From contig NZ_OCMS01000001.1 of the NCBI RefSeq assembly GCF_900215325.1, forward strand, positions 1,054,001-1,118,000: 64,000 bases of DNA, read 5' to 3'. The notes beneath the pieces are model-generated. The model was not told where the DNA came from. It made no database searches and saw only the letters and a program-made list of their open reading frames with translations. Position numbers and translations under genes: made by a program. Origin of the DNA: Fibrobacter sp. UWB16. Its GTDB lineage: Bacteria; Fibrobacterota; Fibrobacteria; Fibrobacterales; Fibrobacteraceae. Below are positions 1 to 64,000 of the stretch, piece after piece (the first letter of the stretch is position 1; each line of letters opens with the position of its first letter).

Positions 1-1108
1 GGCAGTCATCGACGCCACGGAACTTTTCGAATGCCCAGCGAGCGAACTTGAGCACCACGTAGTCACCGCTCGGGGTGTACTTTTCGAGGCTTCCGTCGCG
101 CCAGTACGGAATCTGGTCGAGGGTGAGGCCTGCAGCGAGCTTTGCAGAAATGAGGGCGATCGGGAAGCCGGTAGCCTTGGAAGCGAGAGCGGAGGAACGA
201 GAGGTACGCGGGTTGATTTCGATAATCACCACGCGGCCGGTCTTCGGATCGTGAGCGAACTGCACGTTGGTACCGCCAATCACGCCGATGGATTCCACAA
301 TCTTGAAGGCCTTTTCCTTCAGTTCTTCTTCGAGCTTCTTGTCGATGGTGAGGAACGGGGCTGCGCAGAAGGAGTCGCCGGTATGCACGCCCACCGGGTC
401 AATGTTTTCGATGAAGCAGATGGCGATCATCTGGTTCTTGGAATCGCGCACGACTTCGACTTCGAGTTCTTCCCAACCGAGGATGGATTCTTCGATGAGG
501 CACTGGTGCGTCATGGAGAGTTCAAGACCGTTAGAGCAAATGGTGCGGAGTTCTTCCACGTTGTAGCAGAAACCGCCGCCTGCACCGCCCATGGTGTATG
601 CCGGACGGACCACCACCGGGTAGCCGATTTCGGACACAATCTTTTCGGCTTCTTCCACAGAGTGGCAAATGCCGGAGCGCGGGGTGTCGATGCCGAGCTT
701 CTGCATGGTTTCCTTGAAGATTTCACGGTCTTCGCCGCGTTCGATAGCGTCGAGGTTCACACCGATGACCTTCACGCCGTACTTGTCCAGCACGCCAGCC
801 TTGCTCAAAGCAGAGGCGAGGTTCAGGCCGGTCTGACCGCCCAAGTTCGGGAGGAGTGCCTGCGGGCGTTCCTTTTCGATAATCTGGGTGAGGCGGGCGA
901 CGTTCAGCGGTTCGATGTAGGTGGCATCGGCCATGACCGGGTCAGTCATGATGGTAGCCGGGTTAGAGTTCACGAGCACAATCTTGTAACCCTGTTCGCG
1001 CAGGGCCTTGCAAGCCTGGGTGCCGGAATAGTCGAATTCGCAAGCCTGACCGATCACGATCGGGCCAGAACCGATGATAAGGACTTTGTCGATGCCTTCA
1101 ATCTTCAT
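1..1108 (-). CDS. carB: Carbamoyl-phosphate synthase large subunit, N-terminal part (gene runs off the left edge)
   Basis: The large subunit makes carbamoyl phosphate from glutamine-derived ammonia, bicarbonate and two ATP, feeding arginine and pyrimidine synthesis in the cytoplasm. About 369 codons of the 5' part are present; the C-terminal two thirds lie outside the window. The start MKIEGIDKVLIIGSGPIVIG is followed by QACEFDYSGTQACKALREQG and the VNSNPATIMTDP motif, which are hallmark sequences of the first ATP-grasp half. The glycine-rich ATP-grasp loop is seen as RPAYTMGGAGGG. The ATG is preceded by GGAGA. A factor-independent terminator lies only about 30 nt upstream of the start, so transcription must read through it or initiate very close by (see the leader entry). 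No carA is visible nearby. Identification is certain from sequence conservation. Confidence 0.97.
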   Translation of the reverse strand, partial: MKIEGIDKVLIIGSGPIVIGQACEFDYSGTQACKALREQGYKIVLVNSNPATIMTDPVMADATYIEPLNVARLTQIIEKERPQALLPNLGGQTGLNLASALSKAGVLDKYGVKVIGVNLDAIERGEDREIFKETMQKLGIDTPRSGICHSVEEAEKIVSEIGYPVVVRPAYTMGGAGGGFCYNVEELRTICSNGLELSMTHQCLIEESILGWEELEVEVVRDSKNQMIAICFIENIDPVGVHTGDSFCAAPFLTIDKKLEEELKEKAFKIVESIGVIGGTNVQFAHDPKTGRVVIIEINPRTSRSSALASKATGFPIALISAKLAAGLTLDQIPYWRDGSLEKYTPSGDYVVLKFARWAFEKFRGVDDC

Positions 1109-1130
1109 TTTGTTTATCTCCGTTGACTAA

Positions 1131-1244
1131 TTATTTATTAAAAAACAAAAAAGCTGAACCAAAAGGCTCAGCATCTTTAAAATCAAAAATGGAAATAGAA
1201 AAACCAGCGAACGGCGCAACATCGTGCATGTCACAGGTGTACAT
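1131..1244 (-). other. Possible Phe-rich leader peptide frame upstream of carB
   Basis: An open frame of 37 codons begins at the ATG at 1244 and ends 22 nt before the carB start. Eight of 37 residues are Phe, and its last third is the terminator hairpin and T-tract themselves. No convincing Shine-Dalgarno site is seen in front of it. T-rich terminator sequence codes for Phe by chance, so translation is only a possibility. It is listed because the position (short frame overlapping a terminator directly before a biosynthetic gene) is that of an attenuator leader. Confidence 0.2.
1141..1172 (-). terminator. Rho-independent terminator / candidate attenuator before carB
   Basis: Read on the minus strand the sequence is a GCTGAGCC stem, a TTTT loop, GGTTCAGC, then a run of T. 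It ends about 33 nt before the carB start codon, leaving no room for a complete promoter in between. It may end the small lipoprotein transcript, or act as an attenuator of carB. Confidence 0.75.
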
Positions 1245-1357
1245 TACATTTTTTGTAATCACGTTCATCACTTTCCTATTTCGCAAAGACTTAAACTTGT
1301 GCAAATATAGAATAAGCGATAGTTCTTTTCAATATCGGGTTACAAAAAACGACTATT

Positions 1358-1534
1358 TTATAAGTTTTCATCCACAGAATCATCAAGATCATCCGGCTGC
1401 GGATTGTCCTGACAAATCGGAAGGCTCGGATCATCCAAGCATTCGTCCGGAGTATCCGTACCAGAATTAGAAGAACATGCCATAAGGCAAAAAGCCGCAG
1501 TGGCGAAAATCGAAGCGAGAATTTTGCGTCCCAT
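1358..1534 (-). CDS. Small predicted lipoprotein (58 aa)
   Basis: A 58-residue protein starting MGRKILASIFATAAFCLMAC. The lipobox LMAC places the lipidated Cys at residue 20, so the mature protein is only about 39 residues. It is acidic and contains two further Cys (residues 32 and 41) that could form a disulfide. The ATG has AGAGG a few bases upstream. Mature lipoproteins this short resemble entericidin- or Lpp-size proteins, but no family is recognised. The frame is supported by a coherent signal peptide, lipobox, ribosome binding site and stop codon, although it is short enough for most gene callers to miss. Its transcript probably ends at the hairpin at 1141-1172. Confidence 0.7.
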   Translation of the reverse strand: MGRKILASIFATAAFCLMACSSNSGTDTPDECLDDPSLPICQDNPQPDDLDDSVDENL

Positions 1535-1597
1535 ATAAAACCTCTAAGTTGTTATCCGTCAATATAATAAACTCATCGCAAAAAATTTCTATCAAAA

Positions 1598-1623
1598 TAA
1601 AAAGGGCCGCCCTAAAGCGACCC
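1598..1623 (-). terminator. Terminator of the HU gene
   Basis: On the minus strand GGGTCGC, a short loop and GGGCGGCCC form a GC-rich stem with some G-T pairs, followed by TTTTT. It lies about 32 nt after the HU stop codon. Confidence 0.75.
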
Positions 1624-1655
1624 AACCTTTGCAAAAAGCAAATCTAGCTCAGAAA

Positions 1656-1958
1656 TTACTTCTTAGCCGGCTTGTTCTTAGCAGCGGTTTCCTTGAGAGC
1701 TGCACCAGCCTTGAAGCCGACAGTCTTGGAAGCCTTGATCTTGATGGTAGCACCAGTCTGCGGGTTGCGGCCAGTACGTGCAGCGCGGGACTTCACAGTG
1801 AAAGTACCGAAACCGATGAGCTGAACGTTGCCGTCCTTCTTGATGCCAGCAGCAATGCCGTCGAGAACTGCGTCGATTGCGCGAGCAGCAGCAGCCTTGG
1901 ATTCAATGCCAGCTTCCTTGTTAGCGAGCACGGCTTCAATGAGATCTTGTTTGTTCAT
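1656..1958 (-). CDS. HU family DNA-binding protein
   Basis: A 100-residue histone-like protein of the HU/IHF family that bends and compacts DNA as a dimer. It begins MNKQDLIEAVLANKEAG and contains the family signature GFGTFTVKSRAARTGRNPQT (residues 50-69), including the RNPQTG of the DNA-gripping arm. A Lys/Ala-rich tail ends AAKNKPAKK. Length is close to the usual 90-95 residues. AAGGAG lies 7-8 nt before the ATG and a perfect TATAAT lies about 42 nt upstream, consistent with a strongly expressed single gene with its own terminator. Confidence 0.96.
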   Translation of the reverse strand: MNKQDLIEAVLANKEAGIESKAAAARAIDAVLDGIAAGIKKDGNVQLIGFGTFTVKSRAARTGRNPQTGATIKIKASKTVGFKAGAALKETAAKNKPAKK

Positions 1959-1999
1959 TTTATAACTCCTTGAGTCAGATTTGTGAATTGTTTGGTAAT

Positions 2000-2005
2000 A
2001 TTATA
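2000..2005 (-). promoter_or_regulatory. Candidate -10 box of the HU promoter
   Basis: Minus-strand TATAAT about 42 nt before the HU ATG, preceded by an A-tract. No good -35 match is seen at the usual spacing, so only the -10 element is called. Confidence 0.45.
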
Positions 2006-2065
2006 CTTTTTTTTTCTTAGATAAGATGGTTTTTTATTGAAAAAAGTTTTTAAAACCGCATAAAA

Positions 2066-3193
2066 TCAAGCCTTAGGAGCCAGTCTGCCCGCATCTTCTA
2101 CGTACTGGTCGGCTCTAGTCCTTAATTTCTCTACATAGACAAGGCAAATACACGTGAAGGGAATCGCCACCAAAAGTCCCAAAAAGCCAAGCAACTTGCC
2201 CCAAATCGAGAGAGATAAAAGGATCCCCACCGGCGGCAAATTCATGGACTTACCCACAATGTGCGGCACCAAAAAGAAGTCCTGAATAATCTGCACAACA
2301 AGATAAATCGTAAGGATAATCAGAGCCACTTCCCAGAACGGCATGCCCTTGTCCAGAGCGTAAACCACCGCCAGTAGTAAGGCGAGCGGAATGGTCGTGA
2401 GTTGCATATAAGGGATCATGTTCAACGCCCCGGAGAAAAGTCCAAACGCCATGCCCATCGGGAGTCCCATCACGCTAAAACCAATTGCATACAAAACGCC
2501 AACCGTAAAGGCAACCATCGATTGTGCGCGGAAGTACGTACCCATGAACTGGTCTGTCGAGCTTGCAAACTCACCCGCTTCACGACGATAGCGACGCGGA
2601 ATCAAGCGGCGAATGCCTTTTCTGATTTTATGCATATCGAGCATAATGAAGACAAGGTACATGAACACGACCGCTGCACTGGAAATACCCATAACAATCG
2701 TCGATGTCTTCGAAAGAATGTCCCAGGCGCCCGGAAGAATGCGGTCAGAGACCGTCTGCACCACGCTCCACACATCAAGCGATTCCATAGCCTCGGCAAT
2801 GCTATTCCAAGAAATCATCGTCTTCACGGAGGCCCACGTATCTGCAGGCAAGAACGTCATAATTCGATCACTCCAGGTGGAGTCCGTAAAGATTCGAGAA
2901 ATAAGCGTCCCTAAGTATTGAACTTCATGCACGACTTTTGGAATAAAGAAATACATACAACCGCCAATAATAATTGCGGCTCCCAAAAGAACAAGTACAA
3001 CAGCAATAACACGATAACGGAATTTTATTTGCAATCTACAGACAAGCGGGTCCATGATGTAGGCAATCAAGAACGCCGCAAAAAACGGGAACAAGACTCC
3101 GCTCAAGTAATTCAGTACAACAAGAGAAACCGCTACTGCAACAGCAATCAGCACATAGCGCATTACCCTATCAAGCGTCCAATTTCTTTGCAT
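2066..3193 (-). CDS. AI-2E family transporter-like permease
   Basis: A 375-residue polytopic inner-membrane protein of the AI-2E/YdiK/PerM family (DUF20), whose members export small molecules or move ions; the substrate here cannot be told from sequence. Hydrophobic segments near residues 10-75, 145-180, 215-265 and 280-350 fit the usual seven to eight helices. The family loop appears as FLVPHIVGKSMNLPPVGILL, with the P(P/H).V....G pattern. The start is supported by AGGAGGG just upstream. It is the last gene of a four-gene operon and its first 23 nt overlap the gene before it, implying translational coupling. The family is confident, the function is not. Confidence 0.88.
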   Translation of the reverse strand: MQRNWTLDRVMRYVLIAVAVAVSLVVLNYLSGVLFPFFAAFLIAYIMDPLVCRLQIKFRYRVIAVVLVLLGAAIIIGGCMYFFIPKVVHEVQYLGTLISRIFTDSTWSDRIMTFLPADTWASVKTMISWNSIAEAMESLDVWSVVQTVSDRILPGAWDILSKTSTIVMGISSAAVVFMYLVFIMLDMHKIRKGIRRLIPRRYRREAGEFASSTDQFMGTYFRAQSMVAFTVGVLYAIGFSVMGLPMGMAFGLFSGALNMIPYMQLTTIPLALLLAVVYALDKGMPFWEVALIILTIYLVVQIIQDFFLVPHIVGKSMNLPPVGILLSLSIWGKLLGFLGLLVAIPFTCICLVYVEKLRTRADQYVEDAGRLAPKA

Positions 3194-3956
3194 TTTCCCT
3201 CCTGCATAGTTTCGCAGAACATACTAAAAATAGCACAAGTCCAAGCAAAATGGCACCGAGTACGATATACATCGTTTTCTTTTGGCCTTCATTTGCACCC
3301 CAGAGTCGCACATAGCGGATTTCCATTTCATCCGGAATGCCACGAAGCGTCGAAGCGCCACTTACAATTTCAAAGAAGGCGGCACGGTTCAAGTACGTTT
3401 TGCCATCATCTTCTTCAAGTCCCTGCTGCGAGAGCCACCATTCCGGAACTCGAAATTCACTGAGCGAAATTTTACTCACCGCAAAGCGTTCTTTTGAGCC
3501 ACCCATCAGCAAGTAGGGCGCCGACGGGATTTCCTTTTCCAGAACGCGAAGGTTCGCATAATCTCCATTCCGCGTATAGACCGGGTCATCCGTCAAAATG
3601 CGGAGTTTCATGGAATTCATGCGTTTCGAAGCAACATGCACTTCCATGGAATCGAACTTCGTCAGGTCAAAAACTCCGGCAGGCCGTTTGTCCACAGACT
3701 TCAAGTTAAAGCCAACGCCCGCATACGTAAACGCCTTGCCCGAATGGATGACCACAGAAGAGGTCAAGAGCGTATCCGTCAATTGGACTTCGCTTGTCGA
3801 AAATCCTCCAACAACGCTATCGTTCAACGGTAAAACTTCAAACGTCCGCTCAGGGAAAAGCTCCACCGCCACTCCCCCACAGCGTGAATAGAAAAAGCCC
3901 CAAGCAATCAGCAGGACTAGGAAAAACGAGATTCCAATCCACCTACTTTTTTTCAT
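3171..3956 (-). CDS. Membrane-anchored protein with extracytoplasmic domain, copy B of a related pair
   Basis: A 261-residue protein with an N-terminal hydrophobic helix (about residues 7-23), an extracytoplasmic region of about 200 residues, and a second helix near 230-248 followed by a basic cytoplasmic tail. The soluble part is beta-rich and ends most sheets with aromatic and acidic residues, resembling jelly-roll (carbohydrate-binding-like or CIA30-like) domains, but this is an impression only. It has the same layout as the next gene upstream (N-helix, FP...ND..GG motif, EVP/EIP, F..(I)PDFW or F.VPEWW, C-helix), so the two are probably paralogs. AAGGAG precedes the ATG. It overlaps its neighbours by 14 and 23 nt, so the four genes are co-transcribed. 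Function unknown. Confidence 0.75.
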   Translation of the reverse strand: MKKSRWIGISFFLVLLIAWGFFYSRCGGVAVELFPERTFEVLPLNDSVVGGFSTSEVQLTDTLLTSSVVIHSGKAFTYAGVGFNLKSVDKRPAGVFDLTKFDSMEVHVASKRMNSMKLRILTDDPVYTRNGDYANLRVLEKEIPSAPYLLMGGSKERFAVSKISLSEFRVPEWWLSQQGLEEDDGKTYLNRAAFFEIVSGASTLRGIPDEMEIRYVRLWGANEGQKKTMYIVLGAILLGLVLFLVCSAKLCRRENAKKLDA

Positions 3957-4674
3957 CGTACTCCTTCACAGGGTGGCTACGCCCAATCGCCACGATCATA
4001 AGCCCAAGAATCATGAACAAGAAGATTCCGTAAGCCGTATTGCTTATACCGCTTGCAAAAATTTCTCGGACATTCACGACAAAATTCTTTCCACGAGGCT
4101 GTTTCCACCCTGCTGAAATTTCCACACGCGCAACGCTTTCGTGATGCAAGCGGTTCTTCGAGCGCTTGACACCAAGATCGTCATACCAAAAGTCCGGGAT
4201 GTAGAAATGTTCAAACGGAATAGCAATCTTGTTGCGTCCGGTCTTCACAGGGACTTCTTTCAGCAACATCTTGAACGTATTCGACTTTTGCATGTCCGTC
4301 ACATCCGGGTCATACGTCCAGACTTTCACAAGGATTTCATCTGTCCCGGCGATATCAAGGTCCATATAAAGCGTATCGACATTCTTCCAGTTGTGGAATT
4401 TCTTTTCGCCTGCCGGATCAAAGTCAAATACAAGTCCACACCAGGCCGATTTCTTTTCGTTCAAGCCTAACGCGCACTGGAACGAGACTAGCGAATCCGA
4501 AGATTTAAACTGGACCGCAGACGTTCCCCCGGCTGCATTGTCGTCAAATGCAGATACTTTTGCACCATCCCCTAGTGGAAACACCGTTTCAGCAAATCGC
4601 TCTTTCGGAAGCATTACATAGATGGCAACAACAATAATCGCAATGATTGCTAAAATCGTATATGATTTTTTCAT
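3943..4674 (-). CDS. Membrane-anchored protein with extracytoplasmic domain, copy A of a related pair
   Basis: A 243-residue protein starting MKKSYTILAIIAIIVVAIYV, a membrane helix with the soluble part outside, and a second helix near residues 212-229. The extracytoplasmic region holds the motif FEHFYIPDFWYDD, matching FRVPEWW in the following gene, and an early FP..D..G..VSAFDDNAAGG that matches ND..VGG there. The ATG directly follows the TAA of the zinc-ribbon gene and the 3' end overlaps the next gene by 14 nt. This tight packing suggests the two related proteins and the permease act together at the inner membrane. No known family is recognised; an interaction with sugars or envelope polymers is only a guess from the beta-rich look. 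Confidence 0.75.
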   Translation of the reverse strand: MKKSYTILAIIAIIVVAIYVMLPKERFAETVFPLGDGAKVSAFDDNAAGGTSAVQFKSSDSLVSFQCALGLNEKKSAWCGLVFDFDPAGEKKFHNWKNVDTLYMDLDIAGTDEILVKVWTYDPDVTDMQKSNTFKMLLKEVPVKTGRNKIAIPFEHFYIPDFWYDDLGVKRSKNRLHHESVARVEISAGWKQPRGKNFVVNVREIFASGISNTAYGIFLFMILGLMIVAIGRSHPVKEYDEKK

Positions 4675-5178
4675 TTACTCAAAAAATTTCCTTAAAGTTC
4701 TATTGTACTGAATGTAATCTAGCGGATCTTCTTCCACAGGCTTTTCACCAAAGACCTTGTTCACAAGCGAATCAATCCAATGGATAAAGAAGAAGTGGTG
4801 CTTGCCTTCTTTTGCCTGCGGAGCCGCCTTGATGTCCAAAGACCACTGCAAAAGCTGTTTCACCGTCGAAGGCGGCATATGGAACGTTTCGCAGCAAGTC
4901 GTCACGTAGCCATCGAAACCGTAATGCGGGAGCTTGCCTTTCACAAGCGGCTGACCGTGATCGATGCACACCGGATTTTCGCAGGGAGGGTCCTGCACGT
5001 TTTTCTTGTTCAAGTCATTGAGCCACAATTCGCGCGTTTTGTCCGAGAGTCCGCCGTAAAAGGCAAACGTCTGGTTGCACGGGAAATAAATGGAATAACA
5101 CTTCGGGCAAATCCTCAGATCAAGATTGACAATTCTGAGGGACTCGACTTCTGAACCGCAAAAAGAACATTTACACAT
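4675..5178 (-). CDS. Zinc-ribbon protein of unknown function
   Basis: A 167-residue protein with an N-terminal zinc ribbon: MCKCSFCGSEVESLRI then DLRICPKCYSIYFPC. This gives two CxxC pairs (residues 4/7 and about 24/27), a typical four-Cys zinc site. Further Cys occur in PPCENPVCIDHGQ and TTCCETFHMPP in the middle. The frame stays open far upstream, but the ATG at 5178 was chosen because the upstream part lies antisense to the oppositely oriented thioredoxin-like gene starting at 5212 and the protein sense begins at the zinc ribbon. It is the first gene of the operon running to 2066; its stop TAA abuts the next ATG. A regulatory or binding role is possible but not shown. Confidence 0.75.
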   Translation of the reverse strand: MCKCSFCGSEVESLRIVNLDLRICPKCYSIYFPCNQTFAFYGGLSDKTRELWLNDLNKKNVQDPPCENPVCIDHGQPLVKGKLPHYGFDGYVTTCCETFHMPPSTVKQLLQWSLDIKAAPQAKEGKHHFFFIHWIDSLVNKVFGEKPVEEDPLDYIQYNRTLRKFFE

Positions 5179-5211
5179 ACTTTGAATATAGTTAATTCTA
5201 TATTTAACCGC

Positions 5212-6036
5212 ATGGCTAAAGTAGTTCAAATTACAGCAGAAAATTTTGAAGAAGAGGTCATCAAGGCCTCTGAAACGCGCGCTGTCGCGATTCTTTTCTC
5301 TTCCGCAGAATATCCGGATTGCGCTCCGTACTCCCAGTTGGCAGGCCAGCTTTCCACAAGCATGGACTTTACGCTTGGCGTCGTAAGCTGCGATGACCGC
5401 GAAAACATGCGCCTTATCCAGATGTTCCGCGTGCAGTCCGTCCCCGAGATTCACGTGGTCGACAAAGGCCAGATTGCTGATGTCATCCAGGGAGTGCTCC
5501 CCGAAGCCGACCTCAAGAAGCGTCTCGAAAAGTTCTACGTTTCCGAAGAAGCCCGTTTCCAGACAGCACTCGAAGACGCCATTGCGCAAAAGAACTTCGA
5601 CCAAGCGCTCCCGATGCTTGACGAAGCTCTCGCCAAGAACCCAAACGACAAGAAGCTCCAGCTCCTGTGGGCAAAAGCAAGCCTTGGTCTCGGCGATACC
5701 GCAAAGGCAAAAGACATTCTCTCCAAGTTTGTCGAAAGCGACGACCAGTACCGCGAAGCCAAATCGCTCTTGGAACTTCTCGACTTCCACGCCGAAGTTG
5801 CCAAGAAGGATGTCCAAGGTAAAGAAGCTATCGTCTATCACGAAGCTTGCAAGCTCGCCTGCGCCGAAGATTTCGAAAGCGCTCTCCAGGCATTCCTGAA
5901 CCTGTACGTAGAAGCTCCGGAATGGAACGATGGTGCCGCCAAGAAGGCGATGCTCACGCTCTTCGGCGTTCTCGGCCCCAAACACGAGCTCACTTGGAAG
6001 TACCGCGCAAAGCTCAACACGATGATGTTCATTTAA
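5212..6036 (+). CDS. CnoX/YbbN-like thioredoxin-fold protein with TPR region
   Basis: A 274-residue cytoplasmic protein with an N-terminal thioredoxin fold (about residues 1-110) and tetratricopeptide-like helices after it (about 115-260). The usual CxxC is not present: the site reads AEYPDCAPY, so only one Cys remains, comparable to the SQHC of Escherichia coli YbbN (CnoX). The phrase FRVQSVPEIHVVDKGQIAD matches the cis-Pro region, and QALPMLDEALAKNPNDKKLQ is a clear TPR. Length is close to E. coli YbbN (284). CnoX is a chaperone that hands oxidised proteins to DnaK and GroEL; that role is inferred. A TTG 30 nt earlier is in frame, but the ATG at 5212 gives the normal family start. Confidence 0.82.
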   Translation: MAKVVQITAENFEEEVIKASETRAVAILFSSAEYPDCAPYSQLAGQLSTSMDFTLGVVSCDDRENMRLIQMFRVQSVPEIHVVDKGQIADVIQGVLPEADLKKRLEKFYVSEEARFQTALEDAIAQKNFDQALPMLDEALAKNPNDKKLQLLWAKASLGLGDTAKAKDILSKFVESDDQYREAKSLLELLDFHAEVAKKDVQGKEAIVYHEACKLACAEDFESALQAFLNLYVEAPEWNDGAAKKAMLTLFGVLGPKHELTWKYRAKLNTMMFI

Positions 6037-6066
6037 CAGGCAACCACAAGGAAAGCTCCCGTCCCA

Positions 6067-6261
6067 ATGACTTTACTTCTCGCCATCATGTTCATCGTAT
6101 TCGTCGTGGGCGCGCTCATTCACGGGTATTTTTCCTTTGCCAACGTTGAATACAGCTTTCGCGAGCATCCTGTGCAATTCGTTGTCGTCCTCCTAATCAT
6201 GCTCGGGGCGGCAATACTTTGCACGTACCTGTTTCTCAAAGAAATCGGTGTTTTGAAATAG
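6067..6261 (+). CDS. Small two-helix membrane protein (64 aa)
   Basis: A 64-residue protein with hydrophobic segments at about residues 2-23 and 38-58 separated by a short polar loop, so a helical hairpin in the inner membrane. It starts 30 nt after the thioredoxin-like gene and is followed at once by a strong terminator, so the two are likely one transcript. No family is recognised. Coding status rests on the coherent two-helix pattern, its position between a gene and a terminator, and a plausible AGGAAAGC site upstream. Confidence 0.6.
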   Translation: MTLLLAIMFIVFVVGALIHGYFSFANVEYSFREHPVQFVVVLLIMLGAAILCTYLFLKEIGVLK

Positions 6262-6262
6262 C

Positions 6263-6293
6263 AAAAAACGCAGCTCGAAAAGCTGCGTTTTTT
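6263..6293 (+). terminator. Bidirectional terminator
   Basis: AAAAAACGCAGCT, a five-base loop and AGCTGCGTTTTTT form a hairpin with A and T tracts on both sides. It ends the small membrane protein transcript on the plus strand and can also stop the FISUMP gene read from the other side. Confidence 0.85.
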
Positions 6294-6305
6294 AATTACT
6301 TTGTC

Positions 6306-6332
6306 AAGCCCTTTGCGGGCTTTTCTTTTTTT
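6306..6332 (+). terminator. Second terminator hairpin
   Basis: AAGCCC, loop TTTGC, GGGCTT then TTCTTTTTTT. It lies 13 nt after the first terminator and just before the convergent FISUMP gene stop. Confidence 0.65.
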
Positions 6333-6341
6333 AAGCTTTTA

Positions 6342-8288
6342 TTACTTGCACTTGGAATTAGCAAGGTTCAGCAAGTTCTTATAAGCGGCCATGCACCTTC
6401 TGTGATCTTTGGTGCCTTCAACATAAGAATAGCATTCGCCAAGCTTGTTATTAGCCATATCGCGTTCCTTGCACTTTTTCGGAGCGGCTTCGGCAGCCGG
6501 CTGAGCCTTCTGCTGTTGCGGCTGGGCAGCCTTGATCGGAGCATCATAAGAGTACACGAACACTTCAATACGGTTGTTCTTCATGCGGTTATCCGGAGTC
6601 GTATTCGGAACGAGCGGTTCATCGCCACCCTTGCCCGTCGCAATGATGTCCTGACCCGAGAGGCCTGCCATCAGCAAGTAGCTTTTCACTTCTTCGGCGC
6701 GCTTCAGAGCAAGTACACGGCTTCTTTCCGGACGGTCAAGGTTATCCGTATGAGAGACAATTTCAATCGTCTTGCCGTTATAGTTTCTCAAGTGGCTAGC
6801 AAGTCTGTTCAAGCCGTCAGAAGATTCGCGCGTAAACTTGGACTGTCCCACACCGAACGTCACACCCTGCAAAATGAACTTTTCGAGGATGGTCTTGTTC
6901 GCCTCATTTTTAACGTTATTCGCCGGAGCAGCAGGAGCCAGAGAAGTCTTCACAGCCGGTTTTGCAGAAGACGGAGCGTTCTTCACACAACGGAGCTTAT
7001 TCGTATAAGCGTCACCATGCTTGAAATACGGAGAAGCCTTTTCACGAATGGCATTGTACTTCCAGTCCACATAGGTCATTTCGTTACCGTTGCTGGAGGC
7101 CGTCCAGTAGCCACGCTTGAAGTCAAAATTCAAGCTGCACGGATTTTCCTTCACATCGCGATTGGTTCTTGCACGCTTGTCGTTTGCACGCAAGTCAAAA
7201 TCAGAAGCCTTCGAGAAAAGCTGTTCGTATTCAGCCTGTTCAGGGACATGCCAGCCACTCGGGCAAGCACGACCAAGGCTTCTGGCTTCCATTTCGTCCA
7301 AGCGATCGAGAATCAAGTCTTCAGCCATCCACACCTGGTCGCCAATCTTGAGCGTCCTATAAGTCTTTCCGGTCTTGTCCATCACGCCGCCTAAACGGTC
7401 CTTGCATGCAGCTTCCCAATTCTGGATGCAACGCACAGAATAGCCATTCGCCTTACGGCCCTGGAACGCAAACGTTTCGAGATTCTGTCCTCTGAAGCTC
7501 ATGGCATCAGCGCGGTCACCGCCCTTTTCATCGCCAAGCCAGAAGAATGCACGGTTGCCAAGGTCGATATAGCGTTCGCCATCGACATAGTAACCGCCGT
7601 CAACTACTCTAAAGCCGTTCAGATTAAAGTCCTGGTAGTTGAGATCATCGCCCATCGGCAAGCTCCATCCATCCGGGCAAGCCTTCTTTGCTGCGTTCCA
7701 CGTATAAAGTCTACCGTAGTTTTCGCAATTTTGGGTACTGTTGTCGTAGCAGTAGCTTTCCGGCAAGCGGAACTTCAAGTTTTCGGCCATCCAGACGCGG
7801 CCACCAATCTTTACTGTAGAATAGCGTTCGCCATCGCGGTTGTCGATCAAGAGGTTCTTCGACTCATCGTATGTCGAAGTATTCTGGTACTTGTTCGAAG
7901 CATACTGGTTCTGCTGAACCGGCTGAGTAGGACGCAAACCCTGCAGGGCACGTTCTTCTTCAGAAATGCTGCAGTCATATTCCTGCGGAAGCTTGCCGAA
8001 ATAATAGTTGTACTTATCCGGCGTAATCCAGATTTCGCTACTACCAACAGACGAACGCATAAAAGAACGCGGATAATTGACGCATCTGTAGAGCACATTG
8101 GCGCAACGATCGTCCTTCTTTTCCGTTCTATACGTGTCCTCCATATCCGGACAGCGCCAGTAGCAGGAATTACCGAACATATCGTCAAAGCTACAGGTAA
8201 TCACGGTTCTGTCGCCAGACGGAGCGGCAAACGCCGAACCGGCAGCAAGAAAAGTGGTAGCTACAGCTAGAGCGTACTTTTTATTCAT
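6342..8288 (-). CDS. Secreted FISUMP-domain protein with C-terminal OmpA domain
   Basis: A 648-residue exported protein with a signal peptide (residues 1-21, cleavage after SAFA). Two FISUMP-type domains (Fibrobacter succinogenes major paralogous domain, TIGR02145) are seen at about 150-288 and 302-436, each with the VKIGGRVWMAENL / LKIGDQVWMAEDL motif, a CP.GW..P motif and a C-terminal RC. An OmpA-like peptidoglycan-binding domain follows at about 470-578, with SHTDN and NNRIEV. The C-terminus is Cys-containing and basic. It is probably tethered to peptidoglycan while exposing the FISUMP domains. The ATG at 8288 is preferred over an earlier in-frame start because it has GGAG upstream and begins the signal peptide. 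FISUMP proteins are known as abundant surface proteins of Fibrobacter; their function is not settled. Confidence 0.9.
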   Translation of the reverse strand: MNKKYALAVATTFLAAGSAFAAPSGDRTVITCSFDDMFGNSCYWRCPDMEDTYRTEKKDDRCANVLYRCVNYPRSFMRSSVGSSEIWITPDKYNYYFGKLPQEYDCSISEEERALQGLRPTQPVQQNQYASNKYQNTSTYDESKNLLIDNRDGERYSTVKIGGRVWMAENLKFRLPESYCYDNSTQNCENYGRLYTWNAAKKACPDGWSLPMGDDLNYQDFNLNGFRVVDGGYYVDGERYIDLGNRAFFWLGDEKGGDRADAMSFRGQNLETFAFQGRKANGYSVRCIQNWEAACKDRLGGVMDKTGKTYRTLKIGDQVWMAEDLILDRLDEMEARSLGRACPSGWHVPEQAEYEQLFSKASDFDLRANDKRARTNRDVKENPCSLNFDFKRGYWTASSNGNEMTYVDWKYNAIREKASPYFKHGDAYTNKLRCVKNAPSSAKPAVKTSLAPAAPANNVKNEANKTILEKFILQGVTFGVGQSKFTRESSDGLNRLASHLRNYNGKTIEIVSHTDNLDRPERSRVLALKRAEEVKSYLLMAGLSGQDIIATGKGGDEPLVPNTTPDNRMKNNRIEVFVYSYDAPIKAAQPQQQKAQPAAEAAPKKCKERDMANNKLGECYSYVEGTKDHRRCMAAYKNLLNLANSKCK

Positions 8289-8585
8289 AAAGACTCCGTA
8301 TTCCAACACAATTGATGTGTAATATTTGATTAGGACAAAAATACATTTTTCACAATACGTATTTTTTGATGATCCAATGAATTAAAGAGTTTCAACAGCA
8401 CTCAAAAAAGAAAACTTTTGTTTACATCCAAATTCCTATCTTCAGGCTCCAAGTTCTAATTTTTGAGCTCTAAATCATCCCACATTTTCCCTCGTCACTC
8501 GACTCTAGTCTCTCGTCTTTTCTATCTTTGACCCCGTATTTTATTGTACAGTAAAACAAGGGACTAAATCCCACAGGAAAACATT

Positions 8586-10163
8586 ATGAAAAAGATTCTG
8601 TTCCAAGACACCTCGTTCCGTGATGGCTTCCAGTCCATCTTCGGCGCTCGCGTGTTCATGAAGGACTTCATGCCTGCCGTTGAAGCAGCCGTGAAGGCTG
8701 GCATCACCCACTTCGAAGCAGGTGGTGGCGCCCGTTTCCAGGCTCTCTATCAGAACTGCGGTGAAGACGCATTCGACATGATGGACGAATTCCGTCGCGT
8801 TGTCGGTCCGAAGATCCGCCTCCAGACTCTCGCTCGTGGTATCAACGTGGTTGCTCTCGCTCCGCAGCCGCGCGATATGATCAAGCTCCATGCCGACATG
8901 TTCAAGAAGCACGGCATGACCCGTATTCGTAACTTCGACGCTCTCAACGACGTCAACAACCTCATTTACTCCGGTAAGTGCATCACGGACGCAGGACTTG
9001 AACACGAAGTCGTCGTCACCATGATGGAACTTCCTCCGGGATGCGACCTCAACGCCGCTCACAACCCGGAATTCTACGAACGCATCCTCCGCAACATCTT
9101 GGACGCCGGTGTTCCGTTCGCTTCCGTCTGCTTCAAGGACGCTTCCGGTACGACGAACCCGACCAAGGTCTACGAAACGTTCAAGCGCGCTCGTAAGCTC
9201 CTCGGCGATAAGGTCGAACTCCGCATCCACAGCCATGACACTTGCGGTACTGGTGTGGCTCAGTACAAGGCTGCTATCGAAGGTGGCGCTGATGGCGTCG
9301 ACCTCGGCCGCAAGCCGCTTTCTGGCGGTACGGCTCAGCCGGACCTCTTCTCCATGTTCCACGCCCTCAAGGGTACAGAATACAAGCTCGCCCTCGGTGA
9401 AGACAGCATCGTCGACGATCACATTCCGGAACTCATGGAAGCAAACAACGTCGCTGTTGAATGCCTCAAGGACTACAACTTCCCGCCTGAAGCACGTCAG
9501 ATTACGACCGACGTTATCTTCAGCCCGATGCCGGGTGGCGCTCTCACGGCTAACACGCTCATGATGCGCGAAACCAAGACCTTCCACCTCTTCCCGAAGG
9601 TTATCGAAAACATGAGTGAATGCGTACGCCGCGGTGGCTTCGCTTCCTCTGTGACGCCGGTTTCTCAGTTCTACTTCCAGCAGGCTTACATGAACACCTT
9701 GAACCAGGCTGCCGGTCGCGGTACGTGGTTCAAGATGACCGAAGGCTACGGCAAGATGCTCCTCGGTTACCAGGGTAAGACTCCGTGCGAACCGGATCCG
9801 GAACTCGTGAAGATCGCAGCCGACCAGTTCAACATGAAGCCGTTCAAGGAAGCCTATCCGGGCGTCCAGTGCGCAGAAGAAATTCTTCCGCCGGGCATTC
9901 CGGCTGCAAAGAAGCTCCTCGAAGAAAATGGTCTCCCGGTCAACGACGAAACCATCTTCATCACGGGCTGCCTCCAGACGAAGGCTGGCAACAAGGGTAT
10001 CGAATTCCTCAAGGGCAACCGCCACATTGGCGTGCCGAAGAAGGATCCGAACGCAGCACCTGCTGTCGACACCAAGAACATGAAGGCCGGTGCAGCAAGC
10101 ACCTACCGTATCGCCCTCGGCAACCAGAGCTGGGACGTTCAGGTTCAGACCCTCAGCAAGTAA
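8586..10163 (+). CDS. Biotin-dependent carboxyltransferase subunit (pyruvate/oxaloacetate type, no biotin domain)
   Basis: A 525-residue cytoplasmic carboxyltransferase of the PycB/OadA/transcarboxylase 5S family, which moves a carboxyl group between carboxybiotin and pyruvate or oxaloacetate. The TIM-barrel start DTSFRDGFQS carries the metal-binding Asp (residue 13), FKDASG holds the active-site Lys (184, carbamylated in the family) and RIHSHDTCG the metal His pair (215, 217). The C-terminal conserved carboxylase domain (about 300-470) contains MPGGALTAN and SVTPVSQF. No biotinyl domain or MKM motif follows, so the biotin carrier must be a separate protein, as in transcarboxylase 5S. Codon use is strongly biased and a terminator follows closely, suggesting high expression. 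Role in succinate fermentation or anaplerosis is inferred. Whether it is 5S-like or a PycB/OadA-like subunit is not resolved. Confidence 0.88.
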   Translation: MKKILFQDTSFRDGFQSIFGARVFMKDFMPAVEAAVKAGITHFEAGGGARFQALYQNCGEDAFDMMDEFRRVVGPKIRLQTLARGINVVALAPQPRDMIKLHADMFKKHGMTRIRNFDALNDVNNLIYSGKCITDAGLEHEVVVTMMELPPGCDLNAAHNPEFYERILRNILDAGVPFASVCFKDASGTTNPTKVYETFKRARKLLGDKVELRIHSHDTCGTGVAQYKAAIEGGADGVDLGRKPLSGGTAQPDLFSMFHALKGTEYKLALGEDSIVDDHIPELMEANNVAVECLKDYNFPPEARQITTDVIFSPMPGGALTANTLMMRETKTFHLFPKVIENMSECVRRGGFASSVTPVSQFYFQQAYMNTLNQAAGRGTWFKMTEGYGKMLLGYQGKTPCEPDPELVKIAADQFNMKPFKEAYPGVQCAEEILPPGIPAAKKLLEENGLPVNDETIFITGCLQTKAGNKGIEFLKGNRHIGVPKKDPNAAPAVDTKNMKAGAASTYRIALGNQSWDVQVQTLSK

Positions 10164-10210
10164 GAGTTTTCGCGAAGTTCTCTGGGCTTCGTTCAAGACT
10201 TTACAAAAAA

Positions 10211-10240
10211 GACTTCGAGCATCCGCTCGAAGCCTTTTTT
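10211..10240 (+). terminator. Terminator of the carboxyltransferase gene
   Basis: GACTTCGAGC, loop ATCC, GCTCGAAGCC then TTTTTT, about 48 nt after the stop codon. Confidence 0.9.
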
Positions 10241-10259
10241 ATATTCCCCAAAACGCAGA

Positions 10260-10289
10260 AAGGACCTCAAGAAAATTCTTGTGGTCCTT
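10260..10289. terminator. Hairpin between convergent genes, possible terminator
   Basis: AAGGACC and GGTCCTT arms with CAAGA/TCTTG inside form a long stem. T-rich sequence follows on the plus strand; on the minus strand only short T runs follow. It could end either neighbouring gene. Confidence 0.5.
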
Positions 10290-10372
10290 ATTTTCAAAGG
10301 AAATGAAGGAAATATATGAACAGAGAAATATTCAGAACAAACTAGACCAACATTTCACTCAGCGAGCATACG

Positions 10373-11137
10373 CTAAAAGCTAAACGTCTTGCCGACATTC
10401 ACACCATAGCCAACTTTTTCTACAGCAAAGATACCGCCATGGAATCCAGACGGATGGAAGTAATTCAGCATGAAGCCGATATTCATCGTCTTGAGCCACA
10501 TGAAGTCCGCATCCAGAGCAATCACGCCATACTGTCCGAGCCTTGCGCCAACGCGAGCTGCAGAATAAAGCTTTACGCCATATCCTTCATCGTCATTTTC
10601 GGCAAGAATCTTCCCAAGATCGTCACGAACGTCATCGAAATCGCCACCACCTTCAAACAGCTGAATACCGGCGCCAAGTCCCAAAATCATAGGGCCAACG
10701 TCAAAGTCAGCACCGATGGCGATACGTTCCTGCAAGCTCCAAAACGAATACTTTTTCTTCCCTTCCGAAGACGCAAGCCAAGCCATATAGCCATCATTGC
10801 ACTTGCTCGCTTCCGAGCAATCGAACGAAGCCTTACCGCCCTTGCCTCCAAAAGCCGCTTCTACGTACAACGGAGACGCAGCTCCAAGAGGTCTATAATT
10901 CAAGGCCGCCGTTCCGCCAGCAGAAAAGCCATCCTTGACGTTAAGCCCCGTCATCTTCGCACCTCCATAAGCATCAACAGACAACGCCATCGAAGACGAA
11001 TTTCCATTAACAGCGACACGAGGCTGATGAGCCACAATCATCTGAGACGACCCCATCGAACTCAAATGCGGATTCAAGCAACCGCACAACGACAAAGCTG
11101 CCACAGACAGCATACAAAAAAGTATTGATTTTTTCAT
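10373..11137 (-). CDS. Predicted outer-membrane barrel-like protein with lipoprotein signal
   Basis: A 254-residue exported protein. The N-terminus MKKSILFCMLSVAALSLCGC has a lipobox LCGC with Cys at residue 20. The rest alternates in short amphipathic strands separated by Gly/Asp turns, for example the segments around VEAAFGGKGG, IAIGADFDVGPMILGLGAGIQ and IALDADFMWL, and the chain ends in GVNVGKTFSF with a terminal Phe, a common signal of beta-barrel outer-membrane proteins. A lipobox on a barrel is unusual; it may be an outer-membrane lipoprotein with a beta-sandwich instead. The in-frame extension to 11203 is rejected because GGAGA and the signal peptide support the ATG at 11137. No family is recognised. 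Confidence 0.7.
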   Translation of the reverse strand: MKKSILFCMLSVAALSLCGCLNPHLSSMGSSQMIVAHQPRVAVNGNSSSMALSVDAYGGAKMTGLNVKDGFSAGGTAALNYRPLGAASPLYVEAAFGGKGGKASFDCSEASKCNDGYMAWLASSEGKKKYSFWSLQERIAIGADFDVGPMILGLGAGIQLFEGGGDFDDVRDDLGKILAENDDEGYGVKLYSAARVGARLGQYGVIALDADFMWLKTMNIGFMLNYFHPSGFHGGIFAVEKVGYGVNVGKTFSF

Positions 11138-11204
11138 TTTGTTCTCCAACTTATTTGTTTTATGCAAACAATATATCTTATTTCGTTTAGCATAACAAGC
11201 CACG

Positions 11205-13694
11205 CTAATTCAGCATTATCGATTTAATAACACAACGTTCGTTCACCTCCACTGACTGCAGATTCAAGCGGTGAGCGGATTTGGAGCTTTTCGGAGTGAC
11301 ATCCGTATCGATAATTTCATCCAACGGTAAAATTTTTCGAACAAATCCATTTTGCAAACTACCGTTATCAAGGTTTGATTTCAAAAGTTTTTTTGAGTCA
11401 AAATAAACGAGTGTTCGCTGGCAAGTTCCAGGCCAATAATCAACGACAAGATTGTCATAATCATCCATAGAAACCATCTTGCCCAATTCAATATAAACGC
11501 CATGGCGTGCCCGATTATACCTAATCTCAAGTCCTGAACCAAGTTCATCGGCATAAAGACCGACATGGACATCCGAATCCCAAGGGAAATACTCATACGA
11601 GTTCGGCAAAATTGTCGCCGAAGCTATTTTCGGCGGAACCTGAGTTTCACCACGGGTATTCAATACCATATGCGGGTTTGCGACAGTCACATTCCCTCCA
11701 TCCGAATTCAGTACAAGACGGAACCAGCGCATTCCATTAAGCGCCCCATCATTTGCAGGCATCTGCCAGCGGAGCGTATGGGACATTCCATCAACAGGGA
11801 CAGAGACCTCGTTAAGTTGCAAAAAGCCGGAACAGTTTTTCAATCGGCAGACAAGCAACTCAGCCTTCATCCAGTTTCCCTTCGGATTTTCTACCTTGAC
11901 GTCCACTTCAAAAGATGTATTCGGCAAGATATTTCCACCATGGTCCCATAACGCCACCTTTTTCCAGCCCGCCGGAGCCTTAAATTTTACAACAGGATTC
12001 TTTTCCGTCGCAGCAGCGTCATAATCATAACGAGCATAGGCAAAAGGTATTTCCTGAACAGCGCCAGCATTAAGAATCATATCCGGCATTTTTGTCCAAT
12101 CCATGCAACTCGTATTCGGAGAGAAATAGCCGACCAGTTTTGGATTCCTATACCGTCCAAGATCATAATCATAATCATACTTCGCCACTTCGCACAAAAT
12201 ACGCCACATATCGACCTGCATTCCATTCAATACAGCCGCATTCAAAGCGCCATTTTCAAAAGGCATCTCAATATGGCGCCCACTAATCGCTTCTGCAAAA
12301 CGCGGATGCGTCGGATCAACGGCAAATATCGCATTCGCCGTACTCCTTTCTCCTGGATTTTCAAACGGGAATCCCTGATGAGATTGTGTAAAGCCGCAGT
12401 CCGAAAGCATCGCCAGTTCACCATTGCATTTCATGTCCATGGCGCTCACCGTCGGAATAAAAGTACTTCTATCCTGTTTCAACTCATCTTCTTCCCAAGA
12501 AGCATCCAAATCAATGTCAAAGAAAAGGGCATGAGCCTTCATATTTTCGGGCATGGCATCCAAAAATCCATTTCGAAGCGAGTTGTAGATAGTCGCAGCA
12601 AACGGATACGTCGAGCCCTGAATAAAGTCATACGTTGAAGAGCCCTTGCGTTCCCTATATTGGGCATTTCCCGTCTTTTCCTTTAAACGGTTATAACTGA
12701 TTTCTCCATCTTTATCAGAATACGACAATCGACTGACCACAGATCCCAACGTAAACGGCCCTTTCTTTACAGAACGCTGTAATCGGTAATATTCATTCTT
12801 ATGAGCAGGGCTTTCCCCTTTCAGTTGCCCCTGTGCAATAAGAACCGCCGGGAATCCCTTATATTCCGCAGCTTTGCGATAATCTTCGAAGAGAAACCTT
12901 CCTTCCGTTCCTAAATGAGATTCACAGACCACCCCAAAACATGTATTCTCATAGAATAAAAGGTCTCGTGCTCCTTTCGACATCAACACATCCTTAAACA
13001 TTTCCGCCGCAGAAGATCCGCCAACCTGCCCCCAAAAAGCAACCGTACTAAGAAGCCCAAGAGGCATCACAGCACCTTGATGAGGCGAATCCAGCGACGA
13101 GAACAAGCGAATTGGCGCATCCGTTTTTTGTCGGTGCGTATCGTACAAATAAGCACCATACCTTCCAATAACACCGCCTTGACTAATCCCCATAATGACA
13201 AAGCCATCGTCCTTGGCACCTGGGAACGGGAAATGCAGATTGTTATTCAAAAAAGAAAGCAAACGTCTCAAGGTCTCGGAATTATCCTGAAGCGATGTTC
13301 GAACCGTTTCCATAAACTGCACAAGGACAGGAGTATAACCAAGACTCTTGAGAATCTGAGGCAATCCAACCTGTTGCAAATCATTTTGCAAATCCGTCAA
13401 CGTTCTTTTTTCAACAGGGTCAAGATTAATGCCGTCAATAATCAAGAACGGACGTTCCAGATAAATCCCGGACGGCGATGTTCCATCTTCAGGAGCATCC
13501 ATAAAACGAACGCCCACCACGAACTTGCCATCACCACAAGGATTCCCAACAGCATCTACACCTGACTTGGCCAAAAGCAAAGTGCTTAGACAAAAGCGGT
13601 CCTCAGAATCCACATAAAAAGGGTAATCCTTAATCGCAGCAAAACAATGAGTCGATAAAAAGACTATAAGAGTAAAATACAAACAACGAATCAT
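11205..13694 (-). CDS. Secreted alpha/beta-hydrolase (lipase/esterase-like) with C-terminal region
   Basis: An 829-residue exported protein with a signal peptide (about 1-19, THCFA). The hydrolase core runs over about 80-300: the strand RPFLIIDGIN, then FVIMGISQGGVIGRYG where Ser171 sits in the G-x-S-x-G nucleophile elbow, then SLDSPHQGA, a motif common in lipases that follows the nucleophile. The acid and His of the triad were not assigned. The last 300 residues are beta-rich (strands around KVALWDHGGNILP and LEIRYNRARHG) and resemble a carbohydrate-binding or jelly-roll module. It starts on TAATG overlapping the previous gene's stop by one base, so the two are translationally coupled and probably work together outside the cell. 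Substrate unknown; an ester in plant polysaccharide or lipid is a guess. Confidence 0.75.
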   Translation of the reverse strand: MIRCLYFTLIVFLSTHCFAAIKDYPFYVDSEDRFCLSTLLLAKSGVDAVGNPCGDGKFVVGVRFMDAPEDGTSPSGIYLERPFLIIDGINLDPVEKRTLTDLQNDLQQVGLPQILKSLGYTPVLVQFMETVRTSLQDNSETLRRLLSFLNNNLHFPFPGAKDDGFVIMGISQGGVIGRYGAYLYDTHRQKTDAPIRLFSSLDSPHQGAVMPLGLLSTVAFWGQVGGSSAAEMFKDVLMSKGARDLLFYENTCFGVVCESHLGTEGRFLFEDYRKAAEYKGFPAVLIAQGQLKGESPAHKNEYYRLQRSVKKGPFTLGSVVSRLSYSDKDGEISYNRLKEKTGNAQYRERKGSSTYDFIQGSTYPFAATIYNSLRNGFLDAMPENMKAHALFFDIDLDASWEEDELKQDRSTFIPTVSAMDMKCNGELAMLSDCGFTQSHQGFPFENPGERSTANAIFAVDPTHPRFAEAISGRHIEMPFENGALNAAVLNGMQVDMWRILCEVAKYDYDYDLGRYRNPKLVGYFSPNTSCMDWTKMPDMILNAGAVQEIPFAYARYDYDAAATEKNPVVKFKAPAGWKKVALWDHGGNILPNTSFEVDVKVENPKGNWMKAELLVCRLKNCSGFLQLNEVSVPVDGMSHTLRWQMPANDGALNGMRWFRLVLNSDGGNVTVANPHMVLNTRGETQVPPKIASATILPNSYEYFPWDSDVHVGLYADELGSGLEIRYNRARHGVYIELGKMVSMDDYDNLVVDYWPGTCQRTLVYFDSKKLLKSNLDNGSLQNGFVRKILPLDEIIDTDVTPKSSKSAHRLNLQSVEVNERCVIKSIMLN

Positions 13695-14968
13695 TATTTC
13701 ACCTCCACAAACAGATTCTGTTCAACAACCTTTTCGCCATTTTTAAGCTTGACAACAATTTTCTGTATACCAGAGGACGGAAACTCAAGTTCGAGCCGCC
13801 CCTTTAGCGGAAGAGCCTTACACGTTCCAGAAACGCAAACCGAGACCGAAGGCAATTCCCTTAGCTTTGTCACAATAAAATAGGGGTCAAGCAAAAGACT
13901 TATTTTAGAACATCGCACATACGACGTCGGAAGCCCCGCCATGAGCAAATGTGCATTTACATTCTGATTCATGGAGCATACAGAATCTGCACATGCACTA
14001 TAGACATAATCCAAATCAGCAACAAGCAATGGAATAACCGTATAGTCCGATTTTGCGGCAACCGCTTCGGCCTCAAAATAAAGTTGCTTCGGATTCGCCA
14101 CCGCATTTTCACGCAGACGATTGCGCACAACAGAATACAAGTTATCGTACCATACCATTCTTGAATTTCTAGGAGTCATCTCCGTCGCACGAACATTGTT
14201 CATGATTTTCATGTGCTCGAATTCACTCACGAGAAAATCAGCATTCGTTGTAGCAATGAAATTATTTCTCTCTTGAGGCGTGTATGCGGCGCTAAATTCA
14301 GACTCTACCGCAGGCAACAATCGCGCATCGCGATGTTCCGACCACGATTCCACATTGGTAAATTCATATTCCCAAGAGACCGCATCCGCAACAGTTCCCG
14401 TTGGCAAAGAACCACCAGCAGCACCACTTTTTACGCAACTGAATTCAACATCATCGATAAAAAGCGTCGTATATTGATATTGCGGAACATGGAACAGCCC
14501 CACGCCCACATTAGCAACATCAAAAGCCCCTGTTACACCAAGGCTTGCAAGCGGAATTTCAAGCGAATGCGTTTTATCAGCCGTAAGCGTTGCATAATAA
14601 ACGCCACTTTCCGATGAAGCGCTCTTCAGCCATACACCCAGTTTTGCATTTTGCGTTGCACGCACCTTCAAACGAAGGACTCCTCCATCCACATGCAACG
14701 GAAGCGATGGAAACGAAAGCAATCCTTTCCAGTCCCCTTGCACATTCTTAATGCCCGACAACCGGATATACGGAGCAATCATTCCATCAAGGTTTCCCCA
14801 GTTCGCCTTCCATTCCGGCGGCTCCGGGAAACTTCTCCCCGCTTCAACCATTTGACCATTGTCGCTACCGTCAGTATACAGTGCGACGCCCTTACATTCC
14901 GAAGCAAAGCCTTTGAAAGCCAACAAGGCTCCCGCTAAGGCTATGCCCTTAAACATCCTATACGTCAT
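13694..14968 (-). CDS. Secreted protein of unknown function, coupled to the lipase-like gene
   Basis: A 424-residue protein with a signal peptide (MTYRMFKGIALAGALLAFKG...FAS). Residues about 25-180 look like a beta-sandwich (VDGGVLRLKVRATQNAKLGV, then TTLFIDDVEFSC), resembling CBM-like or CIA30-like domains that end in IDDV.F. After a Gly/Ser linker (about 182-192) there is a second region of about 150 mixed residues and a C-terminal immunoglobulin-like segment ending in KNGEKVVEQNLFVEVK. Paired Cys (SACADSVCSMN and VSVCVSGTCKALP) suggest disulfides and an extracytoplasmic location. The stop TAA overlaps the ATG of the lipase-like gene by one base. Function is not known. Confidence 0.7.
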   Translation of the reverse strand: MTYRMFKGIALAGALLAFKGFASECKGVALYTDGSDNGQMVEAGRSFPEPPEWKANWGNLDGMIAPYIRLSGIKNVQGDWKGLLSFPSLPLHVDGGVLRLKVRATQNAKLGVWLKSASSESGVYYATLTADKTHSLEIPLASLGVTGAFDVANVGVGLFHVPQYQYTTLFIDDVEFSCVKSGAAGGSLPTGTVADAVSWEYEFTNVESWSEHRDARLLPAVESEFSAAYTPQERNNFIATTNADFLVSEFEHMKIMNNVRATEMTPRNSRMVWYDNLYSVVRNRLRENAVANPKQLYFEAEAVAAKSDYTVIPLLVADLDYVYSACADSVCSMNQNVNAHLLMAGLPTSYVRCSKISLLLDPYFIVTKLRELPSVSVCVSGTCKALPLKGRLELEFPSSGIQKIVVKLKNGEKVVEQNLFVEVK

Positions 14969-15063
14969 AGGATTTCCCTTTATATTTTTTTGATGATTCG
15001 GCCAACTCAGCCGTGATTATATAGAGAACGATATATGAAAGAATGTAAGTAACTATATAAGAA

Positions 15064-15089
15064 ATCGCCTTAGGATAACCCAAGGCGAT
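15064..15089 (-). terminator. Hairpin after the sensor kinase gene
   Basis: Perfect eight-base arms ATCGCCTT and AAGGCGAT with a ten-base loop, about 60 nt after the kinase stop on the minus strand, followed by TTTCTTATAT. The T-tract is weak. Confidence 0.55.
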
Positions 15090-15148
15090 GAATAAACTAC
15101 AATAATTTTTTAATTGTGTAAAGGGGTTAATAAAAAATTTTGTGATTT

Positions 15149-16405
15149 TTATTTTTTCAAATGAATAATCAAGTCACTAATATAAACATCATCGACAATA
15201 TTCACAGAATACTCATAAGCTCCCATATAAATTAAATCTAGACGCTTTTCAAAAGTAGAAAGCCCTAGCCCACTTCCCTTGCGGCTCGACTTTCTCGGGA
15301 AATTGGAATTTTCAGAATGGAAGTGGAGTTCATCGCCAGCCTGCGTAATGGTGATATGCGCAAAGCTCTTGCCATTTGGATTCACACAATGCTTCATCGC
15401 ATTTTCCATCAAAGGCATCATCAGCAACGGCTCTATCATCATGTTCGGATTATCAAGTTTTACATCAAAGACAAAATCAAAACTTTCATCGAGACGGAGT
15501 TTTTCCAAGTCCGCATACTTTTGCAAAATTTCCACATCTTCTTGCAATGGGATATACTTGTCCTTGACCTGGTAAAGCATCATTCTCAAAAGTTGCGAAA
15601 GTTTGTTCATCGAACTTTCAGCCCGCTTCGGATCAATCTGGATTAAAGCAGAAATGTTATTCAAAGTATTAAAGAGAAAATGCGGACTCAGCTGGTTTTT
15701 CAAAAAATCTAGCTCGTACTGCAATTCCGAGCGTTTCTGTTCGCGCAAAATAAACGCACGCACAATCTGTCGGAACATCACGTGGTACAGCACGCAAAGA
15801 ATGCAAACAAACACAACAAGGATAGTAAACGATATAACGGGCCAAACGCCAAAGTGTCCTTTAACAAACGAGAAACAATAGGAACTAAAGAAGTCACCAA
15901 CCCCTTCGTTCGGAGAACGTTCCATCACAAAGAACGCCACTTCTCTAAAGAACAACGTTGCCACCACTAAAACGGAATTACAGACAAAATACGTCGCATA
16001 GCGTTTTTTAAACACAAGCTGCGGCACCAAAAACTTTTGGTTCAAGATAAAAACGAAAACCGTACTCAGCATGGGCAAATAAAAGCCCACAAGCCCTTTA
16101 ATGTTCACACTCATATTCAGCGCATTTGTCGGGTCCAGAATAAGCACCAACGGGAACAAAAGCATGAACAGCCAAACTAAAAATGCAGGCAAAAAGAGCG
16201 GAATAGGGAACTGAACCAAGTCGCGTTCGTCTTTCAAGAGCTCACGAAGCCTGTTTTCATTGCGTTCAAAGCCGATTTCTTGCAAAACGGCGAATTTGTT
16301 ACGAGTTCTTTGGAAAAGACCTTCACACTTTTCAGTGTTATTTGTAGAAACTTTGTCATTCATACTAAAAAATTTAGTCATTTGACCACTATCTTGGCCC
16401 GTCAT
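15149..16405 (-). CDS. LytS/YehU-type sensor histidine kinase (orphan)
   Basis: An inner-membrane histidine kinase of the LytS type. Hydrophobic segments near residues 70-90, 105-125, 140-160 and 188-210 give about four membrane helices. The His_kinase domain follows: QLSPHFLFNTLNNISALI with the phosphorylated His at about 242, then the ATPase part with MPLMENAMKHCV (N box) and GSGLGLSTFEKRL (G box). Length up to 418 residues. No LytTR response regulator lies next to it, so the partner is encoded elsewhere. The start is uncertain: ATG codons at 16405, 16381 and 16363 are all in frame and none has a good Shine-Dalgarno site. The gene faces away from the sigma factor at 16540, and two palindromes lie between or at their starts. 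Confidence 0.9.
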   Translation of the reverse strand: MTGQDSGQMTKFFSMNDKVSTNNTEKCEGLFQRTRNKFAVLQEIGFERNENRLRELLKDERDLVQFPIPLFLPAFLVWLFMLLFPLVLILDPTNALNMSVNIKGLVGFYLPMLSTVFVFILNQKFLVPQLVFKKRYATYFVCNSVLVVATLFFREVAFFVMERSPNEGVGDFFSSYCFSFVKGHFGVWPVISFTILVVFVCILCVLYHVMFRQIVRAFILREQKRSELQYELDFLKNQLSPHFLFNTLNNISALIQIDPKRAESSMNKLSQLLRMMLYQVKDKYIPLQEDVEILQKYADLEKLRLDESFDFVFDVKLDNPNMMIEPLLMMPLMENAMKHCVNPNGKSFAHITITQAGDELHFHSENSNFPRKSSRKGSGLGLSTFEKRLDLIYMGAYEYSVNIVDDVYISDLIIHLKK

Positions 16406-16430
16406 GACAATTTCGTGACAAAAATCACGA
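16401..16430. promoter_or_regulatory. Two palindromes at the start of the kinase gene (possible operator)
   Basis: GTCATGAC (16401-16408) is a perfect palindrome that includes the first kinase ATG. Next to it TCGTGA-CAAAAA-TCACGA (16413-16430) is a perfect inverted repeat. Both are in the divergent region between the kinase and the sigma factor, where a dimeric regulator could bind. Confidence 0.4.
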
Positions 16431-16539
16431 ACTTTTTTAACAAAAACTCAATTTAACTTTTGCACGCACCATTCTAAGTAATGACACAAGGAATTCAATC
16501 TGGAGGTAAATTTGATAATGTAAAAATGAGGAGGTCACC

Positions 16540-17391
16540 ATGAAAACCCTTAACAATCGAGATCAGAAAGACATCTACATGCAATACCTGAACGACATTT
16601 CTCGTTACCCGTTGCTCACAAGAGAACAGGAAACGGTATTGCTCCAGAAATCCGCCGAAGGCAACAAGGCAGCCTTGGACATGCTGGTCAACTCCAATCT
16701 TCGCTTTGTCGTGAACATCGCTAACCTCTACAAAGGTCGCGGTCTCGACATCATGGAACTGATTAACGAAGGGAACATGGGACTCATTGAAGCGGCTCGC
16801 CGTTTTGACCGCTCCCTCAAAATCAAGTTTATCAGCTACGCCGTGTGGTGGATTCGTCAGAACATCACCCGCGCTCTCTCCGAAAAAGGCCGCATGATCC
16901 GCATTAGCGCCGAAAAGGAACTGATGCTTCGCCGTTTCAACCGTCACGCAAAGGACGTTCAGCAGGTCATTGGCGGAACTTACACCGTCAACGCCCAGTC
17001 GCTCGAAGGCCTTTCCAAGTACAAGGCTAACGACATCGAAAAGATTTTGATGATGGGCAACACCACTTCTTCACTCGACGCCCCTGTCAACGAAGATGGC
17101 GATGCAACACTTGGCGATACCATTTCCGATTCTCAGAGCCGTACCGATGAACTCGCCGATAGCAACAACCGCACCGAAGTTTTCGACAAGGTCATGGACA
17201 AGAACCTCTCCAGTCAGGAAAAAGAAATCATTAAGCTCTATTACGGTTTCAAGATGGATTCCGACCTGAACTTGAAAGAAATCGCTCCGATGGTGGGTCT
17301 TTCCAAGGAACGCGTGCGCCAGCTCAAGGAAAACGCCTTGAACAAGCTCCGCGAAGCCAACGTCGAACGCCTCCTTTGCGAAGCTGCATAA
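16540..17391 (+). CDS. RNA polymerase sigma factor, RpoD/SigA type (sigma-70 family)
   Basis: A 283-residue sigma-70 factor with regions 1.2 to 4.2 but without the large region 1.1 and the non-conserved insert of E. coli RpoD. Seen in order: YLNDISRYPLLTREQE (region 1.2), NLRFVVNIANLYKGRGLD and LINEGNMGLIEAARRFD (2.1-2.2), FISYAVWWIRQNITRAL (2.3-2.4), and near the end LSKERVRQLKENALNKLR (4.2 helix-turn-helix). It directs RNA polymerase to promoters with -35 and -10 boxes. It may be the housekeeping factor or a close group 2 paralog; short primary factors of this form are common in the Bacteroidota/Fibrobacterota group. A strong GAGGAGGT lies at the right distance from the ATG. A terminator follows. 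Confidence 0.94.
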   Translation: MKTLNNRDQKDIYMQYLNDISRYPLLTREQETVLLQKSAEGNKAALDMLVNSNLRFVVNIANLYKGRGLDIMELINEGNMGLIEAARRFDRSLKIKFISYAVWWIRQNITRALSEKGRMIRISAEKELMLRRFNRHAKDVQQVIGGTYTVNAQSLEGLSKYKANDIEKILMMGNTTSSLDAPVNEDGDATLGDTISDSQSRTDELADSNNRTEVFDKVMDKNLSSQEKEIIKLYYGFKMDSDLNLKEIAPMVGLSKERVRQLKENALNKLREANVERLLCEAA

Positions 17392-17435
17392 CACGAATTT
17401 TTGCTCCCAACAAGTTTCATACTCTCTCCTTTCGT

Positions 17436-17466
17436 AAAAAAACCGGCTATTCATAGCCGGTTTTTC
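17436..17466 (+). terminator. Terminator of the sigma factor gene
   Basis: AAAAAACCGGCTAT, loop TC, ATAGCCGGTTTTT, about 45 nt after the stop. Confidence 0.9.
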
Positions 17467-17510
17467 CGTATATAGTGGTGTTTTTTTATAGGAAATTGTA
17501 TCTTTATCGC

Positions 17511-19295
17511 ATGATGTTTAAATCTTTTTGTTTCCGCTCTGTATTTATGGCTACGCTGTCCGCGCTTTGCTTCGCGAACGCTGCAACCGAGAAGAAAACT
17601 CCTCCTGGAGATTTTTACGATGAAGTTTCGCGTTTGAACAAGGTTCTTTCCGAAGTCAACCGCAAATACGTTGAAAACGTCAACCCGACGGAACTTACGG
17701 ACGCCGCCATCAATGGCATCAGAAACATTTTGGATCCGCACACAACGGTTTTCGCGCCCAAGGATTACGAAAGCCTCCGCGTTTCGATGGAAGGTAAGTT
17801 CGGTGGCGTCGGTATCACGATCAGCCTCCGCGACAACATCCTCACGGTTATTTCGCCGCTTTCCGGCACTCCGGCATTCAAGCTCGGCATCCGCGCTGGG
17901 GACCGCATCCGCAAAATCGATGGCAAAGAAACAAAGGGCATGTCGCTTGATGACGCCGTCAACAAGCTCCGTGGTAAAATTGGCACCGATGTGACGGTCG
18001 CCATTGAACGAGAAGGTGTTCCCGATCTCATGGACTACACCATCACCAGAGCAGAAATCATCGTCCACGCTGTTCCGTATTACGGCATGGTCACTCCAGA
18101 CATCGGCTACATCAAGCTCGCTACCTTTAGCGACAAGACTACAAGCGATGTCGAAAACGCCCTCCGCAGCCTCCAGAAGCAGGGCATGAAGAAGCTCATC
18201 CTCGACATGCGCTACAATCCGGGTGGACTTCTGAACCAAGCTATCGAAATCAGTGAACTTTTCCTCAAGCCGGGTAACGTCATCGTGAGCACCCGTGGCC
18301 GCACCCAAAAGACCGAAAGTGCCGCCCGCAGGACTCCGCTCGTGAAGCCGGAAGTTCCGATGGTCGTCCTCGTGAACCAAGGTTCCGCCAGTGCCGCTGA
18401 AATTGTCTCTGGCGCACTGCAAGACTGGGACCGTGCCTTGATCGTCGGTAAGACCTCGTTCGGTAAGGGTTCCGTGCAAACGATTTTCCCGCTGGACAAT
18501 GCTGGCAACGCACTCAAGCTCACAACAGCTTTCTACTACCTCCCCTTCGGTCGTTGCATCAACAAGCCTGAAAACGGCATCAAGGGCCTCACCCTGCAAG
18601 ACGAAGAATACGAAGATGAAGAAAAAGACGCCGCCAAGACTGATTCCGTGAAGGCCGACACTGCCAAGCGCGACACGTTCTACACGAACAACGGCCGTAT
18701 GATGTTCGGTGGTGGTGGCATTAAGCCGGACGTCGATGTGGAACTCGATCCGATGCCGTGGGTTGTCCAAGTCCAGGAACGCATGGCCATGTACTTCAAG
18801 TTCGCCGTCAAGATTCGTCCGAGTCTCGAAAAGGCTCAAGTCAAGGTGAACTCCGAATGGGCCGTGCCTGATTCTCTCTTCACGCAGTTTAAGGCATTCT
18901 GCAAGAAAGACACGAACTTCATGAAGGTCAAGAGCAACGCTCTCGTCGGCGTGGACCAGCTTGAAAAGAGCATCATCCGTGAACAGAACTACATGGGTGA
19001 CAGCGCCAAGACCATCTCTGATTCTACGCTCGTGAAGCGCATCAGCGAAATGCGCAAGGCTCTTGAAGATAACCGCGATGCCCAGTTCGAAGCCAACAAG
19101 GACTACATCAAGGACGGAATCAAGCGCGAACTTCTCACGGCATTTGTGAACGACTCCGTCAGCACGGCCTTCTCGCTCAAGCGCGACAAGCAGCTGAACG
19201 AAGCCATCAAGTACCTGAGTGACACGCAGCTTTACAAGAAAGCCATCAGCGCTCCGCCGAAACAGAAGAAGAACGCTGCAAAGCCTAAGAAGTAA
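17511..19295 (+). CDS. Carboxyl-terminal processing protease (S41 family, CtpA-like)
   Basis: A 594-residue exported serine protease. A signal peptide ends near residue 24 (CFANA). The PDZ domain lies at about 90-170 (GKFGGVGITISL, then GIRAGDRIRKIDG). The S41 catalytic core follows, with LDMRYNPGGLLNQA and the Ser-Lys dyad: Ser294 in NQGSASAAEI and Lys319 in TSFGKGSVQ, exactly 25 residues apart as in E. coli Prc. Residues after about 400 form a charged C-terminal extension of about 190 residues not needed for the fold. It cleaves proteins near their C-termini in the periplasm. The ATG at 17511 is preferred over an in-frame GTG at 17475 because it starts the signal peptide; ATG 17514 is an equal alternative. 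It is followed within 25 nt by the MlaE-like permease gene. Confidence 0.93.
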   Translation: MMFKSFCFRSVFMATLSALCFANAATEKKTPPGDFYDEVSRLNKVLSEVNRKYVENVNPTELTDAAINGIRNILDPHTTVFAPKDYESLRVSMEGKFGGVGITISLRDNILTVISPLSGTPAFKLGIRAGDRIRKIDGKETKGMSLDDAVNKLRGKIGTDVTVAIEREGVPDLMDYTITRAEIIVHAVPYYGMVTPDIGYIKLATFSDKTTSDVENALRSLQKQGMKKLILDMRYNPGGLLNQAIEISELFLKPGNVIVSTRGRTQKTESAARRTPLVKPEVPMVVLVNQGSASAAEIVSGALQDWDRALIVGKTSFGKGSVQTIFPLDNAGNALKLTTAFYYLPFGRCINKPENGIKGLTLQDEEYEDEEKDAAKTDSVKADTAKRDTFYTNNGRMMFGGGGIKPDVDVELDPMPWVVQVQERMAMYFKFAVKIRPSLEKAQVKVNSEWAVPDSLFTQFKAFCKKDTNFMKVKSNALVGVDQLEKSIIREQNYMGDSAKTISDSTLVKRISEMRKALEDNRDAQFEANKDYIKDGIKRELLTAFVNDSVSTAFSLKRDKQLNEAIKYLSDTQLYKKAISAPPKQKKNAAKPKK

Positions 19296-19316
19296 CGGTT
19301 CAATTTGATTTCTTTA

Positions 19317-20090
19317 ATGAACAAAATGGCCGAAGGCCTCGGACGAGCCGTAAGACGCTTCCTGAACAAGGTGGTGGGTTACGTGCTGTTCATCTGGGAA
19401 CTGTTCAAGAACATTCCCGGAGCCTTCACCAATTTGCACACGACTGTAGAACAGATGCACCATGTGGGCATCACGAGTATCCCCGTGGTGTTCGCCGCCT
19501 CGCTTGCAACAGGCGCCATTATGTCTTGGCAGCTTGCCTACCAGTTTGGCGACATGATCCCCATGATGTTTGTGGGCATGGCCGTCGGCAAGTCCGTGAT
19601 GGTGGAACTCTGCCCAATTCTTACGGCGATGGTGCTTGCAGGGCGTATCGGCGCTTCGATGTGTTCCGAACTAGGAACCATGGCGGTTACAGAACAGCTT
19701 GATGCATACAAAGTATTAGGGCTCAATCCTTACAAATATTTGCTTGCGCCAAGACTGATTGCAACCGTCATCATGCTTCCGGTGCTCACTATTTTGAGCA
19801 TTTTCATCGGCATTGTCGGCGGTTACGAAGTCGCCCACCTTTACAAAGAAGTTTCGTGGTCCGTGTTCTTTTACGGAGTGCGCATGTTCTACCAGAACTG
19901 GGACTTGGTCGTGGGCCTTATCAAAGCAACACTTTACGGATTCTTCATTTCTAGTTACGCTTGCTTCTTCGGATTTTTCACCCATAGCGGTGCAGAAGGC
20001 GTTGGCAAGAGCACCAAGGCAACCGTGGTTGCCGGCATGACAAGCATCCTTATTGGCGGGTTCACCCTCTCCAAATTGCTGCTTGTTTAA
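19317..20090 (+). CDS. MlaE-family ABC transporter permease
   Basis: A 257-residue inner-membrane permease of the MlaE family, which moves phospholipids between the inner and outer membrane. The family signature is clear: TGAIMSWQLAYQFGDM, PILTAMVLAGRIGASMCSEL with the GTMAVTEQLDA segment, NPYKYLLAPRLIA, and the C-terminal FFTHSGAEGVGKSTKATV. Five to six hydrophobic helices. The usual partners, the ATPase (MlaF) and the substrate-binding MCE protein (MlaD), are not adjacent, so they must be encoded elsewhere. No clear Shine-Dalgarno site is present; the ATG at 19317 is chosen over TTG 19305 and ATG 19326. Confidence 0.93.
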   Translation: MNKMAEGLGRAVRRFLNKVVGYVLFIWELFKNIPGAFTNLHTTVEQMHHVGITSIPVVFAASLATGAIMSWQLAYQFGDMIPMMFVGMAVGKSVMVELCPILTAMVLAGRIGASMCSELGTMAVTEQLDAYKVLGLNPYKYLLAPRLIATVIMLPVLTILSIFIGIVGGYEVAHLYKEVSWSVFFYGVRMFYQNWDLVVGLIKATLYGFFISSYACFFGFFTHSGAEGVGKSTKATVVAGMTSILIGGFTLSKLLLV

Positions 20091-20108
20091 CGCGATAAAT
20101 TTGTACAA

Positions 20109-20432
20109 ATGTTCGAAACAAAACGCACGAGCAACAAGAGCTATACGGGGAACAAAGTTCAGGACATTCAGGTCCTTTTAGAGCGCGTTCTCCAGAAGAA
20201 TCATATCACCGAAGATATGAACTTTAAGACCATCTCGGAGCGGTTTTCAGAGGTGGTTGGCCCCCTCTTGGTAGACCATGTAAAGCCTGAGAAAATCGAC
20301 AAAAATATATTGGTGCTTAAGGTCGCCAATTCGGCGTTAAAGTTCGAAATGAACCTCCAAAAAAAAGCTATTATTGGTAAGTGTAATGCCCTCTTAGGGA
20401 AGCCTTTTATTCAAGGAATACGATTCGTCTAA
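20109..20432 (+). CDS. DciA-like protein (DUF721), helicase loading factor
   Basis: A 107-residue protein of the DUF721/DciA family. The family loads or recruits the replicative helicase DnaB in bacteria that lack DnaC. Recognised by FKTISERFSEVVGPLLVDHVKP (W/F..vvG..la.h..P pattern) followed by LVLKVANSALKFEMNLQKKAII, which match the DUF721 pattern of l.V...s..wa.eL......ll. The gene sits directly before gyrB, an order (DUF721-gyrB) known from many genomes near dnaA-dnaN-recF. Its start is 18 nt after the MlaE-like gene. Confidence is moderate because the family is short and diverse, but position and pattern agree. Confidence 0.82.
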   Translation: MFETKRTSNKSYTGNKVQDIQVLLERVLQKNHITEDMNFKTISERFSEVVGPLLVDHVKPEKIDKNILVLKVANSALKFEMNLQKKAIIGKCNALLGKPFIQGIRFV

Positions 20433-22394
<1,962 letters not shown>

Positions 22395-23399
22395 ATGAGT
22401 CCGACGAAAGCCGACTTCAAAGCCGTTTTATCACAGGCTCGCGACTTGGTCAAGTTAGAGCTGGACCAGACAGAACAAGTCATTATGCAGGTGGCAAAGA
22501 ACGCCCCTGCAGGGATTAGTGACCGCCTTGTAACGCTCTTTAGCCGCAAAGGCAAGCGCATCCGTTCGACGCTCCTTTGCCTGCTCGCAAATTGCGGTGC
22601 TCAGAAACCGAACATAGACCGTGTAGCACACGCCTGCGCAGCCGTAGAACTTTTGCACCTCGCAAGCCTCGTGCACGATGACATCATCGATGGCACAGAC
22701 GTCCGCCGCGGGCAAAAGACAGCCCATCGCGAATGGGGTACGCAAGTGGCCGTGTTGATTGGCGACTATGTGCTTTCGCAGTCCATGCGCTGCGTCATTG
22801 ACGAAGAAGCGCGCAACATTCCAGTTATCATCTCCGATGCAGCCGACAAGCTCATCATCGGTGAAATCATGGAACTCGACCATTGCGGCGACATGGGACT
22901 TTCTCGCAAAGCTTACAACGAAATCATCGATGGAAAGACCGCAGCGCTCATTGACGCTGCAGCGCGCATTGGTGGCATTTTGGCAGGTTTCGATCAGCCG
23001 ATGGTTGATGAATGCGCCAAGATGGGAACGCACTTTGGCATCGCCTTCCAGATTATCGATGACCTGCTGGACTATGGCTATGGTTCCGTGAACATGGACA
23101 AGGCGAAATTCACAGACCTCTCGAACGGACTTATCACGCTGCCACTCCTTTATTACTTCGAGGACTGCACCGTAGAAGAACGCCGTGAAATGGAAAGCTT
23201 TATCGCAAAGGCTTCTGCAGAAGGCATTCCCGAAAAGATTCAGGACCGTCTGTTTGCAAAGAAGAGCTTTGCGAAGGCAAAAGCCGAAGCCCAGGAACAC
23301 TTGGAACAAGCGCTCGCCATTGCCGACAAGTTCCCGAAAAGCAACTTCACCGAAGAAATTACCGCCATGTTCGCCAGCATGTCGGAACGCGGGAACTAA
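22395..23399 (+). CDS. Polyprenyl diphosphate synthase (long-chain, trans type)
   Basis: A 334-residue isoprenyl transferase that condenses isopentenyl diphosphate onto an allylic diphosphate. It has both aspartate-rich motifs: LVHDDIIDGTDVRRG with DDIID at 95-99, and FQIIDDLLDYG with DDLLD at 222-226, plus GKGKRIRS-type N-terminal KGKRIRSTL. The residues just before the first motif (ELLHLASLVHDD) lack bulky aromatics, which fits a long-chain product such as the quinone side chain; chain length is inferred, not shown. The ATG abuts the gyrB stop with no gap, so the two are co-translated. A terminator follows at 23453. Confidence 0.92.
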   Translation: MSPTKADFKAVLSQARDLVKLELDQTEQVIMQVAKNAPAGISDRLVTLFSRKGKRIRSTLLCLLANCGAQKPNIDRVAHACAAVELLHLASLVHDDIIDGTDVRRGQKTAHREWGTQVAVLIGDYVLSQSMRCVIDEEARNIPVIISDAADKLIIGEIMELDHCGDMGLSRKAYNEIIDGKTAALIDAAARIGGILAGFDQPMVDECAKMGTHFGIAFQIIDDLLDYGYGSVNMDKAKFTDLSNGLITLPLLYYFEDCTVEERREMESFIAKASAEGIPEKIQDRLFAKKSFAKAKAEAQEHLEQALAIADKFPKSNFTEEITAMFASMSERGN

Positions 23400-23452
23400 G
23401 GCGGCTACGAAACAATACAAAGTAGACTAAAGCCACTTTTACAACGCTTTCT

Positions 23453-23484
23453 AAAAAAGACAACGTACCAAACGTTGTCTTTTA
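23453..23484 (+). terminator. Terminator of the gyrB-polyprenyl synthase transcript
   Basis: AAGACAACGT, loop ACCAA, ACGTTGTCTT then TTAT, with an A-tract before it. Confidence 0.85.
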
Positions 23485-23529
23485 TATTATTTTCTTTACA
23501 AGTGTTATGGGGCACAAGAAGGAGATTTT

Positions 23530-24222
23530 ATGAAAAACAAGCTTTGGGGGCTTGCCATTTTGCCGTTATACTCGGCGTTTTTCTTTGTAGGCTGTGCACA
23601 AAATAATCCAACCATATCTATAAACCCGACCTGGACTGAAAAACCAACAAAAATTACCGTTGTCTTTACAGAACCTTTTGTGGATAATGTTGACGACCTC
23701 GAAGACGATCTAGAAGAATACACCGAAAAATTTACCGACTGGTACAAGGCTGAACTTAAGAAAAACTACGACAGCCTTGTCCATAAATCCATTGATGTGG
23801 ATTTCAGGCAAGTCAATATTGCAGGCATGAGCATTGAGCACGATTCTGTAGGAACAAAAGAATTCAACATTCCAAAGCCTTCAACGATCAATATGAATGA
23901 AGGCTACTACATCGCTATTTCAAATGCGGGCTTCAGCCGCAAAGAAGAAACATACGCCTACCAGGCTTATAGCAATTCAAATTATTTATTCGGTAGCGCA
24001 CTTGATTCTAGCTACGTAAAAAATTCAGGGAACGTCATTACAGACAGGGGACTTTGGTTCTTCGCCGATTACGCCATCTACAACCAGTCCGGCGAACGAG
24101 TCGCCTTTGGGCACGAAGCTTTCCACAACAAGTTCCCATACGCCATGCACCGTAAGCATTGGGAAAAATGCGTCGCGGAATTTGTGAAAAAGAGTCTCGA
24201 AGAGACCCCAATTCTGAATTAA
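23530..24222 (+). CDS. Predicted lipoprotein of unknown function
   Basis: A 230-residue lipoprotein. The signal MKNKLWGLAILPLYSAFFFV ends in the lipobox VGC (Cys at 22). The mature part begins AQNNPTISINPTWTEKPTKI, then an acidic helix (DNVDDLEDDLEEYTEKFTDW), and later alternating strands. AAGGAG is well placed before the ATG. It stands alone between two terminators, so it is a single-gene transcript. Its pattern of a substitution-rich lipoprotein with a beta-rich domain is common in Fibrobacter, but no family is recognised. Confidence 0.75.
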   Translation: MKNKLWGLAILPLYSAFFFVGCAQNNPTISINPTWTEKPTKITVVFTEPFVDNVDDLEDDLEEYTEKFTDWYKAELKKNYDSLVHKSIDVDFRQVNIAGMSIEHDSVGTKEFNIPKPSTINMNEGYYIAISNAGFSRKEETYAYQAYSNSNYLFGSALDSSYVKNSGNVITDRGLWFFADYAIYNQSGERVAFGHEAFHNKFPYAMHRKHWEKCVAEFVKKSLEETPILN

Positions 24223-24227
24223 GCCAT

Positions 24228-24257
24228 CAAAAAACGCGGCCATAACGGTCGCGTTTT
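24228..24257 (+). terminator. Terminator between the lipoprotein and corA
   Basis: AAAAAACGCGGCC, loop, GGTCGCGTTTTC. It ends the lipoprotein gene on the plus strand; the A-tract makes it usable by corA from the other side. Confidence 0.8.
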
Positions 24258-24280
24258 CAATTCAAATGCCGAAATCCAGT

Positions 24281-25213
24281 TTACTTTTTGCGCATCCAGA
24301 CAGCCAAGAAGACAAACACGGAGAGGAAGCAGATGGCGATAATAATCCAGAACGCCACCGGAGAGCCGACGGTCGCATCGCCGTTCATACCAAACGGGAG
24401 CTTCACGTTCATGCCGAACAAGCTAGCGAAGAACGTCGGGAGCGAAATAGAAATCGTCACGATAGTGAGGTTCTTCATCAACTGGTTCACGTTGTTGTTG
24501 ATGACACTTGCGCGAGCATCCATCATGGATGTCAAAATGTTCGCGTAAATATTAGCCTGTTGCAAGCTCTGCCCGTTTTCAATCTGAATATCTTCCAAGA
24601 GTTCGCGTTCAGCCTCAGTCCAGTTGAGGCTACGACCAAGCTGCAACTTGCGCAATAGCGTATCGTTACTGTTCAAGGCGCTCACGTAGTAAATCAAGCC
24701 CTTGTTCAAGCTGAACATCGAGAGCAAATACTTGTTTTCCATCGACGTATTGAGACGGAGTTCCAAGTCGTCATTGATGCGGTTGATGATCTTCAAGTGT
24801 TCATTGAAGTGTGCAATCGCAAAGCTCAGCACGCGGAGCACAAACGTATTCAGACTGTCGATTTTCGAGAACTTGCGTTCATCCATCACCGGGATGTCGC
24901 TGTCCGTAAGGAGCAAGACCCAGTCCTTAAAAATGAAAATTCCAAAAGATTCCACGCGGAACTGGAAATTATCCTCGGCAGAGTAATTCTTGGGCTTCTT
25001 AAACACGATGGTCGTAAAATCATCGTCATATTCGATACGGGAAAGTTCGTCCGAGTCAAATGCGGAGGCAATCGTATGTTCCGTTATCTCATATTCCTTA
25101 ACAAGGATGCTGCGCTGTTCCTGGCTTAAAGAACCCATCATAACGATGTCAGCAGCTTCTTCGTTCGGAGCTACTGAGAGACGACCGGATTCGATTTTGT
25201 AATACTTGAGCAT
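24281..25213 (-). CDS. corA: CorA-family divalent cation transporter
   Basis: A 310-residue magnesium/cobalt transporter of the CorA (MIT) superfamily, a pentameric channel-like protein of the inner membrane. The N-terminal cytoplasmic domain is followed by long helices, then LFGMNVKLPFGMN: the signature GMN is at about residues 267-269, right after the first membrane helix, and a second helix ends the chain (FWIIIAICFLSVFVFLAVW) with a basic RKK tail. The start at 25213 is chosen because GGGGGCGG stands just before it; an in-frame start nine codons upstream lacks a ribosome binding site. It reads towards the lipoprotein gene. Confidence 0.93.
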   Translation of the reverse strand: MLKYYKIESGRLSVAPNEEAADIVMMGSLSQEQRSILVKEYEITEHTIASAFDSDELSRIEYDDDFTTIVFKKPKNYSAEDNFQFRVESFGIFIFKDWVLLLTDSDIPVMDERKFSKIDSLNTFVLRVLSFAIAHFNEHLKIINRINDDLELRLNTSMENKYLLSMFSLNKGLIYYVSALNSNDTLLRKLQLGRSLNWTEAERELLEDIQIENGQSLQQANIYANILTSMMDARASVINNNVNQLMKNLTIVTISISLPTFFASLFGMNVKLPFGMNGDATVGSPVAFWIIIAICFLSVFVFLAVWMRKK

Positions 25214-25308
25214 ACCGCCCCCTTTATCGAACATGGGCAATATAGAAAATTAGTCGAAAGTCGAAAGACCAAGGATGAAAAAATTCCATTAAAAACAGCA
25301 GATAATAG

Positions 25309-25338
25309 CAAGAAAAGCCCCGGCACTAAGCCGGGGCT
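25309..25338 (-). terminator. Terminator of secDF
   Basis: Minus strand AGCCCCGGC, loop, GCCGGGGCT followed by TTTTCTT, about 70 nt after the stop of the secDF gene. Confidence 0.85.
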
Positions 25339-25407
25339 CTCTAGTCTTAAATCTGTAGCCGCGTGGTTCGGCAGGCTCACCAACCTAAGCGGCGTACTCT
25401 CGTCTAA

Positions 25408-28014
25408 TTACACACCCTTCTTGAACTTCTTGCTCCACCAGAGAACGATCGGAGAGCAGACGCACACAGAAGAGTAAGTACCGATGAGGATACCGAAGCA
25501 CTGAACGAGACCGAAGTCGCGGATGGAAGAGCCACCCTTAACAGCGAGAACCACGCAAACGAAGAGCGTCGTGAGAGAGGTAATCACCGTACGGCTGAAG
25601 CACTGGTTCAAAGAGCTATTGATGGTCTGTTCGTACTTAGCAGAACCGAAGATAGCAGTATTTTCACGGATACGGTCGAAGTTCACGATGGTGTCGTTGA
25701 CAGAGTAACCAATCATCGTGAGGAGCGAAGCGATCAAGGCGCCATCGAAAGAAAGGCTGAAGGCAGAGATGAAGCCGAGCGTAATGATGGTATCGTGAAT
25801 AAGGCCAAGCACAGCAGCAACGCCGAAGCCAAGGCCGAGCTTACCGAATCGGAACCACACGTAGAGAGCGATACCGAGCCATGCGAGAATCACAGACAAA
25901 ATAGCATTGAAGCGGAGTTCCTTACCGATGGTCGGACCGACAGCGTCCTTAGCCACAATTTCGCACTTCTGGTTAGCGGCTTCGAAAGCCTTAGCCATGG
26001 CGAGTTCGAAGCTTGTGTCATCGCCGCGAACGCTGATCTGGTAGGAGTTAGCAGACGTACCGCCGAGAGAGCGGACGCGAGCCCCCTGGATGCCAGCCTT
26101 GCTCAAAGCCTTGTTCAAGTCGGTTTCGTGCTTGGCGTCATCCTGATACTGAATCGTATAGACCTGACCACCCGTGAAGTCGATGCTGAAGTCAAAGCCC
26201 TTCACAGCAATGCAAGCGATACTTGCAATAAGGAGGATGATAGAGAGAGCCTTGAACTTGCCACGGTTCTTCATGATCTGAAGGTTAGCATTGTTCAAAG
26301 TCTTGAAGCCAGAACCGATAGAGAGCGTCGTTCTGTCGCGCTTAGCAAGTCTCCAGTCGAACACGGCGCGGGAAATCGTGATAGCGCAGAAGAGAGAAGT
26401 GAGGATACCGATCGTAAGAGTGAGACCGAAACCCTTGACAGAACCCGTACCAATCTTGTACAAAATAAGACCCGTCAAAACAGTCGTCAAGTTGGAGTCC
26501 AAGATGGCGCTGAATGCACGTTCATAACCCTTGGCGACAGCGGCGCGAGCAGTGAGGCCGTTCTTGAGTTCTTCACGGATACGTTCGAAAATAATCACGT
26601 TCGCGTCGAGAGACATACCGACGACGAGGATGAAACCAGCAATACCCGGGAGAGTAAGCGTGGCGTTAAACACGGACATCACAGCGGCAGTCACGAGAGC
26701 GTTGACCATCACGCCGATACTTGCGATGAAGCCACCGAGGCGGTAGTAAGCAACCATGAACACCAAGCAGAGCAAGAGGCCGATAGCACCGGAACCGAAG
26801 CCCTGGACAATGTTTTCTTCACCGAGAGTTGCACCGACGCTACGGCTTTCGATGATCTGCATCGGAGCCTTGAGTGCGCCAGCCTTGAGCACAACAGCGA
26901 GGCGGTTTGCTTCAGCCATGTCATCGAGACCTGTAATCTGAGCTTCGCCGTTCGGGATACGGTCACGGATGACCGGAGCGGAGATGACCTGGTTATCGAG
27001 AACGATAGCCATCTGCTTACCGACGTTAGCAGCCGTAACAGCAGAGAACTTCTTAGGACCGATGCCGCCGAACTTGAGGTTCACGGCAACTTCACCGGCG
27101 CTCATACCATCGCTGACGCGGTACGGACGAGCATCCGTGATATCGTCACCGCCCATTTCTGCACGGCGCTTGAGGAGGTAAAGACGCTTGGCCTTGATGT
27201 TAGCATCGCGGCGGAGCTTTTCGAGACCGCTACCGAAAGCGAAAGCGACATCGCGCGGGATGAGCTTCTGCACGCCTTCAGTGGCAAGGAGCTTCTTAAC
27301 CTTTTCGACGCTTTCTTCAGCAATGAAACCGCCATTGCCGAAAGAGAGGAAGAAAGAGGAAAGGGACTGTCCGACCACGTCTGCCGGAGCGGCTTCTGCA
27401 GCAGCGGTGTCCTTCTTTTCTTCAGCCTTGGCAACGCCACCAGCGAGAAGTTCATCATCAGACAAGGTTTCCTTTTTCACGGAATCAGTCTTGACGGAGT
27501 CCGTCTTAGCGGAATCAGCAATGATGTCGGTCGTCTGGCGAGTGAGGTACTGGTCGATAAGGCCAACAACCTGCGTAAACTTTTCAGATTCTGCGAGGAT
27601 CTTGAATTCGAGCTTAGCAGTAGAACCCACGAGAGCCTTAGCCGTAGAGTCATCCACACCAGCCAGTTCAACGACAATGCGGTCGTCGCCAGTCGGAGAA
27701 ATCTGCGGTTCAGAAAGACCGTACTGGTCAACACGGTTACGAATAATTTCAAGAGACTGTGCCTGGATGTCCTTAATATCTTCGCCATCCTTGAGGCTAG
27801 ACTTGTCGATCTGGAGAGTGATGCTCGTACCACCGGCAAGGTCCAAGCCGAAGTTGATAGACTTTGTGCCCAGCTTCGGATTTTCCTTGAGGAAGGTCTG
27901 CTTGGCTTCACCCTTCTTGGAGTGAACCTGAATAGAAGGCCATACAGTGTAGGCCGAAAGAATGATGACTGCGAGAATGATGAATTCTCGGAAGCCGAAT
28001 TTATGTTTATTCAT
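25408..28014 (-). CDS. secDF: Protein translocase SecD-SecF fusion
   Basis: An 868-residue fused SecDF, the proton-driven RND-type partner of SecYEG that helps pull exported proteins across the inner membrane. The SecD half starts with a helix and NFGLDLAGGTSITLQID (the G-L-D-L-x-G-G motif), the periplasmic P1 domain, then GTGSVKGFGLTLTIGILTSL. The SecF half begins around residue 590 with GFDFSIDFTGGQVYTI and has LGFISAFSL, IGYSVNDTIVNFDRIRE and SRTVITSLTTL. Many bacteria keep secD and secF separate; fusion is the form known from Firmicutes and the Bacteroidota/Fibrobacterota group. An extra low-complexity stretch with repeated TDSVK / AA motifs sits in the P1 region (about 165-215). A terminator follows. 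Confidence 0.95.
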   Translation of the reverse strand: MNKHKFGFREFIILAVIILSAYTVWPSIQVHSKKGEAKQTFLKENPKLGTKSINFGLDLAGGTSITLQIDKSSLKDGEDIKDIQAQSLEIIRNRVDQYGLSEPQISPTGDDRIVVELAGVDDSTAKALVGSTAKLEFKILAESEKFTQVVGLIDQYLTRQTTDIIADSAKTDSVKTDSVKKETLSDDELLAGGVAKAEEKKDTAAAEAAPADVVGQSLSSFFLSFGNGGFIAEESVEKVKKLLATEGVQKLIPRDVAFAFGSGLEKLRRDANIKAKRLYLLKRRAEMGGDDITDARPYRVSDGMSAGEVAVNLKFGGIGPKKFSAVTAANVGKQMAIVLDNQVISAPVIRDRIPNGEAQITGLDDMAEANRLAVVLKAGALKAPMQIIESRSVGATLGEENIVQGFGSGAIGLLLCLVFMVAYYRLGGFIASIGVMVNALVTAAVMSVFNATLTLPGIAGFILVVGMSLDANVIIFERIREELKNGLTARAAVAKGYERAFSAILDSNLTTVLTGLILYKIGTGSVKGFGLTLTIGILTSLFCAITISRAVFDWRLAKRDRTTLSIGSGFKTLNNANLQIMKNRGKFKALSIILLIASIACIAVKGFDFSIDFTGGQVYTIQYQDDAKHETDLNKALSKAGIQGARVRSLGGTSANSYQISVRGDDTSFELAMAKAFEAANQKCEIVAKDAVGPTIGKELRFNAILSVILAWLGIALYVWFRFGKLGLGFGVAAVLGLIHDTIITLGFISAFSLSFDGALIASLLTMIGYSVNDTIVNFDRIRENTAIFGSAKYEQTINSSLNQCFSRTVITSLTTLFVCVVLAVKGGSSIRDFGLVQCFGILIGTYSSVCVCSPIVLWWSKKFKKGV

Positions 28015-28100
28015 TTGTAATCCCTTAATAAGGCATTATACATACTAGTTGCGGGACAAAGATAGCAATTTAGTTATTAGTCGATAGTCATTAAATATTG

Positions 28101-28122
28101 AAAAAGGGGGATGAACACCCCC
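28101..28122 (-). terminator. Terminator after the amylase gene
   Basis: Minus strand GGGGG, loop TGTTCAT, CCCCC then TTTTT, about 34 nt after the amylase stop. Confidence 0.8.
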
Positions 28123-28155
28123 TAATTTCTGTTTAGCAAGCCCGTAACGCCCGGC

Positions 28156-29451
28156 TTATTTTATCTCAAATAATGAATCGGGCTTCGCCTCGGTAATCGC
28201 AAGCGTCAATTTCTTCTTGCCGAGGGTACGGACAATTTCCAAGCGCCCCGCGCTATAGGCAATTTCAAGCGAGCCATCACGCAGCACGCGTTCCTTATTA
28301 CGGAGCGCAATCAAACCCTTTAAATAATCATAGACAGGCGCCTTCTGCATTTCCGCAAATTTATCCCACGGGAATGCCCGGCGATTGTCAGGATCCTTGC
28401 CCCCCAACATGCCGATTTCGTCGCCATAATATATACAGGGAGCGCCCGGCAAAAAGAACAACAGCGTAAGCGCAAGCTTCACGCGCTGCAAATTTGAGCA
28501 CGGAAGTGACGCAAGCCGAATCGTATCATGGCTCCCAAGCAAGTTCATCGGCACGCCGAAACGCCCTTCCGGAAACGCATCTTGCAAGCGCTTTGCGAAT
28601 TCTGCAAGTGCAATCGACTTTTCATCAAAGAGGTACGCAAGCACCGCCTTGCGCAAGGGGTAATTCATCACGCCGTCAAACTGGTCGCCCTGCAACCAGC
28701 GCGAAGGCTCGTCCCAGATTTCACCGACAATATACGCTTCCGGGTTAATCGCCTTGATACGGCGGCGGAATTCCTGCCAGAAGCTATCATCGTCAATCTC
28801 GTTCGGAACGTCGAGACGCCAGCCGTCAATGCCGCGCTTCATCCAATATTCGCCCACCGAGAAAAGGTAATCGCGAACATCGGGATTGTCGGTATTGAAC
28901 TTCGGGAGCGCAGGGTAACCCCACCAGCAATCGTAATTGGGCTTGCCCGAATACGCGTGGAGCGGCCAGCCATGCACATGGAACCAGTCTACATACGGGG
29001 AATTCTTGCCGAGTTCCATCAAGCTGTTGAACTGGAAAAATCCGCGTGAGCAATGGTTAAACACGCCGTCCAAAATCACGCGAAGCCCAAGCTCGTGCGC
29101 CTTTTTGACAAGCTTGTCAAAATCCTTGAGAGTCCCCAAGACCGGGTCAATTTCAAAATAGTCAACCGTATGGTAACGGTGATTCGAATTGCTCTTGAAA
29201 ATCGGGCAAAGATAAACAGCATTCACGCCGAGCGACGCAATGTATTCAAGCTTTTCGCAAATGCCCGCAAGGTTTCCGCCAAACATGTTTTCACGGGTTG
29301 GGAGCGTATCCCAATCCACAAACTTCCCGACCGCCTTGTACTTTGCACTACGGCAAAAGCGGTCCGGAAAAATTTGATAGAAAACGGCGTCCTTGACCCA
29401 GGCGGGAGCGCTAAATCTTCCAGAGGGCACGGGACTTACGTTCTTCGACAA
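28156..29451 (-). CDS. GH13 alpha-amylase family enzyme (neopullulanase/cyclomaltodextrinase-like)
   Basis: A glycoside hydrolase family 13 enzyme of 431 residues acting on alpha-glucans. The barrel motifs are intact: GVNAVYLCPIF, DGVFNHCS (region I), GWRLDVPNE with nucleophile Asp at about 214, VGEIWDEPS with acid/base Glu at about 244, and LGSHDT with the third Asp at about 309. The start PAWVKDAVFYQIFPDRFC is typical of the neopullulanase group, although the N-terminal domain that group often has is missing. No signal peptide, so it works in the cytoplasm, probably on stored glycogen. Start uncertain: TTG at 29451 has GGAG about 10 nt upstream, GTG at 29430 is an alternative. It overlaps the malQ 3' end by 41 nt. 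Confidence 0.9.
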   Translation of the reverse strand: MSKNVSPVPSGRFSAPAWVKDAVFYQIFPDRFCRSAKYKAVGKFVDWDTLPTRENMFGGNLAGICEKLEYIASLGVNAVYLCPIFKSNSNHRYHTVDYFEIDPVLGTLKDFDKLVKKAHELGLRVILDGVFNHCSRGFFQFNSLMELGKNSPYVDWFHVHGWPLHAYSGKPNYDCWWGYPALPKFNTDNPDVRDYLFSVGEYWMKRGIDGWRLDVPNEIDDDSFWQEFRRRIKAINPEAYIVGEIWDEPSRWLQGDQFDGVMNYPLRKAVLAYLFDEKSIALAEFAKRLQDAFPEGRFGVPMNLLGSHDTIRLASLPCSNLQRVKLALTLLFFLPGAPCIYYGDEIGMLGGKDPDNRRAFPWDKFAEMQKAPVYDYLKGLIALRNKERVLRDGSLEIAYSAGRLEIVRTLGKKKLTLAITEAKPDSLFEIK

Positions 29452-31384
29452 GTTTGTTAATCTCCGAAATCAAGCCCGCATTGGCAAGCAAGTCCTCGAC
29501 ACTGCACGGTGTGCGATAAGTCCAGTTCTTGCCACCAACCGTTCCCGGAATGTTGACGCGTTCTTCCTTCGGGTCGCAATCAGAAAGCGATGCCGAAAGC
29601 GCAAAGTAGTCCTGGATTGGCGGGATGCAGAACAAACTATTTGCAGTAAACACATGCGACAAGATGTCGTGCACCACCGGCGGCGTAAGCTTTTCAGGGG
29701 CAACGCCCGGCAAGCCTGCATGAGACCAGTAGAAGCCCTTGTCAAAATCAGGTTCTTCCCAGAGACCGCGCAAGGTCGAAGTGTCGTGGCAGCTCGTTGT
29801 GCAAACGGAGAGACGCGGGTATTCGTCCATGCTGTAGTACGGAGAATACGGAACATTCCAGTTGCGGGCCCAGCGTTCAATACGCAGCGACATGATGTCG
29901 AGTTTCTTGAGCACGGTCGGCACGCACGGCGGCACAGCGCCAAGGTCTTCGGCACAAACGAGCATATCCGTTTCGTTGGCGAGTACAGACAAAAGCTTCA
30001 TGGCATTCTGTTCCCAGAGTGCATTCTGAGCCTGTTCGTTCTGACCAATCAAATCGTGAAGCTTATCTTGTTCGTTCTGCGGGAGCGTAAAGAGCACCGG
30101 CTGGTTGTACCAGTACCAGTACGGGTAGAACGTATTTTCGTCACCCGTCGGGATAAACACGCGGTTCCAATAGACGCGGAGCAAGGAATCCTTGACTTCT
30201 TGCGGTTCGTCCAGCGAAAGAATTGCGCGTTCCGACAAGTATTCCGGCTTAATGACAAAGCGGTCGAACTTTCCCGGCAAATTTTCAAAATACAGAGAGA
30301 TAAGCCTGTCCGTTTCCTTGCCGAGGAATTCGCGCAACTGGTCCACAGAGAAATTCGGACGACGCAAATATTCAAGCGTTTCGCGGTAGAATCCAGCATT
30401 GCGGAGCACATCCCAAGTGAGCGGGATGGACGGTTGGAAACGGCCCAAGATACCCGTCGATTCAGATTCAGGAATTGCCCAAATGCGGAAGAATCCGAGC
30501 ACGTGGTCAATGCGGTAGGCGTGATAGAACTTGCTAGCCTGAGCCAAACGGCGGCGCCACCAGCCAAAGTCATCGGCTTCGAGAACGTCCCAGCGGTAAG
30601 TCGGGAAGCCCCAGTTCTGGCCACCGTAGCTGAACATGTCAGGAGGTGCACCCGCGCGGTCGGCAAGCGAAAAATACTTGCGGTCAAACCACACGTCGGC
30701 ACTGTCTTCGTTGATGAGGATAGGCACGTCGCCCTTCAAGCGGAGCCCGAGCTTAGAAACTTCGTTCACGGCGGCGGTAAACTGGCCTTCAGCAGTGTAC
30801 TGCATCCAAGCCTGGAACAGCACGTCCCTGTAGTTCTTCATCCAAAGCTTGTCGACATCGGCAGCGGAGGGGTTCTGGAACTTTTTCCAGTCTTTCCAGC
30901 TAGCTTCGTTGTTCTGCGCCTTGAGCGTACAGTAGACGCAATAGGACTTGACCCATGAATTCTTATCGATCCAAGCAAGGAGCTTCTTCGAAGCTTTCAG
31001 GACATCGTACTGATTATCAAAAATCTTGCGGAGGATGGCACGCTTCCATGTGGTAATGCGGTAGTAGTCCACACGTTCAATTTCAGCGAACTGTTCACGC
31101 GCCTTTTCGATTTCATGTTCGAGGACGGTAGCGCCTTCGACGGACTGCACGTTGATGAACACCGGGTTCAAGGCAAATGCGCTGCGGGCACTGTAAGGAC
31201 TCGGCTCGGAGCCGGTATCGTTTACAGGCAAAAGCTGAATGATATTGAATCCGCAGAACTTGGCCCACTGGGCGAACGGAATCAAGTCCAGGAATTCGCC
31301 AATGCCAATGCTGTGCTTGCTGTGAAGACTGAAAAGGGGAACGGCTACGCCGGTTTGAAAGGAAGTTAAATCACCATATCGCAT
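29411..31384 (-). CDS. malQ: 4-alpha-glucanotransferase (amylomaltase, GH77)
   Basis: A 657-residue GH77 enzyme that transfers maltosyl and longer glucan chains between alpha-1,4-glucans. Family motifs are clear: LLPVNDTGSEPSPYSARSAFALNP, LKGDVPILINEDSADVWFD, GAPPDMFSYGGQNWGFPTYRW, FYHAYRIDHVLGFFRIWAIP (catalytic Asp in RIDH), CAEDLGAVPPCVP (catalytic Glu) and SCHDTSTLRGLWE. Cytoplasmic, no signal peptide. With the amylase whose start it overlaps it forms a two-gene glycogen or maltodextrin unit; Fibrobacter is known to store glycogen, so this is a fit. The minus-strand terminator of the small-protein gene lies just upstream, so malQ has its own promoter, not recognised. Confidence 0.96.
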   Translation of the reverse strand: MRYGDLTSFQTGVAVPLFSLHSKHSIGIGEFLDLIPFAQWAKFCGFNIIQLLPVNDTGSEPSPYSARSAFALNPVFINVQSVEGATVLEHEIEKAREQFAEIERVDYYRITTWKRAILRKIFDNQYDVLKASKKLLAWIDKNSWVKSYCVYCTLKAQNNEASWKDWKKFQNPSAADVDKLWMKNYRDVLFQAWMQYTAEGQFTAAVNEVSKLGLRLKGDVPILINEDSADVWFDRKYFSLADRAGAPPDMFSYGGQNWGFPTYRWDVLEADDFGWWRRRLAQASKFYHAYRIDHVLGFFRIWAIPESESTGILGRFQPSIPLTWDVLRNAGFYRETLEYLRRPNFSVDQLREFLGKETDRLISLYFENLPGKFDRFVIKPEYLSERAILSLDEPQEVKDSLLRVYWNRVFIPTGDENTFYPYWYWYNQPVLFTLPQNEQDKLHDLIGQNEQAQNALWEQNAMKLLSVLANETDMLVCAEDLGAVPPCVPTVLKKLDIMSLRIERWARNWNVPYSPYYSMDEYPRLSVCTTSCHDTSTLRGLWEEPDFDKGFYWSHAGLPGVAPEKLTPPVVHDILSHVFTANSLFCIPPIQDYFALSASLSDCDPKEERVNIPGTVGGKNWTYRTPCSVEDLLANAGLISEINKLVEERKSRALWKI

Positions 31385-31435
31385 GCTTCAAATATAACTC
31401 TAATTTTGTAAAAGAATCTTTTAAATTGCTAGCAA

Positions 31436-31463
31436 ATAAAAAAAGGCTCGGAAACCCGAGACC
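31436..31463 (-). terminator. Terminator of small-protein copy 1
   Basis: On the minus strand GG(T)CTCGG, loop GTTT, CCGAGCC with one bulged T, followed by seven T. It lies about 30 nt after the stop codon. Confidence 0.75.
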
Positions 31464-31493
31464 AATTCTTATTCTTAATCGTTCTTTATAGAA

Positions 31494-31556
31494 TTAGGCA
31501 CGCTTAGCGTACTTCTTAAAGCTCTTGATCAAGAGGGCGGCGAGAATGCAGTACAT
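31494..31556 (-). CDS. 20-residue cationic small protein, copy 1 of a tandem pair
   Basis: The frame encodes MYCILAALLIKSFKKYAKRA and then stops. The first half is hydrophobic with one Cys at residue 3; the second half carries five Lys/Arg and no acid, so it could lie in or on a membrane. AAGGAG is 8-9 nt before the ATG. A sigma-70-like promoter (TTGACG, 17 nt, TAATAT) stands upstream and a terminator downstream, so it is a complete one-gene unit of about 120 nt. A second copy 264 nt away encodes exactly the same peptide, and the four differing bases are all synonymous third positions (ATC/ATT, AAG/AAA, CGT/CGC, GCC/GCT), which is strong evidence that the peptide itself is selected. No known family is recognised; type I toxin, membrane-acting peptide or regulatory peptide are all open. 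Confidence 0.82.
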   Translation of the reverse strand: MYCILAALLIKSFKKYAKRA

Positions 31557-31586
31557 TGTTTTTGACTCCTTGTTTTGACGGCGCCA

Positions 31587-31615
31587 ATATTAACAAAGTT
31601 TTACTAACACGTCAA
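31587..31615 (-). promoter_or_regulatory. Promoter of small-protein copy 1
   Basis: Minus strand TTGACG at 31615-31610, spacer of exactly 17 nt, TAATAT at 31592-31587. GGCGCC follows near the predicted start of the RNA. The layout is conserved with copy 2. Confidence 0.75.
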
Positions 31616-31687
31616 GGTAATTTAGTATATATTTCGGCAACTTTTTTGGACATTTCGTCCATACCAAAATGTCGCCCCGCTCTTGTC

Positions 31688-31732
31688 ACCCCGGCTGGAG
31701 CCTGCCCCGGACTGGTTCCGGGGTGCCGGGGT
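31688..31732. repeat. Nested GC-rich palindrome between the small-protein copies
   Basis: Outer arms ACCCCGGC/GCCGGGGT enclose inner arms CCCCGGA/TCCGGGG. This is the shape of an interspersed intergenic repeat; a smaller related hairpin is at 47198-47226. Confidence 0.5.
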
Positions 31733-31749
31733 CGCCATACACATCTTCA

Positions 31750-31780
31750 TAAAAAAGCAAAGCCACGGAAATTCCGTGGC
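31750..31780 (-). terminator. Terminator of small-protein copy 2
   Basis: Minus strand GCCACGGA, loop, TCCGTGGC then TTTGCTTTTTT, about 40 nt after the stop of copy 2. Confidence 0.8.
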
Positions 31781-31820
31781 GTCGCGTTCGTTAGTTGGAG
31801 AGAGAAAAATCTTTTTTCGA

Positions 31821-31883
31821 TTAAGCGCGCTTAGCGTATTTCTTAAAGCTCTTAATCAAGAGGGCGGCGAGAATGCAGTACAT
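31821..31883 (-). CDS. 20-residue cationic small protein, copy 2 of a tandem pair
   Basis: Encodes the same 20 residues as copy 1 (31494-31556), differing by four synonymous third-position changes. The region before it is also conserved with copy 1: GTTAGTAAAA in the promoter spacer, ATTGGCGCCGTCAAAA at the transcript start, and the segment GTCAAAAACA-AGGA-GTCAAAAACA-ATG, in which a ten-base repeat frames the Shine-Dalgarno site. The 3' flanks differ, each with its own terminator, so the duplicated block is promoter plus gene. The promoter here is TTGAAA, 17 nt, TATCAT. Function unknown. Confidence 0.82.
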   Translation of the reverse strand: MYCILAALLIKSFKKYAKRA

Positions 31884-31914
31884 TGTTTTTGACTCCTTGT
31901 TTTTGACGGCGCCA

Positions 31915-31943
31915 ATGATAACAATTTTTTACTAACGTTTCAA
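31915..31943 (-). promoter_or_regulatory. Promoter of small-protein copy 2
   Basis: Minus strand TTGAAA at 31943-31938, a 17-nt spacer and TATCAT at 31920-31915. Confidence 0.75.
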
Positions 31944-32224
31944 GGGGGAAAAATATAAATTTGGGCAAATTTTTTGAAACGTGCATTTTGCAAATGTAAA
32001 AGCATGCGGGCGGGGCCCCAGCTCGGAGTTGCGAAGGCCGCACGGGCCCCTCCCTGCACCCTCCCCATCCTTGGCCGACGCTTTATTCTCTCGACGTTTT
32101 TCAACTTTTTTCATTTTAAAACAATATCTCGCAAATTCCATAAAAAGACTTATAGAACACAATTCTTGCAATTGTTCTATATATATTGCAATCTCCGGGG
32201 TGGAAATTTGGTAAATTATGGGCT
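31944..32224. other. Gene-free stretch with a GC-rich patch and an inverted repeat before batD
   Basis: Together with the copy 2 promoter this leaves about 340 bases without a gene. It holds a patch at about 32003-32082 with roughly 75 percent G+C (60 of 80 bases counted), unlike the AT-rich flanks, and an inverted repeat TAGAACA...TGTTCTA at 32153-32179 with AATT steps inside, 46 nt before the batD start. No RNA gene is recognised in it. Confidence 0.5.
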
Positions 32225-34048
32225 ATGAAACGATTTTTGCTTTTATGTCTCGGTTTAACAGCATTTGTAAACGCAAAGCCATCTCTTCAAGTCGATAGCG
32301 ACCGCATCGAAGCGGGTCAGACATTCAATTTGCAGTTCATCGTTCCAACTCAGGAACTGCCGCAGAACAGAGGCGCGCTCCGCCTCGAAACACGCAACAA
32401 CTTTAAGCTCCTCGGGCTCGACAGTGCCGATCAGGTAATGCGCCCGGACATGGACGATATTTTCAACTCGTTTTTCGGCGGTGGTGGAAGAGCCTACAAG
32501 GCTCGCGTCTATTCTTTCAAGATTAAAGCCCCGAAAAAGACGGGTACACAAGACCTCGGAACGCTTACCTGGATGATTAACGGTGAAGCCAACACCATCA
32601 GCAGCAAAATTCCGGTCAGCGTGCAGCGTTCCTACAACGATGACGCACTCGCCGTAAGCCTTACCCCGAGCAAAAAGTCCATTTACGAAGGCGAACAGTT
32701 CAGCGTCACCCTCAGCCTCCACACTTTTGAGCATTTCCAGGGCGGCCTCCAGGCCACCGACATGAGCACCGGCAATGATTTCATCGTCCACCGCAACGAC
32801 CTCTCGAATCTGGATTTCAAGCCAGTCGAAGGCGCCCGTCGCGAAATGAAGGCATCCGCCAAATACGCATGGCTCAGCCCGACCAAGAGCGGTACGCTCC
32901 AAATTCCGTCCTTCAAGTTCAAGTACACCAAGCTCGGTGAACCCAAAGTTGTCGAAGAAAAGAAGCAAATGGGCGGCATGTCGTTCTCTAGCAGAAGCGT
33001 TAAACAGGAATCCATCGAAACGGAAACCTCCACCGCCCCGCTTTCCATCACCGTACTCCCGCTCCCGACCGAAGGCAAGCCCGCCGATTTCTCGGGAATG
33101 GTCGGTAACTACAGCTTTAGCGCCAACTTCGACCGCACAAACCTCAAGGTCGGCGAAGCATTGACACTCGCCATCAGCATCAAGGGCGACGGCACCCCGG
33201 GTACCATCACGGACCCGAAACTCCCCGACTTTAGCGAATTCCGCTCTGTTCCGCCCGAAAACAGCATCAACAAGAAGGTCAAGGGCAACAAGGTCATCAC
33301 CTCGAAGGATATCAAAGTTTTCCTCTACCCGAAGAAAAAGGGAACTTTCGAAATCCCCGCCATTACATATTCCTGGTTCAACCCAGCTAAAAAGAAATAT
33401 GAAACCACTTCGGCAGGCCCGTGGACTATCGAAGTTGAAAAGAGCGATGCCCCCGCAGAACCTATTTATCAAGCTCCGGTTTCCGCAGGCACTGGCACCT
33501 CGGCTCCTGTCGTTCAAAAGCAAGAAATTGAATTCCTAGGCAGCGACATCCGCTTTATCCACCCGATTACGGACAAGTCCGAATCTAGCGCCCCGCACAG
33601 GAGCGTGCTCTTCTGGATTCTGTTTGCAGCAGCGATTCCGTTCTACCTGATTGTGAACTTCGCCATCACACGCAAGCGTAAGCGCAACAGCAACACAGCT
33701 CTCGTCCGCAAGGGCAAGGCCAACAAGCTGCTCAAGGAAAAGTTCGCGAACGCCCGCACAGCCCTCAAGAACGGCGACGGCAAGGCTTTCTTCGCCGCAC
33801 TTGAAAACGGCCTCATCGATTACCTCAGCAATTTGACGAACGTCGAGTTCAAGGGCATGACCCGCCCGCAAATGAAGCAGGAACTTTCAAAGCGTGGCGT
33901 CAAGGAAGAAACGATTGAAGCCATCAACAGTTGGCTTGAAAAATGCTCGTTTGTGCGTTTTGCTCCGGTCACAGCATCGACCGAAGAACAGTCCCAAATG
34001 CTCGCAGATGTCGAAAAGCTCTGCGAAAGCCTCGAAAAACTCAAGTAG
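32225..34048 (+). CDS. batD: BatD-like protein (aerotolerance/Bat operon, membrane-anchored)
   Basis: A 607-residue protein with a signal peptide (MKRFLLLCLGLTAFVNA), a long extracytoplasmic region of beta-sandwich repeats (about 20-460), one membrane helix near 465-485 (SVLFWILFAAAIPFYLIVNF) and a cytoplasmic tail of about 120 residues. The pattern SLTPSKKSIYEGEQFSVTLSL and FSANFDRTNLKVGEALTLAISIKGDGTPG is characteristic of BatD (DUF11-like Ig repeats). Bat proteins were linked to aerotolerance in Bacteroides and Leptospira, but their molecular role is not settled. Usual partners BatA-C and MoxR are not in the window; BatE follows 13 nt later. The ATG at 32225 was chosen over a longer frame because it starts the signal peptide. 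Confidence 0.85.
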   Translation: MKRFLLLCLGLTAFVNAKPSLQVDSDRIEAGQTFNLQFIVPTQELPQNRGALRLETRNNFKLLGLDSADQVMRPDMDDIFNSFFGGGGRAYKARVYSFKIKAPKKTGTQDLGTLTWMINGEANTISSKIPVSVQRSYNDDALAVSLTPSKKSIYEGEQFSVTLSLHTFEHFQGGLQATDMSTGNDFIVHRNDLSNLDFKPVEGARREMKASAKYAWLSPTKSGTLQIPSFKFKYTKLGEPKVVEEKKQMGGMSFSSRSVKQESIETETSTAPLSITVLPLPTEGKPADFSGMVGNYSFSANFDRTNLKVGEALTLAISIKGDGTPGTITDPKLPDFSEFRSVPPENSINKKVKGNKVITSKDIKVFLYPKKKGTFEIPAITYSWFNPAKKKYETTSAGPWTIEVEKSDAPAEPIYQAPVSAGTGTSAPVVQKQEIEFLGSDIRFIHPITDKSESSAPHRSVLFWILFAAAIPFYLIVNFAITRKRKRNSNTALVRKGKANKLLKEKFANARTALKNGDGKAFFAALENGLIDYLSNLTNVEFKGMTRPQMKQELSKRGVKEETIEAINSWLEKCSFVRFAPVTASTEEQSQMLADVEKLCESLEKLK

Positions 34049-34061
34049 CGTCGGTAAAAAC

Positions 34062-34832
34062 ATGAAGAACTTTAAGCAGATTATTTTGACGATCGCCGCA
34101 GCGCTCCTCCTCTCCTCCGCAGCAAGCGCTGCCGACAAATGCAACGGCCTCGAAGCCGGCACCAAGGCATATAACGAAAACGATTTTGAACGCGCAATTG
34201 ACGAATGGCGCACATGCGTTGACGAAGGCATCGTCAATGCAGACCTCTATTACAATCTGGGTAACGCCTACTACCGCAGCGGGAAACTCGGCTTCGCCAT
34301 TTTCTACTACAAATCGGCATTGCGTTTGCACCCAAGCGATGACGATATCCAGCACAACCTAAATTTCGCCCAGACCAAGACCCGCGACAAGGAAGGTGAC
34401 GAAGAAGAGAACCCGATTCTCGAAGGACTCATGGATTTGCACCACGCGCTTTCGCTCAAAAGCCAGATGAACATTTCGCTCGTACTCTTCTGGGCAATTG
34501 CACTCGTGATTCTCGCCCGCCGTTTCGTGAACAGCAGCCGCGGCAAGAACATCTGCACAGGCGTCGTATTCGGTATGAGTGTTATTCTCTGCACGATTGG
34601 CGCAAGCGCTCTCTACAAAATGTACACGCTCGAAACAGACATCACAGGCGTCGTAACAGCCTCAAGCGCCGACGTGACGAGCGCCCCGAGCGACAAGTCG
34701 CAAACGCTCAACACACTCAGCGAAGGTACGAGCTTTGAAGTCATCGGCGAGCAAGGCAACTTTGCAGAAATCCGCCTCGGCGAAAAGATCCGCGGATTCG
34801 TCAAACTCAGCGAAGTCGGGATTGTGAAGTAA
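34062..34832 (+). CDS. batE: BatE-like protein (TPR, membrane helices, SH3-like domain)
   Basis: A 256-residue exported protein: signal peptide to about residue 23 (LSSAASA), tetratricopeptide repeats at about 30-105 (KAYNENDFERAIDEW; DLYYNLGNAYYRSGKLGFAIFYYKSALRLHP), two membrane helices at about 145-165 and 172-190, then an SH3-like domain near 205-256 ending RLGEKIRGFVKLSEVGIVK. The order TPR-helices-SH3 is that of BatE. It follows batD by 13 nt. Its last 103 bases, including the stop, recur downstream at 35727-35829. The ATG at 34062 is chosen because it begins a clean signal peptide; longer frames only run through batD. Confidence 0.85.
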   Translation: MKNFKQIILTIAAALLLSSAASAADKCNGLEAGTKAYNENDFERAIDEWRTCVDEGIVNADLYYNLGNAYYRSGKLGFAIFYYKSALRLHPSDDDIQHNLNFAQTKTRDKEGDEEENPILEGLMDLHHALSLKSQMNISLVLFWAIALVILARRFVNSSRGKNICTGVVFGMSVILCTIGASALYKMYTLETDITGVVTASSADVTSAPSDKSQTLNTLSEGTSFEVIGEQGNFAEIRLGEKIRGFVKLSEVGIVK

Positions 34833-34833
34833 T
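34731..34833 (+). repeat. Direct repeat, left copy (3' end of batE)
   Basis: The last 103 bases of batE through the stop codon, repeated at 35727-35829 with three differences, all synonymous in the batE frame (GAG/GAA, GGC/GGT, GCA/GCC). The two copies flank the lipoprotein gene at 34864-35670. Confidence 0.9.
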
Positions 34834-34847
34834 GCGGCTCAGCCGCA
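34833..34847. other. Palindrome at the insertion junction
   Basis: TGCGGCT-C-AGCCGCA has perfect seven-base arms and begins exactly at the last base of the left repeat. It may be a terminator-like hairpin for batE or a junction mark; there is no clear T-tract. Confidence 0.4.
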
Positions 34848-34863
34848 GTAGGCAGAACTTAGA

Positions 34864-35670
34864 TTACAGCAAAGAATCGCTATACCATTCTCCAAAGTTT
34901 TTCACAGACGGAGTGTGACGGCCATTATCTTCACATTTCCATATTTCACTTTGAATAACTTCGCGCGTAATAGGAATATCTTCCTTTTGAACAAAGCCCT
35001 CTAAATCAGCAACCAAATACATAACCTGAGGTCCCCATGTTTCAAGAATACAATTTCCACCGGGGTGCACTACATTAATATAAATTTCATCAGCAGCAAA
35101 TTTGCTTAATACCGCAAATGTTGGATTTTCGCCCATTTCCACAATAACAGCGTAGAATTTCATGTTTCCCATTTCTGACGCAAACTTTTTACTTAACAAA
35201 GGCGCAGTCTTGGGGAAACATTCCGCAATATTCTCTTCGGAAATAGATTTCAATGGAACTAGCAGTTCGTATTCGCCAACATAAGAAAACATGCTTTCTT
35301 CACATTTACTAGAAAAACCATACGCATTTATCGCTAACACATGGCTATCAAAACTTACGGAACTTTCGCCAGGCGCGGCAAACTGAGATATGTATTTTGA
35401 AAATGTAGGTTGATCCGTTTCCACAGATGAAGAACTTGCATTCTCCGATGAAGACGATGCAGCATCAACAGACGAAGAAGAGACTTCATCAGATGACGAA
35501 CTAACGGGAATATCGGTTTCAGAATAAGGGACGTCAGATGAAGAACTCATCAGCGAACTAGAAGAAACGTTTGTGGGAGCCGGAGCAAAATTTACGCTAG
35601 AATCTCCGTCATCGGAGCATGCGCAAAACATCAATGAAGTAATCAAAGAGACTATAGATAATCTTTTCAT
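34864..35670 (-). CDS. Lipoprotein with Ser-rich linkers, inserted between batE and mnmA
   Basis: A 268-residue lipoprotein (lipobox FCAC, Cys at 18). Residues about 35-90 are a linker of repeated SSSS blocks with acidic spacers, a style typical of Fibrobacter surface proteins. The rest (about 95-268) is a compact domain with Cys in SSKCEESMF, NIAECFPK, GGNCILE and WKCEDNG, so disulfides are likely. GGAGAG lies about 10 nt before the ATG; an in-frame GTG two codons earlier is less likely. The gene is flanked by a 103-bp direct repeat of the batE 3' end, so it appears to have been inserted. Its sequence is more AT-rich than batE. Function unknown. Confidence 0.75.
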   Translation of the reverse strand: MKRLSIVSLITSLMFCACSDDGDSSVNFAPAPTNVSSSSLMSSSSDVPYSETDIPVSSSSDEVSSSSVDAASSSSENASSSSVETDQPTFSKYISQFAAPGESSVSFDSHVLAINAYGFSSKCEESMFSYVGEYELLVPLKSISEENIAECFPKTAPLLSKKFASEMGNMKFYAVIVEMGENPTFAVLSKFAADEIYINVVHPGGNCILETWGPQVMYLVADLEGFVQKEDIPITREVIQSEIWKCEDNGRHTPSVKNFGEWYSDSLL

Positions 35671-35726
35671 AAACACATTTCTCTCTCCAGAAAATGTTTA
35701 TAACCTTTTATAAATATAAATAAACA

Positions 35727-35829
35727 AGCTTTGAAGTCATCGGCGAACAAGGTAACTTTGCCGAAATCCGCCTCGGCGAAAAGATCCGCGGATTCGTCAA
35801 ACTCAGCGAAGTCGGGATTGTGAAGTAAT
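35727..35829 (+). pseudogene. Fragment of batE 3' end (direct repeat, right copy)
   Basis: A 103-bp stretch matching the end of batE in frame and through its stop codon, with no start and no promoter. Its three differences from batE are all synonymous, so it diverged while still part of a functioning batE copy, before or at the insertion. It sits 12 nt before the end of mnmA, which fits the original batE-mnmA convergent junction; the lipoprotein gene then entered with a new batE 3' end. Confidence 0.85.
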
Positions 35830-35841
35830 TAAAGATTTCAA

Positions 35842-36909
35842 TTACACAATCTGGCCGCCGCCGAGGACCATGTCACCATCGTAAAAGACGGCACATTGGC
35901 CTGGAGTCACAGCAAAGAGCGGTTCGTCAAAGACGGCGACCGCCTTGTTCGTATCGACGACGGTAACTTCGCAGCCAACCGCCCGCTGGCGGTAACGCAC
36001 CATGCCTTCGGCGCGGAACGTCGTCCCGATCTCCCGCGCACCGCCGTGCCATTCACAGTTCATCAAGTCAACACGGTCAAAGCAGACCGACGACTTGTCG
36101 CCCGTCACCAGAATATCGCCCGTTTCGGGGTCCACATGCTTCACGAACGCAGGCACGCCAATCGCCACGCCCAGGCCTTTGCGCTGACCGACCGTGTACT
36201 TATGGAACCCTTCGTGCGTATTCCACACTTTGCCCTTCTCATCCACGAAGCGGCCCGGGCGCGTCATCTCGCCAAAGCGGTCCTTCAAAAATTCAGTATA
36301 CTGCGAACCGTAAATATCAAAGCAAATGTCCTGGCTATCGCCCGTCTTGGCGTTCACAAAGCCGTTCTGTTCGGCGATTTCGCGGACTTCGCTTTTCACG
36401 TACGTTCCAAGCGGCGTAAGCACATGATTGCGACGTTCATCGGGAACCCAAAACAAAAAGTAGCTCTGGTCCTTGCCCGGATCGCGACCACGCAAAAGCC
36501 TGCGCACGCCATTCACTTCTTCGATACGCACGTAATGCCCTGTCGCCAAGAATTCGGCGCCGAGCGATTTCGCGTAATCCATCATCCAGCCGAACTTGAT
36601 AAAGCGATTGCAATAGCAGCAAGGATTCGGCGTACGCGCATGCGAAAAGTCCGCATGGCAGCGTTTCAAGACTTCACCGGTAAATGCGTCAGAGCAGTTT
36701 GCCACATGATGCTCGATGCCAAGCTTTTCAGCAATCATCTTCGCACGTACTACACTCGGGTCGTTTTCGGCATCGAAGGCGCCATCGACATCTGGCAAAA
36801 CGCGGAGCGTCACGCCCACGACTTCGTAACCCTGCTGTTGCAAAAGAAGAGCGGCAACGGACGAATCCACGCCACCGCTCATGCCAACTGCGACTCTGGT
36901 TTTAGACAT
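35842..36909 (-). CDS. mnmA: tRNA-specific 2-thiouridylase MnmA
   Basis: A 355-residue ATP-dependent enzyme that puts sulfur on U34 of tRNA-Lys, -Glu and -Gln. Motifs: VAVGMSGGVDSSVAALLL (PP-loop SGGVDSS), TPNPCCYCNRFIKF with catalytic Cys near 97, GDSQDICF with the second catalytic Cys at 196, LATGHY and VGQRKGLG. Length fits the family. The start ATG follows the upstream large gene by 8 nt. The 3' end faces batE, with the fragment of batE lying 12 nt away. Confidence 0.96.
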   Translation of the reverse strand: MSKTRVAVGMSGGVDSSVAALLLQQQGYEVVGVTLRVLPDVDGAFDAENDPSVVRAKMIAEKLGIEHHVANCSDAFTGEVLKRCHADFSHARTPNPCCYCNRFIKFGWMMDYAKSLGAEFLATGHYVRIEEVNGVRRLLRGRDPGKDQSYFLFWVPDERRNHVLTPLGTYVKSEVREIAEQNGFVNAKTGDSQDICFDIYGSQYTEFLKDRFGEMTRPGRFVDEKGKVWNTHEGFHKYTVGQRKGLGVAIGVPAFVKHVDPETGDILVTGDKSSVCFDRVDLMNCEWHGGAREIGTTFRAEGMVRYRQRAVGCEVTVVDTNKAVAVFDEPLFAVTPGQCAVFYDGDMVLGGGQIV

Positions 36910-36917
36910 AGCGCATC

Positions 36918-39900
36918 CTAATCAAAACGCAACATCAACGCGAGTTCGAACTGGAGAATCTGGCGAATGTGAGCCGTCTCGTCATCCAGCTTTTCGTGAA
37001 TCTGTCTGTATTCAATATAAGAACTCAGCGAAGCCATCTTGTTGAACTGGTACGATGCACTCGGACGGATAAACCATTCATGCGTTCTCGACGGAACCGT
37101 GCGTTCGGTCAACTTCAGCTTCGGCTTGTAAATGGTTCTCTCATCTTCAGGAATTCCTGAATCATAAGACCACTGCTTGAATATGCCATCCGTACCGGAC
37201 TCCGCATTTCTCATATCGTAGCCATCTTCGTGTTCATATTCCTTGCGGATCGTCTTCTTGAAATCGTAACCGGCAGTAAGCTTCAAGTCAATATCGTTCT
37301 TGAGCTTAAAGAACCACTTCCAAAGCTGGAATCCCTTATCGAGCTTAAGCGGATAAGAAATCGAGAAATCATCGCCAATGTTAATTCCAAAGTCATTGTA
37401 GAGCGCAATCGGAATCCACGGAGTCTCCAGGAAGTAACGCATCGTATCCACGCAATTTATATCCGTAGACTTGGGCCAGCATGGGCTAGAAACGACTTCT
37501 TCCTTCGGGCGGCGATCAGTCGATTCAATCTTCATGCGAACGCTGTTTTCAATGCGCAAATTATTCTGCGTCAGGAACGTCACACGAATAAGCGGGTTGA
37601 AGTTCCAGACATAAGCCCACGAATCTTCAGCACTCTGGAACGGGCGTTTCACCACCGTACGAGAATAATCGAAGCGGCTGCTCAAGCTTACACTGCGGAA
37701 ATTATTCAGCAACGAAATCTTCTGGGAAATGTTCGGAATAGCAATTCCAATGCCAAATCTCGGAAGCAACGTTGTCGTATCAATGTACAGCGGGTATTCA
37801 CGAGACTGCGAGAATTCTTCCTTCCACTGGAAATCCGTCGTTACAGAGATATCCCAAATCGGCAAGGTGAATCCCGTCGAGATTTGCAACGAACGAGATA
37901 CGGAATTGCGGAAACTTCCCTGGTAAACTAGCGTATCCACATGCTTATTACGGTACTGAGCAAAGCCCGTAAAGTCATCGCGGTCCGTAAGGCCCATGTT
38001 GCCGGTCATAATGTTCCAGAGGCCACGGCTACGATAGCCGTTTCCAAGGCCCAAACCATAGAGATAGTACTGGAACGGAGTCACGCCCTGTTCTTCGTAC
38101 AACTGAGCAAGCGTAAAGTTTTCACCAATGGTGTTTGTACTTGCATTCCAGTTAAACTTGATTTCGCGCCACTTGAGCTTGTCAAAGAATCCGGCAACGG
38201 CATTGCTCTTGCCAAACAAGTTCGCAAGTTCGATAATCTTAAGCGTGGGTGTAAACTCAAATCGGTTCGTCTGCGAGATTGTCCAATAGTTCTTTTCATA
38301 GCTATTTGGATCATCGAAACTGAAATCATCCGGGATTGTCTTCTGCTGGTTGAAATCAGACGAGAACTGCATATTGAACGGGATAAACGGAATCAGCTTG
38401 GGGTTAAAGTTAATCCTGAACTGCTGATTTCTAGAACGTTCATTGCGGAGAATACCGTAGGCACGGCCATATTCACGATGTCCAACGCTATCGACTTTGT
38501 AGAACGAAGTCGTATCGTAGCGGATTTCATAAGTATCCGCATTCTGCATATCGATCGGAAGAGCCTCGCCCTTGGCGTTTGTCTTTGCAATCGTATCTAC
38601 AGGAATAATGACAAGACTATCGCGAGAGATGTAGACCTTTCTGTCGGAATGATCGTGGTCAAAGATATAGCCGCTAGCAAACAGGCCACCTTCGTCGAAC
38701 GAGAAGAAGTTTTCCTTCACGAACGCTTCACGGTCGCCACCGCCAAACATGTCACGCCTAATATTGATGGAATAGCTCGTCGAAAGGAAGGAGAGGATAT
38801 TCCAGCGCATATTCAACTTATGGTTGAGTTCAGCGGTATAGGTCACCACCTTGTCAATTTGCGGTTCCACAAAGTCCGGATCACGGGTCTGGTTCACATA
38901 GCGTACATAGTTGAAGTCGAACAACGTCAAGTCAAACGTCTGCGGCCACGGTTCAAATTCCGTCTTGGAAAGGTCCTTGAGCCATGAGTACTTTTCAAGG
39001 CTTTCGAACGGCTTGAACTTGAACATGCTAAACGTACCCAGCTTATATTCAAGCACCGTGCGGTAAGAATAAGTGGAGTCGGCAGAAGTTGTGGCACGCC
39101 CTTCAGACTGGTGGTAAGAGTAACTGAACGCCGGACGTTCCAAGAATGTCTGCGACAGGAATTCGCCAAGCTTGGATTCGCTAGCCTTGTAATCCTTATG
39201 GAAACTGACACTAAAATTCAAGTCCTGTTCATAGGATTCATAGCCCTTAGATTCAGCATTATCCCTCAAGCGGTTTTCTTCGTCATCCGATTCCACGGCA
39301 AGTTCACCTTGGAACATATCACCCGTCAAATCGACAAAGCTGCTCTTCTTAAGAATCATGTCATCCGTCGGCTTCATGTACGGACGCTTCGTAGAGCTAT
39401 GATACCCAAACGACATCGGGATGTGGAATCCAAGCGAATCATCCAGGAACTTGTTGAGAGCAATCGTAATGTCTGCCGAGACATCCAGCTGCGAAGCTGC
39501 CGTTGCAAGATCAGGCTTCGGAGAACGTCCAGAATTGGAAAGCGTTGCGAAGTCACCGTCCTGATAGCGGACAGCGCCCGAAAGCGAAATGAAATCGGCG
39601 AAATTCACCTGGCCGTTCACACGAGCGGCATAGCCCCATTCCGTATCCATTTCGGAAAGACGCAAGTCATTGATCCAGAATTCACCTTCAAGGTCCTTAG
39701 CAGAAGCCGAGGAATCCGCAATAATGACAAATCGAATCCAGTCGACCTTTGTGATGGACGGGTTACCAACCAAGCGAAGGCGTTCTTCTCTCTTGCCCTT
39801 GAGGTTTTTCACCACAGGTTCAAGATACGGCGGATGACGGCCACGCTTGAGATCCGAGAAGTCCACGAGGTCCATCGCGAAAGCGTTATCGATCCAGTTC

Positions 39901-42900
39901 TGTTCATGGCAATCCTGCACTCGGTCTGGAGAACAAGAAGACATATCCAGATTCACCGGACGGAAGCTCCATTCATAATAATCCGTAGAACCGTCCATGG
40001 AGCCTTCACCAAACTGCAAGGCAAAACGCACCGGAACAGATTCGGCTTCCGTCTTATAATGGATTTCCATCTTCAAGGACTTATACGTCGAGAAATTCTT
40101 CGTATCCGTTTCGAACAGTCGCGTCACACCCACTTCCTGGCCAGGGCTCATATTGTGGTAATTCAATACGAGAGCCGTTTCCTTGAGCGGGGCATTGGAA
40201 TCTGCATCGCGTTCCGTCACCGTATTCGGAGATTTGTAATACGTCTTTGCATTTTCACGGTTGTTGATGGTCGAGACCTTGAGATAAGTCGTATCGCGAA
40301 CCGATTCAGAAATATGATTTTCGGCACCGTTCACTTCGACAATCTGAGAATTCTCATTTGTAGACGTGCGATAGAAATCGGCAACCGTATTTTCTTCCCA
40401 AGCATTGCCCATAACGCCAAGGCTAACCACTTGCACCTTCGCTTCGGCCACACCCGGATTTAGCTTACCCAACCACATACGGGTAAACTGGGATTCGGCA
40501 AGGATTTCCTTATAGCTGCTTCCAGTCGGAGAAACAATCGTATCGTACTGGTTCAAAGGAATGGTCCACTTGCGCCAACCGTTCTTCAATCTTTCGATAT
40601 AGGGAGAGTTCGTATCGGTGAGGTCAATACGGTAACGGACAAATCGAATATCCCTATCCAGAGAACCGTTCCTGTTAATATCTTCGGTATCGTAAGCACG
40701 TTCACCTAAGTTGCCTTCGGTTCCGTTAATGCTCTTGGGAGGATCACTTTCATCATCTAGATCCTTGAAGTCATCACCAGCAATATCGCGGACAGACGGA
40801 TCGACTGTTCCATTGCCACGTTTCACGAGCGTCGAATCGCAACCGGCCACGCGGCAGTCCCACACGACTCTGCTTTCATCAGTACTAGTTTCACCATCAA
40901 GACCACGGTCATGCTGAGCCGTCGTCATACCAAGCTGGTTTTCACCATTGTACAGACCGTTAGGAGCATAACCGTTAACCGAAATATCTTCGCTGATAAG
41001 ACCCAAGTCAATGAATATAGAACCAGAATTACCGCGAGCGACAATTTCAAGATTTTTCAATTCGCTCATGTCGTGATAATAAGAGCTGTTCGCACGCATG
41101 ATACCGCCCCAGGAATTGCCCATGAGGTTATCATTCGGACGCAAAGTCATCTTGAGCACGGTTAGATGCTGGTTGTCGACATCGGAATTGCCAACGTTGT
41201 CGTAAATGTACTTGTAGAGTTCAGTGTTGTTGCTGTGCCAGATAAATTCGCCCTGATGCTTATAGTTCTGGTCTTCGATATAGGTTTCCAGATGCAGGGA
41301 ATCGCCACCAGGAGGAGACGCCTGATACCAGGAAAGCCTAGACAACGGATACACAAGCCCCGTCGAAGTCGATTCGAAGTCTTCAACAAGTGCCGTCTGG
41401 TTCTGGCTCGTATTCGCATTATGGCGGCTAGCGGCAAATTCCGCTTCGACACGCCAATTCGAAGGTACGGTCGTATTGATGCCCGGGATTGCATTCACCA
41501 AATCCGTAAGGGCCTGCACAGAATCCTGCAAGCGAACGTTAAAGCCCCAAAGGAAGCTGGAATAAGGTTCATTGCCAAGCGTCGGGACTTCGGCAGTCGT
41601 ACTCTGGCTCTTGTAGAGAGCGGTAATGCCAAACACAGAACCGGCACCAAAACCGTACAAATCAAGCGGCAGTTCAGCGCGAGCGCCCAAGAGCAATTTG
41701 TTGTCAATTTCAAATAAAGGTTCGCATTCGAACTTAACCTTGATTTCCTTGTTCGGGTCAAGGGCGCGTTCACTCAAAAGTTCAATCTGTCCAAGCTCGT
41801 AGTTGACTTCGTAGTCCGTTCCACGGATAAGCGTTGTAGAACCGGCAGTCACCTTTTCAGAACCTGGAGAAATATCCATGCAGTTGCCGCTATTGACAGA
41901 ATAGCTGGAATTCGGGTCGCGAACACTGAGCATGGAATTACGGCGCTTACCAACAGATTCAAAATAGAAACGGTTCGTATAACGTGAAAGATTGTAAACC
42001 GGAAGCCTATAGAGCTGTTCCATAGCGGACGTCGTATCCAAATTGCGGAACGGTTCCAAGCAGTTTTCCTTGGCGCGGCTCATTTTTTCGGATTCGCTAG
42101 CCCCATCATACAGCTCCCAACGCCTACAAGGCACCCACATTTCGCCGGTATAGCTACCCGTAGAATCTTTCTTGAATATTGTAGCGTCGTTTATCAGAGG
42201 CGTTCCAGTCGTTGAATCAGCAAGGCCAAGCGTTTTCAGATAATTGCCCGAAATACCGGACTTGTTCTTCATGCGGAGCACAAAGCTATTTGCGCTAGCA
42301 TCCGTAATACCGATGGAATAAACGTTACGAAGCATGAGTTTATCAATGTCCGTAAGTTCTCCGAGCGTTGCGTCCCATTGAATAAGGACGGCATCGCCAC
42401 CATTACGCAAATCTATCCCCTTACGATCTCCATAACTATAGTTTGCCGCAATAAGCGTATTGCGATTAACGCCATTAATCTTCAGGATACCCGTTTTTTC
42501 ATCATAGTCGTAGTCAAGGCGGGGAATTTCCACCATGCGGTCTACAACTTTTGTAATGGGCTTACCCTTTATCGGTGTATAAACGACAGAGACATTCTTG
42601 ATGACATCGTCAGAAGTATTCAAGGAACTGCGCTTATAAAGCTTCAGGTCTTTCACCTTGTAATTCGAGGTGTGTCCACCATCAATAGCCGCTTTGATAT
42701 AAGCGTCCCTCGCCTCGTGGTTCAAGAAGTAATAGCGGTACGCAAGGAACTGCTTATCCGTAACCTGGAATTCAGTGGTCGATTCATTAGCCTTGATGGA
42801 ATATTCTTCTTGCTGACCGCCATCCTGGGATGCAATCGTCGTGAGCTTCCAGTCGCCAAGTTTCCAGTCTGCCTTGATACCGAAAAGGCCCTGATGGTTT

Positions 42901-44123
42901 TCAGAATAACCGGTAAACTCAGTACCCGTAAGCGAGAGGTTTGTCGTACCGGCTTCAACACGCTGCAAGATGTAATCTTCAAATTCGCCCTTGAACGATT
43001 CTTCGTAAACGACGCGAACTTCGTTCTGAGATCCGAGGCCTTCATCCACGTTCTTGATTTCAACCGTGATGTACGGTCCTATCTTACCCTCGACCATGAA
43101 GCTCGGGTTGTAGTCCAAGGACGGAGACGGCCAAAGACTCGTCTTGGTACTGCCCTCGGCATCGTCCTTTTCGCCATAGCCCTTGAAGCGGATATCCATG
43201 GAACCCTTCAGCATGAGTTTCGGCTTGTTAAAACCGAAGTCCTTCATCCAGGCCGGCATGTTCACCGGGATCGTAATATCGAATACAGAGCCGGTCTCGG
43301 GCGCTTCGTAACCACCATCGTTCTGGCCGACAAGGCCATTGAGCCAAAGGCGTTTGCGCCCAACATCGTACATGTCCGAAACGTAATCTGCCAGTTCAGG
43401 ATAATGCGATGTCCAGAGCACCGTCGTATCCGTACGGGATACAGAATTCACGCGCTTTTCAGTCACGTCGATTTCACGGGTGGCCACATCAATATCGTGA
43501 GAGAAAATCTGCCCCTTCGAGGTATTCATCAACCCCGGACGCATGCCAATGCCACCCATCGGGAGGAGGCCGTCGAGCGGGGATGTAGACTTGGGCACCG
43601 GGATATACTTGATTGCCGGGGTCCATTCCTCTGAAGAAACTTCGCTAGCAGGTTCTACAGGCGTTTCTGCAGCTACCGTACGAGGTTCAGGCGTTGCCAC
43701 CGGGGCCGCCGAAGACTTCGGCGCCACAGACGAAGACGACTTGGCGACAGAAGAAGACGACAGCTTGATTGCCGCAGAAGACAGAGCGGAACTCGATACA
43801 GGTTTCGCGGAGCTCGATGCCGGACTTACAGCGCTCGACACGGGCTTTGACGCAGACGAAACCGCCACAGACGGTTGAGACTCCTGCTTGGACGGCGCGG
43901 CACTTGAAGCTGGTGCTGCAGCACTCGATGCAGGCGCAGCACTCGAAGACGACGCTACAGAGGCAGTCGACTTTGGAGCGGGCACATCCTGGAAAAGTTC
44001 ATCATCAAAAAGAGATTCATACGAGCTAAGCGTCCCATCTTGAGACCAGACGGAACTTACAGCTACAAAGCTGCATGCAGCAAAACCCCAAAGGGCGGAT
44101 TTAAAAAACTTTCTAAAACGCAA
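36918..44123 (-). CDS. sprA: SprA-like giant outer-membrane protein (T9SS translocon/gliding protein family)
   Basis: A protein of about 2401 residues. In Bacteroidota SprA forms the giant barrel of the type IX secretion translocon; the role here is inferred. Seen are a signal peptide (MRFRKFFKSALWGF...VWSQ), a linker rich in Ser, Ala and Pro (about 50-170), then alternating strand-turn sequence over the whole length, with motifs such as VEIKNVDEGLGSQNEVRVVYEESF and TLGELTDIDKLMLRNVYSIG. The chain ends ILQFELALMLRFD, a barrel-like end. The longest frame runs to 44213, but that extension crosses the terminator of the upstream gene at 44176-44208, so the TTG at 44123 that begins the signal peptide is taken. 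It has no clear Shine-Dalgarno site. Length agrees with SprA (about 2400). Confidence 0.85.
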   Translation of the reverse strand: MRFRKFFKSALWGFAACSFVAVSSVWSQDGTLSSYESLFDDELFQDVPAPKSTASVASSSSAAPASSAAAPASSAAPSKQESQPSVAVSSASKPVSSAVSPASSSAKPVSSSALSSAAIKLSSSSVAKSSSSVAPKSSAAPVATPEPRTVAAETPVEPASEVSSEEWTPAIKYIPVPKSTSPLDGLLPMGGIGMRPGLMNTSKGQIFSHDIDVATREIDVTEKRVNSVSRTDTTVLWTSHYPELADYVSDMYDVGRKRLWLNGLVGQNDGGYEAPETGSVFDITIPVNMPAWMKDFGFNKPKLMLKGSMDIRFKGYGEKDDAEGSTKTSLWPSPSLDYNPSFMVEGKIGPYITVEIKNVDEGLGSQNEVRVVYEESFKGEFEDYILQRVEAGTTNLSLTGTEFTGYSENHQGLFGIKADWKLGDWKLTTIASQDGGQQEEYSIKANESTTEFQVTDKQFLAYRYYFLNHEARDAYIKAAIDGGHTSNYKVKDLKLYKRSSLNTSDDVIKNVSVVYTPIKGKPITKVVDRMVEIPRLDYDYDEKTGILKINGVNRNTLIAANYSYGDRKGIDLRNGGDAVLIQWDATLGELTDIDKLMLRNVYSIGITDASANSFVLRMKNKSGISGNYLKTLGLADSTTGTPLINDATIFKKDSTGSYTGEMWVPCRRWELYDGASESEKMSRAKENCLEPFRNLDTTSAMEQLYRLPVYNLSRYTNRFYFESVGKRRNSMLSVRDPNSSYSVNSGNCMDISPGSEKVTAGSTTLIRGTDYEVNYELGQIELLSERALDPNKEIKVKFECEPLFEIDNKLLLGARAELPLDLYGFGAGSVFGITALYKSQSTTAEVPTLGNEPYSSFLWGFNVRLQDSVQALTDLVNAIPGINTTVPSNWRVEAEFAASRHNANTSQNQTALVEDFESTSTGLVYPLSRLSWYQASPPGGDSLHLETYIEDQNYKHQGEFIWHSNNTELYKYIYDNVGNSDVDNQHLTVLKMTLRPNDNLMGNSWGGIMRANSSYYHDMSELKNLEIVARGNSGSIFIDLGLISEDISVNGYAPNGLYNGENQLGMTTAQHDRGLDGETSTDESRVVWDCRVAGCDSTLVKRGNGTVDPSVRDIAGDDFKDLDDESDPPKSINGTEGNLGERAYDTEDINRNGSLDRDIRFVRYRIDLTDTNSPYIERLKNGWRKWTIPLNQYDTIVSPTGSSYKEILAESQFTRMWLGKLNPGVAEAKVQVVSLGVMGNAWEENTVADFYRTSTNENSQIVEVNGAENHISESVRDTTYLKVSTINNRENAKTYYKSPNTVTERDADSNAPLKETALVLNYHNMSPGQEVGVTRLFETDTKNFSTYKSLKMEIHYKTEAESVPVRFALQFGEGSMDGSTDYYEWSFRPVNLDMSSCSPDRVQDCHEQNWIDNAFAMDLVDFSDLKRGRHPPYLEPVVKNLKGKREERLRLVGNPSITKVDWIRFVIIADSSASAKDLEGEFWINDLRLSEMDTEWGYAARVNGQVNFADFISLSGAVRYQDGDFATLSNSGRSPKPDLATAASQLDVSADITIALNKFLDDSLGFHIPMSFGYHSSTKRPYMKPTDDMILKKSSFVDLTGDMFQGELAVESDDEENRLRDNAESKGYESYEQDLNFSVSFHKDYKASESKLGEFLSQTFLERPAFSYSYHQSEGRATTSADSTYSYRTVLEYKLGTFSMFKFKPFESLEKYSWLKDLSKTEFEPWPQTFDLTLFDFNYVRYVNQTRDPDFVEPQIDKVVTYTAELNHKLNMRWNILSFLSTSYSINIRRDMFGGGDREAFVKENFFSFDEGGLFASGYIFDHDHSDRKVYISRDSLVIIPVDTIAKTNAKGEALPIDMQNADTYEIRYDTTSFYKVDSVGHREYGRAYGILRNERSRNQQFRINFNPKLIPFIPFNMQFSSDFNQQKTIPDDFSFDDPNSYEKNYWTISQTNRFEFTPTLKIIELANLFGKSNAVAGFFDKLKWREIKFNWNASTNTIGENFTLAQLYEEQGVTPFQYYLYGLGLGNGYRSRGLWNIMTGNMGLTDRDDFTGFAQYRNKHVDTLVYQGSFRNSVSRSLQISTGFTLPIWDISVTTDFQWKEEFSQSREYPLYIDTTTLLPRFGIGIAIPNISQKISLLNNFRSVSLSSRFDYSRTVVKRPFQSAEDSWAYVWNFNPLIRVTFLTQNNLRIENSVRMKIESTDRRPKEEVVSSPCWPKSTDINCVDTMRYFLETPWIPIALYNDFGINIGDDFSISYPLKLDKGFQLWKWFFKLKNDIDLKLTAGYDFKKTIRKEYEHEDGYDMRNAESGTDGIFKQWSYDSGIPEDERTIYKPKLKLTERTVPSRTHEWFIRPSASYQFNKMASLSSYIEYRQIHEKLDDETAHIRQILQFELALMLRFD

Positions 44124-44175
44124 CGGTGTACAAAATACAAAAACGGGACGTTCAAAATTACCACCGATAACATAG

Positions 44176-44208
44176 AAAAAAAGAAACGCACCCATTTTAC
44201 GGGTGCGC
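44176..44208 (-). terminator. Terminator of the AIPR-family gene
   Basis: Minus strand GCGCACCC, loop GTAAAAT, GGGTGCGT then TTCTTTTTTT. It follows the AIPR gene stop by about 40 nt and lies before the sprA start. Confidence 0.85.
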
Positions 44209-44245
44209 TTCAAAACCGGATTCTAGGCCCTATTTAAAGGATAAA

Positions 44246-46138
44246 CTAGAGGAATACCTCAATGCCACCGCGGCACTTTTCCCAAGCCGGATTCTTCTTG
44301 CACAAGAGTTCAATCATCTTGTCGTAAGTAGCCGTGTTGGAGAAGCCCTTCCACAAGCGACGTTCCACAGATTCACCAGAATCCTTGTCGATCGTCGTGA
44401 TGGTATCGTAGTAGTTCGTGTTGTCCTTGAATTCAGAAATCAAGATGTTCTTCAAGTCATCCGTGTAGATGCGGGAGGCGTACTTGAGGATGGAATCATT
44501 GAAATTGAGTTCGTTTTCAACGAGCCATTCGAAGTCCTGAATCGGATTGCCGTAGATGAGCCAGTGACGGAGAGCGAGAGCGACCACGAGGTCCTTCACG
44601 GCACTGCGGAAGATGAACTTGTCTTCGAGGCGGCCATTCCACGTGATGCGGGTCAGCGGGTTATCGTCGTTAGCTTCGATAGACACGCCCTTACCCGGAG
44701 TCACCTTGCGGATCTTGATCGGGAGACGGCTAAGGAGCTGCCATGCCTTCGTGAAGGCGATGGTCTTACGGACAAAATCTTTTTCCTTTTCAGGGGCAAC
44801 GCGCACAAACGCACCGAAGCAGCGCTGGTAGAGTGTTTCCTTATCGAAAATGCAGTCGCTGGAGCGGCATTCGCTGAGCTTGCCATCCATCATGAAGAGG
44901 GTCTTTGCAAGTTCCGGACGCATGCGGACTTCGAGCTTACGGGTACGGGCCTTGAGACGGACACCGTCCTTATAGACGTAGGTAAAGCCTTCTTCCTGGT
45001 AACGCTGCCAAATGAAGAACTGCAAATCGTCTGCAGCACGGAGATGGTAGCTGAACACCGGATTCTGACGGTTGTTAGCCATGGTCACCTGGTTCAAGAA
45101 GTTGTCGGCGCCCTGGTACGGCACAACGACCTTCACGAGCACCTGCGGGTTCACCGGGTGCTTGCTCTTCTTGGCATACTGTTCGTACGTGAAGAGGGAC
45201 TGGGCACCGTTGATGATCTTCGGGCGTTCAATGAAGAGGACCTTCTTGCCATCGCGTTCCTTGAGGCGCAGGTCATCACCCGTGAGGGTCATACCGTTGT
45301 GGAGGAACGGGAAGTCATCGACGTTCACGTTCTTGTCGTCATTCCTTTCCATGGTCTGGAAGGCATCGATAAGAGCGGCGTTCGTATGAGTGAGGTTACC
45401 GAGGTAAGTACGAATGTTGGAACTGACGATAGCCATGTTGTGCTTGGTCTTGAGGCGCTTACCAAGGGCAACGTGGTAGTCAAAAATCGTGCGGATCGGG
45501 CAGAAGCCGAGGAAGAGCTCGCCGTGATCAGATGTGAGGTGGAGCGGTTCGGAGTCCATCTCGATTTCAAGCTTGTCGTCTGCGCTGCGGAAGTCGCGGG
45601 TGAGGTCGTCATGTTCGGCAATGATTTCGAGCTTTGCCTTGACGTCAGCCTTCCAGAGCGTGAGCTTTCTGCGCATGTCCTTGAGGGTACGTTCGAGTTC
45701 GGAGTCCGTGATGTCGCGGCTTGCGCGAGTGCGGAGCACGGTGATTTCGAGCGTTTCCATGTACGGACGGCTTGCCGGAGCATCGACATCTTCTTCGGCT
45801 TCTTCGTCAGAAATCTTGTTGACGGCCCACGGGTCAGCTTCTTCGCGAAGCGAGAGGAAGAACGGATTGGTAGGATCGCTAGTGCGGAACACGGCAATCT
45901 GGAGCTGCTTCAGGTCGGCATTCAAGTGTGCAACAACCTTTTCAAGCGGAGTATCTTCGTCCAGGAAGATGAAGAATTCCATAAAGCCCTGTGAATACTG
46001 GAAGCCGTGGAAGCATCCATTTTCATCTAGGTTCAGATGCCGGAGTGCCTTAATTCTATCGTTCGGATCGTTAGGGTTTAAGCTCAAGAGGCTAGCGACA
46101 AATGCTAAGCGGCGTTCCTGCGATTTTGTTAGTTCCAT
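44246..46138 (-). CDS. AIPR-family protein (abortive infection phage resistance-like)
   Basis: A 630-residue protein with the AIPR core pattern: SSNIRTYLGNLTHTNAALID, FPFLHNGMTLTGDDLRL and RPKIINGAQSLFTYEQ match the n-R..Lg......I...F...NNGITi....I..P.iiNG.Qt arrangement of the family (PF10592). The NG pairs and flanking hydrophobics are intact. Family members are linked to phage resistance and to phosphorothioate-type or other defence islands; activity is not well known. The codon use looks host-like and there is no obvious mobile gene beside it, so it may be a resident gene. GAGGA stands 7 nt before the ATG at 46138; a TTG four codons earlier is less likely. A terminator follows. Confidence 0.72.
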   Translation of the reverse strand: MELTKSQERRLAFVASLLSLNPNDPNDRIKALRHLNLDENGCFHGFQYSQGFMEFFIFLDEDTPLEKVVAHLNADLKQLQIAVFRTSDPTNPFFLSLREEADPWAVNKISDEEAEEDVDAPASRPYMETLEITVLRTRASRDITDSELERTLKDMRRKLTLWKADVKAKLEIIAEHDDLTRDFRSADDKLEIEMDSEPLHLTSDHGELFLGFCPIRTIFDYHVALGKRLKTKHNMAIVSSNIRTYLGNLTHTNAALIDAFQTMERNDDKNVNVDDFPFLHNGMTLTGDDLRLKERDGKKVLFIERPKIINGAQSLFTYEQYAKKSKHPVNPQVLVKVVVPYQGADNFLNQVTMANNRQNPVFSYHLRAADDLQFFIWQRYQEEGFTYVYKDGVRLKARTRKLEVRMRPELAKTLFMMDGKLSECRSSDCIFDKETLYQRCFGAFVRVAPEKEKDFVRKTIAFTKAWQLLSRLPIKIRKVTPGKGVSIEANDDNPLTRITWNGRLEDKFIFRSAVKDLVVALALRHWLIYGNPIQDFEWLVENELNFNDSILKYASRIYTDDLKNILISEFKDNTNYYDTITTIDKDSGESVERRLWKGFSNTATYDKMIELLCKKNPAWEKCRGGIEVFL

Positions 46139-46391
46139 TTTTTTCCTCAATAATTACACAGAAACCAATATACAATATTATTATATATTGGAATATTCGT
46201 AATTTGCACCTTAAAAATAGTTTCAAATCATAATATTTGCGTGCAAAAAAGATAAAACATTTAATTTTTTTTAATAATTTAGCAATTATTTACTGCACAG
46301 ATGTATAAAAATCTGATTTTTTACATTTTTTTTTGCCAACTTTACGTTTTTTCGGACAAAAAAGCTATGATTTAAACATTAGGAGCTTTTT

Positions 46392-47144
46392 ATGAATTTA
46401 CTAGATGTTATTGCCAAAGCGAAAGCTGAAAAAGCAAAGACTCTCGACCTTTCCCAGAAGGGCCTGCGTCTCTTGCCCCCGGAACTTTTCGAAATCGAAT
46501 CCCTCGAGGAACTCAACCTCGACCGCAACTTGCTCGTCGAAATTCCTGACGACATTGGCCTCCTCAAGAACTTGAAGAGCCTCTCCGTAAGTGAAAACGA
46601 CCTTATGGAACTGCCGGAATCCATCGGCGAACTTACAAAACTTGAAAACCTCTACCTCGGCTACAACAGCCTTTCGGACTTGCCGGAATCTGTTGGCAAG
46701 CTCGTGAACCTCCAGACGGTGAACATCGCTAAAAACCAGCTCCTGGACTTGCCGCTCGAAATCGGCAACTGGCAGAAGGTGTTCAAGCTTTCGCTCCACG
46801 ACAACATGCTCTCCGAAATCCCGCCGACCATCGGCAAGATGAAGAGCCTCGTAAAGCTTTACCTCGACAACAACGAACTTTCGACAATCCCGGCAACGCT
46901 CTCGCACCTCGAGAACCTCGAAATTCTCATGGTTTCTGGCAACCGCCTGGGCGCCATCCCGTCCGAATTCAGCAACCTGAAGAGCCTGCGTGAACTCGTG
47001 CTCGATGCAAACCAGCTCGCCACCCTCCCGGAAAGCCTTGCCGAATGCGAAAGCCTCCAGACAATTTCCGTGATCGAAAACCCGCTCGAAGGTGGCCTTC
47101 CGCGCATTCTCCTCGACAAGAAGGGACTGAGCATCGACCAGTAA
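46392..47144 (+). CDS. Leucine-rich repeat protein (250 aa)
   Basis: A 250-residue protein made almost wholly of about nine leucine-rich repeats with a 23-residue period, for example LKSLSVSENDLMELPESIGE and LENLYLGYNSLSDLPESVGK. The consensus L..L.L..N.L..LP..IG is that of the Ras-group/SDS22-like LRR class known from bacterial intracellular proteins. There is no signal peptide, so it is probably cytoplasmic and binds a protein partner. AGGAG is 5-6 nt before the ATG. It stands alone, divergent from the AIPR gene. Confidence 0.9.
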   Translation: MNLLDVIAKAKAEKAKTLDLSQKGLRLLPPELFEIESLEELNLDRNLLVEIPDDIGLLKNLKSLSVSENDLMELPESIGELTKLENLYLGYNSLSDLPESVGKLVNLQTVNIAKNQLLDLPLEIGNWQKVFKLSLHDNMLSEIPPTIGKMKSLVKLYLDNNELSTIPATLSHLENLEILMVSGNRLGAIPSEFSNLKSLRELVLDANQLATLPESLAECESLQTISVIENPLEGGLPRILLDKKGLSIDQ

Positions 47145-47177
47145 TTCGGAATTAGGATTTCGGAATTAGGAATTTTG
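47144..47177. repeat. Two direct copies of a TTCGGAATTAGGA motif
   Basis: The sequence TTCGGAATTAGGA occurs twice in 34 bases right after the LRR gene stop codon and once more after glmS at 54280-54298. These are short dispersed repeats at gene 3' ends. Confidence 0.4.
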
Positions 47178-47197
47178 AAATCACGAAATATCGAATT

Positions 47198-47226
47198 GTC
47201 ATTCCCGGCATAGACCGGGAATCTCC
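47198..47226. repeat. Palindromic repeat ATTCCCGG-CCGGGAAT
   Basis: Perfect eight-base arms around a six-base loop with GTC before and CTCC after. This is the form of REP/dRS3-like interspersed repeats of many genomes. It is also a possible terminator of the LRR gene, though without a long T-tract. Confidence 0.5.
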
Positions 47227-47269
47227 TTTTTAGGAGCAATCACAAGTCAAACGTTCAAAGGATAAAGTC

Positions 47270-48604
47270 ATGTTTCTCCGAATAATTCTAGCAGCTATGC
47301 TCTTGTGCTTACTCGGATGCTCCGACTTTATCCATCCGGTCAAGAGCACTCCAGAACCGGAATCCGAGTACGCCTTCAACTACTGGCTCCTGCAGAAAGT
47401 GTACTTGTACGAAGATAGACTCGCCGACTTGCCCAAAGACGGAGATTCCGATTCCATACAGCAACAGCTTTATTCCTTTCTCAAAGACCCATACACAACA
47501 TACACGCCCCCTTCCAAAAGCGAAGCGGTCATTACCCAGATCAATACAAGCTTGATTGTCGGCGGCGATATCGGGATGCTCTATTACACCTTTAACGAAA
47601 TCGAACATCCCATATACATCAAACGCGTATATGCCAAAAGTCCTGCGGGTCGAGCCGGAGTTCCTAGATACGGAAACATCATCGAGGCAAACGGCATTGA
47701 CCTCACTGGGGAGCGCGCCAAAGCCATCTACGATTCCATCGTCGACTACAGTAAGACCATCGATATCCGCGTTGTCTATAACAAGGACACCAATTCGTTC
47801 ACGCTCCAGAAAGAAACCGTCTACGCACCGACGGTCCTTGTCGACACCTCCTTTTATAATCCAGATAAAGGATATCCAGGCATAATCTTTGTATCGATTG
47901 ACGGTTTCAAGCCCAAAACTGCAGACCAGGTCTCTGGAACATACGGCGAAATCAAGGCCTACCTGGATTCAACAACTACGGACAAGCGCGTGCGTGTTCT
48001 CGACTTGCGAAACAACCCTGGTGGCCACGTCGACCAATGTATCAAGATTGCAGACCTATTCTCAAAGAAGGGCACGCTTTCTTCAAGACGCTGGCGAGCT
48101 TTAACAGCGGACGGAGAATCCGCCTACAGGGAATCCACCAACAAGGCTAAAGCAGGCGACATCGGAGAAAACGGCAAATACATTATCCTTGGCAACCGAG
48201 GATCTGCAAGCTGCGCCGAAATATTCATTGCGGCAGTCACCGAGACCACCGACATTCCGTTTGTCGGCATGAGAACTTTTGGCAAAGGCATCGGACAGAC
48301 AAGCTTTAAGACATACGCTGGCGGGCTTGCCAAAATCACCGACCTTGAATTTTTCACGCCTAATGGAAATTCTTACCACGGCAAAGGGATTTATCCCAAG
48401 TACGAATGCGAAGGCGCTGTAAACGACACCTGCGCCGCCAAAATTGCAAACAAGCTTTACGGAGTCAAAATTCCCCAAAGCAGCGAGGGGCTAGCCAAGC
48501 GTTCGATGGATGCTAAAGAAGAGAAAAAAGAGTTTGAGGGAGGAGCAATAGAATGGGCAGACGAAAAAACTTATTTGAAGTTCTTCGAAAAATCGAAGTT
48601 TTAG
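47270..48604 (+). CDS. S41 family peptidase lipoprotein, first of an overlapping pair
   Basis: A 444-residue lipoprotein (lipobox LLGC, Cys at 17) of the S41 (C-terminal processing) peptidase type. PDZ-like region at about 95-185 (VGGDIGMLYY, AGRAGVPRYGNIIEANG), catalytic domain after. The dyad is intact: Ser314 in NRGSASCAEI and Lys339 in TFGKGIGQ, 25 residues apart as in E. coli Prc. LDLRNNPGGHVDQCI is the conserved strand. The final 60 residues are acidic and basic low-complexity sequence. Its last 52 nt overlap the next gene, so the two are coupled. It likely works in the periplasm, attached to a membrane. Confidence 0.88.
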   Translation: MFLRIILAAMLLCLLGCSDFIHPVKSTPEPESEYAFNYWLLQKVYLYEDRLADLPKDGDSDSIQQQLYSFLKDPYTTYTPPSKSEAVITQINTSLIVGGDIGMLYYTFNEIEHPIYIKRVYAKSPAGRAGVPRYGNIIEANGIDLTGERAKAIYDSIVDYSKTIDIRVVYNKDTNSFTLQKETVYAPTVLVDTSFYNPDKGYPGIIFVSIDGFKPKTADQVSGTYGEIKAYLDSTTTDKRVRVLDLRNNPGGHVDQCIKIADLFSKKGTLSSRRWRALTADGESAYRESTNKAKAGDIGENGKYIILGNRGSASCAEIFIAAVTETTDIPFVGMRTFGKGIGQTSFKTYAGGLAKITDLEFFTPNGNSYHGKGIYPKYECEGAVNDTCAAKIANKLYGVKIPQSSEGLAKRSMDAKEEKKEFEGGAIEWADEKTYLKFFEKSKF

Positions 48605-49929
48605 TTTATACATTCACATTATCATGCTGTCTTATTTTCGCCGCTTGCGATTCTGACAGCGGGACTGTCCCCCTTAACAGTTCGAGCAAAGACACAGCAT
48701 CAAATGAATTCAAGTACAACTATAACCTACTTGACTATTACTACATCGATAAGAATCTGTATCTAGGCCGTCCAGAAATCTATCTCAACACGGCAACGCC
48801 GGAAGAAATGGCCACATACGTCGTTCCCTGGGACTATTATGACATCTACTACATGTATAGTCAAATGAACGACAAGTTCACTAGATACATAGACCCATCG
48901 AGATCATACAGTCTTTTCAACACATTAAATTCCTCCGAAGAAAAAATGGGGGCAGGCATCGAAATCGATTCGACGAACACTTCGGGCAAGTACATCATAA
49001 GCCAAGTTGCAGAAAATTCTCCAGCCGACAAAGCAGGCCTTAAAGTTGGTGACGAAATCATAGCCATCGAAGGAATCGAAATAACTAACGATATCATTTT
49101 CAAGAGACTATCATACGCTGCCGAAGGTGACACCATCAATTACACCATCGTGCGCAATTCCGTTCCCCTTGATTTTTCCGTAGTTCTTGCCCCATACCTG
49201 TCCCCCACTGTTGAATTGACTTTCAAGGATTCCATTCCCATCATCAAGATTTTTGAGTTTTCCTCAATAACCTCAAATGATTCAGGGACATCCGAAGAAT
49301 TCTTGGACGCACTGCGTCAAACGGAAAAGTACAAAGCTACAATCATTGACTTGCAAGACAACGGCGGTGGCGACGGCGATGAATGCATCCCCATGATTAC
49401 AAACTTCCTCTCCAAAGGAGACACGGCAATCGGAATTATTTCAGCCGATAGGGATTCTATCTTCAATAGACAGGTTTTCGATACCGCTTTTACAATTACC
49501 GATGTCGATGGTATTGCAAAAGACCGCTATTTCGTTTTCCTCGCCAACAACATGACTGCAAGTTGCTCTGAACTCATGCTTGCGGGAATCCTCTCCAACA
49601 AAAATTATCCTGTTGTCGGAACAACCACTTACGGAAAGGGAATCGGCCAAAGATATATTATCACGCCCTCGCTTTCGATTGCCGCCATTACCAGCAAGAG
49701 GGTTGTCGACAAGAACAGGAAATTCTACCACAAATACGGAATTGAGCCAGACTTTGCCATAAGCGACAGAGAATTGGCTATAGAAAAAGCCGTAGAACTT
49801 GCCAAGGATATGAATTACGTGCGAACCGCAGGCTACGGATCCGTAAACACCGGAAACTTCGCCAAAACAGCCGTAGAACCCGACACCATGCCAGGGTTCT
49901 ACTTCATACCGAAAAAGTTTAGCTATTAG
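48553..49929 (+). CDS. S41 family peptidase lipoprotein, second of an overlapping pair
   Basis: A 458-residue paralog of the previous gene. It starts inside it, with GGAGGAGC before the ATG, and has a basic N-terminus, a helix and lipobox FAAC (Cys at 32). PDZ region at about 130-215 (KMGAGIEIDS, SPADKAGLKVGDEIIAIEG). The dyad is Ser337 in NNMTASCSEL and Lys362 in TYGKGIGQ, again 25 apart. The conserved strand reads IIDLQDNGGGDGDE. Because both members keep the dyad, both are probably active; they may divide substrates or form a pair. The 52-nt overlap is a sign of coupling. Confidence 0.88.
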   Translation: MGRRKNLFEVLRKIEVLVYTFTLSCCLIFAACDSDSGTVPLNSSSKDTASNEFKYNYNLLDYYYIDKNLYLGRPEIYLNTATPEEMATYVVPWDYYDIYYMYSQMNDKFTRYIDPSRSYSLFNTLNSSEEKMGAGIEIDSTNTSGKYIISQVAENSPADKAGLKVGDEIIAIEGIEITNDIIFKRLSYAAEGDTINYTIVRNSVPLDFSVVLAPYLSPTVELTFKDSIPIIKIFEFSSITSNDSGTSEEFLDALRQTEKYKATIIDLQDNGGGDGDECIPMITNFLSKGDTAIGIISADRDSIFNRQVFDTAFTITDVDGIAKDRYFVFLANNMTASCSELMLAGILSNKNYPVVGTTTYGKGIGQRYIITPSLSIAAITSKRVVDKNRKFYHKYGIEPDFAISDRELAIEKAVELAKDMNYVRTAGYGSVNTGNFAKTAVEPDTMPGFYFIPKKFSY

Positions 49930-49939
49930 AGTTTAGAAG

Positions 49940-51247
49940 TTACTTCAGCACACGCATACGGACAAGCACGTCCGTGTCATTGACCTTGACCGCCGGCGAT
50001 GCAAGCGTGAGTTCGATTTCCTTGCGGATATCAGCCACCTGCTTTTTGAGGCGTGCAAGACGGTTGCCTTCGAGCTTCGGTGTTGCAATCATCGTCTTCT
50101 TGGCCGGGTTCATCCAGTTGCCACGATTATCCTTGAAGCCCAAGTGCAAGTGCGGGCCCGTGCTGCGGCCAGTAGACCCCACCTTACCGATGACCTGACG
50201 CGGAGAGACCTTCGTGCCGACATTCACGCCACGCACGGAGAGGTGCATGTACCAGCTCTCGGTATTGTCCCTGTGGCGGATGGCAATCTTGTTACCGCTC
50301 AAATCATCGTAACCCGAAACCGTCACGACACCAGCTGCGACCGCATAAACCGGAGAACCCTTCGGGCTACCGTAGTCGATACCGTGATGCACCGTGCGAC
50401 GGCCCGTAATCGGGTGGATGCGGGCACCATAAGGGCTCGTGATATGCAAACGGTCAAGCGGGTAACGGAGGCCTTCGAAAATGAGAGCTTCACCCTTTTC
50501 AGTGTAATGGGCGTTAAAGGTACTCTTCGGATCAGGGTCTTCGTAGCGGAAAGCTTCATGGTGTCCAACCGTATGTCCGTCAAATTCGGCATAGAGCACC
50601 TTGCCGCTAATCCAGATGGAATCCTGATAGAACTTTTCTTCGAGCAAGATACGGAACTTGTCGCCCGGACGAGCGAGCTGGAAAGAGACCTTGCACTGCA
50701 AAACGGCGCTCACAACGCCAACCATGCGGCCAGGAATACCGACCTTGTGCAAGATGCCACTCAGCGTGCTGCCATTTTCAAGAGCGCCTTCAAAGACAGA
50801 CTGGCGAATCGTCACCGGCTTGTCGATACGGCTATAAGTAAAACCAGAATCGGTCTTGCTCAACATGTGGACCGTTGCCGGGTTCGGAGCAAAGCGGAAA
50901 CGTTGGACATCGCCTGCAGTATCAAGAGCGGCATAGAACACCTGGCCCACACGGAGTGCCGAAAGTTCAACGGAGTCCTGCAAGGCAATCACAATCTTGC
51001 CACGTTCCTTTTCGTTGATGTTCATGCGGTAAAGCACCTGGAAGAGTCCATCGCCAGCACGGACCGTGTCGTTTTTCACAAGCCACTTCGAAGTCTCGCC
51101 CTGAGCCTTGGTAATCAACGCCTTCAAAGAATCAGCGGCGGCAACAAGCCTTGCATTTTCTTGAGTCAACGCATCAATTTTTTTCTGTTCGTTACATCCG
51201 GTAAGTGCAATCGCAACAACACACAGTAAAAAGAAGATTCTAGACAT
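49940..51247 (-). CDS. M23 family metallopeptidase (LytM-type) lipoprotein
   Basis: A 435-residue lipoprotein (lipobox LTGC, Cys at 18) with a coiled coil near 20-45 (EQKKIDALTQENARLVAAAD), a LysM/CsoS-like middle region, and a C-terminal LytM domain at about 280-390: RIHPITGRRTVHHGIDYGSPKG (H...D of the zinc site), WYMHLS and GPHLHLGFKD (HxH zinc ligands). All ligands appear intact, so it should cut peptidoglycan cross-links, or act as an activator if regulated. A second coiled coil ends the protein. The gene order points to the envelope, but the neighbour genes do not reveal a pathway. The ATG at 51247 follows GCGGGTG and is preferred over GTG 51253. Confidence 0.9.
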   Translation of the reverse strand: MSRIFFLLCVVAIALTGCNEQKKIDALTQENARLVAAADSLKALITKAQGETSKWLVKNDTVRAGDGLFQVLYRMNINEKERGKIVIALQDSVELSALRVGQVFYAALDTAGDVQRFRFAPNPATVHMLSKTDSGFTYSRIDKPVTIRQSVFEGALENGSTLSGILHKVGIPGRMVGVVSAVLQCKVSFQLARPGDKFRILLEEKFYQDSIWISGKVLYAEFDGHTVGHHEAFRYEDPDPKSTFNAHYTEKGEALIFEGLRYPLDRLHITSPYGARIHPITGRRTVHHGIDYGSPKGSPVYAVAAGVVTVSGYDDLSGNKIAIRHRDNTESWYMHLSVRGVNVGTKVSPRQVIGKVGSTGRSTGPHLHLGFKDNRGNWMNPAKKTMIATPKLEGNRLARLKKQVADIRKEIELTLASPAVKVNDTDVLVRMRVLK

Positions 51248-51443
51248 AAACACCCGCTCTTAAAATTTCAAAAGCAAAGATAAAATTTTTACGCCATCAA
51301 CGAGATGGTGATCCCGCCCCGCAAGGGAAATCGCGTAAGGTGCCCCCGGAATCAAAGCAACCGAGGCGAACGCTGCGAAAATGCTTGCATTTTCATAGCT
51401 GAGCCGAAGGGCTTTGTACTTGTACAAATCCGGGGTGACAGCG

Positions 51444-51478
51444 CAAAAAAATACCCCGCGCGGGTGGGCGCGAGGCAT
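51444..51478 (-). terminator. Terminator of the FKBP gene
   Basis: Minus strand ATGCCTCGCGC, loop, GCGCGGGGTAT then TTTTTT. It lies about 26 nt after the stop. Confidence 0.8.
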
Positions 51479-51503
51479 TTAAAATCAAGCGGATTGCTTA
51501 AGA

Positions 51504-52316
51504 TTACTGCTGAGCGGCAGCAGCCTTCTTGGCAGCCTTAGCAGGCTTAGCCGGCTTTGCAGGCTTCTGTTCTTCGGCAGGCTTTTCCGGAGCGATCACT
51601 TCGAGAAGTTCCATTTCGAACTTGAGGACGGAGTTACCCGGAATAGCACGATTGCCATGCGGACCGTAAGCGAGGTCGCTCGGGATCCATGCGATAACCT
51701 TTTCGCCGACCTTCATGAGCTTGAGCATTTCCGTCCAGCCCGGGATTACAGCAGTAACCGGGAATTCGAGCGGCTGGCCACGATCGACAGAGCTGTCGAA
51801 CTTGGTGCCATCGAGGAGCGTACCAGTGTAGTGAACCTTGACCTTGTCTTCGTCGGTCGGAGTTGCACCTTGACCTTCAGTAACAATCTTGTACTGGAGA
51901 CCAGATTGCGTAGTCACAACGCCTTCGGCAGTCTTGTTCTGAGCGAGGAATGCTTCGCCTTCAGCCTTGTTCTTGGCAGCTGCGATGCTATCCTTTCTTA
52001 CCTTTTCGGCCTGACGATCAGCAGAAAGCTTGTTGAGCGTTTCCATAATGACGGAATCGTTCATCAAGAACTTTGCAGAATCGCTATTGTAGCGTTCCTT
52101 GAAAGCCTGAATGAAGAGGTCGAGATCGAGATCGATGGAATCGCGAGTCACGAGCTGGTAGCGAGCCTGGTTACCAAAATGAGCACCGAGAGCGTAGCTG
52201 TACTTGTCCTTTTCAGTCACAAGTGAGGTCTTTTCGGTAGAAGCAGATTTGCACGGTTCACAACCCGTCATAAGCATGGCAAGAGCGCCAGCTGCAATAA
52301 GCATTTTAGTCTTCAT
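51504..52316 (-). CDS. FKBP-type peptidyl-prolyl isomerase, lipoprotein
   Basis: A 270-residue lipoprotein (lipobox MTGC, Cys at 19) that resembles FkpA/Mip. N-terminal helical dimerisation domain at about 25-130 (DKYSYALGAHFGNQARYQL, FLMNDSVIMETLNKL), then an FKBP domain at about 140-245: SGLQYKIVTEGQGATPTDEDKVKVHYTGTLLDGTKFDSS, PGWTEMLKLMKVGEKVIAWIPSDLAYG and ELLEV. The active-site pocket residues (Y, F, D, W) are present. The tail is Ala/Lys/Pro-rich. It helps fold exported proteins in the periplasm. It stands divergent from glmS. Confidence 0.93.
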   Translation of the reverse strand: MKTKMLIAAGALAMLMTGCEPCKSASTEKTSLVTEKDKYSYALGAHFGNQARYQLVTRDSIDLDLDLFIQAFKERYNSDSAKFLMNDSVIMETLNKLSADRQAEKVRKDSIAAAKNKAEGEAFLAQNKTAEGVVTTQSGLQYKIVTEGQGATPTDEDKVKVHYTGTLLDGTKFDSSVDRGQPLEFPVTAVIPGWTEMLKLMKVGEKVIAWIPSDLAYGPHGNRAIPGNSVLKFEMELLEVIAPEKPAEEQKPAKPAKPAKAAKKAAAAQQ

Positions 52317-52444
52317 TTTTATCCTCTATGAAAAATAGACGTTCTTAAAATAGTAAAACAATCCTAATAAAGCTTACAATTATTTTCTTTTTACCTTTAC
52401 TTTTAGTATATTTTCCGCTGACAATTGAAATATCAGGAATTATT

Positions 52445-54274
52445 ATGTGCGGAATTATCGGATATAATGGGAAAGGGGAAGCATTGCCAGTCCTCGTTGA
52501 AGGTCTTAAAAAAATGGAATACCGAGGCTATGATAGCTCAGGTGTCGCTGTCATCGAAAACGGCCAAATAAAAGTTGTCCGTGCATCCGGGAAAATCAAG
52601 GCTCTCGAAGACAAATTAAAAAATACTCCGCTCAAGGGTACTATCGGCATCGCGCACACGCGCTGGGCCACCCATGGCGCCCCCACCGAAACAAACGCCC
52701 ACCCGCACACAAGCTATGACGGAAAGATTTCGATAGTCCACAACGGCATCATCGAAAACTACGCAAGCCTCAAGGCGAAGCTCATCTCCGAAGGTATAGA
52801 ATTCAAGTCCGAGACCGATACCGAAGTCGTAGCCCACCTGATTGCACGCTATTACAATGGCGACCTCAAATCCGCCGTACTCAAGGCTCTCAAGCAGATT
52901 GAAGGTACATTCGGCCTTGGCGTTGTCTGCAGCGATGAACCGAACGTTTTGATCGGTGCCCGCCGCGGAAGCCCGCTTATCCTCGGTATCGGCAACGAAG
53001 GCGATTTCTACCTCGCCAGTGACGTTTCTGCCATCATCAACCACACGCAGAAAGTCGTTTACCTCGATGACAATGACGTTGTCCAAATCAAGGACGGCGG
53101 CTACTCCATCGTGAACATGAGCAGCCACGAAGTGCAGCGCGAAGTCCAGGACGTGGAATTTGACGCCGACGCAGTCGCCAAGGGCGGATTCCCGCACTTC
53201 ATGCTCAAGGAAATTTTCGAACAGCCCGAAGTGCTCCGCAATACCATGCGCGGCCGCTTACTCACCGCCGAAGGTAACGCAAAGCTCGCCGGCCTCGACA
53301 CGAACATTAAAGAACTCCGTAACATCAACCGCATCATCATCACGGCCTGCGGCACAAGCTACTATGCTGGCATGGTCGGTGAATACATGATCGAAGACTT
53401 GGCTGGCGTCCCGGTCGAAGTCGAATACGCTTCGGAATTCCGCTACAGAAACCCGATTATCAAGCCGGGTACGCTCGTCATTGCCATCAGCCAGTCTGGT
53501 GAAACCGCAGACACGCTCGCCGCTCTCCGCGAAGCCCAGCAGAAAGGCGCAACAGCACTCGCCATCTGTAACGGCGTTGGTTCGACAATTGCACGCACAA
53601 GCGATGGTGGCGTTTACCTGCACGCCGGTCCGGAAATCGGTGTGGCCAGCACCAAGGCATTCACAAGCCAGGTGACCGTGCTCGCCATGATTGCCCTCTT
53701 GCTCGGCCGTCAGCGCAGACTCAGCTTTGAAACGGGCGCCGACATCGTGAAGGACCTCTTGGAGCTCCCGGATCTCGTGACCGAAACGCTCAAGCTCTCC
53801 GACAGCATCGCCGAAATAGCAAAGACGCTCTGCAAGGCCAACAACTTCTTGTACCTCGGTCGCCACTTCTGCTACCCGGTCGCCATGGAAGGTGCGTTGA
53901 AGCTCAAGGAAATCAGCTACATTCACGCCGAAGGCTACCCCGCTGCAGAAATGAAGCATGGCCCGATTGCCCTCATCGACGAAAACATGCCGGTCGTGGT
54001 CATCGCCCCGAAGGATTCGCTCTTCGACAAGATTATCAGCAACATCCGCGAAATCAAGGCCCGCGGTGGCAAGGTCATCGCCGTCACGACGGAAGACTGC
54101 CACCCGCTCGACGAAATCGCAGACCACATCATCACGGTCCCGAAGACCCGCCCGATGCTCATGCCGATCCTCACCTGCATTCCGCTCCAGTTGCTCGCCT
54201 ATCACATCGCCGTGTTGCGCGGAAACGACGTGGACCAGCCGAGAAACCTCGCCAAGAGCGTAACGGTGGAGTAA
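52445..54274 (+). CDS. glmS: Glutamine-fructose-6-phosphate aminotransferase (isomerising)
   Basis: A 609-residue enzyme that makes glucosamine 6-phosphate for peptidoglycan and lipopolysaccharide. The N-terminal glutaminase starts MCGIIGYNG with the nucleophile Cys2 and has GIAHTRWATHGAP and VHNGIIENY. The two SIS domains follow: TACGTSYYAG, ISQSGETADT, KAFTSQVTVLA and the C-terminal RGNDVDQPRNLAKSVTVE. The length and motif order match GlmS exactly. No glmS ribozyme was recognised in the 128-nt leader. A stem-loop follows at 54301. Confidence 0.98.
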   Translation: MCGIIGYNGKGEALPVLVEGLKKMEYRGYDSSGVAVIENGQIKVVRASGKIKALEDKLKNTPLKGTIGIAHTRWATHGAPTETNAHPHTSYDGKISIVHNGIIENYASLKAKLISEGIEFKSETDTEVVAHLIARYYNGDLKSAVLKALKQIEGTFGLGVVCSDEPNVLIGARRGSPLILGIGNEGDFYLASDVSAIINHTQKVVYLDDNDVVQIKDGGYSIVNMSSHEVQREVQDVEFDADAVAKGGFPHFMLKEIFEQPEVLRNTMRGRLLTAEGNAKLAGLDTNIKELRNINRIIITACGTSYYAGMVGEYMIEDLAGVPVEVEYASEFRYRNPIIKPGTLVIAISQSGETADTLAALREAQQKGATALAICNGVGSTIARTSDGGVYLHAGPEIGVASTKAFTSQVTVLAMIALLLGRQRRLSFETGADIVKDLLELPDLVTETLKLSDSIAEIAKTLCKANNFLYLGRHFCYPVAMEGALKLKEISYIHAEGYPAAEMKHGPIALIDENMPVVVIAPKDSLFDKIISNIREIKARGGKVIAVTTEDCHPLDEIADHIITVPKTRPMLMPILTCIPLQLLAYHIAVLRGNDVDQPRNLAKSVTVE

Positions 54275-54300
54275 GGGTAATTCGGAATTAGGAATTTCCA

Positions 54301-54338
54301 AAGCGCAAACCCCTCCCTGACGGGAGGGGCTTTGTGCT
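54301..54338. terminator. Long stem-loop after glmS
   Basis: CCCCTCCC-TGAC-GGGAGGGG with flanking AGCGCAAA/TTTGTGCT arms gives a long stem. There is no strong T-tract, so it could be a terminator-like hairpin or a repeat. Confidence 0.5.
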
Positions 54339-54365
54339 ATATACAAGCTCACCAGAAAGTCAGAT

Positions 54366-54956
54366 TCAATACCGAGGCAAGAAAAATCCCTTAATACATT
54401 CTTTATTACGAACACACACTTGGATATGATTCTTATCTCCAAATTGAGTTCCCGGATAAGCTGGAGCTCCTTCAGTAAATGCACCGCGAGCAGTATCAAA
54501 ATAAGGAATATCTTCGGCAATATCCCTTAAAGAATGCAAATGTTCTATCAAAAAACAATCCAAATACCTTAGAACTCCACTAGGATTTGGTTTTCCTTTT
54601 AAATCCGTATTTTGTGGTATAGGCGCCCCCATTCGCTTTAGATCTATGAGAAATTCAGGATAATCTTTAGAAAGCAATTCAATAAAATGCTTGTCTGTCA
54701 AATCAAGACATTTTTCCAGCGTATAGACGACGCCAATTGCAAACGGTTCCTTAAATTTCGGATAATGATTACTAGCCCAATCTAAAGCTCTATCGTAGTT
54801 ATTTTCCCACACATAGAATCCATGACCAAGCCATTCATAATCATGAGCACTCATGTGAATGCGATTAGGATGAAGAATTAAATCTATCCCCACTTTTTTT
54901 TCGCAACCATGAAATCCAATATATAAATTAGGACGGTCCAAGTAGATATCGTCCAT
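54366..54956 (-). CDS. ADP-ribosyltransferase-like protein, probable toxin of a two-gene unit
   Basis: A 196-residue protein without signal peptide. The pattern GFHGC (His16), DYEWLGHGFYVWE (Tyr48), YDRALDWA and ARGAFTEG (Glu162) fits the H-Y-E arrangement of ADP-ribosyltransferase folds and the DUF3990-like family. The C-terminus HIQVCVRNKECIKGFFLPR is conserved-looking. The start is 8 nt after the stop of a 54-residue gene, and AAGGAT lies inside the end of that gene, so translation is coupled. Toxin function, target and the H-Y-E assignment are inferences. Sequence is clearly AT-rich compared with glmS next to it. Confidence 0.6.
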   Translation of the reverse strand: MDDIYLDRPNLYIGFHGCEKKVGIDLILHPNRIHMSAHDYEWLGHGFYVWENNYDRALDWASNHYPKFKEPFAIGVVYTLEKCLDLTDKHFIELLSKDYPEFLIDLKRMGAPIPQNTDLKGKPNPSGVLRYLDCFLIEHLHSLRDIAEDIPYFDTARGAFTEGAPAYPGTQFGDKNHIQVCVRNKECIKGFFLPRY

Positions 54957-54964
54957 AAAAAGGT

Positions 54965-55129
54965 CTATCCTTTAGGCGTTTGAGCCTGGATACACCTACG
55001 ATAAAGAGCAGTCATTCTGCCCGTTTTAGTAAGGATACCCGCTCTTTGCAACCGTCGAAGAGCGGCCTCCCTTGAGTGATCCATCGTTTCGATGGCATGT
55101 AAAGTGTCTTTTATCAAATTTTCAGTCAT
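54965..55129 (-). CDS. Small 54-residue protein before the ADP-ribosyltransferase-like gene (possible antitoxin)
   Basis: A 54-residue basic protein, MTENLIKDTLHAIETMDHSR at its start and ALRRLQRAGILTKTGRMTAL in its second half, reminiscent of short antitoxin-like or DNA-binding helices. The ATG at 55129 and the stop at 54965 are followed 8 nt later by the toxin-like gene, the usual antitoxin-toxin order and spacing. No Shine-Dalgarno site is obvious beyond GAGGTA. Antitoxin function is inferred from position and size only. Confidence 0.6.
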   Translation of the reverse strand: MTENLIKDTLHAIETMDHSREAALRRLQRAGILTKTGRMTALYRRCIQAQTPKG

Positions 55130-55224
55130 AATTATACCTCTATGCCATAAATATACAATAAGGGAGAATAAGCAGTCAAGAGGGCGTAATTTCGGGGAAA
55201 AGCACCCTCATACCACCGAAAAAG

Positions 55225-55308
55225 GCACATTTAGAGAGTTATACCGCAAAAAAGTGCTTATAATTCTCTAAATCTCATATTTTTTAGCACATTTAGAGAA
55301 TTATAGCG
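55225..55308. repeat. Three alternating copies of a TTTAGAGAATTATA motif
   Basis: Copy A 55225-55247 (GCACATTTAGAGAGTTATACC), copy B inverted at about 55255-55276, copy C 55287-55308 (GCACATTTAGAGAATTATAGC). Orientation plus, minus, plus. Located before the toxin-antitoxin-like operon and after the helicase gene. They could fold into hairpins or bind a regulator. Confidence 0.7.
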
Positions 55309-55339
55309 AGGTTTTTGTTGGATAGGGGAGAAAGCACAA

Positions 55340-58300
55340 TCAATTACCAAACCGATTCCAAATCAACTTTTCCTTATATTCGCAAGCAGGGTAATTAGAA
55401 CACCCAACAAAATAATGTCCATTATAGCCTTTCCGCTTTACAAGAAAACCACCACAATTAGGACACACTTTAGGGCTTGACAATATTGTCACGTCTCTTT
55501 GTGTATAGTGACACCGCGGAAAATTAGAGCACCCCACAAAAGTTTTTCCGTCATGTTCAACTTTCAACAAGTCTCCCGTTTTGCAAACTGGACATTTTGT
55601 CTGATTTTCGCTTGTTCGTTTTCCTGTTGATTTGAAGAATACTGATGTAGATTCCGAAAATTCCTTAAAAAAAGGCGATGGATTCTTGTTGTCCACAAGA
55701 ACATAGGTTCTATTTTTTGTTCGAGTAATAGCAACATAAAACAAACGGCGTTCTTCCGCAAATCTATAATCTTCTGCATTTGTAAGGACAAAATTCAAAA
55801 CAGGATCATCAATTATCTGATTCGGGAAACCGAGTTTGTCATTTCTAAAATTCAGAAGAATAACATTGTCTGCTTCCAATCCCTTTGATTTGTGAACAGA
55901 AAGGAATTGTATCGGCAACATCGGATTTTGAATGAACTCTAATGCATCAACACCATTTTTCCTAATTTCTCGGAATAATCCGGTATTTTTTGCTATTTCT
56001 ATATCGTAATTTGTTCTCCCTAAAAGCAAAACAGAAGAATTCGTTCCAAAATCCAAAGCAATTTTATTGATTATCGTCTGCAAAGCATTTCTCGGATTAT
56101 CATCGAATCCCCAAAAAACAAGGGGATAATCTAATTTTTTATCAGAGAGTAAACTTTTCTTGAGCTGAAGCGGATTTTGCAAAATAAAACGCGAAGCTTC
56201 ATCGATCAGCTTTTGCGAATTACGATAAGTTTTCTCAATTTTTAATATTTTCGTTTTTCCAAAATACTTTTCTATACCAGTAAATAACGAGATATCGCTA
56301 CCGGCAAATCGATATATAGACTGCCAGTCATCCCCCACACAAAATAGCTTCGCTTTTGTTTTATCGACAACCGCTTTCAACAAATTAAATCTAGCCTTCG
56401 AAATATCCTGATATTCATCAACGATTACATATTTATACAAAGGAATTTTGCAACCACCATTAACATTTTCTGTAGCATCATTTATCATATCTGAAAAATC
56501 AATCGATTTATTTACTATTAAGTATTTTTGATATTCTTCTAATATTACTCTTATTATATTCAAAAAGGTATAGTTTCTTCTTTTTGAGAAACAATTTTCT
56601 TCCAACGAAAGCCAATCAGTCCAATTATCAATCGTTTCTACAGTATAATTATTAGATTTAAAAAGCACAATAAATGTTTCGCATAACTGTACAAATTCAG
56701 AGAAAAACTTATTCGTTTTAGAAGCATAAACAGTATTGAAAACATCCATGAAGTCTCTTGACTTCAAAGCAATTCCATTGTGTTCTAGAAGTCCTTCAAG
56801 TTTTTGCAAGAGTATACCTTCTAAATTATAATACGAATAAGTTTCAATCAGTCTGGTATTATTCTGCTTATGAAACTCCCTTTTCCATTCAATCCCATCT
56901 AAATATTTTTGAGCTTCAATAGGAGAAAGCCACGGAACAGTATAATTTCTTGTTATTCCAAAATGTTCCAAATAAATATCGTAATCTTTCAAATAGAAGT
57001 CTGGTCTATACCCTTTTCGTAAAGGATCCTGACATTCAAACGGATAGAGTTTTTCATATTCGTAATCAACACCGTTCAAAAAAAGAAAATTTGCGATTTG
57101 AACTTCTTCGAGGCTTTTAACTTTTTCATTTTTTAAAGTTGTATGATTCTGCGCTTTCTTTATTTTTTCTTCACGAATATATTTCTCTTGATCATATTTC
57201 GACCTTAGCGTTTCTAAGTCTATACTTTTTTCAGCCTCATACAGCTCGCCCAACGACGAATAATCTTCCATATTTTTAGGGATATCAATATAGTACGCAA
57301 AATACTCAATTAAATTCTTCACTAATTCAGGATAATTTACAAGCTCTTTCTCAAAAAAATTATGTATAAATCCTTCAAATAGAGATTTATCAAGAACATC
57401 AGGCCTTTTTCCAACAGCACATTCGATTATATCAAGTCCCAATTTGTGAAAAGTCATCGATTTAACAGGGATTCCCAACTTTCCCTGAATCCTATCGGTC
57501 ATTTCTTTAGCAGATTTTTTCGTAAACGAAATAAGCAGAATTTCTTCTGGATTTATATTTTTTACATCACATAGATACTTAACCTTGCCTGCAATCGTTA
57601 GCGTTTTTCCACTACCAGCTCCCGCAAGCACAAGAATTCTATTTTCATCAGTTACGACAGCTTCTCTTTGTTGTAAATCCAAAGACTTGCCATCTATGTT
57701 GGAAAAAAGAGAATCATACTTTTGGCATTCCTGTTCAACAAACGACTTGTTTGCTTTTTTTATATAATTAGAAAAGTCCCTATAGATTGTTTCAAAAAGC
57801 TTTATTTTCTCATATTCTTCATCATTCGATTTCAAATCACAAATTGCAACATCTCGAGACAATTTTTCCCACTTCTGGCGAAACATTTCTCCATCATCAT
57901 CCGTAACATAATGACTTGTCAAGAAAACAAGTTCATCAAGAAAAACGTTTACACACTGTAAAAGCAATTTGAGATGTTCCTTACGTTTAATTTCTGCATT
58001 AGATTCTAAAACAAGCCTTGGAAAAACATCATATTTACTTTTAAATTCTTCCAATTTTGCATATGCTCTTACTTTTGATGAAATCCGACTGTACCCTTGC
58101 AATTCAAAATACAATGCTTGGTATTTACGAATAAAAGCATCTTTTTCTTCATCCTGAATATAATGACTAAATAATTCATCAAATTCTACTGAAAAGGCAT
58201 CAACTTCTTTTAATAACTCTCTACACCTGATTTCCACATTCGATTCTAAAACAAGCCTTGGAAAATTTTCGTATTTACTTTCAAAATCTTCCAATTTTAC

Positions 58301-58795
58301 ATATGCTTTTACCTTTGATGAAAGTCGTCTGTACCCTTGCAATTCAAAATACAACGCTTGGTATTTACGAATAAAAGCATCTTTTTCTTCATCCTGAATA
58401 TAATGACTAAATAATTCATCAAATTCTACTGAAAAGGCATCAACTTCTTTTAATAATTCTCTACACCTGATTTCCACATTTGAGTCTAAAACAAGTCTTG
58501 GAAAATTTTTGTACTTCTTCTTAAAATCTTCAAACTTTACGGAATTACCTACTTTTGACGAAATACTACTATATCTTTGCAACTCATGATATAGTGCTTT
58601 ATACTTAAAAACAAAAGCATCCCGTTCTGCATCCTGAATATAGTGATCAAAGATGTCATCAAATTCAGCAAAAAAAGAATCACATTCTTCTATGAAACTC
58701 TCTATTTTTTTTTCAAATTCTTTAGCAAGTCGTCTCCGACGAACTGTGTAAAAAACAACAAACAAAACAAGCAATACAATTACTAAAACATACAT
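55340..58795 (-). CDS. Membrane-anchored helicase IV (HelD/UvrD)-like protein with tandem repeats, nuclease-like insert and zinc fingers
   Basis: A 1151-residue SF1 helicase. One N-terminal membrane helix (MYVLVIVLLVLFVVFY) precedes three 80-residue tandem repeats (about 19-258) each with FDELFSHYIQD, then a degenerate fourth. Walker A GAGSGKT at about 392-398, VIVDEYQDIS (Walker B), VGDDWQSIYRFAGSDISLF and the C-terminal SVHKSKGLEADNVILL and AEERRLFYVAITRTKN closely resemble E. coli helicase IV. Between helicase motifs, about 564-655, EEVQIANFLF, YRPDFYLKDYDIYLEHFG and WKREFH look like a PD-(D/E)xK or Vsr-like nuclease insert. Two topoisomerase-type C4 zinc fingers end the chain. It is AT-rich (16 G+C in one sampled 60-nt line) and probably acquired. 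The ATG at 58795 is chosen over TTG 58810. Confidence 0.85.
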   Translation of the reverse strand: MYVLVIVLLVLFVVFYTVRRRRLAKEFEKKIESFIEECDSFFAEFDDIFDHYIQDAERDAFVFKYKALYHELQRYSSISSKVGNSVKFEDFKKKYKNFPRLVLDSNVEIRCRELLKEVDAFSVEFDELFSHYIQDEEKDAFIRKYQALYFELQGYRRLSSKVKAYVKLEDFESKYENFPRLVLESNVEIRCRELLKEVDAFSVEFDELFSHYIQDEEKDAFIRKYQALYFELQGYSRISSKVRAYAKLEEFKSKYDVFPRLVLESNAEIKRKEHLKLLLQCVNVFLDELVFLTSHYVTDDDGEMFRQKWEKLSRDVAICDLKSNDEEYEKIKLFETIYRDFSNYIKKANKSFVEQECQKYDSLFSNIDGKSLDLQQREAVVTDENRILVLAGAGSGKTLTIAGKVKYLCDVKNINPEEILLISFTKKSAKEMTDRIQGKLGIPVKSMTFHKLGLDIIECAVGKRPDVLDKSLFEGFIHNFFEKELVNYPELVKNLIEYFAYYIDIPKNMEDYSSLGELYEAEKSIDLETLRSKYDQEKYIREEKIKKAQNHTTLKNEKVKSLEEVQIANFLFLNGVDYEYEKLYPFECQDPLRKGYRPDFYLKDYDIYLEHFGITRNYTVPWLSPIEAQKYLDGIEWKREFHKQNNTRLIETYSYYNLEGILLQKLEGLLEHNGIALKSRDFMDVFNTVYASKTNKFFSEFVQLCETFIVLFKSNNYTVETIDNWTDWLSLEENCFSKRRNYTFLNIIRVILEEYQKYLIVNKSIDFSDMINDATENVNGGCKIPLYKYVIVDEYQDISKARFNLLKAVVDKTKAKLFCVGDDWQSIYRFAGSDISLFTGIEKYFGKTKILKIEKTYRNSQKLIDEASRFILQNPLQLKKSLLSDKKLDYPLVFWGFDDNPRNALQTIINKIALDFGTNSSVLLLGRTNYDIEIAKNTGLFREIRKNGVDALEFIQNPMLPIQFLSVHKSKGLEADNVILLNFRNDKLGFPNQIIDDPVLNFVLTNAEDYRFAEERRLFYVAITRTKNRTYVLVDNKNPSPFFKEFSESTSVFFKSTGKRTSENQTKCPVCKTGDLLKVEHDGKTFVGCSNFPRCHYTQRDVTILSSPKVCPNCGGFLVKRKGYNGHYFVGCSNYPACEYKEKLIWNRFGN
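58021..58740 (-). repeat. Three 240-bp tandem repeats inside the helicase gene
   Basis: Units at about 58501-58740, 58261-58500 and 58021-58260 repeat with exactly 240 nt (80 codons). The block 58141-58200 is identical to 58381-58440. The first unit (N-terminal, highest coordinates) is more diverged. This is recent in-frame gene duplication. Confidence 0.95.
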
Positions 58796-59032
58796 GCTTA
58801 AAAATTCCAATGGAGGGTTAAAGATTTTTCTTAGCGAGCATTCATCTCTTTTTTATAATAATCAATAGATATCATCATGTATTTTCATATTTATTTACGC
58901 ACACCCAAATTTATATAAAAACAAACAACAGATAAAACAAATAAAGGACGAAAAAATCCCCTAAGTGCCCCACTTATTTTCCCACATCGTGAAAAAATGG
59001 TCTTTTGATCAATGGTAGACGAAATTAGCCGA

Positions 59033-59046
59033 ATAGTTCGAACTAT
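59033..59046. promoter_or_regulatory. Perfect 14-bp palindrome, possible operator
   Basis: ATAGTTCGAACTAT, perfectly self-complementary, in the spacer upstream of the helicase gene. A typical target shape for a dimeric regulator; none is identified. Confidence 0.4.
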
Positions 59047-59123
59047 CAAGAAATACTAGACTGTTCAAACGCCAAATAAGAGTAATATGCAATTTTTGCA
59101 TTTTACTTTTTCAAACAACAACC

Positions 59124-59237
59124 GGATATTTCCCCAAAAGTGACATTTTTTACGAGATTTTGGGAAATTATCCATCAAAAATAGCCGATAATTCCCCAAA
59201 TCTCAAAATTTTAGTAAGATTTGGGAAATTATGTATT
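59124..59237. repeat. Four alternating copies of a GATTTGGGAAATTATC-like motif
   Basis: Copies near 59124-59145 (minus), 59152-59176 (plus), 59183-59207 (minus) and 59213-59237 (plus). The core resembles the motif at 55225-55308, on the other side of the helicase. Confidence 0.7.
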
Positions 59238-59297
59238 CAAAAAATGGAAATCGCAAATTGCGATATCCATGCTTTTTTCCAATTATTTTCGATCTTT

Positions 59298-59353
59298 ATT
59301 GGACATTTAATGGACATTTTATTGGACTTTTTATTGGACATTATTGGACATTT
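59298..59353. repeat. Tandem ATTGGACATT repeats
   Basis: Five copies of ATTGGACATT or a close variant with spacings of about 10-12 nt, ending 60 nt before the scpA start. They could be binding sites or a slippage tract. Confidence 0.6.
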
Positions 59354-59412
59354 CCACAATAGCGCATGATAATTCGCCTAGCTCCCCCGTCTAATTTCTA
59401 TATTATCGTTCA

Positions 59413-61410
59413 ATGGTTGATTCCGAAGTTCTTGAACAAGAAGACTACGAAGTAAAAATCGGTTCGTTTAACGGGCCGATGGATTTGCTCGTCTATCTCG
59501 TTCAGAAAAAGGAAATGACGCTGGACCAGATTCCCATTGCAGAAATCGCAGACGACTTTCTCAAATGGGTGAACGAGTATTCCGAAACGGACCTTTCCAA
59601 GGCGGGCGACTTCTTGTTCATGGCAAGCCGCTTGATGGCGCTCAAGGTGCAGGAGCTGCTCCCGGCCGAAGAACGCGATCCGGAGATGGAAGAGGAATAC
59701 AACGAAGACCGCGAAAAGCTCATGAAGGAAATGTTGGAATACCAGCGTTTCAAGCAGGTCGCAAGTGGTCTCCAGGAAATGGAAGCGAAGAACTTCGGAA
59801 CGTATTCCCGTGGGCGTCTTGAAAAGACGCAGAGCGACGACGATACGCTCGCCGACGCAAACATCTGGCAGCTTTTCCGCGCCTACCAAAAGAGCTTAAA
59901 GACAAAGATTTCCGAGACAATCCACCATATTGAATTGGACTACGTGACCATTCAGGACCGTCAGCAGGCCATCAACAACTTCTTGAACGTGCATGGACGT
60001 GCGCTTTTTGAAGACTTGCTCGACAACGATTCGCACCCAATTGTCGCGGCGGTGACGTTCATGGCTATGCTCGAAATGATCAAGACGGACGATATCGTTT
60101 TCCGTCAGAGTGAACTTTTCGGACCAATCTGGATTTACCGCAAGAAGAACAATCCCGAGTACGCCGATGAAATGGCGCACGAGACCGTGTTCTTCAGCAA
60201 GGATCCCGAGGTCAAGGCGGGGCTTGTGGAAACAATCCGCAGCCAGGCAATCGCGCGTTCCAAGGAAAAGAGCGTGGGCGACCTTGCCGCTACGATGCGC
60301 GAAGCCGTACTTTGGACGGAACGCGGCAGGAACGTTACGGAAGAAGACCTCAACGCGATGTTGGAAGGTCGCGAAGATATTTCCGAAGTGCAGGACAATC
60401 CGTTTGCCGACATGATTGCAGAAGCGGACGCCGCCGAAGGTGCTCAGCAGGCTGCAAGCACCCCCGCTGGAGATGCACAGCAGCCCACAACTTCAGCAGA
60501 CAACGCAGAAGCCGCGCCAAGTCAAGATTCCGCACCTGCAAATGACAACGCAGCGGCCCCGGTCGAAAATACGGAAGCTGTTTCGGCTCAAGAAGCTGCG
60601 CAGTCCGCAACTTTGGAAAGTGCAGAAATGTCCACTAGCGAGGACGATGCCCCTGTACTGAGCAAGAGTTCAATTCCTGAATTCGGCGTGAACGACGATG
60701 ACGATTCTGAAGAACGCGCCCACACATTTGAGCCGGTCGACGAACCAATCGAAGAACTTGAAGAAGACGAACCCGCCGAAAGTTCGGACGACTCCAGTGC
60801 AGAAAGTTCATTCCAAGGTTTGAACGAACAGTCAGTTCAACAGATGAGCGACGAAGAGTTCGCCGCCTTTATGCAGAAGGCACAGGCATTCTACAACAAC
60901 GCAAGTTCTGCGCAGTCTAGCAATACGCAATCAGCAACAAGCTCAACGCAGTCAGCATCAACAACGGCACAGTCAAGCGTTGCTCAGCCGACCTCCGCGG
61001 CATCTCGTAGCACGTCCTCTTACAAGTCCAACGATTCTTACAGCAGTTCCAGCAAGAACTCTTGGGATGAGCTCGCACCGGCAGCAGTTCAAACGGTTCA
61101 AGAAGAAGAACCAGAAGAAGACCGTTATTCCTCTTACAGTTTCGGCAACGAAATGACGGACGAGGAATACATCGCCTATTTGAACCGCAGCGCCCGCGCA
61201 AGCCGTAAGGAAGAATCGAAGCCGGCGGCAGGTTCCGAGAAGTCCGCAGCATCCACAAGCGCGGCTCCCGAGAAACCCAAGAAAAAGTCCTTCATGCCCG
61301 AAGACGATGAAGGCGGAATGACCGATGAAGAATACCAGGCTTATCTCGCCGAACATGGCGACGATGATGACGAAGAAGGCCCCGTTGTCTACGGAGCCGG
61401 TAAGGATTAA
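59413..61410 (+). CDS. scpA: Segregation and condensation protein A (ScpA) with a long acidic tail
   Basis: A 665-residue ScpA. The first 240 residues match ScpA: EDYEVKIGSFNGPMDLLVYLVQKKEMTLDQIPIAEIADDFLKW, then LMALKVQELLP and the C-terminal winged-helix region (HPIVAAVTFMAMLEMIK). Usual ScpA is about 250 residues and bridges SMC and ScpB in the chromosome condensin. Here about 400 residues follow, rich in Glu, Asp, Ser, Ala, Gln and Pro. The tail contains three copies of a DEEY/F motif (MSDEEFAAFM at 478, MTDEEYIAYL at 581, MTDEEYQAYL at 636), likely short interaction helices. scpB is not in the window. No clear Shine-Dalgarno site; ATG at 59413. Confidence 0.92.
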   Translation: MVDSEVLEQEDYEVKIGSFNGPMDLLVYLVQKKEMTLDQIPIAEIADDFLKWVNEYSETDLSKAGDFLFMASRLMALKVQELLPAEERDPEMEEEYNEDREKLMKEMLEYQRFKQVASGLQEMEAKNFGTYSRGRLEKTQSDDDTLADANIWQLFRAYQKSLKTKISETIHHIELDYVTIQDRQQAINNFLNVHGRALFEDLLDNDSHPIVAAVTFMAMLEMIKTDDIVFRQSELFGPIWIYRKKNNPEYADEMAHETVFFSKDPEVKAGLVETIRSQAIARSKEKSVGDLAATMREAVLWTERGRNVTEEDLNAMLEGREDISEVQDNPFADMIAEADAAEGAQQAASTPAGDAQQPTTSADNAEAAPSQDSAPANDNAAAPVENTEAVSAQEAAQSATLESAEMSTSEDDAPVLSKSSIPEFGVNDDDDSEERAHTFEPVDEPIEELEEDEPAESSDDSSAESSFQGLNEQSVQQMSDEEFAAFMQKAQAFYNNASSAQSSNTQSATSSTQSASTTAQSSVAQPTSAASRSTSSYKSNDSYSSSSKNSWDELAPAAVQTVQEEEPEEDRYSSYSFGNEMTDEEYIAYLNRSARASRKEESKPAAGSEKSAASTSAAPEKPKKKSFMPEDDEGGMTDEEYQAYLAEHGDDDDEEGPVVYGAGKD

Positions 61411-61429
61411 TTCTTCGTTTACCTAAAAT

Positions 61430-62278
61430 TTATCCAAATAATTTAGCGATATACGGGTAGGCTTCATCCGGCAAAGTGAAATGCTTTGCGATATAGAACA
61501 TATAAGGAATCTTGACTGCTGCAAACGGCAAAATCCGTTTCGTGGCTTCCGCGATTTTCTGCGGGTCCGTCGTTCCCAAATAAGCAGGGAAGAAAATATT
61601 CCAATGAGCCAAAAGATTTTCTTTACTCATGTGGAAAACAAGATCCGCCTTTTGCTCATCCATTCTGTGCGTCATGCTCCACAACATCCCCAAATCCCAA
61701 CCAGGGTCACCATAGCCGAAATCGCCCATATCAATCCAAAGCGTTCGCTTTCCATCGGTAATGACATTGCTGATTTGCAAATCGCCATGAAGACAATACG
61801 GAGTATCGGGAACCGTATCGATAAAAGCCAAGGCCTTTTGCTTGTAAAAGTCAGGAACTACAGCCTTTTCAAGATAAAAGCGACGGAATTTTTCCTTTGT
61901 TGACACAAGCTTCGTCGTATCTGCTTTCGTCGAATGGAGTTTCTTAGCCATCTCTGCAAAAGTCAAAGAAAGCTCTTGCAAACGACCCGGCTCTTCTGAA
62001 ATAATTCTCGAAAAAGAGCGTTTGTTCCGGATAAGTTCATATTCAGCACCAAAGCGTTCGCCATCCGTTATCAAGCGAATTGGTTTTGGAGTCGGGACTC
62101 CCAAATCAAAAGCTGAGCAAGATGTCAAAAAATCTTTTTTAGCACAGTCCGCTTCGAATCCGGGGTGATAAAGTTTCGCAATCGTATCGCGTGTCTTGTG
62201 CGTGTACGAGATTGCAGTCGCACCTTCACCGGTCGCTACATAATCATCCAAATTGATTTTTTCAACTTCTTCAGACAT
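61430..62278 (-). CDS. Aminoglycoside phosphotransferase-like kinase, TIGR02172-like (copy 2)
   Basis: A 282-residue protein with the APH/choline-kinase fold. The catalytic loop reads YCLHGDLQISNVITDGKRTL with HGD (catalytic Asp) and Asn, and WIDMGDFGYGDPGWDLGMLW holds the DFG-like metal Asp. The N-terminal lobe has ATGEGATAISYTHK (glycine-rich loop). The closeness to the neighbouring gene and the sequence type fit the Fibrobacter succinogenes paralogous family TIGR02172. Substrate unknown; antibiotic resistance should not be assumed. It starts 11 nt after the previous gene, so the two are one operon. AGAGAGG precedes the ATG. Confidence 0.82.
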   Translation of the reverse strand: MSEEVEKINLDDYVATGEGATAISYTHKTRDTIAKLYHPGFEADCAKKDFLTSCSAFDLGVPTPKPIRLITDGERFGAEYELIRNKRSFSRIISEEPGRLQELSLTFAEMAKKLHSTKADTTKLVSTKEKFRRFYLEKAVVPDFYKQKALAFIDTVPDTPYCLHGDLQISNVITDGKRTLWIDMGDFGYGDPGWDLGMLWSMTHRMDEQKADLVFHMSKENLLAHWNIFFPAYLGTTDPQKIAEATKRILPFAAVKIPYMFYIAKHFTLPDEAYPYIAKLFG

Positions 62279-62289
62279 AACAGCCTCTC

Positions 62290-63147
62290 TTAATAAAACT
62301 TTTCGACCAGGGAATGAACCAATCCTGCAAACAACTTCTTATAAGCTTCAGGAGTCGGCATCAAGATTGAACGGATACAAGCATCCAAAGGAGCAAACTT
62401 GCCAGCAAGAGCAGTGAAGGCGAAAATGTCCTTATTCCCCGTGTAGGCCTCAGCAAACGCATTCCAGAAGTTTTTCAACTGTTCCTGCGACATGTGGAAA
62501 ATTTCCTGCGCTGCCGGGAACTGAGAATAAACTTGGCAAGTCATGAAAAAATGCCCTATATCGAACATTGGCGAACCGTGACTAAACCAGCCAAGATCAA
62601 TCCAATAAGGTTTACCGTCACCAGAAATAATCAAGTTACCCATCTGGAAATCACCATGCAAGCAGGTTTTCTCGTCTTCTATACTCTGAACAAACGCCCG
62701 CATTTTTTCTCTATCATCATCTGCAACAAAATCAGACGCATCGATACCCTTCAGGGCAAGATCCTTGCGGCTTGGGAAAAACTCCGTATCGCAAATCGTC
62801 GCGTGCAGTTGCAGGCCCAATGAAGCAAGCAACTTAGCCATTTCACTGATACGAGACGGTTCATCGGAGCAAATACGCGAAAGCGATTTCTTCCCCTTAA
62901 TGATTTCTACAAGCTGACCGTAACCATCCCCCACGCGCACCATATCGAACATACGAGGAGTCGGGATTCCCAAATCAAAGACATGCTGGGCTGCATCACG
63001 TTCTTGCTTTACGGTCGCCTCATCACAACGAGGCGGGTTATTCACTTTCAAAAGGAAATCAGGATGACCGGGATGCACATAAGTTTTCCCGTTACCGCCC
63101 TCGCCCACCTGCGTCCAGGTACTAATATCAATATTCTGGTATTCCAT
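62290..63147 (-). CDS. Aminoglycoside phosphotransferase-like kinase, TIGR02172-like (copy 1)
   Basis: A 285-residue paralog of the following gene. The glycine-rich loop is GEGGNGKTYVHPGHPDFLLK, the catalytic loop TCLHGDFQMGNLIISG and the metal site WIDLGWFSHGSPMFDIGHFF, so all kinase elements are in place. Both members of the pair keep the lysine and aspartates, so both should be active kinases or phosphotransferases of small molecules. GGGAG precedes the ATG. A direct repeat (ATATTGGCGA) stands upstream and may be regulatory. Confidence 0.82.
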   Translation of the reverse strand: MEYQNIDISTWTQVGEGGNGKTYVHPGHPDFLLKVNNPPRCDEATVKQERDAAQHVFDLGIPTPRMFDMVRVGDGYGQLVEIIKGKKSLSRICSDEPSRISEMAKLLASLGLQLHATICDTEFFPSRKDLALKGIDASDFVADDDREKMRAFVQSIEDEKTCLHGDFQMGNLIISGDGKPYWIDLGWFSHGSPMFDIGHFFMTCQVYSQFPAAQEIFHMSQEQLKNFWNAFAEAYTGNKDIFAFTALAGKFAPLDACIRSILMPTPEAYKKLFAGLVHSLVEKFY

Positions 63148-63240
63148 TTTTGCTCCCTAGAAAATGTTTCTCCTTATAAAGATATCGCTTTTTCTTTAGA
63201 AAAGGACAAAAAGAATTTAGCTGATACTCCAAATTATTCA

Positions 63241-63277
63241 ATATTGGCGAGTTATTATTTGATATTGGCGAATTTTG
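63241..63277. repeat. Direct repeat ATATTGGCGARTT upstream of the kinase pair
   Basis: ATATTGGCGAGTT at 63241 and ATATTGGCGAATT at 63262, 21 nt apart (two helical turns), about 95 nt before the ATG at 63147. Two same-face sites would suit a regulator; none is known. Confidence 0.45.
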
Positions 63278-63289
63278 CCGCAAAATCAG

Positions 63290-63319
63290 TAAAAAAAAAG
63301 CCCCGCCGAAGCGAGGCTT
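63290..63319 (-). terminator. Terminator of the YugP-type peptidase gene
   Basis: Minus strand AAGCCTCGC, loop, GCGGGGCTT, then TTTTTTT. It lies about 65 nt after the stop. Confidence 0.8.
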
Positions 63320-63382
63320 AAAGGAGATTCCGGCTCGTCCCCGTCAAGCGAGGACAGGTAGGCCGAAATGACAGATTGATCG

Positions 63383-64000
63383 TTAATCGTCGCGGCGACC
63401 GCCGAGGAGCCCTGCGCGGTATGCCCAGTAGAGCAACTGCAAGATAGACGAGATTGCTGCGGCGACGTACGTGAGGCCTGCGGCAAAAAGCACGCCAGAG
63501 ACGGTATTGTATTCGCGACCTGCGGCAACAACCTCCATGCGGGCAAGAGCCTTCTTGGCTCGTGCCGAAGCGTCAAATTCTACAGGCACGGTCACAAGCG
63601 TAAAGAGCGTTGCAAGAGCAAAGAGCACCACGCCGACAACCGCGAGAGATTGACCAAGCGCCATGCCCATGCCCATAAGCATAATGCCAATAATCACGAG
63701 CCACGGTCCAAGATTAGAACCGATGTTTGCGGCAGGCACAATGGCAGAACGGAGCCACAGCGGGAAGTAACCTTCGGCATGCTGGATGGCGTGACCAACT
63801 TCGTGAGCGGCAACGCCTGCGGCACTTGCATTGCGGCCGGAATAGACTTCGGGCGACAAGTTAAGCGTCTTGTTCAGCGGATTGTAATGGTCCGAAAGAA
63901 AGCCCTGGTGCTTGAGGATTTTCACATCGGTAATGCCCGCTTCCATAAGGATAGCCTTGGCGACATCGGCACCGGTGAGGCCGCTAGAAATTGTGACTTT
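63383..64000 (-). CDS. Zinc metallopeptidase of the YugP family, C-terminal part (5' end outside the window)
   Basis: About 206 codons of the 3' part of the gene are present and the 5' end is cut off by the window edge. The region SSGLTGADVAKAILMEAGIT is the typical soluble start of YugP-type proteins, LKHQGFLSDHYNPLNKTLNL matches the DHYDP..k.l.Ls motif, and VAAHEVGHAIQHAEGYFPLW holds the zinc motif HEVGH. Three hydrophobic helices follow (about residues 65-130 and 155-180 of the visible part), so it is a membrane protein. Its C-terminus is short and basic (GGRRDD). The substrate is unknown; relatives are membrane-bound M48-like peptidases. Confidence 0.88.
   Translation of the reverse strand, partial: KVTISSGLTGADVAKAILMEAGITDVKILKHQGFLSDHYNPLNKTLNLSPEVYSGRNASAAGVAAHEVGHAIQHAEGYFPLWLRSAIVPAANIGSNLGPWLVIIGIMLMGMGMALGQSLAVVGVVLFALATLFTLVTVPVEFDASARAKKALARMEVVAAGREYNTVSGVLFAAGLTYVAAAISSILQLLYWAYRAGLLGGRRDD

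Follow-up and report, generated by a model that had tools for sequence, protein, structure and literature searches.

A 20-residue peptide gene conserved across Fibrobacter and preceded by a promoter of the ribosomal RNA type

The window, a stretch of 64,000 nucleotides from Fibrobacter sp. UWB16 (contig NZ_OCMS01000001.1), carries two copies of a gene for a 20-residue peptide. Judged from its homologues, the gene is kept almost unchanged across the genus Fibrobacter. Its promoter is built like that of ribosomal RNA, and growing cells therefore probably make the peptide in large amounts. We consider it probable that the gene encodes an abundant, growth-coupled, membrane-associated housekeeping microprotein. 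The original prediction, made from the letters of the window, had described both units; new here are the rRNA-type promoter, the linkage to batD, a conserved CU-rich tract on the 3' side and the orthology of the upstream (U) and downstream (D) copies. Fibrobacter is one of the main degraders of cellulose in the herbivore gut, and to our knowledge little is known about its gene regulation. Literature searches turned up no paper on Fibrobacter small proteins or on mapped Fibrobacter promoters.

Two copies of the peptide gene

Two minus-strand frames in the window, copies D and U, both translate to MYCILAALLIKSFKKYAKRA. Each copy possesses its own promoter and its own terminator, and at 63 bases the gene lies under the usual annotation limits. 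The locus comprises the following features (basis in brackets):

31447..31460, minus strand: copy D intrinsic terminator stem, then T run (scan)
31494..31556, minus strand: copy D (downstream, malQ side), 20 codons MYCILAALLIKSFKKYAKRA and stop (translation, orthologues, U/D tree)
31557..31579, minus strand: copy D predicted 5' leader with Shine-Dalgarno AAGGAG (sequence, aligned leaders)
31580..31586, minus strand: copy D GC-rich discriminator TGGCGCC, the same as at rRNA operon promoters
31587..31615, minus strand: copy D promoter TTGACG-17-TAATAT, extended -10 (TGn) (scan; 17-nt spacing kept in 79 units)
31762..31780, minus strand: copy U intrinsic terminator stem, then T run (scan)
31798..31805, minus strand: copy U CU-rich tract TCTCTCTC in the stop-to-terminator interval
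31821..31883, minus strand: copy U (upstream, batD side), identical 20 codons and stop (translation, orthologues, U/D tree)
31884..31907, minus strand: copy U predicted 5' leader with Shine-Dalgarno AAGGAG and exact GTCAAAAACA direct repeat (sequence)
31908..31914, minus strand: copy U GC-rich discriminator TGGCGCC
31915..31943, minus strand: copy U promoter TTGAAA-17-TATCAT, extended -10 (TGn) (scan; 17-nt spacing kept in 79 units)
32225..34048, plus strand: batD, the conserved divergent neighbour (Pfam PF13584, E 9e-25; synteny)

The two frames (63 bases each) differ in four codons, namely ATC/ATT, AAG/AAA, CGT/CGC and GCC/GCT; translation and codon comparison confirm that the peptides are identical and all four differences synonymous, as originally predicted. 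The scan likewise recovered the sigma-70-like promoter with a 17-nt spacer and the terminator described for each unit. The copies had been called tandem: both are real, but they do not abut and lie 327 nt apart from start to start (repeat spacing 327-328 nt). The repeat unit shows 91% identity over 94 nt, comprising frame and leader, and then 78% over the promoter. In relatives the leader drifts in length and sequence while the frame stays. The ten-base direct repeat noted at the Shine-Dalgarno site of the second copy is present and exact in copy U, but is not conserved in relatives. A transcription start about 7 nt past the -10 element would put the 5' ends near 31580 and 31908, and not at 31585 and 31913 as first proposed.

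Conservation and selection

The peptide was found in 65 of the 80 Fibrobacter genomes by tblastn (E <= 10) and in 70 of the 80 with a profile built from 20 peptide variants (E <= 2e-8). Among 40 near-complete genomes it is present in 37; since the remaining three (G011, G038 and G041) appear to be without it, the gene is not essential to the genus. Across 57 distinct 20-codon frames, 6, 6 and 18 of the 20 columns are variable at codon positions 1, 2 and 3, respectively, with a pooled pN/pS of 0.14 (57 distinct ORFs). Met1, Tyr2, Cys3 and Ala6 are invariant, the divergent forms MYCLIAALVIMNQKKRFRKSRA and MYCLLAYLVIKQLKSGKALI included, and L5, L8 and K11 are near-invariant across divergent forms. 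The occurrence of homologues in 70 of 80 genomes, together with the codon-position bias, excludes chance. A translated small protein under purifying selection, the central claim of the original prediction, is strongly supported by this breadth of occurrence, the third-position bias and the low pN/pS ratio. A broken frame accompanied by a conserved leader, set beforehand as the refuting observation, was seen in none of the units read.

Searches were extended beyond the genus. In 88 genomes from other genera of the phylum the best match to the peptide profile was no better than E 0.045, and small frames upstream of batD in other genera, judged by eye, included no related frame. Pfam, NCBIfam and PDB searches with the peptide gave no match, and phage and plasmid searches no homologue.

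Locus and duplication history

In nearly all loci read the peptide gene precedes batD (Pfam PF13584) and is transcribed away from it. The neighbour on the opposite side is malQ-like in the clade of the window and another gene elsewhere, identities besides batD being assigned by eye. On the batD side the locus stays the same as the other neighbour and the leader vary; in G027 and G029 the gene is relocated. The tandem pair occurs in the clade closest to the window, an F. succinogenes-like clade. Seven of the 14 pairs encode identical peptides, with one to four synonymous differences, and the other seven show one to five nonsynonymous changes between copies. In a tree of unit sequences, some U nodes of which are weakly supported, the U and D copies cluster by position and not by genome (D clade of 13, support 0.99). 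One duplication therefore preceded the radiation, and by this grouping U and D are separate ortholog groups, both conserved and both under purifying selection. The sequences point to a single locus next to batD, passed on vertically, with one duplication event in the F. succinogenes-like clade. We note that in G043, G052, G061 and G066 (L268, L269, L267) the full batD is flanked by one or two additional, truncated copies of itself; these are about 400 residues long, 49-55% identical and stop-terminated.

Promoter class

The peptide promoter has the form CCTTGa-N17-TGTTAatATTGGCGCC. The consensus of the 79 units with 17-nt spacing is cCCTTGa..cgttaGTAAAa.tTTGTTAa.aTTGGCgC, in which GTAAA, the TTA of the -10 element and TTGG vary little or not at all. 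Of the 168 phylum genomes, 61, every one a Fibrobacter, contain the spacer/-10 pattern GTARRWNNTTGTTADHHTTGG; among the places listed it is found only at peptide loci, and the spacer motif was rejected as a regulon marker.

In the window's genome TWNNATTGGCGCS is found nine times. Two of these sites are the peptide promoters, two lie just 5' of 16S rRNA, as Rfam RF00177 confirms, and five have no promoter context. The pattern CTTG-N19-22-TWNNATTGGC has 13 occurrences versus one for the reversed control. Two are the peptide promoters, two belong to rRNA operons and one lies directly 5' of tRNA-Ser; the other eight fall within coding frames or at the start of a gene. At promoter positions, this core grammar is found in the genome only before the peptide copies, the two rRNA operons and tRNA-Ser. 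The peptide promoter thus resembles those of the Fibrobacter rRNA operons and tRNA-Ser in its CCTTG -35 context, its spacing and its TWNNATTGGC -10/discriminator, and strong -35 and -10 elements with a GC-rich discriminator are common to the peptide and stable-RNA promoters of the same genome. It differs in driving a peptide mRNA and in a spacer with an invariant GTAAA (79/79). The combination CCTTG...TATAATTGGC is also present at rRNA promoters of other Fibrobacteraceae.

GC-rich discriminators mark ppGpp-repressed, growth-rate-controlled rRNA promoters in enterobacteria (PMC3293720). The rRNA-like promoter with its GC-rich discriminators therefore makes strong growth-coupled transcription of the peptide gene likely, and by analogy the promoter may be under ppGpp and growth-rate control in Fibrobacter. 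If this is true, few strongly expressed conserved proteins would be shorter than the product of this 20-residue core gene with its rRNA-class promoter, and the grammar common to peptide and rRNA promoters would serve as a sequence rule by which growth-coupled promoters of the phylum could be recognised. A promoter ending TTTTTATCATTGGCGCCG, located 5' of a pyruvate-kinase-like gene in L116 (G038) and L117 (G041), resembles the peptide promoter; both genomes are apparently without the peptide.

Proposed function and alternatives

The peptide is hydrophobic in residues 2-10, followed by a Lys/Arg half. Residues 9-20 have a helical moment of 0.78, making the C-terminal half amphipathic if helical; the moment of the whole peptide is unexceptional (reached by 10% of shuffles), and the hydrophobic run comprises only about nine residues. 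A housekeeping microprotein would arise from these parts as follows. The monocistronic unit, with its rRNA/tRNA-class promoter (consensus-like -35, extended -10, GC-rich discriminator) and intrinsic terminator, would be transcribed strongly and in step with growth rate and ppGpp, as is rRNA, and efficient translation would allow the peptide to build up during growth. Its composition suggests a membrane location: the Met-Tyr-Cys start and the hydrophobic first ten residues may enter the inner membrane or rest on its surface, leaving the Lys/Arg half on the cytoplasmic face. There the peptide, present constitutively, could assist or modulate a membrane or membrane-bound translation machine rather than act as a stress-induced toxin.

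Enterobacterial proteins of the MgtS, KdpF, CydX and AcrZ class are short, possess one hydrophobic stretch and a charged end, and are mostly missed by annotation. The Fibrobacter peptide is alike in shortness, single hydrophobic stretch and charged end, but has no sequence relation to them in Pfam or NCBIfam and is encoded behind its own rRNA-class promoter, outside any operon with a partner. A more far-reaching proposal, which we offer tentatively and hold to be rather doubtful, is that the shared stable-RNA promoter class couples production of the peptide to that of ribosomes, that the peptide acts, in proportion to growth, on ribosomes or on the machinery of membrane insertion, and that the 3' CU tract adds a regulatory function at the RNA level.

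That the transcript base-pairs besides encoding the peptide, for example via its CU-rich 3' tract, appears unlikely. Known dual-function sRNAs such as SgrS/SgrT and RNAIII/delta-haemolysin are short transcripts made from a strong promoter that contain a tiny frame and finish at an intrinsic terminator, and the peptide unit has the same architecture. Of 81 units, 49 retain the CU tract in the interval from stop to terminator (three or more CU repeats in the 60 nt next to the stop), but it is lost in all D copies and in several clades. Codons 2-5 are nearly invariant at the nucleotide level, even at third positions (TGC in 57/57 frames, CTC in 56/57 and ATT in 51/57, versus ATT for 51% of the Ile codons in genes of the window), and 12 nt complementary to the CU tract of copy U lie, on the minus strand, at the ribosome-binding site of a gene for a serine-rich lipoprotein (35680-35688; 35677-35690). 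Against a pairing role, only one of the 20 perfect complements GGAGAGAGA of the CU tract in the genome is found at a ribosome-binding site, before a plausible gene start. Therefore no target set is evident, and a regulon in which the tract acts as an sRNA seed against Shine-Dalgarno sites was rejected. Moreover, across 32 aligned transcripts the terminator is the sole stem with compensatory changes, and nucleotide conservation is mainly coding.

Of the three functions originally offered, the peptide may have a membrane-acting or a regulatory one, whereas promoter, locus and leaders disfavour the third, a type I toxin whose membrane-depolarising peptide is blocked in translation by an antisense RNA; we regard it as quite improbable. 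The ldr and ibs loci occur as duplicate copies, which the tandem pair recalls. Type I toxins have under 60 residues, are hydrophobic and have a cationic C-terminus; the peptide's composition fits all of this and includes a cysteine (PMC8309996). Compared with Ibs, Ldr, Fst, AapA1 and TisB, the peptide is thus alike in size, hydrophobicity, cationic C-terminus and duplicated copies, but differs in its growth-type, rRNA-class promoter, its strong leaders and its core vertical inheritance at one locus in 70 of 80 genomes. The predicted 5' leader is short in the window and drifts elsewhere (about 25 to 104 nt, with sequences differing between clades), and the 32 aligned transcripts contain no conserved leader structure hiding the ribosome-binding site, although the Shine-Dalgarno site is predicted to be no more than moderately accessible (median 0.55). 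Inspection of the longer leaders by eye found no conserved upstream ORF, and an Rfam search of the window gave no match. No conserved antisense promoter was noticed; a plus-strand scan of the window gives two weak promoter-like sites.

A constitutively made secreted or surface-active peptide (phenol-soluble-modulin-like, signalling or antibacterial) would suit a duplicated, cationic, partly amphipathic sequence (C-half moment 0.78) that needs no leader, but is very improbable given that no export or immunity gene adjoins any locus read and that divergence is very slow, while such peptides usually diversify fast.

Two kinds of repeats were observed in passing. GC-rich or recurrent intergenic elements resembling dispersed repeats are found at 31640-31750 of the window and 3' of many peptide terminators elsewhere, with ccggggtgacaag... 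and ttaatcgaagtt...cggcggtagggggtgaaacc recurring at several loci. G000:C5:5561-6138 contains repeated CTCTCTC...GGAGAGAGAGGGATGGGAC units within a short stretch, apparently a local repeat array.
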